Origin: Lentisphaeria bacterium
Lineage (GTDB): Bacteria; Verrucomicrobiota; Lentisphaeria; Victivallales; Victivallaceae
Length of the DNA stretch: 44,465 nucleotides
NCBI GenBank assembly: GCA_017504435.1
Contig: JAFVRD010000044.1
Coordinates: forward strand, 1 to 44,465
Reading direction: 5' to 3'
Each line of letters opens with the position of its first letter. Positions within the stretch are counted from its first letter, which is position 1. Position numbers and translations under genes: made by a program. Below the pieces are notes generated by a model. That model saw only the letters and a program-made list of their open reading frames with translations, was not told the origin of the DNA and made no database searches. Below are positions 1-44,465 of this stretch, piece after piece.

Positions 1-424
1 CACATAAAAAACTATCCATAAAGAATTTATAATTAAATTATTCGCTTTTTCCGGTTTTCCCGGACGCAAAAACAACCGCACGTCTTTTTTCCCGTTCCGC
101 CCCCGATTCACAGGCGGGGAACGGAATAATTAAATCATAAAGGCTTGATTTATATACTGTTCCATAGAATGGCACCATTTACCATTTAAAAAAAACGCCG
201 ACCATTTTTTCAAGTCTAACAAAAATTCTGTGAAGTTTTTTTCACAAAACCGCTTCACAAATGGCTTTTTTACCAACCTCTGCATTACCACTGCGATATG
301 TCAAAAAAATCGCAATATTTCTCCCGGCAGGTATAATTGTTGAACAATACCTTCCCGCCAGATCCGCGTGATACAGGCAATACCGCAAATGTCCGGGAGG
401 GGCTTGAAACTGCATCCCACGTGA
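1..424. other. Non-coding left end with small hairpins
   Basis: No convincing gene is visible. The stretch is AT-rich and holds two weak inverted repeats: CCGTTCC at 92-98 against GGAACGG at 118-124, and TGTGAAG at 229-235 against CTTCACA at 253-259. Neither is followed by a T tract in the orientation needed for a standard terminator. It lies downstream of the leftward decarboxylase gene, so it probably contains that gene's 3' untranslated end and the upstream region of whatever lies to the left. Confidence 0.5.
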
Positions 425-1363
425 TTATTTGCAGTTTGATGCAAAGAATTCAATGGTTTTCTGCAAACCTTCCCGCAGGGGGATCGTCGGACGCCAGTTA
501 AGCAATTCTTCCGCTTTGGAAATATCCGGGCGGCGTTGTTTGGGGTCATCCTGCGGCAGCGGGCAAAAGATGATTTTGGAGTTGGAATTGGTCAATTCAA
601 TGACCAGTTCTGCTAATTCCAGCATGGTGAATTCCCCCGGATTTCCCAGATTGACCGGGCCGGTACATTCCGGGCCGGTCGCCATCATCCGGATCAATCC
701 TCTGATCAAATCACTGACAAAACAGAAACTGCGTGTTTGTTTGCCGTCTCCGAAAATCGTAATATCCCGGTCGTGGAGTGCCTGCATGATAAAGTTGCTC
801 ACTACTCTGCCGTCATCAGGCTGCATTCTCGGACCGTAAGTGTTGAAAATACGCACGATTTTGGTTGCAAGATTGCATTGCATGTTGTAACAGCTGAAAA
901 GAGTTTCGGCACATCTTTTGCCTTCATCATAACAGGAACGCACGCCGATGGGGTTCACATTGCCCCAATACTCTTCCACTTGCGGGTGTATAGCCGGGTC
1001 TCCGTATACTTCGCTGGTCGATGCCTGCAGGATTTTTGCTTTCAGCCGTTTGGCAAGTCCCAGCAGATTTATGGCACCGTGGACACAGGTTTTGACTGTC
1101 TGCACCGGATCGCGCTGGTAATGTACCGGAGAGGCGGGGCAGGCAAGATTGTAGATCTCATCACATTCAATATACAGCGGAAATGTTACATCATGACGGA
1201 TGAATTCAAAGCGGTGATCATCCAGCAGATGATAGATATTGCTTTTGCTTCCGGTATACAAATTGTCCACACATATGACTTCGTTGCCCTGTTCAAGCAA
1301 TGCTTCACACAGATGTGAACCGAGAAAACCGCTTCCTCCGGCGACCAGAATACGTTTTGCCAT
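425..1363 (-). CDS. UDP-glucuronate decarboxylase (UDP-xylose synthase), extended SDR family
   Basis: 312 residues. Converts UDP-glucuronate to UDP-xylose through a 4-keto intermediate with NAD+, in the cytoplasm, supplying pentose for surface polysaccharide. The nucleotide-binding loop GGSGFLG is at residues 9-15, the TSE motif with catalytic Thr/Ser/Glu at 116-118, and the YxxxK pair as Tyr145/Lys149; the segment [10 protein letters not shown] is typical of the family. An upstream in-frame start would add 16 residues, but the ATG at 1363 is preceded seven bases away by GGAGG and begins directly with the Rossmann strand, so I use it. The gene follows the phosphofructokinase by 14 bases on the same strand, suggesting co-transcription. 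UDP-glucuronate epimerases are the nearest alternative, but sequence and length favour the decarboxylase. Confidence 0.9.
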
Positions 1364-1377
1364 GAGAAACCTCCGTA

Positions 1378-2670
1378 TTAAAAGTCGGTCAGCGATTGGA
1401 CACATGCCCACAACGGAGTGTGGAGATCAAGTTTTTTCCGCTGCCGGGTCGCCAATGCGATCGGAACGTGGGTGAATTTTCCTGACCAGTGACCGACCAT
1501 GACGTCGGTTTTGCCTGCCATGGCGGCATGGGCTGCACTTTGGGCAAGCATGGCGCAGAATACCGCATCTTCACCTTCGGCGCGCACACTGCGGATGGTA
1601 TAACCCAAATCAAAATATTTCAGATTCAATTCGGTGTTTTTCGCTTTGAAATATTTACAGATCTCCGTTTTGAGAAAGATACCGATATCTTCATGCAAAA
1701 TATTTCCGGAGGCATCTTTTTTCCGTTCTCTGGATGCAAAAAGATTCTGTCCTGCGCCTTCTGCTACAATGATTACGGCGTGATGTTTTTTATTCATACG
1801 ATCCAGCAGATGCGGGAGCAGAGCTTTGGTGCCGTCGGAACCATCCAGAGAAAACGGTTCTTCAGGGATGAGGCAGTAGTTGATATACGGATTGGCCAAT
1901 GCCGTGTAAGCGGCAATAAATCCGCTGTCGCGTCCCATTACTTTTATCAGCGAGAGTCCGTTGAATGCACCTTTGGCTTCGTTGTGAGCGCCGCTGACAA
2001 ATTGTTCAGCTCTGCGTACTGCGGTGGAAAATCCGAATGTCTTATCAATAAATGAAATATCATTATCAATGGTTTTGGGGATAGCCACTACGCTGATCGG
2101 CAGTTGCCGGACAATTATTTCCTGAGCGATTTCATGGGCGCAGCGGCTGGTGCCGTCACCGCCGATACAGAATAAAAGATTGACGCCGAGACGTTTGAGT
2201 GAATCCACGATCAAGGTGACATCTTCAGCTCCGCGGCTGGAGCCGAGAATGGAACCGCCTTTGTCGTGGATATCGTCGACCACTTCCGGAGTGAGCCGCA
2301 CCGGGGCGAGATTGCGTGACGGATTAAGACCGCGATATCCGTAACGGATACCGAAAATATCGTGGACTCCGTAATCCCGGTAGAGTGACAGGGTCAGAAA
2401 TTTGATCACTTCGTTCAATCCCGGGCAGAGTCCGCCGGCAGTCAGTATGGCGGCACGGCACCATGCCGGATTGTGGTAGATCATCTGCCGGGGACCGGCG
2501 TGTTCAAATGCCGGGACATCTTCATTCCGGTCAAGATACTGTTTGATTTCGCTGATTTCGCTGAAATATGAAACTGTTTCCGCATCGGAAATAAAGGTTT
2601 GGTCATTGATAGGCGAGGGGATGGTACATTCTCCTAATGAAGGGATGACAAAATCGGATTTATGCAGCAT
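1378..2670 (-). CDS. 6-phosphofructokinase, plant/spirochaete-like (group X) type
   Basis: 430 residues. Phosphorylates fructose 6-phosphate to fructose 1,6-bisphosphate in glycolysis. Visible motifs are [10 protein letters not shown] (77-86), GGDGT (170-174), PKTIDND (198-204) and MGRDSGF (245-251). GGDGT is the form known from ATP-using enzymes, whereas PPi-using ones have GGDD; the Lys in PKTIDND, in place of the Gly of E. coli PfkA, is shared by PPi enzymes and by plant-type ATP enzymes. About 70 residues precede the catalytic core, again as in the long group. ATP use is therefore the better guess, but the donor is not settled by sequence. AAGGAGAT stands upstream of the ATG. It is the first gene of a leftward pair with the UDP-glucuronate decarboxylase and is divergent from panB. 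Confidence 0.9.
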
Positions 2671-2715
2671 GTGACAGATCTCCTTTTTAAATGGTATTAT
2701 TTTGTTACATTTGTT

Positions 2716-2744
2716 AAAATAACGTGATTGTCTGTCGAAATCAA
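2716..2744 (-). promoter_or_regulatory. Putative promoter of the phosphofructokinase operon
   Basis: Read leftward: TTGATT (2744-2739), 17-base spacer, TATTTT (2721-2716). The expected transcription start would be near 2709, leaving about 40 bases before the ATG. The boxes match the pattern seen at other promoters in the window. Confidence 0.5.
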
Positions 2745-2782
2745 GTGTTTTTCGATGATTTGAATGGACAAATTCAGCAAAC

Positions 2783-2811
2783 TTGAAAAAAAAGCTTTTC
2801 GGGGTTATGTT
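2783..2811 (+). promoter_or_regulatory. Putative panB promoter
   Basis: TTGAAA (2783-2788), exactly 17 bases, then TATGTT (2806-2811), about 40 bases before the panB start. It faces away from the phosphofructokinase promoter; the two occupy separate DNA in this 181-base divergent gap. Confidence 0.55.
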
Positions 2812-2851
2812 ATGAAACAGTGAAATTGCAGTTATTCACATAAAGGATATT

Positions 2852-3658
2852 ATGGATATTATGAAAAAAGTGACCGTTTCCACTTTGGCAAAGCGTTATG
2901 CTTCCGGGGAAAAACTGGTGATGTGTACGGCGTATGATGCCATTCAATCCCGGTTGTGCATGTCCGGAGGAATCGATTTTCTGCTGGTAGGTGATTCTGT
3001 CGGTATGACCCATCTGGGGTATGAAAATACCTTGCCGGTATCAATGGATGATATGTTGCGGCATACTGCGGCCGTGCGTCGCGGAGCTCCGGAGGCATTT
3101 GTGGTCTTTGATATGCCGTTTATGAGCTATCAGGAAAGTGTGGAACAGGCTTTGCATAATGCCGGATCAGCGATGAAAACTACCGGTGCGGATGCGGTGA
3201 AACTTGAAGGCGGAGCTGAATATGCCGGATTGATACGGCAGATGACCGGAGCCGGTATTCCCGTAATGGGACATATCGGATTGATGCCGCAGCGGGTGCA
3301 GGTCGCAGGTGGTTATAAAGTTGTGGGCAGAGATGATGAATCTGCTGAAAAAGTTTTGGCAGACGCGCTGGCACTTCAGGATGCCGGAGTATTTGCCGTT
3401 GTGTTGGAGTGTGTGCCTGAAGCATTGGGCGAAAGAGTGACAAAAGCTTTGTCAATTCCAACTGTCGGCATTGGTTCCGGAAAATATTGTTCCGGTCAGG
3501 TGCAGGTGATCTGTGATCTGCTGGGGCTTATGGAGTTCAAGCCGAAACATGCCAAACGTTATCTGGAGGCGGGAGCATTGGTGAGTGATGCTCTGAAAAG
3601 TTATGCCGATGAGGTGCGTTCCGGCGAATTTCCCACTGCGGAAAACAGTTTTCAGTGA
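2852..3658 (+). CDS. panB: 3-methyl-2-oxobutanoate hydroxymethyltransferase (ketopantoate hydroxymethyltransferase)
   Basis: 268 residues, the usual length. Transfers a hydroxymethyl group from 5,10-methylene-tetrahydrofolate to 2-oxoisovalerate, the first step of pantothenate and coenzyme A synthesis; cytoplasmic TIM-barrel oligomer. Recognisable segments are VMCTAYDA near the N terminus, LLVGDSVGM (metal-binding Asp), DAVKLEGG, PVMGHIGLMPQ and GIGSGKYCSGQVQV. Two starts compete: ATG 2852, four bases after AAAGGA, and ATG 2861, thirteen bases after it with a second GGA closer; they differ by three residues. No panC or panD is nearby. The next gene, a lipoprotein, follows after 16 bases and is probably on the same transcript. 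Confidence 0.95.
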   Translation: MDIMKKVTVSTLAKRYASGEKLVMCTAYDAIQSRLCMSGGIDFLLVGDSVGMTHLGYENTLPVSMDDMLRHTAAVRRGAPEAFVVFDMPFMSYQESVEQALHNAGSAMKTTGADAVKLEGGAEYAGLIRQMTGAGIPVMGHIGLMPQRVQVAGGYKVVGRDDESAEKVLADALALQDAGVFAVVLECVPEALGERVTKALSIPTVGIGSGKYCSGQVQVICDLLGLMEFKPKHAKRYLEAGALVSDALKSYADEVRSGEFPTAENSFQ

Positions 3659-3674
3659 CCGGCGAGAGGTGAGG

Positions 3675-4577
3675 GTGAGAACTTCAGTTCTACTGACGGC
3701 ATGTTTGCTGATAGTCGCTCTGTTGACCGGTTGTGCAGTGCAAACAGCTGAAAATGTCCGCAGTTTAAGTTACTGGCGCGAACTGGCAAGAGAGCGTTTG
3801 CTTGCCGGAGAAAGTACAGCTCATTTTGAGCGTTATCAGCGTGAGTTTACCAATGGACAGAAGTCATTGAATCTGCCGGATATGGTAAAGCTGGTCACCT
3901 CTGAATCCGGCGAAAAAGCTGCTGAATTAAGTTTATCTGTTCTGTATGATTGCATGCTTTCTGCATCGGTGCTGCTGATCCCGGAAGGTGTTTCCCGCAG
4001 CGAATATGCTCAGGATCTGTTCGGCAGACAGCTGGATTGGCGCAGTGCGCTGATACTGTCGGAAAAAGTTTTATCGGACAGTGATCCATGGAAAGACCCT
4101 GCCGCAAGCGAGCGTGAATATGAACTGCACAGTGAAATAACGCTGCATTTCGGTAAAATTCCCGGTTCTCCGGTAATGTTGGAGGAACCTCAACCGGTGA
4201 ATGTTTCTCCGATGCCGGATGAGATCCGGGATATTTACGGTAAAGAGCCGGTATCACTGTTGAAATTGGGTGCGGTCATATTGGCTCTGCCCGGAGAGTT
4301 TGCCAAACAATTGATTTTGACTCCGGGCAGCAATATTAACGGTATCTGGCTGGAGGCACAGCGGACGGCGGTGTTGGCGGCACTGCATATTTCGGAACGG
4401 GAACTTGCTGCCGCATGGCATGCTTTCTGTAAAGAGAGGTCTGCCCGGAATGTGTTCCGCTATCGCAAATGGTTTTACCGGCGGGAGATGTTCATATCCT
4501 CTATGCCGATGATGCGCGGTACAGCGGATGATTTCAAGGCATGGAAATCCATGCTGCTTTTGCAAAATCACTTTTGA
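3675..4577 (+). CDS. Putative lipoprotein of unknown function
   Basis: 300 residues from the proposed GTG start at 3675. The N terminus has a short basic start, a hydrophobic stretch and the lipobox LLTGC, so the protein should be exported, lipidated and anchored to a membrane. An in-frame ATG at 3603 lies inside panB and would put about 24 polar residues before the signal peptide; GTG 3675, preceded by AGAGGTGAG, gives a normal signal sequence. The mature part looks alpha-helical, with many Arg, Glu and Leu, and has no motif I recognise. The panB stop is 16 bases upstream, so it is likely cotranscribed, but nothing in it suggests a role in pantothenate synthesis. Confidence 0.75.
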   Translation: MRTSVLLTACLLIVALLTGCAVQTAENVRSLSYWRELARERLLAGESTAHFERYQREFTNGQKSLNLPDMVKLVTSESGEKAAELSLSVLYDCMLSASVLLIPEGVSRSEYAQDLFGRQLDWRSALILSEKVLSDSDPWKDPAASEREYELHSEITLHFGKIPGSPVMLEEPQPVNVSPMPDEIRDIYGKEPVSLLKLGAVILALPGEFAKQLILTPGSNINGIWLEAQRTAVLAALHISERELAAAWHAFCKERSARNVFRYRKWFYRREMFISSMPMMRGTADDFKAWKSMLLLQNHF

Positions 4578-4627
4578 ACCGTTTTTCGGGGACATCAAAA
4601 TCTCAATTTTTCCGGGAAGACAAAAAA

Positions 4628-4678
4628 AATGCGGAAGAAAACAGCTGTTTCAAAGAAATAACTATTCTCTCCCGCATT
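4628..4678. repeat. Inverted repeats in the gap between convergent genes
   Basis: In the 229-base gap between the lipoprotein and the leftward mscS, AATGCGG (4628-4634) pairs with CCGCATT (4672-4678), enclosing a perfect 12-base palindrome AAACAGCTGTTT (4639-4650). This could end transcription from either side, but there is no clean T tract. The rest of the gap shows nothing else. Confidence 0.35.
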
Positions 4679-4806
4679 GGAGGGGGCTATCCTGTTTCTG
4701 CCTATAATATACCATCCCAACCGTAAAATACAAGTGAAAACAGGTAAAAAATGAGATTTTTTTGAAAATCAGGTCAGCTTGATTGTTTTCAGTGCAAGAT
4801 AAAGTG

Positions 4807-5649
4807 TCAGGATCCGGCTTTATCCCGGTTGCAATACAATGTTTGGGTCGGATAAGCAAATTCCAATCCGGCAGCATTGAATTGATGGAGTATCTTGGAG
4901 TTGAGTTCGTGAAGCAGTTGTTCCTCCAGCAGGAAAGATTCAGTTTTGAAAAATATGATGGCACGGATATTGAGAGAATAAGCTCCGAATCCGGAGAAAA
5001 ATATCCGCGGTTCAAACTCTTTTTGATCCGGTCCGTGAAAGTTGTCCATTATTTCATGCAGTATTTTTACCGCCTGATCCATCTGCACTGCAGTGGTATC
5101 ATAGGTCAGAGTAAGATCAATTATCCGTTTGAGATGTCCGCGGCGGTTGCGCTGAAATAAAGCGGCATTGGTGAGAATACTGTTGGGAATGGTGCATTCT
5201 GATCCATCATCGGTGATGATCCGGCTGCTGCGCATTCCCACATTTTTTACGATGCCGCATATATTTCCGCATTCGATCCGGTCGCCGGGTTTGAATGGAG
5301 CATCGGTCAAAATGACCAGAGTTCCGAAAAAGTTGGAAATGGTATCTTTGGCGGCAAGCGCACATGCCAGGCCTATAACACCTGCACTGGCGAGCAACGC
5401 CGAAATATTCAATCCGAAAATATTCTGTCCGATGAATAAGGCGGCTGTAATGATGATTATTATTTTCAGCGAACTGCCGAAAATTCCGGCGGTAAGATCG
5501 CTTAATGAGTTGTCCTTGTGTCCGGCGAATTCCCGGAGTTTCCGGTCAAGTTTGCCGGCGGCATAAAGCATTGCTCCCGCTGCACCGGTCACGGCGGCAA
5601 TGGCAAGCAGGCGGTTGAGCCACGGAACGGAAAAAAGAGTATCAAACAT
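4807..5649 (-). CDS. MscS-family mechanosensitive ion channel
   Basis: 280 residues, close to the E. coli MscS length. Inner-membrane channel that opens under membrane tension to release osmolytes. Three hydrophobic segments are visible (about 10-30, 58-80 and 84-105); the third, rich in Ala and Gly, leads to ALAAKDTISNFFG, the pore-helix signature. A beta domain follows, with PFKPGDRIECG, GIVKNVGMRSSRI and TIPNS, then a C-terminal alpha/beta cytoplasmic domain. The ATG has a near-perfect Shine-Dalgarno GGAGGTGAT, but this is locked in one arm of a perfect hairpin (see 5653-5693). The gene is last in a leftward run after ruvB and a DUF1893-like lipoprotein, 64 bases from the latter. Confidence 0.92.
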   Translation of the reverse strand: MFDTLFSVPWLNRLLAIAAVTGAAGAMLYAAGKLDRKLREFAGHKDNSLSDLTAGIFGSSLKIIIIITAALFIGQNIFGLNISALLASAGVIGLACALAAKDTISNFFGTLVILTDAPFKPGDRIECGNICGIVKNVGMRSSRIITDDGSECTIPNSILTNAALFQRNRRGHLKRIIDLTLTYDTTAVQMDQAVKILHEIMDNFHGPDQKEFEPRIFFSGFGAYSLNIRAIIFFKTESFLLEEQLLHELNSKILHQFNAAGLEFAYPTQTLYCNRDKAGS

Positions 5650-5652
5650 AAT

Positions 5653-5693
5653 ATCACCTCCGGAAAGTACACTATAAACTTTCCGGAGGTGAT
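5653..5693 (-). promoter_or_regulatory. Perfect 16-bp hairpin sequestering the mscS Shine-Dalgarno
   Basis: Two 16-base arms, 5653-5668 and 5678-5693, are exact reverse complements around a 9-base loop. In the leftward transcript the 3' arm carries GGAGGTGAT, ending three bases before the mscS ATG, so the whole ribosome-binding site is paired. The opposite arm contains ATCACCTCC, the same bases as the anti-Shine-Dalgarno end of bacterial 16S rRNA. No T tract follows, so it does not look like an intrinsic terminator for the upstream lipoprotein gene. The likely effect is reduced or conditional translation of mscS; that is inference. Confidence 0.7.
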
Positions 5694-5713
5694 TTCAAGT
5701 GCAAACCGAAATT

Positions 5714-6208
5714 TCAGTTGCGCGTCATTTTCTCAATACATTTTTGCAGTGCATCCATTGCCTGAACCGGATCATTGATCCCCTGTACGGATTTTTCCAA
5801 CGGGCAAATATCATCCATGCGCCGGTTGAGGATACGGGGAACGGTTTTGGATGAAGTTACCGGGATATTGTGCTTTTTGAGCAATTCAATGGCATCTTCA
5901 CTTACCAATTCCCCATGCGCGGCGGCGGCTTTTCCCGAAATGATAATAAATGCGGCAGCTCTGCCGATGACTTTATCTACGACGATCCCGCCATTCATAC
6001 ATTCCGGTTTACTGCGGTAGATGTTGAGCAGCGGACTGACTCCGCGTCCTTTTTCCACAGTTGCGATCGTATTGTTTTTGACAACCACACACTCTGCGTT
6101 TCCGGATTTGATCATCCGGGCAGATTCTCTGACCAGAAATTCAGTTGAACATCCGGAAATTACGGCACACAAGGCAAATAATAAAATTGCGGTAAATAAA
6201 TTTTTCAT
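5714..6208 (-). CDS. Lipoprotein with DUF1893-like domain
   Basis: 164 residues. The N terminus is a lipoprotein signal (hydrophobic stretch ending in VISGC), so the domain is exported and lipidated at Cys20. The mature part matches the DUF1893 pattern: VVKNNTIATVEKGRGVSPLL, then a GGIVVDKVIGRAAAFIII segment, ELVSEDAIELLKKHNI, and the closing NRRMDDICPLEK. From memory, the structure of a Thermotoga member has a cytidine-deaminase-like fold, but catalytic activity is unproven. An exported version is unusual, since the domain is mostly cytoplasmic. It follows ruvB by 18 bases with AGGG before its ATG, and precedes mscS, forming a leftward three-gene run. Function unknown. Confidence 0.75.
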   Translation of the reverse strand: MKNLFTAILLFALCAVISGCSTEFLVRESARMIKSGNAECVVVKNNTIATVEKGRGVSPLLNIYRSKPECMNGGIVVDKVIGRAAAFIIISGKAAAAHGELVSEDAIELLKKHNIPVTSSKTVPRILNRRMDDICPLEKSVQGINDPVQAMDALQKCIEKMTRN

Positions 6209-6226
6209 AAAATTCCCTTTTTCAAG

Positions 6227-7243
6227 TTAAAATAATTCATTATCCCTGACTGCATCAGACAATCCCAGTTTCCGCCAGGCTTTGGGCGTGGCGACCCGTC
6301 CCCGGCTGGTGCGGACAATGTAACCGTGCTGAATGAGGAACGGTTCATAAACATCTTCCAGCGAATCTTCATCTTCTCCGGTAGAGACCGCAATGTTTTT
6401 CAGTCCGACCGGACCGCCCCGGAAATTGTTGATGATGACTTCCAGAATACGGATATCCATTTCATCCAGTCCGTCCCGGTCGATCTGCAGCATCTCCAAA
6501 GCATCGGAGGCAACGGAACCGGTAATGATCGAATCGGCTTTGATTTGTGCATAGTCCCGGGCGCGCCGGAGCAGATTGTTGGCGATACGGGGCGTGCCGC
6601 GGCAGCGGGAGGCGATCTCCCCGGCTCCTTCGGAGTCGATTTCCACATTGAGAATATCAGCAGAGCGGGTAATTATTTTTTCCAAACTTTCCTGATCGTA
6701 GTAATCCAAGCGCATATTCAAGCCGAAACGGGCGCGCAACGGTGCGGAGATCATTCCCAATCTGGTGGTCGCTCCGATCAGAGTGAATCGCGGAACGTTG
6801 AGTCTGACACTTCTGGCACCGGCACCCTGTTCGAGCATGATATCGATAAAGAAATCTTCCATTGCGCTGTAGAGATACTCTTCCACCGTGGCACTGAGGC
6901 GGTGGATCTCGTCGATAAAAAGTACATCTCCGGGTTCAAGCGAGGTGAGCAGACCGGCGAGATCGCCGGGTTTTTCAATGGCAGGACCGCTGGAACTTTT
7001 CAGTTTGGTTCCTCTTTCGTTGGCGATGATATATGCCAGCGTGGTCTTGCCCAGCCCCGGCGGGCCGCACAGGAGGATATGATCGAGAGCTTCATTGCGT
7101 TCTCTGGCAGCGCGGACAAACAGTTCCAGTTGTTCTTTGACCCGGTGCTGACCCGGAAATTCGGCAAAGGTCGGCGGTCTCAGGGAAGTTTCTTTTGCTG
7201 CATCCCGGCGGTTCAATGTGGAGGTGATAAAACGTTCTGACAT
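6227..7243 (-). CDS. ruvB: Holliday junction branch migration ATPase RuvB
   Basis: 338 residues, full length. Hexameric AAA+ motor that, with RuvA, drives branch migration of Holliday junctions before RuvC cleavage. Walker A is GPPGLGKT at 60-67, Walker B DEIH at 111-114, sensor 1 GATT at 157-160, and the C-terminal winged-helix DNA-binding domain ends with the typical GRVATPKAW. No ruvA or ruvC is in this window, so the genes are not clustered here. Only a weak GGA precedes the ATG. It is divergent from the transketolase gene and is probably the first gene of a leftward transcript including a lipoprotein and mscS. Confidence 0.97.
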
Positions 7244-7272
7244 AAATTTCGTCCGAAAATAATATAAAAAAC

Positions 7273-7301
7273 TTGTTTTTCTGTATTTATTGTGTTACTT
7301 T
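7273..7301 (+). promoter_or_regulatory. Possible transketolase promoter
   Basis: TTGTTT (7273-7278), 17-base spacer, TACTTT (7296-7301). The boxes are weaker than others here and would leave a leader of about 110 bases before the gene; a closer site is possible. The gap 7244-7420 separates divergent ruvB and transketolase genes. Confidence 0.35.
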
Positions 7302-7420
7302 AATAAAGATAACGCATTTTTTATCAAATTACCAGTTGCAAAACCGGAAAAGACGAAACTTTTTTCATAACTGTCGCATCCGGATGAGCAGCGCAAACCA
7401 AACTCAAGGAGAATTTCGTT

Positions 7421-9487
7421 ATGTTTGACAGCAAGATGGCGAAAAAAACTGCAGATACCATCCGGGTACTCGCTGCGGAAGCTATTCAGAAAGCCAAGTC
7501 CGGTCACCCCGGCATGCCTATGGGATGTGCCGATTATGCCACCGTCCTCTGGAGTAAATACCTGCGTCACAATCCTGCCAATCCTTCCTGGATCGGCCGT
7601 GACCGTTTCATCCTCTCTGCCGGACATGGTTCCATGCTCATCTACAGTTTGCTGCATTTGTTTGATTACGGTTTGGATATGGAGGAACTCAAAAGTTTCC
7701 GTCAGTGGGGCAGCCTGACTCCGGGCCATCCTGAATTCGGACACACTGCCGGTGTGGATATTACCACCGGACCTCTGGGCAGCGGATTTGCCTCTGCAGT
7801 CGGTATGTCCATTGCCAACCGTCACTTTGCGGCACGTACCGGTCTGGATAAAACTGATTTCTTTGCCAACAAGATTTTCGTCATCTCCGGAGACGGCTGT
7901 ATGATGGAAGGTGCCACCAGTGAAGCAGCGTCTCTGGCAGGTACGATGAAACTTGATGACCTGATTGTTTTCTATGATGACAACTGCATCTCCATTGAGG
8001 GCAGTACCAGTTTGGCATTCACAGAAGATGTTGCCGCCCGTTTTGCTGCTTACAACTGGCGTGTGATCCGTTGCGACAATGCCAATGATATTGACAAATG
8101 TGATGCCGCATTGGCGGAAGCGGTCAAATCTGACGGTCGTCCGACCATTATTGTCGGTAAAACCCAGATCGGTTTCGGCGCGCCGAACAAACAGGGCAAA
8201 TCTGCGGCTCACGGCGAACCCCTCGGCGATGAAGAGATCGCGGCACTGCGTGCAAACTTGAACTACACTGCCGAACCGTTCACCGTTGCCGATGATGTCA
8301 AAGCCTACTGCGCCGCCTGCGTTGCCGACAGCAAAGCCAAAGCCGCCCTGTGGGACAAAGCTTATGAAGATTTCCGTGCTGCAGACAGTGCCGCTGCGAA
8401 ATTGATCGACAGCTACATTTATCAGCTGGTTCCGGAAAATATTGAAGAAGAACTGCTCAAGGCCGCTCCGGTCGACAAACCGGTCGCTTCCCGTGCCAGC
8501 AGCGGTACGATTTTGCAGAAAGCTGCAGAATTGGTTCCGGCTCTGTTCGGAGGTGCCGCCGACCTGGCTCCGTCCACCAAAAGTGATATCAAAGGCGAAA
8601 GCGGTTTTGCTCCGGGCAACTACGCCGGACGCAACATTCACTTCGGGGTGCGTGAATTGGCCATGGGTATGGCTGCCAACGGTATGGCTTTGAACGGCAC
8701 TGCGATCCCGTACAGCTCAACGTTCTTTGTGTTCTCCGATTATATGAAACCGGCGATCCGTCTGGCAGCGATCCAGAAGTTGCATCAGATTTACATTTTT
8801 ACTCACGATTCATTCTATGTCGGTGAAGATGGTCCCACTCATGAACCTATCGAACAGATCGCGATGCTCCGCAGTATTCCGGGTGTGACCGTGATCCGTC
8901 CGGCGGAAGCGCACGAGGTTGCCGGTGCATGGGCAGCCGCATTGCAGGCCGATGGTCCGGTGGCGTTGCTGCTGACCCGTCAGAATCTGAATCCTTATGA
9001 TGCAGAAACTGCGAAAAAAGTTGATGTTTCCCGCGGCGCGTTTGTGGTCGATGATGAAGAAGATTTCGATTTGATTCTGTTGGCGACCGGTTCAGAGGTC
9101 GGTTTGGCTTTGGAATCTGCTAAACTGCTTCGTGCAGAAGGTGTGAAAGTCCGGGTCGTTTCCATGCCGTCTCAGGAGCTTTTCCTGCAGCAGGATTTCG
9201 ATTATCAGGAAGAAGTTCTGCCGATGGGATGTGCGGCGGTGGTTTCCATCGAAGCTGCCAGTACTTTCGGTTGGGAACGTTTCACCGGTTTGGAAGGTCT
9301 CAATATCGGTCTGGACCACTTCGGTGCTTCAGCTCCTTACAAAGTGCTGGCTGAGAAATTCGGTTTCACTCCGGAAGGGATCGTTGAGCAGATCAAAGAT
9401 TACTTCAGCTGTGATGACGATGATTGCGACTGCGGATGCGGATGTGATGATGATCATTGCTCCTGCTCCTGCGATTGCGACAAATAA
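7421..9487 (+). CDS. tkt: Transketolase with cysteine/aspartate-rich C-terminal tail
   Basis: 688 residues. Thiamine-diphosphate enzyme moving two-carbon units between sugar phosphates in the pentose phosphate pathway. The N-terminal TPP domain shows SGHPG (27-31), the GHG of the substrate site, and GDGCMMEG followed by the DDN of the metal-TPP motif; the pyrimidine and C-terminal domains follow in normal order (for example EDGPTHEP). AAGGAG precedes the ATG. What is odd is the end: after the expected final helix (VEQIKDYF) come about 25 residues made almost only of Cys, Asp, Gly, Ser and one His, with nine cysteines, several as CxC pairs. Such a tail is not part of the family and resembles a metal-binding peptide. 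A terminator follows. Confidence 0.96.
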   Translation: MFDSKMAKKTADTIRVLAAEAIQKAKSGHPGMPMGCADYATVLWSKYLRHNPANPSWIGRDRFILSAGHGSMLIYSLLHLFDYGLDMEELKSFRQWGSLTPGHPEFGHTAGVDITTGPLGSGFASAVGMSIANRHFAARTGLDKTDFFANKIFVISGDGCMMEGATSEAASLAGTMKLDDLIVFYDDNCISIEGSTSLAFTEDVAARFAAYNWRVIRCDNANDIDKCDAALAEAVKSDGRPTIIVGKTQIGFGAPNKQGKSAAHGEPLGDEEIAALRANLNYTAEPFTVADDVKAYCAACVADSKAKAALWDKAYEDFRAADSAAAKLIDSYIYQLVPENIEEELLKAAPVDKPVASRASSGTILQKAAELVPALFGGAADLAPSTKSDIKGESGFAPGNYAGRNIHFGVRELAMGMAANGMALNGTAIPYSSTFFVFSDYMKPAIRLAAIQKLHQIYIFTHDSFYVGEDGPTHEPIEQIAMLRSIPGVTVIRPAEAHEVAGAWAAALQADGPVALLLTRQNLNPYDAETAKKVDVSRGAFVVDDEEDFDLILLATGSEVGLALESAKLLRAEGVKVRVVSMPSQELFLQQDFDYQEEVLPMGCAAVVSIEAASTFGWERFTGLEGLNIGLDHFGASAPYKVLAEKFGFTPEGIVEQIKDYFSCDDDDCDCGCGCDDDHCSCSCDCDK

Positions 9488-9517
9488 TTGGAACATATTT
9501 TAGGCAATTAAACAACG

Positions 9518-9553
9518 CGGGCGCATGGGGCAATGGTCTCTGCGCCCGTTTTT
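9518..9553 (+). terminator. Rho-independent terminator after transketolase
   Basis: CGGGCGCA (9518-9525) pairs perfectly with TGCGCCCG (9541-9548), loop of 15 bases, followed immediately by TTTTT (9549-9553). It separates the transketolase transcript from the phosphohexomutase gene. Confidence 0.88.
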
Positions 9554-9571
9554 ATGAACATGGAGGATCTT

Positions 9572-10888
9572 ATGTCCGGTATTTTCAAAGCGTATGACAT
9601 TCGTGGTATTTATCCGTCAGATATCAATGCCGATGTGGCGTATGCCATCGGCAGGGCATATATCACTTTTACCGGTGCCAAAAAAGTGGTTATCGGCAGA
9701 GATATGCGTCCTCATTCACAACAGTTGTTCGATGGGTTGAGCCGTGGAATTACTGATCAGGGAGCCGATGTTATTGATATCGGACTGAGTTCCACTCCGC
9801 AGAGTTATTTTGCCAACGGGACTCTTAAAGCTGACGGCAGCGTGATGATCACCGCCAGCCACAATCCCGGTGAATGGAACGGTATGAAATTGTGCCGCGC
9901 CAATGCAGTGCCGATCAGCGGGGCTACCGGCATTATGGATATTCAAAAGATCGTGGAAAACCGGGCATGGAATGAACCTGATGCCAAAGGCAGCATTTCC
10001 ACATACGATATCAAAGCTGAGTACAAAGCATTTCTCCGTTCATTCGGCAAACTTGACCGTAAACTCAAAGTGGTAGTGGATTATGCCAATGCCATGGGGT
10101 TGTATGAGATCGCCGGTATTACCGATCTGTTTGATATTGTACCTTTGTATGATACTCTGGACGGAACGTTCCCGAACCACGAAGCCAATCCGCTGCAGAC
10201 AGAGACACTTGATGCGATCCGTGCCAAGGTCAAAGAAGTCGGTGCCGATTTCGGAGCCGCGTTTGACGGAGATGCGGACAGATGCGGATTTATTGATGAT
10301 CAGGGTGAAATTATCCCGATGGATTTGTTCACGGCATTGATTGCTCAGGATATTCTTTCGCGCGGTCCGGCGACGATCCTTTACGATTTGCGCAGCAGCC
10401 GTGCGGTCAAAGAGTGTATCGAAGCCAACGGCGGCAAAGCTGTTCAGTGCCGGGTCGGGCACGCATTTATCAAAAATCAGATGCGTGAATATGATGCGGT
10501 TTTTGCCGGTGAATTATCCGGACATTACTACTTCAAGCAGAATTTTACTGCTGAATCTCAAGGTTTGGCGATGATAATGCTGGCAAATCTGATTTGTGCC
10601 AAAAATGTGCCGCTTCATGAATTGGTTGCACCGTTGCGCAAATATTATTCCAGTGGAGAGATCAATTCCAAAGTCGCGGATGTGGCGCCGATATTGGATG
10701 CACTGCGTCAGAAATATGCTGATGGACACATGTTTGAACTGGATGGTATTTCCAGCGAATATGATAATTGGTGGTTCAATGTCCGGGCATCGAATACCGA
10801 GCCGCTGCTGCGTTTGATCGTGGAAGCTGATACCCGGGAGCTTATGGAAGCCAAACGTGATGAATTGCTGAAACTCATCCGGGGATGA
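9572..10888 (+). CDS. Phosphomannomutase/phosphoglucomutase (alpha-D-phosphohexomutase)
   Basis: 438 residues from ATG 9572, which has GGAGG six bases upstream; a start at 9533 would lie across the terminator. Interconverts hexose 1- and 6-phosphates to feed nucleotide-sugar synthesis. Active-site TASHNP with phosphoserine Ser96 at 94-99, metal-binding DGDADR at 232-237, sugar-binding GELSGHYYF, and phosphate-binding RASNTEPLLR near the C terminus are all intact, in the four-domain order of the family. The sequence is closer to bacterial PMM/PGM (ManB/AlgC-like) than to GlmM, but substrate preference cannot be read off. The NUDIX gene begins one base after its stop. Confidence 0.92.
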   Translation: MSGIFKAYDIRGIYPSDINADVAYAIGRAYITFTGAKKVVIGRDMRPHSQQLFDGLSRGITDQGADVIDIGLSSTPQSYFANGTLKADGSVMITASHNPGEWNGMKLCRANAVPISGATGIMDIQKIVENRAWNEPDAKGSISTYDIKAEYKAFLRSFGKLDRKLKVVVDYANAMGLYEIAGITDLFDIVPLYDTLDGTFPNHEANPLQTETLDAIRAKVKEVGADFGAAFDGDADRCGFIDDQGEIIPMDLFTALIAQDILSRGPATILYDLRSSRAVKECIEANGGKAVQCRVGHAFIKNQMREYDAVFAGELSGHYYFKQNFTAESQGLAMIMLANLICAKNVPLHELVAPLRKYYSSGEINSKVADVAPILDALRQKYADGHMFELDGISSEYDNWWFNVRASNTEPLLRLIVEADTRELMEAKRDELLKLIRG

Positions 10889-10889
10889 T

Positions 10890-11423
10890 ATGGCAGAGTA
10901 TCTGGATATATTTGATGCTTGCGGGAACTGTATCGGGCAGGCGTTGCGTTCGGAGTGCCACGGCAATCCGGCGTTGCTGCACCGCACTGCCCATGTAGTG
11001 GTCATCCATCCGGAAACCGGCAGGCTCCTGCTTCAGAAACGGTCGGAGAATAAAGATATCCAACCGGGCAAATGGGATACTGCGGTCGGGGGGCATTTGG
11101 ATTGCGGGGAGAGTTTTGAAGCCGGTGCGCTCCGGGAATTGCAGGAGGAATTGGGAGTTTCCGGAGATGTGGAGCTGGAATTTATTTTTGATGCTCCGAT
11201 CCGTAATGAGATCGAGTCAGAAGATACCCGGGTATTCGGAGTCAGACTTGCCGGACCGTTTGCATTTCAAAGTTCAGAGATAGATGAAGTGCGTTTCTGG
11301 AGCCGGGATGAATTGGAAGATCCGGCTAACTGGCAGTTGTTCACACCGAATTTATTGGTGGAATTGGCAAAATTGCGGCAGTGTCCGAAGTGGTATCCTG
11401 CCGCGGATGATATTAATGAATAA
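10890..11423 (+). CDS. NUDIX hydrolase (YfcD/isopentenyl-diphosphate isomerase-like)
   Basis: 177 residues. The NUDIX box is perfect: Gly68, Glu74, then RELQEELGV at 82-90, placing the metal-binding glutamates at 83, 86 and 87. The N-terminal part (LDIFDACGNCIGQALRSE, then HRTAHVVVI) is the pattern of the YfcD/IDI-like branch, which carries a short beta strand before the fold. Substrate unknown; house-cleaning of a nucleoside or sugar diphosphate is the general family role. Its start is one base from the mutase stop and purE follows after 15 bases, so the three genes form an operon. Confidence 0.88.
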   Translation: MAEYLDIFDACGNCIGQALRSECHGNPALLHRTAHVVVIHPETGRLLLQKRSENKDIQPGKWDTAVGGHLDCGESFEAGALRELQEELGVSGDVELEFIFDAPIRNEIESEDTRVFGVRLAGPFAFQSSEIDEVRFWSRDELEDPANWQLFTPNLLVELAKLRQCPKWYPAADDINE

Positions 11424-11438
11424 TCAGGAAAAGATGTT

Positions 11439-11948
11439 ATGAAAGTTGCAATTTTGATGGGCAGCAAAAGCGATTTGGATATCGTGCGCGGGGCCTTCGA
11501 TGTATTGGATGATTTCGGAGTTGAATTTGAGGCACGTATTCTTTCTGCCCACCGTACCCCGGCAGAGGCGGCTGAATTTGCCGCTTCTGCGGAATCCAAA
11601 GGGGCCAAAGTTATTATTTGTGCCGCCGGTATGGCGGCGCATCTGGGTGGTGTGGTTGCGGCACATACGACACTGCCGGTGATCGGGATCCCGATGGTAT
11701 CAGAACCATTTAAAGCGCTGGATTCGTTGTTGGCGATCGTGCAGATGCCTCCGGGGATTCCGGTGGCGGCGGTCACTGCGGGCAAAGCCGGAGCGAAAAA
11801 TGCGGCATTATATGCAATTTCCATTCTGGCGACCGGGGATGAAAATCTTGCCGCCAAACTCAAAGAATTCCGTGCTGCTCAGAAGGTTCAGGTGCTTGGT
11901 GCGGATGCCGAATTGCAAAAAGAGTTGGCGGAGCGCAAAAAAAACTGA
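11439..11948 (+). CDS. purE: N5-carboxyaminoimidazole ribonucleotide mutase PurE
   Basis: 169 residues. Rearranges N5-CAIR to CAIR in purine synthesis. MGSKSD at the N terminus binds the ribonucleotide phosphate, SAHRTP carries the conserved His, and the AAGMAAHLGGVVAAHTTLPV segment and the IVQMPPGIPVAAV stretch match the class I enzyme. The partner purK is not in this window. Its stop lies inside an A8-CTGA-T8 sequence (11937-11956) that could fold as an A/T hairpin and end transcription. Third gene of the mutase-NUDIX-purE unit. Confidence 0.95.
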   Translation: MKVAILMGSKSDLDIVRGAFDVLDDFGVEFEARILSAHRTPAEAAEFAASAESKGAKVIICAAGMAAHLGGVVAAHTTLPVIGIPMVSEPFKALDSLLAIVQMPPGIPVAAVTAGKAGAKNAALYAISILATGDENLAAKLKEFRAAQKVQVLGADAELQKELAERKKN

Positions 11949-11977
11949 TTTTTTTTCAAAAAACTCCGTGAAATCAC

Positions 11978-12005
11978 TTGCAAAAGCATATTTCGGTGAT
12001 ATATT
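11978..12005 (+). promoter_or_regulatory. Promoter of tRNA-Lys/rpmB
   Basis: TTGCAA (11978-11983), 16-base spacer, TATATT (12000-12005), 42 bases before the tRNA. The leader between holds CCGCTG/CAGCGG, a small hairpin. Confidence 0.6.
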
Positions 12006-12047
12006 AAGTAACTGTTATCCGCTGACGCTGACAGCGGTTACCCAGGT

Positions 12048-12123
12048 GGGTTGGTAGCTCAGTCGGTAGAGCATCGCCCTTTTAAGGCGGTGGTCCCGGG
12101 TTCGAGTCCCGGCCAACTCACCA
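12048..12123 (+). tRNA. tRNA-Lys (anticodon TTT)
   Basis: 76 bases with the complete cloverleaf: acceptor GGGTTGG against CCAACTC (one G-U pair), D stem GCTC/GAGC, anticodon stem TCGCC/GGCGG around loop CTTTTAA giving anticodon TTT, T stem CCGGG/CCCGG with TTCGAGT, discriminator A and encoded CCA. Seven T follow directly, then rpmB 43 bases downstream. Confidence 0.97.
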
Positions 12124-12166
12124 TTTTTTTGTAATAAAACAAATTAACTATAATGAGGACGATGAA

Positions 12167-12394
12167 ATGAGCAAGGTTTGCGCCATCTGCGGCAAAACCA
12201 AAGGCAACGGCGGTTGCATCACCCGCAAGGGTCTCGCCAAGAAAGCCGGCGGTATCGGTATGCACGTTGTAAAAAATGTCAAACGCACGTTTGAAGTCAA
12301 CTTGCAGAGCGTCAAGATCAATGATGAAGGCACGGTCAAAACCGTCAAAATGTGTACGGCTTGCATCCGCACCGGAAATTACACCAAAGCCTGA
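12167..12394 (+). CDS. rpmB: Ribosomal protein bL28, zinc-binding form
   Basis: 75 residues. Large-subunit ribosomal protein. KVCAICGK with Cys5/Cys8 and KMCTACIR with Cys63/Cys66 form the four-cysteine zinc site of the C+ form; the basic centre (KNVKRTFEVNLQ) is the conserved rRNA-binding part. AGGA precedes the ATG. It lies just after tRNA-Lys, and no promoter is visible between, so both may share the promoter at 11978-12005. A strong terminator follows. Confidence 0.93.
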   Translation: MSKVCAICGKTKGNGGCITRKGLAKKAGGIGMHVVKNVKRTFEVNLQSVKINDEGTVKTVKMCTACIRTGNYTKA

Positions 12395-12419
12395 TTTGTT
12401 GAAATCAAGGGTATTTCAA

Positions 12420-12450
12420 GGAGAGGATCTTCAGATGCTCTCCTTTTTTT
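12420..12450 (+). terminator. Rho-independent terminator after rpmB
   Basis: GGAGAG (12420-12425) pairs with CTCTCC (12438-12443), with ATC/GAT pairing extending the inner stem, followed by seven T (12444-12450). Confidence 0.9.
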
Positions 12451-12487
12451 ATTTCTGAAAATGCTTTGAGCAGGGAGAATACATAAG

Positions 12488-12604
12488 ATGTTGGGTTTTG
12501 GGGATATTTGGATCTTGTCAGCAGTATTGGGCAGTATTGCGGCATCTGTATTCGGAGTGATTTATGGAGTCATGCGCTGGAACAAAGGCGGAGGTGACCA
12601 ATGA
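12488..12604 (+). CDS. Small symporter-associated membrane protein (38 residues)
   Basis: ATG at 12488, with GGGAGAA about ten bases upstream, opens a 38-codon frame starting MLGFGDIWIL and ending RWNKGGGDQ. It has one hydrophobic helix (about residues 7-29) and a short basic C terminus. This pattern (MLGxGDxW, helix, WNKG) matches the small proteins that NCBI annotation names symporter small accessory protein, found before sodium/solute symporters. Its TGA overlaps the ATG of the symporter as ATGA (12601-12604), and its last codons contain GGAGGTGA, the symporter's Shine-Dalgarno, so the two are translationally coupled. A direct subunit or assembly role is inference. Confidence 0.82.
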   Translation: MLGFGDIWILSAVLGSIAASVFGVIYGVMRWNKGGGDQ

Positions 12605-14244
12605 ATTTACTATTTGCATCCATGGGTGGAGCTTTCAACGGCTGGGCAATGGGGATTTTGCTTTTGCTCTATGTTGCGGGGATCACTTATTTGGGATTTC
12701 GGGGTTACCGCAAAACTAAAAGCAGCAGTGATTATCTGGTTGCCGGACGTTCTGCACATCCGTTTGCGATGGCGATGAGTTACGGGGCGGCATTTATCAG
12801 CACCTCTGCATTGGTGGGATTCGGCGGTATTGCCGGTGAATTCGGTATGGGGCTGATGTGGCTGGTATTTATGAATATCGCTTTCGGGATCATTGTGGCA
12901 TTCATCTGGTTCGGTAAACGCACCCGTCAAATCGGGGTGGCGTTGGATGCCCGGACGTTTCCGGAATTCATCGGAAGCAGATTTCAGAGTCGTAACATGC
13001 AGATATTCATTGCGGTGATGATATTCTGTTTTATTCCGCTTTATTCCAGTGTGGTGCTGATCAGCGGGGCGCGTTTTCTGCAGGAAGTGATGAATATGCC
13101 TTATGAATGGGTGTTGGGAATATTTGCAACTGTAGTGGCGGTGTATGTTATTTTCGGCGGTTTGCGCGGAGTGATGTATGTCGATGCTTTGATCGGCAGT
13201 ATCATGGTAGGCGGCATGCTGCTTTTGCTGGTGATGTGCTATGTTAAACTCGGAGGTATTGTTCCTGCCCATCAGGCGTTGACGGATATGGCACCGCTGG
13301 TGCAGAAACATTTGCCGCAGGAGTATGCGTTGGGGCACCGTGGCTGGACAGTCATGCCTGAATTCAATTCGGTATGGTGGTGGACACTGGTATCAAGTTT
13401 GATGCTCGGAGTTGGTATCGGAGCATTGGCACAGCCTCAATTGGCGGTTCGTTTTATGACCGTAAAAAGTGACCGCGAGCTGCATCGGGCGGTGATGGTG
13501 GGATCGTTTTTCATTCTTTGCACGGCGGGTGCGGCGTATATGATCGGAGCATTGTCGAATGTATTTTTCTATCATACCGACAAGGGTATTGCCGAGGGGC
13601 AGGCGCAACTGGCGATCCAGGTTGCCGGCGGCAATCCGGATCTGATTATTCCGATTTTTATCAGGGAGGCATTGCCGCAGATGGTGCTGTATGTATTTGC
13701 GCTGACGATGTTGTCAGCCGCGATGTCGACCTTATCCAGTTTGTTTCATGTGACCGGCAGTTCGATCGGGCATGATGTATTTGGAAAAATTCTGGGTAAA
13801 GACAACACCTGGATCACCCGCAGCGGAGTATGTTTCGGCATCGTTGTCAGTTTGATATTTGCGCTGATTCTGCCGCCGGGGATCGTGGCGCGCGGTACGG
13901 CAATATTTTTCGGGGTTTGTGCGGCGGCATTTCTGCCGGTTTATATTGCGGCGTTGTATTGGAAACGGGCGACCCGGGCAGGGGTGTGGAGTGCGATTGC
14001 GGTCGGAGCCGGAGTTTCAGCATTCGGATTGCTGTTTCTGCACAAAAAAGAGTCTGCATTACTGGGAATATGTAAACTGCTGACCGGCAAGACGGAATTG
14101 ATATCGGCACATCCGTGGCCGTATGTGGATCCGTTTGTATATGCGCTGCCGTTATCTATGGTGACATTGATCGTGGTAAGTTTGCTGACAACACCTCCGG
14201 ATGAAGAGCATATCAAAAAATGTTTTGCTGAAAAAAGCATTTGA
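12601..14244 (+). CDS. Sodium/solute symporter, SSS family
   Basis: 547 residues, about thirteen hydrophobic segments. Uses the sodium gradient to import a small solute. The N-terminal SSSDYLVAGRS and AFISTSALVGFGG segments, and ALTMLSAAMSTLSSLFHVTGSSI in the second half (residues of the sodium site), are characteristic. The start overlaps the stop of the 38-residue partner gene and uses a GGAGGTGA site inside it. The substrate cannot be assigned: acetate/pyruvate, proline, pantothenate and sugar symporters share this fold, and no neighbouring enzyme points to one. A long hairpin follows the stop. Confidence 0.9.
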   Translation: MNLLFASMGGAFNGWAMGILLLLYVAGITYLGFRGYRKTKSSSDYLVAGRSAHPFAMAMSYGAAFISTSALVGFGGIAGEFGMGLMWLVFMNIAFGIIVAFIWFGKRTRQIGVALDARTFPEFIGSRFQSRNMQIFIAVMIFCFIPLYSSVVLISGARFLQEVMNMPYEWVLGIFATVVAVYVIFGGLRGVMYVDALIGSIMVGGMLLLLVMCYVKLGGIVPAHQALTDMAPLVQKHLPQEYALGHRGWTVMPEFNSVWWWTLVSSLMLGVGIGALAQPQLAVRFMTVKSDRELHRAVMVGSFFILCTAGAAYMIGALSNVFFYHTDKGIAEGQAQLAIQVAGGNPDLIIPIFIREALPQMVLYVFALTMLSAAMSTLSSLFHVTGSSIGHDVFGKILGKDNTWITRSGVCFGIVVSLIFALILPPGIVARGTAIFFGVCAAAFLPVYIAALYWKRATRAGVWSAIAVGAGVSAFGLLFLHKKESALLGICKLLTGKTELISAHPWPYVDPFVYALPLSMVTLIVVSLLTTPPDEEHIKKCFAEKSI

Positions 14245-14262
14245 AAAGCGTTGAATATTTTG

Positions 14263-14304
14263 CATGTCCCGGTGGTTTTCAATGGTAAAATGCACCGGGA
14301 CATG
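14263..14304 (+). terminator. Long hairpin after the symporter gene
   Basis: CATGTCCCGGTG (14263-14274) pairs perfectly with CACCGGGACATG (14293-14304), a 12-bp stem; the 18-base loop contains a further TTTT/AAAA pairing. It is followed by TTATATTATA rather than pure T. TATATT at 14306-14311 may at the same time be the -10 box of the next gene, though its -35 match is poor. Confidence 0.7.
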
Positions 14305-14343
14305 TTATATTATACGATGAATTTTCATCGGGAGAAAAGTTAA

Positions 14344-15240
14344 ATGAATAAAAGTGCATTTTTTCTGATATTGCTTTCAGTATTTTTGCATGCCGGATGG
14401 AATTTTTTGAGTAAGGCGAACCGTCCGTCCAAAGCGTTTTTCATGCTTGCCAATCTGACGATCGCGCTGCTGTCGCTGCCGTTTGTATTTCTGGTACCGG
14501 TGCAGTGGAGCGAACTGCCGCGGCAATTCTGGATGTTGCTGGCCGGGAGTGTATTTTTTGAGGTATTGTACGCCATGGGGCTGGCGGGTGCGTATAAGAA
14601 GCAGGATATTTCCGAAGCGTATCCTCTGGCGCGGGCTTTGCCGGTATTGATGGTTGCAGTAGTGACATTGATTTTCGGTTTGGGAAAGGTGCCGGCGGTG
14701 TTGGCGTGGATCGGTTTTACAGTAGTGGCTGCCGGTTGCGTTATTTTGCCGCAAAATTCATTGGGAAATATCAAATGGCGTGAATTTATCCGGTCGGTTT
14801 CCAGTCCGATTTTGCTGGCGGCGTTGGGTACGACCGGTTATACGGTGCTGGACAAGATCGCATCTGCCGAATTGAAATTACATACATCCGGCGGAGAGAT
14901 CTCCGCACTGGGAGTGTATTTATTTTTGATGGAAGCCGGAGTGGCATTGTCACTGTTTGTTTTGCTGATGTTTTCCGGGCGTGAAAAGGTGGAGCTGTTC
15001 CGTAAGAACTGGTGTTCTCCGGCGCCGTATCTATGCGGATTGTTTTCTGGAGCGGCATATTTTCTGGTGTTGATTGCGATGGGGCTGGTGGATAATGTCA
15101 GTTTTCTGCAGGTATTCCGTCAGATGAGTCTGCCGGTGGGAGTGATGTTGGGAGTGGTTTTTCTTCACGAGAAACTTACTTTGCCCAAAATTATCGGGAC
15201 GCTACTGATCGTAGCCGGACTGGGGTTGACGGTCTTTTGA
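14344..15240 (+). CDS. EamA-type (drug/metabolite transporter superfamily) membrane protein
   Basis: 298 residues with ten hydrophobic segments in two EamA-like repeats, each ending in a helix of the type VLAWIGFTVVAAGCVIL and IGTLLIVAGLGLTVF. Such proteins export or import amino acids, nucleotides or other metabolites; substrate unknown. The motif SEAYPLARALPVL in the first repeat is common in the family. GGGAGAAAAG precedes the ATG. The gene stands alone between the symporter hairpin and the grpE promoter; its stop codon forms part of an inverted repeat (GATTTTAC/GTAAAATC). Confidence 0.88.
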   Translation: MNKSAFFLILLSVFLHAGWNFLSKANRPSKAFFMLANLTIALLSLPFVFLVPVQWSELPRQFWMLLAGSVFFEVLYAMGLAGAYKKQDISEAYPLARALPVLMVAVVTLIFGLGKVPAVLAWIGFTVVAAGCVILPQNSLGNIKWREFIRSVSSPILLAALGTTGYTVLDKIASAELKLHTSGGEISALGVYLFLMEAGVALSLFVLLMFSGREKVELFRKNWCSPAPYLCGLFSGAAYFLVLIAMGLVDNVSFLQVFRQMSLPVGVMLGVVFLHEKLTLPKIIGTLLIVAGLGLTVF

Positions 15241-15288
15241 TTTTACCCGCGGTTCAGAGGTTGTAAAATCCGGAAAATATGATATATT
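15239..15288 (+). promoter_or_regulatory. grpE operon promoter with overlapping inverted repeat
   Basis: TTGTAA (15261-15266), 16 bases, TATATT (15283-15288). An 8-bp inverted repeat GATTTTAC (15239-15246) / GTAAAATC (15263-15270) covers the -35 box and the preceding stop codon; it may be the end of the EamA transcript or a control site. It is not a CIRCE element. Confidence 0.55.
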
Positions 15289-15329
15289 ATCTATTTTGAA
15301 ATGTTTATAAAAAATTAAGGATATACGTC

Positions 15330-15911
15330 ATGAAAAAAGAAAAAAAAGAACAGAAAGTTGATCCGGCAGTGGCTCCGGAAACGCAAGGTGCCGGAATGCA
15401 GGATGATGCTGTTGTTGAAACTGAAAAAGTTTCGGAACTTGAGCAGTTGCAGACTGAACTTGCCGACCAGCAGGCGAAGTATCTTTATTTGCAGGCCGAA
15501 TATCAGAATTTCCGCAAGCGTGCTGCCCGCGATATCAGCGATGCCCGGGCTCATGCGGTGGAAGATACACTGCTGCCGTTTCTTTCAGTGGCAGATTTTC
15601 TGGGAATGGCTGGAGTCGCGGCTGAAAAATCCGATAATCTGGATGCACTCAAGCAGGGTTTGATGATGATAATCGCTCAGTTTGACAAAGCGTTGGAAGA
15701 AATGGGGGTGCGGAAATTTTCCGGAGTCGGGGAAAAGTTTGATCCGGCACTGCATGATGCAGTGGGCAGGGAGAATTCCGATACTGTTCCTGAAGATGTG
15801 ATCATCAGTGAATGGAATTGCGGTTATAAAATCGGTGAAAAGTTGTTGCGTCCGGCACGGGTCACGGTGTCCACAGGCAAAGCTGCCGCAGCGGAGCAAA
15901 ATGAGGAGTAA
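15330..15911 (+). CDS. grpE: Nucleotide exchange factor GrpE
   Basis: 193 residues. Cochaperone that releases ADP from DnaK. A charged N-terminal tail is followed by a long coiled coil (about 35-75, containing YLQAEYQNFRKRAARD) and the C-terminal beta wing with FDPALHDAVGRE and the closing GYKIGEKLLRPARVTVS. dnaJ begins nine bases after the stop. No dnaK is present, so the chaperone genes are split in this genome. Confidence 0.96.
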   Translation: MKKEKKEQKVDPAVAPETQGAGMQDDAVVETEKVSELEQLQTELADQQAKYLYLQAEYQNFRKRAARDISDARAHAVEDTLLPFLSVADFLGMAGVAAEKSDNLDALKQGLMMIIAQFDKALEEMGVRKFSGVGEKFDPALHDAVGRENSDTVPEDVIISEWNCGYKIGEKLLRPARVTVSTGKAAAAEQNEE

Positions 15912-15920
15912 AATTCGATT

Positions 15921-17060
15921 ATGGCAGATTTTTATGAAACTCTCGGAGTGAGCAAAAATGCTTCTGCTGATGAGATAAAAAAAGCGTACCGTAAACTTGC
16001 GGTAAAATATCATCCGGACAAAAATCAGGGCAACAAGGAAGCTGAAGAGAAATTTAAAGAAGTATCTGCCGCTTATGAGACCTTGAGCAATCCGGATAAA
16101 CGGCGTCAATATGATCAATTCGGTCACGAGGCTTATACCCGCAGCGGCGGAGGCGGCGGAGCCGGAGGATTCAATTATCAGCAGGCTCAGGATATATTCA
16201 GCCAGTTTTTTGGCGGCGGCGGCGGATTCGGATTTGAAGATCTTTTTGGCGGCGGCAGACATGCCAATCCCAATGCGCCGCAGCGCGGAGAAGATCTGCG
16301 TTACAATCTGGAGATCGATTTTGAAGATGCTATGTATGGTGTAGACAAGACGATCAAGGTTCAGCGTCAGGAGTCTTGCGACAAATGTTCCGGCAGCGGT
16401 TGTGAACCCGGCAGCGGAAAAAAAAGTTGTCCGCGGTGCGGCGGCAGCGGTACGTTGAATATTTCACAGGGATTTTTCAGTGTCCGTCAACCGTGTCCGA
16501 ATTGTTCAGGTACCGGTCAAATCATTGAAAAACCATGTCCGAAGTGTCACGGCAAAGGTCGGGTGTCTGCTTCAGCTCCGCTGCAGATCCATATCCCTGC
16601 CGGAGTGGATACCGGTTCTCAGCTGCGGGTTCCCGGCAAAGGGTGTGCCGGAATACGCGGCGGTCAGGCTGGAGACCTTTATGTGGTCATGCGGGTGCGT
16701 GAAAGTAATGTATTTATCCGGGAGGATCGGGATCTGCTTTGTGAAGTGCCGGTATCTTATGCAGTGGCAGCTGCCGGCGGTGAAGTGGATGTGCCGACTA
16801 TTTCCGGCAAGAGCAAGATCCGGATACCGGCGGGGACTCAAAGCGGTGCGCTGTTGCGTTTGAAAGGCAAAGGAGCCCCTTCGGTGCGGGGAGCCGGACG
16901 CGGTGATCTGCATATCCGCATTCTGGTGGAGACGCCGAAAGATCTCTCCAAGGAGCAGTTGGAACTGCTGGAAAAATTCAATGCCTCACTGACTGAAAAA
17001 AACAACCGCCGTCAGAGTGAATTTGCCGAACGGGCAAAACAGTTTTTGAAAGGTGAATGA
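15921..17060 (+). CDS. dnaJ: Chaperone protein DnaJ (Hsp40, type I)
   Basis: 379 residues. Delivers unfolded clients to DnaK and stimulates its ATPase. The J domain carries HPD at 31-33; a Gly/Phe-rich linker follows (about 75-115, with several GGGGF runs); then four zinc-binding repeats of CxxCxGxG type between Cys153 and Gly213 ([32 protein letters not shown]), and two beta-sandwich client-binding domains. All type I elements are intact. grpE lies nine bases upstream and smpB three bases downstream. Confidence 0.97.
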
Positions 17061-17063
17061 GCT

Positions 17064-17525
17064 ATGCCCCGTAAAGATCCCAAAGACCCCACATTGGCTA
17101 CCAACCGCAAAGCGTTCCATGACTACAACGTGCTGGAACGTTTTGAATCGGGTATCCAATTGGTCGGGACCGAGGTGAAAAGTTGTCGGGCGCGATCTAT
17201 TCAACTGCAGGAAGGATTTGTTAAAATCGAAAAAAATCAGGCCTTGCTCTACAATGTTCATATCGCCGGGTATGATTTTGGTAATCGCTTCAACCACAAT
17301 ACCAAGCAGGTGCGCCGTTTGTTGCTGCACAAACGGGAGATCTTGAAATTGGGTCAGTGGCTCGGTACCAAAGGAGGAACGATCATCCCGCTGCGTTTTT
17401 ATCTCAGCAAAGGTCTGGTAAAAGTTGAAATAGCTTATTGTCAGGGCAAAACTCACGCTGATCAGCGGGAGACGCTCCGTCGCCGTGAAACCGAACGGGA
17501 AATGCGGCGGGCAGTTCGTAAATAA
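17064..17525 (+). CDS. smpB: SsrA-binding protein SmpB
   Basis: 153 residues. Binds tmRNA and carries it to stalled ribosomes for trans-translation. NRKAFHDYNVLERFESGIQLVGTEVKS and the central beta-barrel KREILKL segment are diagnostic, and the C terminus is the expected basic tail (RETEREMRRAVRK) that enters the empty mRNA channel. No tmRNA gene is visible nearby. It sits three bases from dnaJ and two bases before the O-antigen ligase-like gene. Confidence 0.96.
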   Translation: MPRKDPKDPTLATNRKAFHDYNVLERFESGIQLVGTEVKSCRARSIQLQEGFVKIEKNQALLYNVHIAGYDFGNRFNHNTKQVRRLLLHKREILKLGQWLGTKGGTIIPLRFYLSKGLVKVEIAYCQGKTHADQRETLRRRETEREMRRAVRK

Positions 17526-17527
17526 AG

Positions 17528-19228
17528 ATGATTATTTCAGAAAAAAACAGTAAGATAATGCGGAATACAGCTGCAATTTTGTGGCTGAGTTCCGCATTTT
17601 TCGTCACCCCGCTGGCATTCTGCCGCCTTACCGGAGAAAAAGTTCCGCTTTTTGGTTTGGTTTCTGCGGTCACATTGCCGGTTTTAGCGGTAACAGCACT
17701 GGCATTGACTTTGGTCTGTATGGATTTCCGCGTGTATAAACGTGATTTCCGCTGGCGTTTATTAGGGTGTGCCCAGGCGGCAGTCGCAGCGGTGTCGTTG
17801 TGGCACTGCTGCAATGGAGTGCCGTGGGAAAGTTTTTTACTCACGATGTTTTGGGTGCTTGCTCCGACGGTCGGGGTGGCCTTGAAAGATGAATTGGAGA
17901 AAATGCTGGGCATTTTTGCGCTGCTGTGGACGGTTTTGCTTATATTCAGCGGGATAAATTCAGAACATTTCACCGGGTTCATCGGGAATTGGAATTGGAC
18001 CCAGGCGATGTTGGCAGCCATGTTGCCGGGATGTTTTCTGTTGTTCAAAATAAAAAAATGGCAATATTGGTCACTTGTTGCGTTAGCAATAGTATTTGTT
18101 TTCATTTATTTGAAGTATCCGGAACAGTTGTCCAGGAGCATGTTGGTGGCGATACCGGTGACGCTGGCGGTATTGCTGATTCAGGAAAAATGGCGTTTAT
18201 TACCGTGGTTGCGGAAATTTCATCCGGCATGGGCAGTCGGAGTCGCGGCACTGGGGTTGATATTATTTATCGAGTTTGCTGATTTTAACAGCAGCAGACT
18301 GCAGTTGTGGAAAGGTACGATCGATCTGCTGCTTTCCCATGGCATTGGGGGCGTTGGAATGGGGCAGTATGCCGGAGAAATATTGCCGTTTCTGCCGGAA
18401 AAATATTATTTTACGCCGTTTGCTGCGCCATGGCATCCGCATCCGCATAATGAATTATTGAATTTTGTTTGTGCTTACGGAATTGCCGGATTACTTTATA
18501 TTTGGGCATTGATCTATATGGTGTTGAGTCTGCCGCCCCGCAATGACTGGGAAACTTTTGCAAGATGGGTATTTTTGATTTTGCTGACCGGCGGTATGTT
18601 TGATATGAGTTGTGCCGTATTGCCGGGAGCATTATGGTGTTTCTGCTGTGCGGGAATTTCCGGTGGCAGATATCGTCCGGCACGGATCGTCAATATTCCC
18701 GGCGTGATACCCGGGGTGCTGTTGCTTGCGCTTGCTGCGATAATGATCCGGGCAAATGTTGCATCAACAACAGCGCGCAGAAATGGTGAATTGGCATTAT
18801 CGCGCAGTGATGTGCATACGGCAAGAAAATTTTTACAGCAAAGTTCGGAAGTAGAAGCACAATATTTGCTGGCAGAATTGGAGTTGATGGTGTTCAAATC
18901 TCCGGAACGGGCGGAGCGGGTTCTTGCCGGAATGAAAAATGATTATTTGCACACTTCCCGGTTGCGGGCGTTGGTACATTATCTGGCAAAAGATTATGAA
19001 AAAGCGTTGACAGAAATGAAACGCGAATGCCGCAATTACCCTTACAGTGTTATCAATGCCCACTGGTATTACCGGATGCTGCAGGCATCCCAAGCTCCGT
19101 TGCCGGATATCCGGGAAGCCGAACAAATCTTTGCCGGTGTATGTGCGTTACGGGGAATCACACCTGCTCAGGCGGGCAGTTTTACCTCCAAAGCTGACGA
19201 CAGTCCGTTAAAGTATCCTGCGGATTGA
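17528..19228 (+). CDS. O-antigen ligase/polymerase-like membrane protein with C-terminal helical repeats
   Basis: 566 residues. About twelve hydrophobic helices fill residues 15-400; a loop with SRLQLWKGTIDLLLSHGIGG, GMGQY and then HPHPHNELLN is the Wzy_C/WaaL signature, with the histidine of the HNE segment as probable catalytic residue. After residue 415 the protein becomes soluble and helical (ARKFLQQSSEVEAQYLLAE and on), TPR-like, as in several bacterial O-antigen ligase-family proteins. It should transfer or polymerise lipid-linked glycan at the periplasmic face. No good ribosome-binding site precedes ATG 17528; ATG 17561 is possible. It is two bases after smpB and its last 21 bases overlap the convergent dus gene. 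It could be a ligase for another glycan or for glycoproteins. Confidence 0.8.
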   Translation: MIISEKNSKIMRNTAAILWLSSAFFVTPLAFCRLTGEKVPLFGLVSAVTLPVLAVTALALTLVCMDFRVYKRDFRWRLLGCAQAAVAAVSLWHCCNGVPWESFLLTMFWVLAPTVGVALKDELEKMLGIFALLWTVLLIFSGINSEHFTGFIGNWNWTQAMLAAMLPGCFLLFKIKKWQYWSLVALAIVFVFIYLKYPEQLSRSMLVAIPVTLAVLLIQEKWRLLPWLRKFHPAWAVGVAALGLILFIEFADFNSSRLQLWKGTIDLLLSHGIGGVGMGQYAGEILPFLPEKYYFTPFAAPWHPHPHNELLNFVCAYGIAGLLYIWALIYMVLSLPPRNDWETFARWVFLILLTGGMFDMSCAVLPGALWCFCCAGISGGRYRPARIVNIPGVIPGVLLLALAAIMIRANVASTTARRNGELALSRSDVHTARKFLQQSSEVEAQYLLAELELMVFKSPERAERVLAGMKNDYLHTSRLRALVHYLAKDYEKALTEMKRECRNYPYSVINAHWYYRMLQASQAPLPDIREAEQIFAGVCALRGITPAQAGSFTSKADDSPLKYPAD

Positions 19229-20188
19229 GGTGGTTACTGCTGCAGGCACGGCATGAGCGAGTAAATTTTCCAAATCGGCAAAGGTGGATAAAGCGGAGGC
19301 TTCCGCCCGGAGTGCAGCCGGAAATCCCCGGCCTTTCAAATAATCATGCACGATTTTCCGGGCCTGCCGCATTGCAGACGTTTCGCCGTAAACAGCAATC
19401 ATTTCCCGGATGTGAAACAGCACCATTTCCCGCCACTCTTCCAGAGTCGGCGGCTGGTTATGTACTCCGGAAAGTTCCCGGAACAGCCAGGGATTGCCCA
19501 TGATTCCCTGCGCGAGCATGACCAGATCACATCCGCTTTTTTCTCTCATAATGCGGTAAGTTTCTGCTGAATTAACTCCCCCGTTGGCAATGACTTGTAC
19601 TTGCGGAAATTTTTCTTTGACCGCCCGGATGATATCAAAGGCAACATCTCCGGTATAAAAATGTTCCCGGGTGCGGCCGTGAATGGTCAATGCGGTCGCG
19701 CCGAGTTCAACTAATCCGGCACAAAGTTCCAGGGTCGGATTCGGGTCAAGTGCATCCAGAATACGCAGTTTGGCGGTCAACTGGAAACGGCTTTCCCGGG
19801 ACAGTACGGCAAAACATTCATGAGCCGATTTTATATTCTGCCCCAATGCGGCACCGGCACCTTTTTTTACGACTTTGGGAACCGGGCAGCCGAGATTGAA
19901 ATCCAGCAGAGTGAAATCGCGTTCATTGAGTTTTGCACACGCCCGTTTGAGCATTTCCGGATCGGCTCCGACCAGCTGGGTGGCAAAAAACTCCTCCTCT
20001 TCGCCGCGGAGCAGTAAAAATTCGCCGTTGCCGTTGGCAAAAGCCAGACTGGCGGCATCGACCATTTCGGTAAACGCATAATGACATCCGCCTTTGCGTG
20101 CTGCCCGTCGATAGGCAAGATCGGTAAATCCCGACAGCGGAGCCATTATCAGGGCATGGTCAGGATAACGGAACGGTTGGGGATCCAT
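19208..20188 (-). CDS. tRNA-dihydrouridine synthase
   Basis: 326 residues. Flavoprotein that reduces uridine to dihydrouridine in the tRNA D-loop with NADPH. APLSGFTDLAYRR at the start of the FMN barrel, NLGCPVPKVVKKGAGAAL with catalytic Cys101, LTIHGRTREHFYTG and VIANGGVNS are all present; the helical tRNA-binding domain follows. The start overlaps the stop of the upstream gene by one base (TGATG), indicating coupled translation; the 3' end overlaps the convergent O-antigen ligase-like gene. Which of the DusA/B/C-like specificities applies is not evident. Confidence 0.94.
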   Translation of the reverse strand: MDPQPFRYPDHALIMAPLSGFTDLAYRRAARKGGCHYAFTEMVDAASLAFANGNGEFLLLRGEEEEFFATQLVGADPEMLKRACAKLNERDFTLLDFNLGCPVPKVVKKGAGAALGQNIKSAHECFAVLSRESRFQLTAKLRILDALDPNPTLELCAGLVELGATALTIHGRTREHFYTGDVAFDIIRAVKEKFPQVQVIANGGVNSAETYRIMREKSGCDLVMLAQGIMGNPWLFRELSGVHNQPPTLEEWREMVLFHIREMIAVYGETSAMRQARKIVHDYLKGRGFPAALRAEASALSTFADLENLLAHAVPAAVTTSIRRIL

Positions 20189-20730
20189 CAGAAAAGTTCT
20201 TTGCGCTGACGGCGGACTTCGGCAATGGCACGTTCGGTCAAAGTGGCGAGTTTTTCATCCTGCATTTCCGGGGACATGGCGAGGAAATTGCCCATCAATT
20301 CATTTTCCAGCTTGCTGAGGCTCTCGAATCCGGTCGGTTTTGCAGGAGTATCCAAAGCGGCGGAGAATTCGCGGATGATTTTCTTTTTTTCTGAATCTCC
20401 GAAAATGGCGAATTCATCCAGCAGGACTTTCTGGGCGCTGAACATTTCCACTAATTCCGGATGCCGCCGGTAGGATGAACCGATGCGCGGCGGTGGAGTT
20501 TTAAGCGGTTCCGGACCTTCCAGATACGGTTTTACCAAAGGATATATTTTGTCCCAGGACTCTTTGCGGATATTTTTAGCCTGCCGATCGATGTAACGGC
20601 GGAGCATTTCCAAACGGATGCCGTTGAGCCGGGAGATGTCTTCAAAAGAGAGAGTTGAAGTACAGCGGTCAATCGCATCGGCGAGTTCCTGATTGAAATT
20701 TTTTTCTGCACTGGATTGTTTTTCAGCCAT
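20188..20730 (-). CDS. Small unknown protein with a possible helix-turn-helix
   Basis: 180 residues, charged, probably cytoplasmic. Residues 25-70 (LSFEDISRLNGIRLEMLRRYID onward) have the spacing of a helix-turn-helix followed by a KIYPLVKPYL helix, somewhat like small Cro/C1-type domains that start with a gene-specific recognition helix; the rest is helical with many Lys and Glu. I do not recognise a family. It is translated from the same leftward transcript as asd and the lipoprotein, and its stop overlaps the dus start by one base, which argues that it is a real gene. Confidence 0.65.
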   Translation of the reverse strand: MAEKQSSAEKNFNQELADAIDRCTSTLSFEDISRLNGIRLEMLRRYIDRQAKNIRKESWDKIYPLVKPYLEGPEPLKTPPPRIGSSYRRHPELVEMFSAQKVLLDEFAIFGDSEKKKIIREFSAALDTPAKPTGFESLSKLENELMGNFLAMSPEMQDEKLATLTERAIAEVRRQRKELF

Positions 20731-20750
20731 GAGGATTCTCCCAAATATGG

Positions 20751-22253
20751 TTATTTATTTAAATTTTTATCAAATTCGGCAGCTTTCTGCATAAGTTGCA
20801 TCAACAGATTTTCCCGGTAACGTTTGATAGTATGCAGAAAACTGATAATACGTCGGCATGAAGTCGCGTTGGACAACTCATACCGGGAAACCGTATTGTC
20901 ATTAAAAAGAACATAAAAACTGTCCGGATGTTTTTTTGAAATTGCGATTGCCTGCGGCAGCTCCGGATCGGGGGCAATTCCGAAACTGACGGTGCGGCAT
21001 GTTCCGGCATCGCCGGATATTCCGGTGCGGTTCGGGGAATTTTTTACTGCGGCAAGCAAATCTTTACAGACCGGACAAGTTTCCGGCTTGCTGACGGAAA
21101 TGGTTTTGTTTTTCATTTGTGACCCCGGAGGTGTGGAGGCAGTACCGGGACGGTGAAGTTGTTTTATTTTCGGCAGAACAAAAGCCCGGGTCAAAGCAGA
21201 TATTACCGCATCCAATACGCTTTGTTCGCAATTTACGGCGGCAAAAATGCCGTTATCTGAACGGGCGGCAACAAATAATGAAGGCAGTTTTGTTTCATGA
21301 TCCTCACCTGGTAATTCAAGAGCATCCGGTAATGAAAAGCTGTTTTTCCGGAATACATAAGCGATTCCCCGGGGAGGGATGGATTTTAGCAGGGTTTTAA
21401 AATCAGCCCGGTCACGCATTTTTTTAAATTTCGGAGCCGTAAAAATTTTTTCTGCCGCCGGAGAAAAGTATAATTTGACGTTTTTTTCCCCGGGGATGAT
21501 CTTTATATTCGGTAATAAAGGTTTTTTGCTTGTGTTGACAAGTTCCCTGATTATTCCGTCATGGTCAGGAACAGTTATCATCAGTGAATCTTCCCGGTCA
21601 TTCAGCAGGACGATCTGCCATACTCCGGAGAGTTCTTTGAAGGTTTGCTCCCATGGGAGTTCACCCGGCAGTTCCAGGGCTTTATTTTCTCCCCACATGC
21701 CGGATGATTTCAATATTTGCAATATTGCCTCGGGGGTAATTGCCGCCGCTGCCGCAAAACGGGTTTCGGCAGGAAGATCACCGAATGTTTCCGGAATATC
21801 GATCAGGTTTTTCCGGGCAAACAAAGTATTGAGCAGTCCCGGGGAATTTTCCGGAAAGGTCAAAACTATTTTGGAGTGGATGAAATCATCTCCGAAAGGA
21901 TTACCGGCGAGAGTTTTGGAACTGAATCCGCAACTTTGCAAATCTTCCGCCCCGGCAAGTTTCAAACCGAGTTTCAGTATGGCAAGGCGGCGTTGGAATG
22001 CGATTTTTTCCTCATGGGAAAGCTGCTTATTATCCCAGGTGAATTGTTCCAGTATTTCCAGATTCCGGTTCAGGATTTTTTTTATGTTTGCACCGGAAAT
22101 AATGAAATATTCTGCAGCATCCTGATCCAGATACGCCTGCACGGTGCGGAAATCCCTGCTTTCGACGGGAGTTCCGCACGGTGCATTGCAGCGGCATCCG
22201 GTCATGACCGGAAGAAGTGCTGCCAGGATAAGGATGCCGTAAAATATTCTCAT
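20751..22253 (-). CDS. Large lipoprotein of unknown function
   Basis: 500 residues. The signal ends in the lipobox VMTGC, so the protein is exported and lipid-anchored. The mature part has an alpha/beta pattern with repeated segments about defined distances (AAEYFIISGANIKK near 47; EYLD-like helices) and a C-terminal section with CPVCKDLL and FYVLFNDNTVSRYELS; the two close cysteines may bind metal or form a disulfide. No family recognised. It starts five bases after the asd stop and ends 20 bases before the next gene, so it is carried in the asd-dus transcript, with no obvious link to either enzyme. Confidence 0.7.
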   Translation of the reverse strand: MRIFYGILILAALLPVMTGCRCNAPCGTPVESRDFRTVQAYLDQDAAEYFIISGANIKKILNRNLEILEQFTWDNKQLSHEEKIAFQRRLAILKLGLKLAGAEDLQSCGFSSKTLAGNPFGDDFIHSKIVLTFPENSPGLLNTLFARKNLIDIPETFGDLPAETRFAAAAAITPEAILQILKSSGMWGENKALELPGELPWEQTFKELSGVWQIVLLNDREDSLMITVPDHDGIIRELVNTSKKPLLPNIKIIPGEKNVKLYFSPAAEKIFTAPKFKKMRDRADFKTLLKSIPPRGIAYVFRKNSFSLPDALELPGEDHETKLPSLFVAARSDNGIFAAVNCEQSVLDAVISALTRAFVLPKIKQLHRPGTASTPPGSQMKNKTISVSKPETCPVCKDLLAAVKNSPNRTGISGDAGTCRTVSFGIAPDPELPQAIAISKKHPDSFYVLFNDNTVSRYELSNATSCRRIISFLHTIKRYRENLLMQLMQKAAEFDKNLNK

Positions 22254-22258
22254 ACTGC

Positions 22259-23263
22259 TCAGAGCAATTCTGCGATCTGCACTGCGTTGAGTGCGGCACC
22301 TTTGAGCAGCTGGTCGCCGGAAACAAACATTTCCAGACCGCGCTTGTCGTTGCGGGAGATATCCTGACGGATACGTCCGGCGAGGACATCATATTTTTCC
22401 GTGGCATCTACCGGCATGGGATAAAGTTTTGCGGCAGGATCATCAGCAACGGTTACTCCGGGAGCGGCGGCAAGAATGGCGCGGGCTTCATCCGGAGTGA
22501 TCTCTTCTTCAAATTCCAGATTCAATGATTCACTGTGGGCGCGCAGAGCCGGGATGCGGACACTGGTGCAGGTGATCGGCAGATCGGGGCAGTGGAGCAT
22601 TTTGCGTGATTCATAGACCATTTTGAGTTCTTCTTTGGTGTAGCCGTTATCCGCAAAAACATCAATATGGGGAATGAGGTTGAATGCGATCCGGTGGGCA
22701 AATGCTTTGGGTTCAATGGGTTCTCCATTGAGTATCTGCCGGGTCTGTTCGATAAGTTCAGCCATTCCTTTTGCACCGGCACCGGAAGCGGCCTGATAGG
22801 TGGAAGCGACCAGACGGCGGAGTTTTTTGGCACGGTGCAGCGGAGCGACCGCCACGAGCATGATCGCAGTGGTGCAGTTGGGGTTGGCGATAACACCGTT
22901 ATGTTTGGCGATATCTTCGGGGTTGACTTCGGGAACGACCAGCGGCACATCTTCTTCCATGCGGAATGCGCTGGAGTTATCCACCATCACGGCACCGGCA
23001 TCGGTGACAAATTTGCGGTATTCTTTGGAAACACTGCCGCCGGCACTGAACAAAGCGATATCCACGCCTTTGAATGATGCGGGGGTCATCTCTTCGATTG
23101 TGAGAGTTTCGCCCTTGAACTGCATGGTTTTACCGGCGGAACGGGCTGACGCGAGCAATTTGATATTTTTGACCGGAAAATTACGTTTTTCCAGAGTTTT
23201 GAGCATTTCCACACCGACCGCACCGGTGGCTCCGGCGATAGCAACATTGAATTCTTTGGCCAT
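22259..23263 (-). CDS. asd: Aspartate-semialdehyde dehydrogenase
   Basis: 334 residues. NADPH-dependent reduction of aspartyl phosphate to the semialdehyde, feeding lysine/diaminopimelate, threonine and methionine. GATGAVG (11-17) binds NADP, ANPNC places the nucleophile at Cys130, and QAASGAG (157-163) and the HIDVF / TSVRIP segments complete the active site. A GTG at 23290 would add nine residues (largely lysine), but ATG 23263 begins directly before the Rossmann strand and is preferred; the ribosome-binding site is weak. It leads a four-gene leftward run and its promoter overlaps that of ligA. Confidence 0.95.
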
Positions 23264-23318
23264 GATTTTGTCTTTCTTTATTTTGTTCACGGTTAAGTTT
23301 TGACAATACTTAGTTAAT

Positions 23319-23347
23319 AATATACCGTTTCAGTTTGAAAAATTCAA
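23319..23347 (-). promoter_or_regulatory. asd operon promoter
   Basis: Read leftward: TTGAAT (23347-23342), 17-base spacer, TATATT (23324-23319). It is interlocked with the ligA promoter: each -35 box lies in the spacer of the other. Confidence 0.65.
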
Positions 23348-23363
23348 TAAAAAGTATTATATT
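23335..23363 (+). promoter_or_regulatory. ligA promoter
   Basis: TTGAAA (23335-23340), 17-base spacer, TATATT (23358-23363), 37 bases before the ATG. The two divergent -35 boxes together form TTGAAAAATTCAA, a palindrome. Confidence 0.65.
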
Positions 23364-23400
23364 TTACAGTAATTTTCAGTATTAACCGGGTAGAGAAGCA

Positions 23401-25299
23401 ATGGATTATCTTGATTTTGATCTTCAGCGTATGAGTGCCGGACAGATTGCGGAATTGCTTGCATATCATGACCGGCGTTACTGGGAGCTGAATGCTCCGG
23501 AAATATCGGACGCCGAATATGACCGGATCACGGAACGTTTGCGGGAATTGGCACCGGATCATCCGCTGCTGAACCGGATCAATACTCCGTCAGTTTCCGG
23601 AGACGGCAAGGTGCGTCATAAAGAGCCGATGCTCTCTTTGGACAAGGCATATTCTCTGGAGGAGCTTCTTGAATGGGCGCGCAAGTACGCCCGCAATGAA
23701 TCGGAAATGTTGCTGGTCGAGCCGAAATACGATGGTATTTCCGCCTCTTTTGACGGCAGGATACTGGCTACCCGGGGTGATGGTGAAACCGGAGAAGATA
23801 TTTCCGGCAAACTGCCGCTGATCGAGTTGGAAATGCCCGGTTATACCGGTAGACCGGACCGTCCGGCACGGGGCGAGATCGTGATCCGGGATGATGATTT
23901 CCGCAATATTTACGGCAATATCCGCAAAAAAGACGGCGGTACTTATAAAAATCCCCGTAATGCGGTTGCCGGAATCATGGGGTTGAAAGATATTTCTGCC
24001 ATGATTATGCAAAAAGCCAAATTGACATTGGTGGATTATACGCTGATATCAGAAGCGGTCGCTTTATGTGATCTGGCGGCAAAATGGGAAGAGTTGAAAA
24101 CGCAGTTTGCCGCATTACCTTATCCGATGGACGGGATCGTACTGAAATTCGCCGATGGGGAATTCCGCAGACAATTGGGAAATACAGCCCACCATCCGCG
24201 CGGAGAGATCGCTTACAAATTCACCAACCGCAGTGCAAAAAGCCGTTTACTGGATGTGGAGTGGAGTTTCGGCAAAAATTGTCTTACCCCGGTAGCATTG
24301 CTGGAACCGGTGGATATTTCCGGAATTACTATCAAAAGAGCCTCATTGCATAATGCCCAGAATTTATTGGATATGGATTTGATGATCGGTGACAGTGTCA
24401 CGGTGGAACGGGCTGGGGATGTGATTCCTTTTATTGCATCCAGAGAAGCCGGTACGGAACGGCGCACACCGTTTATTACCCATTGTCCGGCATGCGGCAG
24501 CAGTGTGATTCGCAAAGGACCTGAATTGTGCTGCAGCAATGCCGGTTGTCCGGGGGCAAAATTGCAATTGCTGACAGCGGCGGTGCGTAATTTGGGAATT
24601 GAAAGACTTGGAGAGCCTACCGTGGCAAAGCTGATCGCCAGCTGCGGAGTGCGTACGTTGCGGGATTTGTTTGAACTTACGGAACAAGACCTGCTGAAAA
24701 TTGACGGTTTCGGAGAGAAAAGTGCCGCCAATTTGATCGGAGAGATCCGCAAAGCGCGTGAAGTTGATGACTACCAATTGATCGCGGCGTTGAATATACC
24801 CAATGTGGGAATGAATATTGCCAAAATGATGTTGGAAAAATATTCCTTTGAGCAGCTGCGGACACTTTCTGAAACCGAATTATCAGAGATCCCGGGGATC
24901 GGGCCGGAACGGGCGGCGGCGTTTGCGGCGGCAATGCGGGAACGGACCGCAGAACTGGATGAATTGCTGGGGGCAGTAACTTTGCGCCACCCGGATGCTG
25001 TCGGATCCGGACAGACCATCTGCTTTACCGGAAAAATGCCGGAAAAACGGTCGTTCTATGAAAATCTTGCCCGGGAGCGGGGATACCGTCCGGTGGATTC
25101 TGTAACTGCCGCATTGACTTTGCTGGTCGCCGCTGATATCAATGACAACAGCTCAAAACTCCGCAATGCCCGGAAATATGGAGTCCCGATTTTGCCATTG
25201 CAGGAGTTTCTTGCCGGTGATGCCGGAGAAAGCCGCGATGACGGTGCTGAATCGGGAAATGAATTTTCAGATCTTCCGCTGTTTGACACTCTTTCTTAA
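23401..25299 (+). CDS. ligA: NAD-dependent DNA ligase LigA
   Basis: 632 residues, somewhat shorter than the usual 660-680. Seals nicks using NAD+. Domain order: Ia (1-65, with YDRI), adenylation domain with KYDG and nucleophile Lys109, motif PMDGIVLK, OB fold, four-cysteine zinc finger (Cys362, Cys365, Cys378, Cys383), helix-hairpin-helix repeats (FGEKSAANL, IPGIGPERA) and a C-terminal BRCT domain (about 545-625, ICFTGKMPEKR). The KYDG context is EPKYDGISASF rather than the common ELKIDG, and the motif TRGDGETGEDIS is slightly altered, so it is a divergent member; whether it is the only ligase cannot be told here. The final 25 residues are acidic. Confidence 0.92.
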   Translation: MDYLDFDLQRMSAGQIAELLAYHDRRYWELNAPEISDAEYDRITERLRELAPDHPLLNRINTPSVSGDGKVRHKEPMLSLDKAYSLEELLEWARKYARNESEMLLVEPKYDGISASFDGRILATRGDGETGEDISGKLPLIELEMPGYTGRPDRPARGEIVIRDDDFRNIYGNIRKKDGGTYKNPRNAVAGIMGLKDISAMIMQKAKLTLVDYTLISEAVALCDLAAKWEELKTQFAALPYPMDGIVLKFADGEFRRQLGNTAHHPRGEIAYKFTNRSAKSRLLDVEWSFGKNCLTPVALLEPVDISGITIKRASLHNAQNLLDMDLMIGDSVTVERAGDVIPFIASREAGTERRTPFITHCPACGSSVIRKGPELCCSNAGCPGAKLQLLTAAVRNLGIERLGEPTVAKLIASCGVRTLRDLFELTEQDLLKIDGFGEKSAANLIGEIRKAREVDDYQLIAALNIPNVGMNIAKMMLEKYSFEQLRTLSETELSEIPGIGPERAAAFAAAMRERTAELDELLGAVTLRHPDAVGSGQTICFTGKMPEKRSFYENLARERGYRPVDSVTAALTLLVAADINDNSSKLRNARKYGVPILPLQEFLAGDAGESRDDGAESGNEFSDLPLFDTLS

Positions 25300-25365
25300 A
25301 TACGCGGAATTATTCTGATATACCCGGAAAATTGCATCTGCCGGGAGCAAAAATATTCCGTATTT
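25298..25365 (+). other. Structured RNA/hairpin after ligA
   Basis: An outer imperfect stem (AAATACG...GAATTATT at 25298-25314 against AATATTCCGTATTT at 25352-25365, with two small bulges) encloses an inner stem CCCGG/CCGGG (25323-25327, 25341-25345). It begins within the ligA stop codon. There is no clear T tract, so termination is possible but unproven. The remaining bases up to 25450 show nothing. Confidence 0.4.
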
Positions 25366-25450
25366 CCTGAACTGTGTTTTTTCTCCGGTCGCGGTGTTGT
25401 GGATTTATTCCGCTTATATGAAAAATCCGTGATATATCAATGATTTAAAC

Positions 25451-25479
25451 TTGCAAAATCATTCCGGCAGTGCTATATT
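25451..25479 (+). promoter_or_regulatory. Promoter of the dksA-like/lspA/nnr operon
   Basis: TTGCAA (25451-25456), 17-base spacer, TATATT (25474-25479), about 48 bases before the ATG at 25527. Confidence 0.65.
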
Positions 25480-25526
25480 GGTATGATGTTTGTATTTTGT
25501 ATAGCTCATTAATTCAGGAGGCGCTT

Positions 25527-25919
25527 ATGCCCGGGAAAACACGTGTGCCGGAATTCAAAGGCAAGGAGTTGGAGTATTACAACGCTTTGATGAAAGTCCG
25601 CAATCAGTTGTCAGGTCAGATTCAGGGCGGTATTGATTCTCTGGACTGCACCAATACCGAAAAAAGAGGTGTCACCACTCACATGGCAGATGTTTCCAGT
25701 GACAATTTCCGTCATGAAATGGAATTGCAGATGTTGACCGAGAACGGCAACACCGTCAAATTGATCGATGATGCCATTGAACGTCTGGTCAATGGAGAGT
25801 ACGGTATTTGCATGGAGTGCGGCGAACGTATTTCCGAAGCCCGGCTGATGGCGCGCCCTTACGCGGTATTTTGTATCAAGTGCAAAAGCCGCCATGAAGA
25901 AATGATGAAGAACCGGTGA
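25527..25919 (+). CDS. DksA/TraR family zinc-finger protein
   Basis: 130 residues from ATG 25527, which has AGGAGG six bases upstream; a start at 25470 would overlap the promoter. The family binds RNA polymerase through the secondary channel and modulates initiation. A helical region (12-90) includes HMADVSSDN, the position of the acidic tip in DksA, and is followed by the zinc finger with Cys95, Cys98, Cys116 and Cys119 (CMEC...CIKC). It heads an operon with lspA, six bases downstream. Functional equivalence to DksA is not shown; many short members have other roles. Confidence 0.9.
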   Translation: MPGKTRVPEFKGKELEYYNALMKVRNQLSGQIQGGIDSLDCTNTEKRGVTTHMADVSSDNFRHEMELQMLTENGNTVKLIDDAIERLVNGEYGICMECGERISEARLMARPYAVFCIKCKSRHEEMMKNR

Positions 25920-25925
25920 ATTTTA

Positions 25926-26459
25926 ATGCTGGCAAGAGTCACATCAGGCAGTCGTACTGAACGTAATTGGCTGTTGTGGTCGGTGATTTGGGCACTGCTT
26001 TTACTGCTGGCGGATCAATGGACCAAAATGTGGTTTGTGCAGAATTTACCGGAAACCCACATCATTGAGATTATTCCCAACTGGCTGAATTTTACCCATG
26101 TCCGCAATTTTGGAGCGGCATGGAGCATGTTCAGCGGTCATGTCTGGCCGTTGCTGGGATTCAGTTTGCTGGTTGCCGCGGGAATCATCATCTGGTTCCG
26201 CAAACTGGCAGAGGGATGTCCGGAGCGTTATATTGCCTTATTGATGCTGATTTCCGGAACTCTCGGCAATGCCATTGACCGTGGATTTCGCGGATCAGTG
26301 GTGGATTTCATACAAGTGCATTACCATTCTGTGTGGTACTACCCGGTATTCAACATTGCAGATATGGCGATTTGTTGCGGGGTCGGAATATTCCTGATTT
26401 CAGGCTTGTGCCGTAAAAACCTTTCTGCGGATAAAGATCATGTTGAGTGCAATGGTTGA
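25926..26459 (+). CDS. lspA: Lipoprotein signal peptidase (signal peptidase II)
   Basis: 177 residues, four hydrophobic helices. Cleaves signal peptides from prolipoproteins after diacylglyceryl transfer; inner membrane. The catalytic aspartates are Asp118 in GTLGNAIDR and Asp146 in FNIADMAI; DQWTK (30-34) and VRNFGAAWSM are further family motifs. It likely processes the lipoproteins encoded elsewhere in the window. The downstream nnr gene starts inside its last 20 bases. Confidence 0.95.
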   Translation: MLARVTSGSRTERNWLLWSVIWALLLLLADQWTKMWFVQNLPETHIIEIIPNWLNFTHVRNFGAAWSMFSGHVWPLLGFSLLVAAGIIIWFRKLAEGCPERYIALLMLISGTLGNAIDRGFRGSVVDFIQVHYHSVWYYPVFNIADMAICCGVGIFLISGLCRKNLSADKDHVECNG

Positions 26460-27900
26460 AAACATCCGGAACATGGAGCGGCAGAGTATTGCTGCAGGGA
26501 CTCCTGTATATCTGCTCATGCGCCGTGCCGGTGAAAAAGCGGCGGCATGGATCGGTAAATATTATGCTGATGCGGTTCGTTTTGTTCTTCTTTGCGGCGG
26601 TGGAAATAATGGTGGAGATGCGTTGGTAGCCGCTGCCGAACTGAGCAAAAAATTCCCGGTACATATCTACAGTGTCCGGGAGCTTTCCGGATTTGGTAAT
26701 TGTGCCGCCTGTGCAGCGAAAGATCTGCCGTCTGATATTCCGTTTGAAGTACGTGACAGTTTAAGCTCTGCTGATTTTCGCAGCGGTGATGTGATCGTGG
26801 ATGGATTGCTCGGCATCGGTTTTTCCGGCGGAACCCTGCGGGAAAATGTCAAAAGTTTTATCCATGCTGCCAATAATTCCCATTGTCCGGTTGTGGCATT
26901 GGATTTACCAAGCGGCATCAACGGGGATACCGGCGAGGCATCTCCGGACGGGGCGGTCAATGCAGAAGTTACATTGACATTCGGCAGACCCAAAAACGGG
27001 TTGTTCCGGGGGGCAGGGGCTCTTTTACGCGGTGCATTGCGGGTGATAGATATCGGATTGAATGAGTACCGCTGCAGCGGTATGGAGATAATGACCAACT
27101 GTGATGCAGTAAAATTACTGCCGTCAATGGCACGGGATTGTCACAAAAATCTCCGGGGCAGAGTCCTGATTTGGGGCGGTTCTCCGGAATATCCGGGGGC
27201 ACCGGCTTTAAGTACCTCAGGGGCACTGCGAAGTGGTGCCGGTATGGTCAGAACGGTATCTGAAGCTGATTTGACCGGACGTGTCCCCAATGCTGCAATC
27301 GTACGGAAATTGTTTTCCGGAGAGACTCCGGAAGATTGGTTTGTGCTCTCCGATGTGCTGGTTTGCGGTTGCGGCTGGGGCGGTTGTGCAAATGAAAAAA
27401 ATTTACAGACGGCATGGGATTTTCCCGGAAAATTGCTTTTGGATGCTGATGCGTTGAATGGTTTGGCGCATTTTCCGCAAATATGGAAAAAACGGGAAAA
27501 TGTGATTTTGACTCCGCACCCCGGCGAAGCGGTACGGCTGGCAACGGCTTTCGGAGTGAAAAATTCCGGTGATCGCCGGGAACTGTCAATGGCGTTGGCA
27601 GAAAAGCTTCATGCCGTAGTCGTATTGAAAGGCCGGGACAGCATTGTGGCTGCTCCTGATGGGCATGCGGTCATTATTGCCGCCGGCTCTCCGGCTCTGG
27701 CGACTGCGGGCAGCGGTGATGTGCTTGCCGGAGTGATTGGTGCATTGGCTGCCGGAACAGATTGTTTCAATGCCGCGGTGCTGGGAGCTTATGTGCATGG
27801 CATTGCCGGAGAAAATGCCTCGGGAATTTTGATTGCAGATGATTTGCCGGCTGAAATCGGTAAAACGCTGGAAAGAATCCGGCTTAACGCGGTTTATTGA
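26440..27900 (+). CDS. nnr: Bifunctional NAD(P)HX epimerase/ADP-dependent dehydratase
   Basis: 486 residues. Repairs hydrated NADH/NADPH: the N-terminal YjeF domain (about 1-210; GGGNNGGD at 53-60) epimerises NADPHX, and the C-terminal ribokinase-like domain (225-486; TPHPGEAVRL, and AGSGD with Asp427) dehydrates the S form. Both active sites look intact. Starts at 26440 and 26452 (four residues shorter) are both plausible; the first overlaps lspA by 20 bases, so translation is probably coupled. The 249-base gap after it carries a small GCTTCC-TGCC-GGAAGC hairpin (27928-27943) but no clear T tract. Confidence 0.93.
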   Translation: MLSAMVENIRNMERQSIAAGTPVYLLMRRAGEKAAAWIGKYYADAVRFVLLCGGGNNGGDALVAAAELSKKFPVHIYSVRELSGFGNCAACAAKDLPSDIPFEVRDSLSSADFRSGDVIVDGLLGIGFSGGTLRENVKSFIHAANNSHCPVVALDLPSGINGDTGEASPDGAVNAEVTLTFGRPKNGLFRGAGALLRGALRVIDIGLNEYRCSGMEIMTNCDAVKLLPSMARDCHKNLRGRVLIWGGSPEYPGAPALSTSGALRSGAGMVRTVSEADLTGRVPNAAIVRKLFSGETPEDWFVLSDVLVCGCGWGGCANEKNLQTAWDFPGKLLLDADALNGLAHFPQIWKKRENVILTPHPGEAVRLATAFGVKNSGDRRELSMALAEKLHAVVVLKGRDSIVAAPDGHAVIIAAGSPALATAGSGDVLAGVIGALAAGTDCFNAAVLGAYVHGIAGENASGILIADDLPAEIGKTLERIRLNAVY

Positions 27901-28030
27901 ATTTCACGATACGGTATGTCAGCCGATGCTTCCTGCCGGAAGCGATCTCATATAATTTATTTGCGTGACAGATCGAAGTTGAATGCACTGTCGAGCCGTC
28001 CCGGCAAAATAATTCAATGTTTAGCACACC

Positions 28031-28076
28031 GTCATTTTTTCAAGATAATATTGGGACATATATTTGAAAAAATGAC
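28031..28076. repeat. 13-bp inverted repeat upstream of the glycoside hydrolase operon
   Basis: GTCATTTTTTCAA (28031-28043) and TTGAAAAAATGAC (28064-28076) are exact reverse complements 20 bases apart, 74 bases before the glycoside hydrolase ATG. TTGAAA in the right arm could act as a -35 box with a weak -10 (TACTGT, 28087-28092) 17 bases on. An operator for a sugar-responsive regulator is the likeliest reading; a stem-loop ending the previous transcript is the alternative. Confidence 0.45.
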
Positions 28077-28149
28077 AATTTGATGCTACTGTAACGAGTT
28101 GATTGTAAATTCCTAATTATATCAGTAATTTTCATAACAGGAGAACAAT

Positions 28150-31100
28150 ATGAAAAAAATATGGTTACCGTTGCTATTGTGCAGTTGTCTTGCACTTTCC
28201 GCCGGGGAGTGGATACTGAAAAATCTTGATGGCGGCAAAAGTGTGCTGACCGGAAAGGACGGCAAGCTCTGTGTGGTCAAAGCGGAACGCGCAGGCGCAT
28301 TCGAATTGATCGGAAAAAACGGTTTGGCGGTTGAACCGGGAACCGACTACATATTGGATTTTCAATGCCGCACTGCCAAATGTGAAAATGCCTATGTGAA
28401 TTTTTATTTACTGACAGTTGATAAAAACGGTAAAAAAAGAATAGGAGCTTCTCTGTCAGCGACTCCGGGAGAGCGGGGATTGATGCGGAACCGCACCAGC
28501 CGTCTTGAAACTGTTTCCGGACATTATTTAACTCACCGTATCCGTTTTAAAACCGGCAAAAATACTGTGAAGGTAATTCCTGTCTATGAGAGCAGTGACG
28601 GCAAAGTGGAACTTTATCCGGGGGAGATAAAACTGTTCAAGGCTAACGACAGCAACCGGGCGACGGTTGAATTTTCTCTGCCGGCAGCTCAGCAGAAGTG
28701 GGCAACATTCAAACTTATGCCGCAAGTGCAGTACAAGTTGGATACAAACCGGGATATCACCGGTGAATTACAGTTTATTTCCCAGAAAAAGAAGGTTTTG
28801 CAAACAGTTCCGTTCAAAGGCAGTTCCGTTTGTTTCAGAGTTCCGGCACTGGCTGTTGAAACTGAGTTGACCATAAAATCAGCCCATGCCGGTATTAGTG
28901 GAAAAATCGTCAAAAATTTTGTATTTGACCGGGAGCGCGGCATCCATGAAAATGAGTGGCAGGGCACCGAGTTAATGCGGGGAGAAGCTGTCGGTGAAAA
29001 AGTCATGTTCCGTCATGAATTTGATTTGCCTGCGGTTCCGGAGCATGGTGCAATCCGCTTTTTCGGACATAATAATGCCACGCTCTATGTCAATGGCAAA
29101 GAGTGCGGTTCCGGAGAGCAGTTTTATCCCGGAGTGGCAAATATCACCCCATATTTGCGTGCCGGCAAAAATGTGCTGGCATTGGAAGTGCATAATTCCG
29201 GCGGTCAGCTGCGGGTGATTTTTGATGCTTACATCAAAGGACGCGGTTATGAACGCTTTTTGATGTCGGGTAAAGATACCCGTTATGCCTGGGAACTTAC
29301 GGATGATTCCTGGCGCAGACCGGATTTTGATTCTGCAGCATGGCGTCCGGCGGTATTGGGCGGTTCGCCCAAGGATTTCGGGGATTCCATTGTTGCCGCC
29401 CGGGTGAATAGCGGTCATAAACGTCTCAGCATCAACGCTGAAAGCCAAATGGCATCTCCGCTGAAAATTTCTGCAGATGCCAAAGTTCCAGAATTTGAAG
29501 TCATCCGTAAAGATGGTAAAGCCGTTCTGACCCGTAACGGAGTGCCGGTTTCTGCGACGATGTTTTGTCACGGCAAATGGAAAAACGTGGAGATCGGCAC
29601 GATGAATTACGCAGCCGGGATAAAGCTTCACATGATCAATACCGGTCAGCTGGAACGTGATAAAAATGGTAATTTTGATTTTACGGTTGTGGATACCGCA
29701 GTAAAAATGGCAGTGGAGCAGATCGCCGATGATCCGGATGCTCATATCATTGTCGCGATCAACTTTGAACCGGATAAGAAATTCGGCCGCAAAGGCGCGT
29801 ATAAAGATGAATTGACCCGCACGTCCAAAGGCAAATATCTGCTCCGTACTTTCCGTTCCGGCGAGAAGAAATTTGGTATTCCGGTCGATGATTTGAATCA
29901 GAAAGTCAGCAGGAAATCCCGTTACAGTGTTTCTCATGCCTCCAAACTTAAAATCGCTGACTACACTGAAACCGTGCGGGCATTGGTGCGTCATTTGGAG
30001 AATTCACCTTATGTTTCCAAAATCGCCGGGTACGGATTCAGCGGCGAATTGGATGGTCAGTGGCATTTGTATGCGCCGTACAGCGGAGCCGGAGTGGCAT
30101 ACGGTATGGCGGATTACAGCGGAGCGATGTTGAAGTATTTCCGCGAATATCTGCAGAAAAAATATGGCAGTGATCAGGCATTGCAAAAAGCATGGAGCGA
30201 ACCGGCGGCAACGATTGCAGGTGCGGAACTGCCGGGGTTTGAGGAGCGGATCGGGAATGAATTTTTTGTATCCCGGAAAGCGGCAGATTATGCAGAAGCA
30301 TTTGCGCTTGCGGAATATGAATTGCTTGCGGCTCTCGGAAACAGTGCCAAATCTGAATTGAAACGTAAAACTCTGCTGTGGGTTTACAGTAAAGACTCTT
30401 TCCGGGATGTCGGTTTGAATCAGTTTTTCCCTCAGACATTGAATTCCGGCAGCGGATTTGAGCAATACAGCACAGATGCTTTCAATGCGATCGGTAATCC
30501 TACTGATTATTATTTTCGCCGCAACGGTCTGCATCCGGCAAACCGCGGTGCGCAGGCTTCGGCACATCTCAACAAAAAACTTCGGCTGGCTGAGATGGAT
30601 CTGCGTTCATATCTTACTCAGGCTCAGCAAAAAGTATATGGCGGTGATACGGCATGGGAAACCGTTAATCACTTCCGGAATGTGTTGTTTGATACCCTGC
30701 AGCATGGCGGGACTTACCGTTTCTACGGATTTTGGCCTGGATGGTACAACAATGCCGCAGTTCAGGAATGTATGAATGAGTTGAGCGAAATTGCCAAAAT
30801 CCAGGTGAACCAGGTGCCGCGCTGGAAAAAGCAGATTTGTCTTATTTATGATGATCGGGCGATCACTCATATTGGAAACTTTGACAGCAATGGCGATCGT
30901 TTGCGGTTCTATTATTTTGCCAAAAGTGTAACTGCCACCGGGGCGGATCTGACCAATGTGTGCGGAGCCGGTACAGATGTTTATTATCTGCGGGACATTT
31001 TGAATCCGGAATTTCCGGCGGATCAATATAAAATTTATATTTTCTCCGGTGCATTTCAGTTTAATAAGGAATTGATTTCAGCGGTAAACAGTAAATTGCG

Positions 31101-31719
31101 CCGCAACGGCAATGTGCTGATTTTCCCGTGGGGCAGCGGATTTTTGAATTCATCCCATCAGGTGGATGGCAATGCGGTCACTGCACTTACCGGAATCAAG
31201 GTCAAACCGCATCGTATTGCGTCGGCAGATGGTACTGTTACCAATACCGGAGCCCGTCATGAATTGACCCGCAACTGGGCGGCTGATGCGGTTTTGAATA
31301 ACCGCAACCGCTACAACATGACCAAAAAACTGCCCAACTTTGTCGCTGATGATCCTGAAGCGGTCGTTTTAGGACGCTTCGCCGATCAGAGCAACGCTCT
31401 GGCGGTAAAAAAAGTGGGTGATTCATACAGCATATATTGTGCCGCGCCGTCAATTTCACCGGAATTGCTGAGAAGCATTTGCAAAGCTCAAAAGGTTCAT
31501 GTGTATACAGATAAATCCTATGATATCGTGGCATCAGACGGCAATTTTCTTGGGATTCACTCGGCAGCAGGGGGGGAGAAAACCGTGAGACTGCCGGAAA
31601 AAGTTCTCCGGGCAGTGGATTGGTTCACCGGAGAAGTGTTGGCAGAAAACAGTGATACGCTTAAAATCAACTTGCGGGATGATGAAACCGTCATCATGCA
31701 GCTTTTTTACGGAAAGTAA
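28150..31719 (+). CDS. Large secreted glycoside hydrolase, GH42/clan GH-A-like
   Basis: 1189 residues. A signal peptide (MKKIWLPLLLCSC..ALSAG) precedes the mature protein; cleavage by signal peptidase I is likelier than lipidation, although Cys13 is a poor lipobox candidate. The N-terminal half holds two beta-rich regions, the second with the GH2-like ligand-binding pattern (LYVNGKECGSGEQFYPG, then LRAGKNVLALEVHN). A TIM barrel follows (about 475-860), with GFSGELDGQW placing a likely acid/base at Glu633 and AEMDLRS placing a likely nucleophile at Glu815. The end (GNVLIFPWGSGF and the final beta domain) resembles the trimerisation domain of family-42 beta-galactosidases. Substrate not determined. 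It heads a (+) operon with MBL, phosphoesterase-barrel and secreted beta-sandwich genes. Confidence 0.78.
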   Translation: MKKIWLPLLLCSCLALSAGEWILKNLDGGKSVLTGKDGKLCVVKAERAGAFELIGKNGLAVEPGTDYILDFQCRTAKCENAYVNFYLLTVDKNGKKRIGASLSATPGERGLMRNRTSRLETVSGHYLTHRIRFKTGKNTVKVIPVYESSDGKVELYPGEIKLFKANDSNRATVEFSLPAAQQKWATFKLMPQVQYKLDTNRDITGELQFISQKKKVLQTVPFKGSSVCFRVPALAVETELTIKSAHAGISGKIVKNFVFDRERGIHENEWQGTELMRGEAVGEKVMFRHEFDLPAVPEHGAIRFFGHNNATLYVNGKECGSGEQFYPGVANITPYLRAGKNVLALEVHNSGGQLRVIFDAYIKGRGYERFLMSGKDTRYAWELTDDSWRRPDFDSAAWRPAVLGGSPKDFGDSIVAARVNSGHKRLSINAESQMASPLKISADAKVPEFEVIRKDGKAVLTRNGVPVSATMFCHGKWKNVEIGTMNYAAGIKLHMINTGQLERDKNGNFDFTVVDTAVKMAVEQIADDPDAHIIVAINFEPDKKFGRKGAYKDELTRTSKGKYLLRTFRSGEKKFGIPVDDLNQKVSRKSRYSVSHASKLKIADYTETVRALVRHLENSPYVSKIAGYGFSGELDGQWHLYAPYSGAGVAYGMADYSGAMLKYFREYLQKKYGSDQALQKAWSEPAATIAGAELPGFEERIGNEFFVSRKAADYAEAFALAEYELLAALGNSAKSELKRKTLLWVYSKDSFRDVGLNQFFPQTLNSGSGFEQYSTDAFNAIGNPTDYYFRRNGLHPANRGAQASAHLNKKLRLAEMDLRSYLTQAQQKVYGGDTAWETVNHFRNVLFDTLQHGGTYRFYGFWPGWYNNAAVQECMNELSEIAKIQVNQVPRWKKQICLIYDDRAITHIGNFDSNGDRLRFYYFAKSVTATGADLTNVCGAGTDVYYLRDILNPEFPADQYKIYIFSGAFQFNKELISAVNSKLRRNGNVLIFPWGSGFLNSSHQVDGNAVTALTGIKVKPHRIASADGTVTNTGARHELTRNWAADAVLNNRNRYNMTKKLPNFVADDPEAVVLGRFADQSNALAVKKVGDSYSIYCAAPSISPELLRSICKAQKVHVYTDKSYDIVASDGNFLGIHSAAGGEKTVRLPEKVLRAVDWFTGEVLAENSDTLKINLRDDETVIMQLFYGK

Positions 31720-31725
31720 ATAAAT

Positions 31726-32472
31726 ATGCGTTTGATAACTTTGGGAACGGCTCACGGTAATCCAACTTTGACAAGATTCAATTCGGCATCGCTTCTGGAG
31801 GTCAACGGAGCGTTGTATCTTTTTGAAGCCGGGGCTCCGGTCAATGCGTTGATGATACGTCAGGGATTTGATTTCGATTCCCTGCACGGAGTATTTGTCA
31901 GTCATGCTCATGAAGATCACATCGGCGGGTTGCCGGGATTGATAAAGTCGTTGAATAAACGTCCGGAAAATGCGGTAAAAACAGCTGTTTTTCTTCCTGA
32001 ACAGCAGACCGTTGATGCGGTGACAGCATTTGTCGGGGCGACCCACCGGATGTGGGGAGAACATGTGTTGGATATGAAAGTGATCTGCCCCGGAGAGATA
32101 TTCAGAGATGAGAATATCCGGGTGACGGCATATTTGACTGATCACTTCAGCAACGAGAATAAATCTTTTCCCAGTTATGCTTTTGCGGTGGATGCCGGGG
32201 GGAAAAGAGTGGTGTTTACCGGAGACCTTTCCCGGAAACTGGAAGATTTTCCGCTGGCGGCATTTGACCGTCCGGCGGTATGTGTCATGGAGTGTCAGCA
32301 TTACCGTCCGGAGATCGCCGGTGCGGTATTGAGCAAGCTGCCGGTCAGCCGTTTTATCGGAGTACATATTTCTGATAAATGGGACAAAGATCCGGCAGGT
32401 TTTGCCGCTGCACTTGGCGAACACCGCTTTCCGGTGGAATTAGCCGCTGATGCCATGGAGTTTGAATTATGA
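31726..32472 (+). CDS. Metallo-beta-lactamase fold hydrolase
   Basis: 248 residues, no signal peptide. The metal motif HAHEDH is at 60-65, with further likely ligands in DHFSN, TGDLS and HISDKW downstream, giving a two-metal site typical of RNase Z/lactonase-like members. Substrate unknown: cleavage of a lactone, phosphodiester or thioester would all fit. It starts six bases after the glycoside hydrolase stop and its TGA overlaps the ATG of the next gene (ATGA, 32469-32472), so it is translated with the phosphoesterase-barrel protein and may act on the same metabolite. Confidence 0.85.
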   Translation: MRLITLGTAHGNPTLTRFNSASLLEVNGALYLFEAGAPVNALMIRQGFDFDSLHGVFVSHAHEDHIGGLPGLIKSLNKRPENAVKTAVFLPEQQTVDAVTAFVGATHRMWGEHVLDMKVICPGEIFRDENIRVTAYLTDHFSNENKSFPSYAFAVDAGGKRVVFTGDLSRKLEDFPLAAFDRPAVCVMECQHYRPEIAGAVLSKLPVSRFIGVHISDKWDKDPAGFAAALGEHRFPVELAADAMEFEL

Positions 32473-33980
32473 TAAAAGTAGCAGTTGCAGCAGATTTGCA
32501 TTTGCCGGACTTGAAAGATACTTTGAAAGAAAAAGTATGGCACTGGCTGTTGCCGGAATTGCAGAAACGCCAAGTGGATATTTTTGCCGGGGGAGGGGAT
32601 CTTACTGCGGTAGGTACTGTTGCCGCTGCGGCACGGATCATGTCTGATTTGCAATCTTGCGGGATCAGATTCATTCTGACTCCCGGAAATTCTGAATTGC
32701 GGACTCCGGAACAGACCGGTGAAGTATTGCAAATGATGTCTACCGTTGAAGAAATGCCGCCGGTGGCAGTATTGGATTCATCCACCGGCAGATTGTCGGC
32801 AGCTGCGGCAGAATATCTGCGTCGGCTTGCGGGGAGTTCCCGGCGTAATTTGCTGGTCGTTACCCACTATCCACCGGAATCATGGAGTGCGGAGGATCAG
32901 GCGGTGCTTGCCGGGGCGGTCAGTTGCGGGGTGATCGGTAAACTTGTGCATGGTCACAAGCATTATGACCGTTGCGGCGGTGTGGTGGAAGCGGTACGCG
33001 GACTGGATCCTGATAAAGCTATCGGCGGTGCTCCGGCGGCGGCAGTTTATACATTGGATAACGGAGTGTGGACACGGGAAGATATTGCCTGCCCGGAGGC
33101 GGACTTGCCGGAATGGCCATTATCTGACCGGGCGGAATTTTTCCGCAATATCGGCATTTGCGGCATGAAAATGCCGGTGGAGTATCTGGAATATGCCGCA
33201 GATAAAGGGATCGCAAATTTTGAACTGCGCTACCGGGAACCGGAAACATTTGTCACTCCGGAATTTAAGAGGGCATTGCAAAAATGGCGTGATTGCGGCG
33301 GAAAAATACTCTCTTTGCATTTGCCGGATATCAAACTGGAGAATAACGTTTTTACCGGACAGGAAAAAATGGCAGATGCAATTCGTCTTGCGTTGTTGTG
33401 CCGTTGTGAGAGAGTCACCGTGCATGTACCGCGCGGATATCAGGATGAATTCTCCGATCCGGCGATGCTGCGGCAAGCCGCATCGGAATTTACCGGATGT
33501 TTGCGGCCGTTATTGGAAAATAATGTGCAAATCGGGGTGGAAAATCTTCACACTACTGCGATGGAGAGAGCGGAAAAACGTTACAAATTCGGCTGTACTG
33601 CCGCCGAATGCCGCAACTTTGTCGGAGCGTTGCGCGAAGCCGCCGGAGATGACGGAAAATTGATCGGTTTTCATCTGGATATCGGTCATGCCCGGAACAA
33701 TGCTCCGTTTTGTCATCAGAGCATGCTCAGTGAGTGGTATGCCGGAATGGGAGATTTGATCAACGGCATGCATATCCATCAGGTCACTCAGGTTGATGGT
33801 GAAATGAAAAATCATGTCGGATTTACCGGATTGTTTACGCGGCTGATTTCTCTTGCCGGTTTGGGAATGGCGTGGAAATGCGGTCAAATCGGTCGGAATA
33901 TACCGATGTTTCTGGAGTTGAGAACTCCGGTTCCGGAGTGTTGGGAATGTTTACAGTGCGAATTGCACCTGGAAAAATAA
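32469..33980 (+). CDS. Metallophosphoesterase fused to a sugar isomerase/epimerase-type TIM barrel
   Basis: 503 residues. Residues 1-215 form a calcineurin-like phosphoesterase: AADLH (Asp9, His11), GGGD (Asp44), GNSE (73-76), THYPP (His133) and HGHKH (161-165). The GNHD/E motif has become GNSE, losing the usual catalytic His while keeping the metal-binding Asn74. Residues 220-503 look like a xylose-isomerase/AP-endonuclease-2 barrel, with candidate metal ligands in GVENLH, GFHLDIGHA, MHIHQV and FLELR. I know of no characterised protein with this fusion. The start codon overlaps the MBL stop (ATGA), so the three reactions may be coupled; a phosphorylated or cyclic-phosphate sugar substrate is speculation. 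Confidence 0.82.
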   Translation: MIKVAVAADLHLPDLKDTLKEKVWHWLLPELQKRQVDIFAGGGDLTAVGTVAAAARIMSDLQSCGIRFILTPGNSELRTPEQTGEVLQMMSTVEEMPPVAVLDSSTGRLSAAAAEYLRRLAGSSRRNLLVVTHYPPESWSAEDQAVLAGAVSCGVIGKLVHGHKHYDRCGGVVEAVRGLDPDKAIGGAPAAAVYTLDNGVWTREDIACPEADLPEWPLSDRAEFFRNIGICGMKMPVEYLEYAADKGIANFELRYREPETFVTPEFKRALQKWRDCGGKILSLHLPDIKLENNVFTGQEKMADAIRLALLCRCERVTVHVPRGYQDEFSDPAMLRQAASEFTGCLRPLLENNVQIGVENLHTTAMERAEKRYKFGCTAAECRNFVGALREAAGDDGKLIGFHLDIGHARNNAPFCHQSMLSEWYAGMGDLINGMHIHQVTQVDGEMKNHVGFTGLFTRLISLAGLGMAWKCGQIGRNIPMFLELRTPVPECWECLQCELHLEK

Positions 33981-34054
33981 AAGAACTGATCTGAATAAAG
34001 CATCTGGCAAAGCTCAGTGCAGAGCCAAATAAAATAAAAAAAGAAGGTGAAAAA

Positions 34055-34660
34055 ATGAAAAAAGCATTATTACTGCTCGTGTGTACTGTAACTGTGATCC
34101 TGCAGGGAGCCGTCCTGGGTGAATATGTTTTCAAAAGCAAAACGGCGCAGGATATCAGTCCGGCAGGTAAACATCCGTTGAGCATGCCGGAAGCTGCGGC
34201 ATTTACTGATGATGCGGTCGACATGTCGGTTTCCGAGGGGATCAAACTGCCGGTTGCGGCATTCCCGGGGGCAAACGGAACAATGGAAGCCGAAATCCAG
34301 CTTAAAGAAAAGGCCGGTTTCCGGATGTTTTTCATCTATTACGGTGGCGGAGATGTGTTGAATATCATCTGCAGCAACACTCGTTTCCAATGCCGTTTTT
34401 TCAGCCGTTCAGAAAACAAATGGCAAAGCTCCAAGTTTACCAAAGCGATCCCCCTCGGTCAATTTGTCAAATTGTCGATGGTTTGGAATATGCCGGGTAA
34501 AATCACATTGACTGTTGACGGCAGCAGTGTGGAACTTCCGGTGGCAAAGGCTGCCAATTTCGTTCCCCGCAGCAGTGTTATGATGTTGGGAAGCAATCAG
34601 CGCGGAGAATGGCAGTTCCCGGGCTTGGTCAAAAGTTTCAAATTGACTGACGGCAAATAG
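34055..34660 (+). CDS. Secreted beta-sandwich (concanavalin A-like) protein, unknown
   Basis: 201 residues with a signal peptide (MKKALLLLVCTVTVILQGAVLG). The mature part is beta-rich, with alternating hydrophobic strands and the pattern MEAEIQLKEKAGFRMFFIYY, LGQFVKLSMVWN, and ITLTVDGSSVELPV, which is common in LamG/concanavalin-like carbohydrate-binding modules. No catalytic motif is seen; a binding role is inferred. GAAGGTGAAAAA precedes the ATG. It follows the fusion gene by 74 bases without a visible promoter and is probably the last gene of that operon. Confidence 0.6.
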   Translation: MKKALLLLVCTVTVILQGAVLGEYVFKSKTAQDISPAGKHPLSMPEAAAFTDDAVDMSVSEGIKLPVAAFPGANGTMEAEIQLKEKAGFRMFFIYYGGGDVLNIICSNTRFQCRFFSRSENKWQSSKFTKAIPLGQFVKLSMVWNMPGKITLTVDGSSVELPVAKAANFVPRSSVMMLGSNQRGEWQFPGLVKSFKLTDGK

Positions 34661-34712
34661 AAATTCCGGTTTGCAGAAAAATCAGTCAATATTCAGTGCA
34701 CAGCTAAAAATT

Positions 34713-34742
34713 ACAGGCTCATGAAATTTTTCATGAGCCTGT
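34713..34742. terminator. Hairpin terminator between convergent genes
   Basis: ACAGGCTCATGAAA (34713-34726) and TTTCATGAGCCTGT (34729-34742) are perfect complements. In the leftward direction the stem is followed by an A-A-T5 stretch (34704-34711 region), giving a good terminator for the isomerase gene; rightward it ends at TTGAATTT and may serve the secreted protein gene. Confidence 0.75.
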
Positions 34743-34773
34743 TGAATTTCAGGGGGATAAAACGTTTGAATGG

Positions 34774-35583
34774 TTATTTGTTCCAGAGGAGTTTTTCCAT
34801 ATAAGCTTTGACCTCTTTGAGCATGGCTGTATTTGGATCGACTCCGCCGTTGGGGAATCGGAATTCCAGATTGCAAGGTCCGGAATAGCCGTTGGCACGG
34901 AACGCATCCCAGGCGTATTTCAGATCAATGATCCCGTCATGCGGCGGCAGGTGTTGTTCTTTTTCACCGTAATTATTGGAAATATGGACACTTTTGACCA
35001 AGCCGCGGGTATTTTTTGCGGTATCGGCAAGGTCTTCTGCCAGATTGGAGTGGTTGAAGTCAACGATGACCTGCAAATCATCTTTGCCGAAAGAACGGAC
35101 AAAATCAGCTATTTCTGCGCTGTCCGGATGGCGGTCATACTGCAACGGTTTGTACGGAGCAGTTTCAATGCACAGGATATATCCGAGCTTGGAAACTTTT
35201 TCATATAATTTCCAAATGCTGTCACGGTAACGTTTGCCGATTTCCGGGTCGCTGTGGCGATCGAGGTAATGTTCCACCAGCGGGCAGGGCGCAAATCCGG
35301 CGCGTTTGGCAGCATGGACATAGGCGGCTTCCACTGCCGCATCCCGTTCCGCCGGATCAGGGGAAATAGATTTCATCCCCAACATGCCATGAACCGCCCA
35401 GATGTTGATTCCTGAACGAGCCAATTCAGCAAATTCTGGTTCCGGAGTTTCATATTCAGACAGTTCCATCCAATTTATTCCGGCATCCAGAATGATTTGA
35501 GCTTGTTGGGCAAGAGACAATTTTTTACCCGGAGTCTGGGAGAACAGGCATGAACTTACCGATAATTCATCCATATTTTTCAT
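34774..35583 (-). CDS. Sugar phosphate isomerase/epimerase-type TIM-barrel protein
   Basis: 269 residues. Fold of the xylose-isomerase-like/AP-endonuclease-2 family, acting on sugars or inositols with one divalent metal. Likely ligands are in CIETAPYKP, VIVDFNHSN, SVHISNN and CNLEFRF, the E-D-H-E set expected. N-terminal LSVSSCLFS and DAGINWMELSEYET start the first barrel strands. GAGGT lies six bases before ATG 35583; a second ATG 9 bases on is less likely. The Gfo/Idh/MocA gene ends 15 bases before it on the same strand, a frequent pairing in the breakdown of inositol- or keto-sugars, so both may act in one pathway. Confidence 0.85.
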   Translation of the reverse strand: MKNMDELSVSSCLFSQTPGKKLSLAQQAQIILDAGINWMELSEYETPEPEFAELARSGINIWAVHGMLGMKSISPDPAERDAAVEAAYVHAAKRAGFAPCPLVEHYLDRHSDPEIGKRYRDSIWKLYEKVSKLGYILCIETAPYKPLQYDRHPDSAEIADFVRSFGKDDLQVIVDFNHSNLAEDLADTAKNTRGLVKSVHISNNYGEKEQHLPPHDGIIDLKYAWDAFRANGYSGPCNLEFRFPNGGVDPNTAMLKEVKAYMEKLLWNK

Positions 35584-35598
35584 TTGCGTACCTCAAAG

Positions 35599-36765
35599 TT
35601 ATTTGACATCAACTGCAATACCGCCGTGTTCCAATGAATATTGTGCGGCAAGACCGGCGATCGCCGCATAGCGTCCGGCTTCCACCGGGACCGGCGGCTC
35701 TTTGATTTCGCCCCGGATGAGCCGGATGAAATCGGCACAGATTTTGGGGTCGGCACCGCCGTGACCGATTTCCAGCTGTTCTCTGGTCAGGGTATTGAGC
35801 ATATCAAAGACCTGATCCGGCTGGTCATTGCGTCCGTTTTTGCGTTTCCAGAGTTTGACGGTACTTTCGATCTCATTGTTTTCGATTCTGCCCTTGGTGC
35901 CGATAAAGGTGTAATTGCGATGATAATCGGGAGTAAAGTGACATTCATTATAAGAAACTTTGATTCCGTTATCCAGCAGAAAAAGACAGGTGTAGTTGTC
36001 TTGAATATTCACTTCTTTGCGGAATACACAATATTTCCGTTCCGGTTTGTTATCCGGATTCAACAGCGGCATCTGGGATTCGATACAGGAGTCTTTCAAA
36101 TCGCAATCCGGACAGGCAAGTTTATTATCTTGGTCACCGCCGAAAATATCCAGGGAACCGAATGCCGCAGCTTTGACGGTGTGATGTCCGGTGATATAGT
36201 GGATAACATCAATATCATGTGAACCTTTCTGCAGCAGCAGGGAACCGACATTGCGTTTGTTGGCATGCCAGTCATGATAATAGTAATTGCTGCCCATGCC
36301 GACAAAGTGACGGACCCAGACTGCTTTGATCTCTCCGATTTCGCCGTTGTCCACGAGTTCTTTCATTTTACAGACAAACGGCATATAACGCATATTGAAT
36401 CCGATCATCAATTTGCCGGGATGACGGCGGGATGCTTCCAGAATATCATCACACTCTTTGACTGAGACCGCCAACGGTTTTTCGCAATAGACAAATTTGC
36501 CCGATTCCAAAGCTGCCGTAACCATTTTTGCATGCAGATAATCCGGGGTGGTAACTACGATACCATCCAGATCACTGCGGGAGAGCAAATCGCGGTAATT
36601 TTCGGTGACAAACGCATCCGGATTGCACAATTTGAGAAATTTGTCGATCGAATCCCGGGAAATATCTGCTCCGGCGGCGATATTAACGCCCTCGATCTGC
36701 TTCCAGTAATTCCATAAACGGCCTCTGCCATTGAGACCGATAATGCCTAAATTAACAGTTTTCAT
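35599..36765 (-). CDS. Gfo/Idh/MocA family NAD(P)-dependent sugar/inositol dehydrogenase
   Basis: 388 residues. The Rossmann domain carries GIIGLNGRGR and the EKP motif (95-97); the second domain carries GSHDIDVIHY (181-190) in which Asp and His are the usual catalytic residues. Oxidises a sugar, inositol or amino-sugar hydroxyl, substrate unknown. A loop in the C-terminal part holds CPDCDLKDSC...KYC (Cys218, 221, 227, 246), a four-cysteine cluster that could bind zinc or stabilise the loop; similar clusters occur in some family members. A good leftward promoter lies upstream and the isomerase follows downstream. Confidence 0.9.
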   Translation of the reverse strand: MKTVNLGIIGLNGRGRLWNYWKQIEGVNIAAGADISRDSIDKFLKLCNPDAFVTENYRDLLSRSDLDGIVVTTPDYLHAKMVTAALESGKFVYCEKPLAVSVKECDDILEASRRHPGKLMIGFNMRYMPFVCKMKELVDNGEIGEIKAVWVRHFVGMGSNYYYHDWHANKRNVGSLLLQKGSHDIDVIHYITGHHTVKAAAFGSLDIFGGDQDNKLACPDCDLKDSCIESQMPLLNPDNKPERKYCVFRKEVNIQDNYTCLFLLDNGIKVSYNECHFTPDYHRNYTFIGTKGRIENNEIESTVKLWKRKNGRNDQPDQVFDMLNTLTREQLEIGHGGADPKICADFIRLIRGEIKEPPVPVEAGRYAAIAGLAAQYSLEHGGIAVDVK

Positions 36766-36809
36766 TTTTTTATCAACCTTGTTGTTTGAAAGAGCTGTAT
36801 TACCGGGTT

Positions 36810-36838
36810 AATGTAATCTTGAAAGACGGTTTTGTCAA
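36810..36838 (-). promoter_or_regulatory. Promoter of the dehydrogenase/isomerase operon
   Basis: Read leftward: TTGACA (36838-36833), 17-base spacer, TACATT (36815-36810); about 45 bases before ATG 36765. The -35 box is the consensus. Confidence 0.68.
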
Positions 36839-36880
36839 GTTGGTTTCCCCATCCGGGAGCGGATAACAGCTGTTTTGCCG

Positions 36881-38194
36881 TTATACTGTGGATCTGCGGC
36901 GGCATATAAATGACATGATCACCGCAGCCAGCATCAGCCAGGGGTAGAATTGAGCGCAGAATAAACCTGCTGCGGAAACTGTGATTCCGGAATTTCCGGC
37001 GATCCCGACAGCAATGAGTACCTGCGCCCCGTAAGGTATCAATCCCTGAACAAAGCACGATGCGGTATCCAGAATACTGGCGACCCGGCGCGGCTCACAC
37101 CCGTAACGGTCGCTTAATTCTTTGGCGATAGGTCCGGCGATCACGATCGCCACCGTGTTGTTGGCGGTGAAAAGATTTACCGCGGAAACCAGCATGAATA
37201 TTCCGATTTCGCAACCGCGCCGGGAATGAACAGTTTTACGGATACAGTCCATCAGATAAGCAATTCCGCCGTTCCAGCGGATCAATTTCAGCAATCCTCC
37301 GGCAAGGATGGCGACGATCAATGTTTCTGACATGCCCAAAGTACCTTGTCCGCATGCGTTCAAAGCCCCCCAAATATCAAATGTTCCGGTGCATATCCCC
37401 AGAGTACTTGCAAATACCACTCCGAAAAAGAGCAGCACCATGACATTTATCCCGCATAAAGCCATGACCATGACCAGTATGTAAGGCACGATCAGCAGAA
37501 TATGTTTCCAGGTAATAACTGCGTTCTCCGGGGCAGAATATTCTCTGTTTCCGGCAAAAATATAAATTATGACCGCCATGACAGCCGCCGGAATGACCAT
37601 TTTGAAATTGGCATAGAATTTATCCTGCATGGAGACATTCTGTGTCCGGGTCGCTGCAATGGTAGTATCAGAGATCATGGAAAGGTTGTCTCCGAACATC
37701 GCCCCGCCGATGACCGCTCCCAGCATCAATTCCGGCCGTATTCCCATGGGGGCGATCAATCCGGCGGCGATCGGGGTCAGTGCAGCGATCGTACCGCAGC
37801 TTGTTCCGATCGCCAGAGATATCAGTGAGGCGATCACAAAGATGCCTGCCAGCAGATATTTTGAAGGAATCAAACTGCGGGTGATCAATACTGCGGCATC
37901 TACAGCTCCCATATTTTTGGCAACTGAAGCAAATGCTCCGGCGAGAATAAATATCAGGCACATCAGCATAATGTTGCTTTCACCCATGCCGGAGACATAA
38001 ATATTGACTTTTTCAGTTACAGATGTTTTCAGGTGTATAAAAAATGCGGATGCCGAAGCTGCGGCAAAAGCCACCGGCATCGGAACCGCATAAAAATTCT
38101 GTGCTAATATTGAAAGTCCGGCATAAAAAAGTACAAAGATGAAAAAAGGAATAAGTGCCGCAAAACGGGGCGGGGGTTCAATGGTGTTGTTCAT
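36881..38194 (-). CDS. Na+/H+ antiporter, NhaC family
   Basis: 437 residues, about eleven hydrophobic segments. Members exchange sodium for protons; some paralogues move organic acids such as malate/lactate. The first half has AIGTSCGTIAALTPIAAG and GGAMFGDNLSMISDTTIAA, the latter being the characteristic NhaC segment; the second half has VNLFTANNTVAIVIAGPIAKEL. It lies 115 bases upstream of the dehydrogenase gene on the same strand but that gene has its own promoter, so linkage is uncertain. Given the catabolic neighbourhood, exchange of an organic anion is a possible alternative to pure ion antiport. Confidence 0.82.
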   Translation of the reverse strand: MNNTIEPPPRFAALIPFFIFVLFYAGLSILAQNFYAVPMPVAFAAASASAFFIHLKTSVTEKVNIYVSGMGESNIMLMCLIFILAGAFASVAKNMGAVDAAVLITRSLIPSKYLLAGIFVIASLISLAIGTSCGTIAALTPIAAGLIAPMGIRPELMLGAVIGGAMFGDNLSMISDTTIAATRTQNVSMQDKFYANFKMVIPAAVMAVIIYIFAGNREYSAPENAVITWKHILLIVPYILVMVMALCGINVMVLLFFGVVFASTLGICTGTFDIWGALNACGQGTLGMSETLIVAILAGGLLKLIRWNGGIAYLMDCIRKTVHSRRGCEIGIFMLVSAVNLFTANNTVAIVIAGPIAKELSDRYGCEPRRVASILDTASCFVQGLIPYGAQVLIAVGIAGNSGITVSAAGLFCAQFYPWLMLAAVIMSFICRRRSTV

Positions 38195-38506
38195 AACAGC
38201 TCCGCATGAAAATATTTTTTATAACTTTGTTTCCAAAATCAAAAGGCAGATAATTGAAAATTTTTACTCAACGATGATTCTGCTGAGATTTCCACTTGTC
38301 AGAGACAGAATACCTTAAATAAAATAATATCAAATGTCTCAAAAAACAAGTCATAAACCGCACTGAAATGGAATATATGAGCACAAAAAAATCATCCGGT
38401 TACGTATTTTACGGTATTTTTATTTTTTTTATTGACAAAAATGGTATTACGGTGTATGATAAACAGATGATAAGCAGATGCTAAGGTAAAACAGGAGTTG
38501 GAATTT
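38195..38506. promoter_or_regulatory. Divergent intergenic region with a strong rightward promoter
   Basis: The 312-base gap between nhaC and the GH106-like gene. A near-consensus promoter faces right: TTGACA (38432-38437), 17 bases, TATGAT (38455-38460), 46 bases before the ATG at 38507. Just upstream are two imperfect copies, ACGTATTTT and ACGGTATTTTT, around 38402-38421, and a run of eight T. No clear leftward promoter for nhaC could be chosen. No small gene is evident. Confidence 0.6.
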
Positions 38507-40840
38507 ATGTTGAAACAACGGATATTACATAAAGCCCCGGCCCGGCGTACCCCGGGATATTTCTGGACACTTTCAGAGAAGATTTCCATTCCGGAACTGC
38601 GTGAAAAACTGCAGGATATGTGCGCACATGGGGCAAAATCACTGTGTCTGCATCCATTGCCTCCGGAATTCCGTCCGGATATCCGGTCGCGGATGGCACC
38701 ACCTTATTTAAGTGCCAAGTACAATCGTCTGATCGGAGAATTGGTCAATGCCTGCAGCAAATTGGGGATGAAATTCTTTCTGTACGACGAGGGCGGCTGG
38801 CCCAGCGGCAGTGCCTGCGGGCAGGTGGTCAGGAGCGATCCGGAGCGTTTTGTACCTTCATTTGCGGTGAGTGACGGAGAGGGCGGATACAAGATCATCA
38901 AAAATCCGGTCAATCCCGGCGGCGCGGCGCGGATGCCGAATTTACTGGTTCCCGGGGCGACGGAAAAATTTTTGGAGTTGACTCATGAGGCGTTTAAAAA
39001 ATGCTTCGGCGAACACTTCGGGAAAACTGTGCATATCGCATTTACCGATGAGCCGACCATGCCCGGTTCGACATTGCAGAAAATGGCGTGGGTGGATGAT
39101 CTGCCGCAGGAGTTTGAAAAACGCAAAGGGTATGATTTGCGTCCGTTTCTGGGGAAACTGCTGGATCCGGAAACCTATCCGGGAACCGATTTGCGGCGCA
39201 GTAAACTTGCTGATGTCTGGGGGGATTACTGCGATGTTATGAGTCAGTTGTTTCAGGAACGTTATTTGCTGGTGTTGCGGAAATGGTGCCGGAAAAACGG
39301 TCTGCTTTCCGGCGGACACTTCGGAGGAGAAGACTCCTGGTTGAATTTGACCCGTAACGGATTCGGTCATATCCTGCGTTCTCTGCGGGCATTGGATTGT
39401 CCCGGAATCGATATGATCTGGCGGCAGTTGTACCGGGAGGAACGTCTGCATCCGTTCCCGAAACTTGCTTCATCAGCGGCGCATCTTAACGGGAATAAAG
39501 ATATTCTGGCAGAGATGTTTGCTATTTACGGCAATGGTTTGACTCCGGAAGATATGAAATTTCTGCTGGATTATATGCTGGTTTGCGGAGTGAATACGTT
39601 TGTATTCAGCAGTATGCCGGATTATTTGAGCTGCGGTCAGCTGGTCGGTGGCAGACCATGTTTCGGCGAAGCCGATCCGCTGTGGAAATACTTCAATGAA
39701 GTGCATCACTATGCCGGAGTGATGGCGAATTTGCTTTCTCAGGGCAAACCGGGAGCAAAATTGGCACTGTTTTTTGATATGCGTTCGCTGTGGGGGGCAG
39801 GGCATGAGAAAGAGTATTCCGCGATTGAACAACAAATGGCAGCAGAGAGATTGCGCCGAACCCAGCGTGATTTTGATTATGTCTCAGATGATGAGATATT
39901 GTCCGGACGGGTTAGCAAAGGTGAATTGGTCACCGGCAAAATGCGTTACAGCGCATTGGTTCTTCCTCCATTGTGTAATTTCAGCAGTGAGGTCGCCGCT
40001 AAAGTTGTAAAATTGCGCCGGGCGGGACTGCCGGTGCTGACAGTGAGTGAAGCGGTCGCCACGCAGCAGCAGACATTGAAAACAGAATCTCCTGCAGCCT
40101 GGGATCTGCTGGTGATGAAAAGAGTTCTGGGCAAAGGCGAAGCTCTGTATATGGTGATGAATACTTCCGGACAGCCGGTAAAAGCGGCTTTTTCAGCTGT
40201 TGAAATGTTGCCTGTGGCAGTTGCTGATGTTAATGACGGCAGATTTTATACGGTTCCCGGAAGTGCGAATGGGAAATGGCAATGGGAATTTGCGCCGTTT
40301 GAATCCCGCTGTTTTGTACTTGGCGAGGTTGAAGTTTCCCCCGCTCCGGAAAAACGCCATTGCATAAAAAATCTGACCCGCTGGCAGATCGCTCCGGCTG
40401 TAAAATATTATGCCGGTGAGCCGCGCAGTGAAAAATTATGTGTCGAACCGGTGACAGTCAAAACCGGTGATTGGTCTGCTGTATTGGGAAGTGATTTTTC
40501 CGGAGATGCGGTATACACCGGCAGTTTCCGCGGTCAGGAAGCTGAATATCTTGACTTGGGAGTGGTCAAATATGCCTGTGAGGTGAAAATTAACGGAAAA
40601 ACTTTAGGCAGGAAATTTTTTCCGCCCTATGTTTTTGACCTGCGCGGTAAACTCAATTCCGGGATGAATCATCTGGAAGTGACCGTGACCAATACGCTTG
40701 CCAATGCAATTACGGAGGATGTACAGAAATATTGGGCAGAAAAATATCCGCCGGTATCTCCGTATAATGTTCTGGAAAAAGAGTTTGAAAAAGCGAGTTT
40801 GCCGTCAGGTTTGTACGGTCCGGTAAAACTGCTCAAATAA
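38507..40840 (+). CDS. Cytoplasmic GH106-like glycoside hydrolase (alpha-L-rhamnosidase-like)
   Basis: 777 residues from ATG 38507, which has AGGAG nine bases before; the upstream TTG at 38498 overlaps that spacing. No signal peptide, so it acts on imported oligosaccharides. LYDEGGWPSGSACG (Asp94, Glu95), FTDEPTM (Asp181, Glu182) and GGHFGGED are the patterns I associate with GH106 and relatives; an intermediate region resembles the beta-galactosidase-type flavodoxin-like domain (GKPGAKLALFF, SALVLPPLC), and the end (CEVKINGKTLGRKFFPPYVFDL) is a GH2-like sugar-binding sandwich. Substrate unproven. The acyl-ACP thioesterase gene follows after 22 bases without a promoter. Confidence 0.7.
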   Translation: MLKQRILHKAPARRTPGYFWTLSEKISIPELREKLQDMCAHGAKSLCLHPLPPEFRPDIRSRMAPPYLSAKYNRLIGELVNACSKLGMKFFLYDEGGWPSGSACGQVVRSDPERFVPSFAVSDGEGGYKIIKNPVNPGGAARMPNLLVPGATEKFLELTHEAFKKCFGEHFGKTVHIAFTDEPTMPGSTLQKMAWVDDLPQEFEKRKGYDLRPFLGKLLDPETYPGTDLRRSKLADVWGDYCDVMSQLFQERYLLVLRKWCRKNGLLSGGHFGGEDSWLNLTRNGFGHILRSLRALDCPGIDMIWRQLYREERLHPFPKLASSAAHLNGNKDILAEMFAIYGNGLTPEDMKFLLDYMLVCGVNTFVFSSMPDYLSCGQLVGGRPCFGEADPLWKYFNEVHHYAGVMANLLSQGKPGAKLALFFDMRSLWGAGHEKEYSAIEQQMAAERLRRTQRDFDYVSDDEILSGRVSKGELVTGKMRYSALVLPPLCNFSSEVAAKVVKLRRAGLPVLTVSEAVATQQQTLKTESPAAWDLLVMKRVLGKGEALYMVMNTSGQPVKAAFSAVEMLPVAVADVNDGRFYTVPGSANGKWQWEFAPFESRCFVLGEVEVSPAPEKRHCIKNLTRWQIAPAVKYYAGEPRSEKLCVEPVTVKTGDWSAVLGSDFSGDAVYTGSFRGQEAEYLDLGVVKYACEVKINGKTLGRKFFPPYVFDLRGKLNSGMNHLEVTVTNTLANAITEDVQKYWAEKYPPVSPYNVLEKEFEKASLPSGLYGPVKLLK

Positions 40841-40862
40841 AATGAAAAGAGAATATTAAACA

Positions 40863-41627
40863 ATGAAAAATCCCCCGTTTGTAATAGATTATCCGGTACG
40901 TTTGAATGATATTTCTGTTGATGCAAAACTCCGCAGCTGGTCACTTTTTGATTACTTGCAGAACGCTGCCGGGAGGCATGCTGATCAACTCGGTCTGGGC
41001 TTGAAACAGCTCCGCAAAACTGATTTGAGCTGGGTGTTATCCCGGATCAGAATAAAAATGGATGATTTCCCGGATTATGAGGATGTGCTGCGTATCACCA
41101 CTTATCCCAGCGGTTTTGACCGGTTGTTTGCCTATCGGCAGTTTGAGTTGACTTCGGCGGTCACCGGCAAACGTTTCGGGGTGGCTGGCAGTGCGTGGCT
41201 GACATTGAATCCGGAAAATTTCCGTCCGGTATCTCCTGCTAAATATTTGAGCGGATTGTCTCAGTGGGAGTACGAAGGGGAAGTGTTTTTTCAGGGTGAT
41301 TCTCTGGGGAAACTTGTTCCTCCGGAAACGGAGTTGGAATTGCCGTTGCAGCAGCGTGTTTCTTCCGCACTGATAGATTACAACCGGCATTTGAACAATG
41401 CGTTTTATGCTATGTTTACCGAAGATTGGCTTGGTGAAAAAACTCAATCGCTGGTGCGTATGCATGAACTTCAGATCAACTTCAACTCCTCCACTGCTTT
41501 CCGGGAACAGCTCTGCTGCCGCGGTATGCTGGATGGATCCGGCAGTTTTTTCGTCAGCGGGGTGAATCTCAACAGCGGAAAAAGTGCATTTCAGGCCCAA
41601 GGCGTCTGCGAAATTATCAAAGCTTGA
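40863..41627 (+). CDS. Acyl-ACP thioesterase
   Basis: 254 residues, double hotdog fold. Hydrolyses acyl-ACP to free fatty acid. WVLSRIRIKMDDFPDYEDVLRITTYP (split over two strands) and the second-half active site DYNRHLNNA (Asp172, Asn174, His176) match bacterial members of the FatA/FatB family. It lies 22 bases after the GH106-like gene with AAGAGAAT before its ATG, and probably shares its transcript, though no functional link is apparent. The following 152 bases hold the alaS promoter. Confidence 0.9.
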   Translation: MKNPPFVIDYPVRLNDISVDAKLRSWSLFDYLQNAAGRHADQLGLGLKQLRKTDLSWVLSRIRIKMDDFPDYEDVLRITTYPSGFDRLFAYRQFELTSAVTGKRFGVAGSAWLTLNPENFRPVSPAKYLSGLSQWEYEGEVFFQGDSLGKLVPPETELELPLQQRVSSALIDYNRHLNNAFYAMFTEDWLGEKTQSLVRMHELQINFNSSTAFREQLCCRGMLDGSGSFFVSGVNLNSGKSAFQAQGVCEIIKA

Positions 41628-41703
41628 AAAAGCAGCTTGCTGCCAAAATTGCATGATCATGGTGAAATTGCAGAAAAAATTTGAGTTCCCAAGGCGTAAA
41701 ACC

Positions 41704-41732
41704 TTGAAAAATTATTTTTCCGGTACTACTTT
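41704..41732 (+). promoter_or_regulatory. Putative alaS promoter
   Basis: TTGAAA (41704-41709), 17-base spacer, TACTTT (41727-41732), 48 bases before the ATG. An AGGAGA ribosome-binding site follows. Confidence 0.45.
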
Positions 41733-41779
41733 ATAGAGATGCAGTTTAAACGATAGTTTTTACAGGAGATAAAGTTATT

Positions 41780-43567
41780 ATGACCGCTAATGAATTGAGA
41801 AGAAAATATATTGAATTTTTCAAAAAACATGGTCATGCCGAGATCAAGAGTGCATCCCTGATCCCCGACAATGACCCGACCTGTTTGTTCACTACGGCAG
41901 GAATGCATCCGTTGGTTCCCTATTTGCAAGGGGCCAAACATCCTGCCGGACGGCGGTTGACCGACTGCCAGAAGTGTATCCGTACCGGGGATATTGATGA
42001 AGTCGGTGATGCAGTGCATCTGACTTTCTTTGAAATGCTCGGCAACTGGTCGCTGGGTGATTATTTCAAAGAAGAAGCGATCAATTTCAGCTTCAGCTTT
42101 TTGACTGAAGAACTGGGTATTCCTCTCGAACAGCTGGCGGTTACGGTGTTTGCCGGAGATGAAGATTGTCCTTTTGACGAAGAGGCCTGGAACATCTGGC
42201 ACAATTTGGGTATTCCTGCGGAACGCATTGCCAAACTGGGCAAAAAAGATAACTGGTGGGGACCTGCCGGAACTACCGGTCCCTGCGGACCGGATACGGA
42301 AATGTTTTACTGGACGGGACCGAAACCGGCACCTCAGGTTTTTGATCCGGAGAATAAGCTCTGGGTGGAGATTTGGAACGATGTCTTTATGCAGTACCAC
42401 AAAAACGCCGACGGCAAATTTGAACCGTTGTCGCAGCGCAATGTGGATACCGGTATGGGATTGGAACGGGTCACAGCTGTGCTTCAAGGCAAGCCCAGCT
42501 GCTATGAAACAGAGATTTTTGCTCCGTTGTTTGCCGAATTGGATGCGATCCGTCAGGTTCCGGGAGTTCCTGCTGCCGAGCGTACTTCTTCAGAACGTAT
42601 CATTGTGGATCACCTGCGGGCGGCAACGTTTATCATTGGCGACGGTATCACTCCCGGACGGGTAGATCAACCCTATGTGTTGCGCCGTCTGATCCGGCGG
42701 GCGATTCGTGAAGGACGCAAGATCGGCATTACGACTGAATTTGCCTCCCGTATTGCCAAGCAGGTCATTGCCCAGTTTGGTGAATTCTATCCGGAACTGG
42801 AACGCGGGGCGGAGATGATCTGCAGTGAATTGGAGCGTGAAGAAAAGCAGTTTGCCGCTGCACTTGAACACGGTACCAAAGAGTTTCAAAAACTCATCGA
42901 CCGGGTTCCTGCTCACATTGCCAAAAAGGTCATCAGCGGTAAAAACGCGTTCAATTTGTACGAAACTTACGGATTTCCGCTGGAATTGACTGTTGAAATG
43001 GCAAAAGAGCAGGGATTTGAGGTTGATGTGGATGGCTTCAATGCTGCGTATGCCAAGCATCAGGAGTTGTCCCGAGCCGGAGCTGAACAGAAGTTCAAAG
43101 GCGGTTTGGCAGATCATTCTGAAGAAACCGCCAAGCTGCACACGGCGACTCATTTGCTGCATGCCGCGTTGCGTAAAGTTCTGGGAACTCATGTGGAACA
43201 GCGTGGTTCTAATATTACTGCCGAGCGTTTGCGTTTTGACTTCAGTCATCCGGACAAAATGACTCCGGAGCAGATTGCAGAGGTACAGGCTCTGGTGAAT
43301 GATGCTATCAGCCGTAAATTGACGATCACTTGCGAAGAAATGAGTGTGGAAGCCGCGCGTGAAGCCGGTGCGATGGGTCTGTTCGGCAACAAATATGGTG
43401 AAGTCGTGAAAGTTTATACCATGGGAGATGTCAGCAAAGAAATTTGCGGCGGACCTCATGCCGGAAACACCGGAGATCTGGCTTGTTTCAAAATTCTCAA
43501 AGAGGAAAGTTCCAGTCGCGGTGTCCGCCGTATCAAAGCGGTGATCGGTGAAGCGGCATCCAAATAA
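41780..43567 (+). CDS. alaS: Alanyl-tRNA synthetase, compact form without C-Ala and insertion barrel
   Basis: 595 residues against roughly 870 in E. coli. Charges tRNA-Ala. The aminoacylation and tRNA-recognition part (1 to about 420) is intact: KHGHAEIKSASLIPDNDPTCLFTTAGM, FFEMLGNWSLGDYFK, GPAGTTGPCGPDTEMF and NVDTGMGLERV are present. It then passes through a short linker (AGAEQKFKGGLADHSEE) straight to the editing domain, which keeps both zinc/editing motifs, HTATH (454-458) and CGGPH (Cys556...His560). What is missing is the beta-barrel insert that usually lies between them (the FYAESGGQVGD region) and the entire C-terminal C-Ala domain. The same layout is known to me from many CPR bacteria. 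The STAS gene follows 25 bases later. Confidence 0.95.
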   Translation: MTANELRRKYIEFFKKHGHAEIKSASLIPDNDPTCLFTTAGMHPLVPYLQGAKHPAGRRLTDCQKCIRTGDIDEVGDAVHLTFFEMLGNWSLGDYFKEEAINFSFSFLTEELGIPLEQLAVTVFAGDEDCPFDEEAWNIWHNLGIPAERIAKLGKKDNWWGPAGTTGPCGPDTEMFYWTGPKPAPQVFDPENKLWVEIWNDVFMQYHKNADGKFEPLSQRNVDTGMGLERVTAVLQGKPSCYETEIFAPLFAELDAIRQVPGVPAAERTSSERIIVDHLRAATFIIGDGITPGRVDQPYVLRRLIRRAIREGRKIGITTEFASRIAKQVIAQFGEFYPELERGAEMICSELEREEKQFAAALEHGTKEFQKLIDRVPAHIAKKVISGKNAFNLYETYGFPLELTVEMAKEQGFEVDVDGFNAAYAKHQELSRAGAEQKFKGGLADHSEETAKLHTATHLLHAALRKVLGTHVEQRGSNITAERLRFDFSHPDKMTPEQIAEVQALVNDAISRKLTITCEEMSVEAAREAGAMGLFGNKYGEVVKVYTMGDVSKEICGGPHAGNTGDLACFKILKEESSSRGVRRIKAVIGEAASK

Positions 43568-43592
43568 ACGGTGCAGAAAGGATTGACAGGCT

Positions 43593-44087
43593 ATGCGCAG
43601 TGAAGATCTTAAAATAACCGAATCGGACGGAGCATATTTGGTGGAAGTTTCCGGGCGGGCGAATTTTGATTATGCCGTGCCGTTGCGCGAATTGTCGGGT
43701 AAATTGACCGAATCCACCAAGCTGCAGATAGATTTGAGTAATTGTGAAGCGATGGACAGCACTTTTATGGGAGTGTTGACCATGCTGGCATTGAAATTTC
43801 GTAAACGTGGATTTCAGGTGATGCTGATTGGCGCGAGTGAAGTTTTGTTGAAATTGCTCCGTGATCTTGGAGTGGCAAAGTTGTTCAATTGCGTTGGTGA
43901 ACGGGAATTTGCCGGAGGAGTAAAAGTTGAAACGGCGGTTGCCGGGGATATGTTGACTACTGCGGAAACAGTTGCTGAAGCGCATAAAGCATTGGTTGGT
44001 GCGGATGAAAGCAATGCGGAAAAATTCAAACAGGTTATTGAATTTGCCGACAAAGATGTTGAACGTCTGAAAAAATCCAATCAATGA
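43593..44087 (+). CDS. STAS-domain protein (anti-sigma factor antagonist-like)
   Basis: 164 residues. Residues 1-105 form a STAS domain with the segment NCEAMDSTFMGVLTMLAL; Ser56 after Asp55 is at the position phosphorylated in SpoIIAA-like antagonists. Such proteins bind an anti-sigma kinase or a signalling partner; no matching kinase gene is in the window. After 110 the sequence turns helical and acidic and probably forms a tail. Twenty-five bases from alaS and likely on the same transcript, though functionally unrelated. A hairpin overlapping the tRNA-Ser promoter (44111-44137) may end it. Confidence 0.85.
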   Translation: MRSEDLKITESDGAYLVEVSGRANFDYAVPLRELSGKLTESTKLQIDLSNCEAMDSTFMGVLTMLALKFRKRGFQVMLIGASEVLLKLLRDLGVAKLFNCVGEREFAGGVKVETAVAGDMLTTAETVAEAHKALVGADESNAEKFKQVIEFADKDVERLKKSNQ

Positions 44088-44116
44088 AATTTTATTGTTA
44101 AAAAACAGTTTCCGGA

Positions 44117-44146
44117 TTGGCAAAAGTGCCATCCGGATGCTATATT
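44117..44146 (+). promoter_or_regulatory. tRNA-Ser promoter
   Basis: TTGGCA (44117-44122), 18-base spacer, TATATT (44141-44146), 14 bases before the tRNA. An 11-bp inverted repeat with one bulged T (TCCGGAT-TGGCA / TGCCATCCGGA, 44111-44137) covers the -35 box. Confidence 0.6.
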
Positions 44147-44160
44147 ATCTGAATCTTAGC

Positions 44161-44250
44161 GGAGAGATGGCTGAGTGGTCTAAGGCGACGGTCTCGAAAA
44201 TCGTTGTGGGGGCAACCTCACCGAGGGTTCAAATCCCTCTCTCTCCGCCA
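44161..44250 (+). tRNA. tRNA-Ser (anticodon CGA)
   Basis: 90 bases. Acceptor GGAGAGA against TCTCTCC, anticodon stem ACGGT/ATCGT around loop CTCGAAA giving anticodon CGA, a long variable arm as required for serine tRNAs, T stem GAGGG/CCCTC with TTCAAAT, discriminator G, encoded CCA. A run of T follows at once, enough to act as the end of transcription. Confidence 0.96.
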
Positions 44251-44465
44251 TTTTTTTTATCCCCCTTTTAATCTTGCTGAAAAAATCATCCTTGCTATTA
44301 TTTTGTAAAACTCGTTGACTCAAAGGCTTTTACAACATTTCTACCAGTGTGTAAGAAACACACTCAGACTCTGAAATCAGACCGTTTTGCCCTGGATTTT
44401 GTCTGAAATCTGTCTGAATTCTGACTTTTTTTGGAAAGTGTAAAAATCAAGGTTCTTTTTGCAAG
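44251..44465. other. Non-coding right end with repeats
   Basis: No gene seen. Holds an 8-bp inverted repeat TTGTAAAA (44303-44310) / TTTTACAA (44328-44335), a tight 7-bp hairpin AGTGTGT-AAGAA-ACACACT (44346-44364), and three near-copies of TCTGAAATC at 44370, 44402 and 44413. It may be the leader or a control region of a gene to the right. Confidence 0.4.

Follow-up and report, generated by a model that had tools for sequence, protein, structure and literature searches.

The hairpin immediately upstream of the pressure-valve gene mscS in this gut-type Lentisphaeria genome encloses the entire Shine-Dalgarno (SD) sequence of the gene and carries the -10 box of a predicted promoter in its loop. 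It probably serves as a translational insulator, comparable to that of T4 gene e, which keeps mscS from being translated when RNA reads through from upstream. This reading builds on the stem, the SD, the promoter match, the gene order and the absence of a T-run terminator, all of which were read directly from the DNA. The following features of the locus were found in the window, i.e., the whole analyzed stretch of 44,465 nucleotides:

4807..5649, minus strand: mscS, 280 aa, ATG at 5649 (PF00924, E 1.6e-16; PF21082)
5653..5661, minus strand: SD of mscS, GGAGGTGAT, a 9-nt match
5653..5668, minus strand: SD-bearing 3′ arm of the hairpin, ACTTTCCGGAGGTGAT
5669..5677, minus strand: hairpin loop, TTATAGTGT, 9 nt, holding the -10 box
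5671..5676, minus strand: predicted -10 box TATAGT inside the loop, by consensus match
5678..5693, minus strand: 5′ arm of the hairpin, ATCACCTCCGGAAAGT, which is also most of the spacer between the predicted -35 and -10 boxes
5693..5698, minus strand: predicted -35 box TTGAAA, by consensus match; its last base is the first base of the 5′ arm
about 5661..5667, minus strand: start zone expected for the own promoter, from the usual distance between -10 and +1
5714..6208, minus strand: DUF1893 (TM1506) lipoprotein gene, co-directional and upstream of mscS
6227..7243, minus strand: ruvB, 18 nt upstream of the lipoprotein gene and presumed to belong to the same operon

The genes ruvB, the DUF1893 lipoprotein gene and mscS were found head to tail with gaps of 18 and 64 nt, and the 64-nt gap between the lipoprotein gene and mscS contained no T-run terminator. 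From this arrangement, long transcripts would be expected to read into mscS from ruvB-DUF1893. The stop codon of the lipoprotein gene ends at 5714, with the stem beginning 20 nt further on and the SD lying more than 50 nt further on. The first canonical start codon in the mscS frame is the ATG at 5649, and a TGA just 5′ of the stem closes the frame. Elsewhere in the window (34713-34742), a perfect 13-bp stem was found between convergent genes, where it is probably a two-way terminator.

The initial annotation had described a perfect 16-bp stem with a 9-base loop, located three bases before the ATG of mscS and including its whole SD, and this was confirmed on the minus strand. The mRNA just ahead of mscS reads TTGAAATCACCTCCGGAAAGTTTATAGTGTACTTTCCGGAGGTGATATTATG. 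The 3′ arm is separated from the ATG by the spacer ATT, so that the stem proper covers 5653-5693 and the interval 5650-5693 includes the spacer as well. The first sample comprised 376 gene starts, and only 2 of them, mscS included, had an SD match of 9 nt. In calculated folding, the stem alone showed a stability of -27.1 kcal/mol at 37°C, -23.7 kcal/mol at 45°C and -7.4 kcal/mol at 85°C, at which it was still folded, and the SD was predicted to be paired with a probability of 0.99 in the long RNA. When folded as the plus strand, the 161-nt region gave a z value of -3.4. These calculations support the earlier suggestion that the SD would be buried, and translation poor, in an RNA carrying both arms. 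An Rfam search of the hairpin region gave no riboswitch or leader above the gathering score and only chance miRNA matches. The other arm had also been proposed to mimic the tail of 16S rRNA. The identity itself holds, and it carries no independent meaning: a sequence that pairs perfectly along a full SD is the anti-SD by definition, and the arm must read ATCACCTCC because it pairs with a full-length SD. A pattern search of this assembly for the 16S 3′ end gave no match; one near match was not a 16S end.

The sequence TTGAAA-16-TATAGT on the minus strand was the best sigma-70-type match within the surrounding 1.9 kb, and its spacer is nearly the entire 5′ arm. When the 64-nt gap was shuffled by dinucleotides, only 0.06% of the shuffled sequences had a match of at least 10 out of 12 with the -10 box in the loop. 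Across the upstream regions of this genome, sigma-70 matches (TTGACA-17-TATAAT type) of at least 10/12 were about three-fold more frequent than in shuffles, an excess that is not strand-specific, since the antisense of these regions was equally rich (30 vs 31 at 10/12). TTGAAA is a common form of the -35 box in the upstream regions of the genome, where TTGAAA-17-TATATT recurs and one TTGAAA-17-TATAGT was found. The predicted mscS promoter has a 16-bp spacer, compared to the usual 17 in this genome, and a pyrimidine-rich start zone.

RNA polymerase is expected to start 5-9 bases past the -10 box. An mRNA from the own promoter would thereby begin inside the 3′ arm, with a leader of about 12-18 nt that contains the SD and lacks the 5′ arm, and it could not form the 16-bp stem because its start falls in the 3′ arm. 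The calculated fold of this short transcript was modest (about -10 kcal/mol including the 5′ coding sequence), with an SD pairing of 0.8. We infer that the promoter is active, that transcription starts at this site, that read-through occurs and that the long RNA loses translation, and propose that the locus works as follows. RNA polymerase entering from ruvB-DUF1893 would produce a long mRNA with both arms, in which the 16-bp stem would hide the entire SD and leave mscS untranslated. The gene would instead be expressed from its own sigma-70-type promoter, and the transcript made there would expose the full-length SD near its 5′ end. If this holds, a cellular chromosome does without a terminator and separates adjacent co-directional genes by the T4 lysozyme trick. 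In that case, both operon prediction and RNA levels would be misleading, as read-through mscS RNA would not be translated. The promoter-in-loop layout is simple enough to be searched for elsewhere and to be used in expression design.

The mscS hairpin is not a chance product. Six shuffles of 444 kb of the genome gave longest perfect inverted repeats of 10-14 bp, compared to 16 bp at mscS. Among the 319 gene starts of the first sample with an SD of at least 4 letters, the mscS stem was by far the longest, its 16 pairs comparing with 11 Watson-Crick pairs in the next-longest (loop limit 15). A larger sample covered 1.14 Mb and 961 ORFs, roughly half of the genome. With loops of up to 32 allowed, a perfect SD-covering stem of at least 12 bp was found there at only two intergenic starts, namely those of mscS and of a SIS-domain gene. 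ORFs were called by a simple method, and promoters were scored by their match to the consensus. In 400 kb from four genus relatives, no comparable SD-covering stem enclosing a promoter was detected, and one 12-pair match there (L258) looks coding. An 18-pair stem, ATGATTTTCTCGATCACC / GGTGATCGGGAAAATCAT, in L294 (minus strand, ORF start offset 5155) ends at an in-frame ATG and was rejected, as it apparently lies inside a longer coding sequence. A repeated element or regulon was likewise dismissed, since those of the 48 loose 15-mer matches that were checked lie in coding regions. A family of hairpins mimicking the anti-SD was not supported either: the pattern CACCTCC..GGAGGTG occurred once in this genome, its matches in relatives were mostly of the coding type, and a looser pattern was unspecific. 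Besides these searches, TCCGGA was observed to be the fourth commonest hexamer (814 occurrences vs a mean of 109) in the 444 kb made up of the G000 stretches L150-L169 and the window. An inverted repeat of 19 perfectly matched bp, AAAAGATACTATGAGAGAC, enclosing a loop of 7 nt, was also noted at L169 11873-11917, in an intergenic gap of about 720 nt between divergent genes.

The second case has the following positions:

L156 19824 (G000:C53, start near 139,824), minus strand: SIS-domain gene
L156 19832-19879 (G000:C53, near 139.85 kb), minus strand: hairpin of the SIS-domain gene, 14-bp stem

This stem consists of CCTTGTTTTTCCGG / CCGGAAAAACAAGG with the loop CAGTAACGGTGTATATTTAC, followed by AGAAAATATG. 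The layout is the same as that of mscS, with a co-directional thioredoxin-like gene just upstream and the SD AAGGAG ending the 3′ arm. The sequence TTGTTT-17-TATATT spans the 5′ arm and the loop, and its -10 box TATATT lies in the loop. Upstream of the same SIS gene in the relatives L234, L236 and L238, TTGA(A/C)A-17-TATATT was found in register with TTGTTT-17-TATATT, and TATATTA was present upstream of the gene in L241, L248 and L249. The hairpin was absent from these relatives. The predicted promoter in the SIS-gene loop is in this way supported by comparison, and the hairpin seems to be a newer addition around an older promoter. This comparative support makes an accident less likely for the predicted loop promoter of mscS too. 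It is conceivable, though we hold it only tentatively, that promoter-in-loop hairpins are a repeated chromosomal device in this Lentisphaeria lineage that uncouples a gene translationally from the upstream operon and replaces a terminator. A thioredoxin-like gene at L154 70-127 showed an imperfect SD-covering stem with TATGGT in the loop, and may be a weak relative of the layout.

The mscS relatives in the genus showed neither the hairpin nor the order ruvB-DUF1893-mscS. Both features are unique to this genome. In the genus relatives, the lipoprotein gene and the mscS gene were found on separate contigs, and no ruvB was detected within roughly 1.5 kb on either side of their lipoprotein gene. 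The open frames of the closest MscS relatives in the genus span about 370-410 aa and have longer N-termini, and the named near relatives are Lentisphaeria/Victivallales MAGs, one of them from goat rumen. It seems that mscS came to lie behind ruvB-DUF1893 in this lineage, a place in which the gene may have been turned on by read-through, and a stem that silences read-through while sparing the own promoter would fit such a history of the gene order. In G038 and G070, which belong to another family, a terminator-like stem, GTCTGTATCTCC / GGAGGTACAGAC, was found just upstream of mscS relatives (L201 and L202). Its SD lies in the 3′ arm, followed by T6-9 and the ATG, and its loop of 5 nt contains no promoter. 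The arms were identical in both genomes, and the loop and flanks differed. Judged from these sequences, two lineages have placed a stem on the SD of mscS, in different ways.

Other explanations were weighed against insulation. A terminator or RNA 3′-end stabilizer of ruvB-DUF1893 that overlaps the SD of mscS by happenstance is unlikely, even though the stem lies 20 nt past the lipoprotein stop codon, is followed by the loosely T-rich ATTATGTTTGAT and has a clear terminator-like counterpart on the SD of the mscS relatives of G038/G070, kept in both genomes. An intrinsic terminator has a GC-rich stem directly before a T-run; here no continuous T-run follows the stem, whereas T-runs do stand at the end of several of the genome's other long stems, and the exact coverage of the SD and the -10 box in the loop would be left unexplained. 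The hairpin was also missed by the terminator scan, whose loop limit of 8 is below the 9 nt of this loop. The initial annotation had offered a stable 3′ end of the lipoprotein message as an alternative. As a side effect of the hairpin this is possible, and so is partial termination by a weak terminator. A DNA operator, in which a repressor of mscS binds the long inverted repeat around the promoter, would account for a palindrome centered on the -10 box and is nevertheless very unlikely: the half-sites are longer than those of usual operators, one of them is the full SD, and the half-site matches elsewhere were all coding where checked and are explained by the commonness of TCCGGA. That a chance inverted repeat without function lies here, as its absence from relatives might suggest, is extremely improbable, since no perfect 16-bp repeat arose in the six shuffles and the stem, the SD and the -10 box fall together.

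A conditional switch, in which a protein, small RNA, helicase or RNase would open or cleave the hairpin in certain circumstances and mscS would be translated from the long mRNA, agrees with the SD being hidden in the folded long RNA and with a gene order that makes a joint transcript likely. We regard it as quite unlikely. Of the triggers put forward in the initial annotation, temperature is excluded by the stability calculated for 85°C, and salt is improbable given a stem far too stable at 37°C. Coupling from the upstream gene is also unlikely, as the standard footprint of a terminating ribosome is too short to keep the SD open from more than 50 nt away, and the upstream stop codon is 20 nt away even from the stem. 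The Rfam search matched the region to no known riboregulator. A trigger that opens the stem, be it environmental, a protein or an RNA, is unnecessary because an mRNA lacking the 5′ arm would be supplied by the predicted loop promoter, and the need for one found no support.

The proposed insulation by the hairpin has its closest parallel, a proven one, in T4 gene e, where the start site of the long early transcripts is covered by a helix and about 100 times less lysozyme is made from them (PMC3014915). In this gene, as well as in soc, 49 and I-TevI, long transcripts from upstream are poorly translated because of a helix over the SD, and a promoter within the 5′-strand DNA produces a shorter mRNA that lacks this helix (PMC3014915). 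The anatomy at mscS is the same: the SD is predicted to be paired in the long transcript, and the predicted promoter is placed so that a short mRNA would lack the 5′ strand; the locus may behave similarly. The mscS case differs in lying in a bacterial chromosome, with a sigma-70-type promoter, the -10 box in the loop and no early/late programme. RNA thermometers also have a stem that covers the SD, but the mscS stem is a perfect 16 bp and by calculation stable beyond 85°C, and thus does not melt as a thermometer would. The transposase genes of IS10/IS50 have a hairpin in the read-through mRNA that hides the start site, with the own promoter inside. Compared to these, the mscS locus contains no mobile element, transposase or repeat copies of the arms. 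The stems of the G038/G070 relatives likewise stand right before the mscS start codon with the SD in the 3′ arm, and differ by their T-run and short, promoter-free loop. A narrow search of the open literature found no bacterial chromosomal, long-leader-isoform or mscS-specific precedent, which is a weak sign of novelty. The T4-type layout is known from phage and is unusual in a bacterial chromosome.
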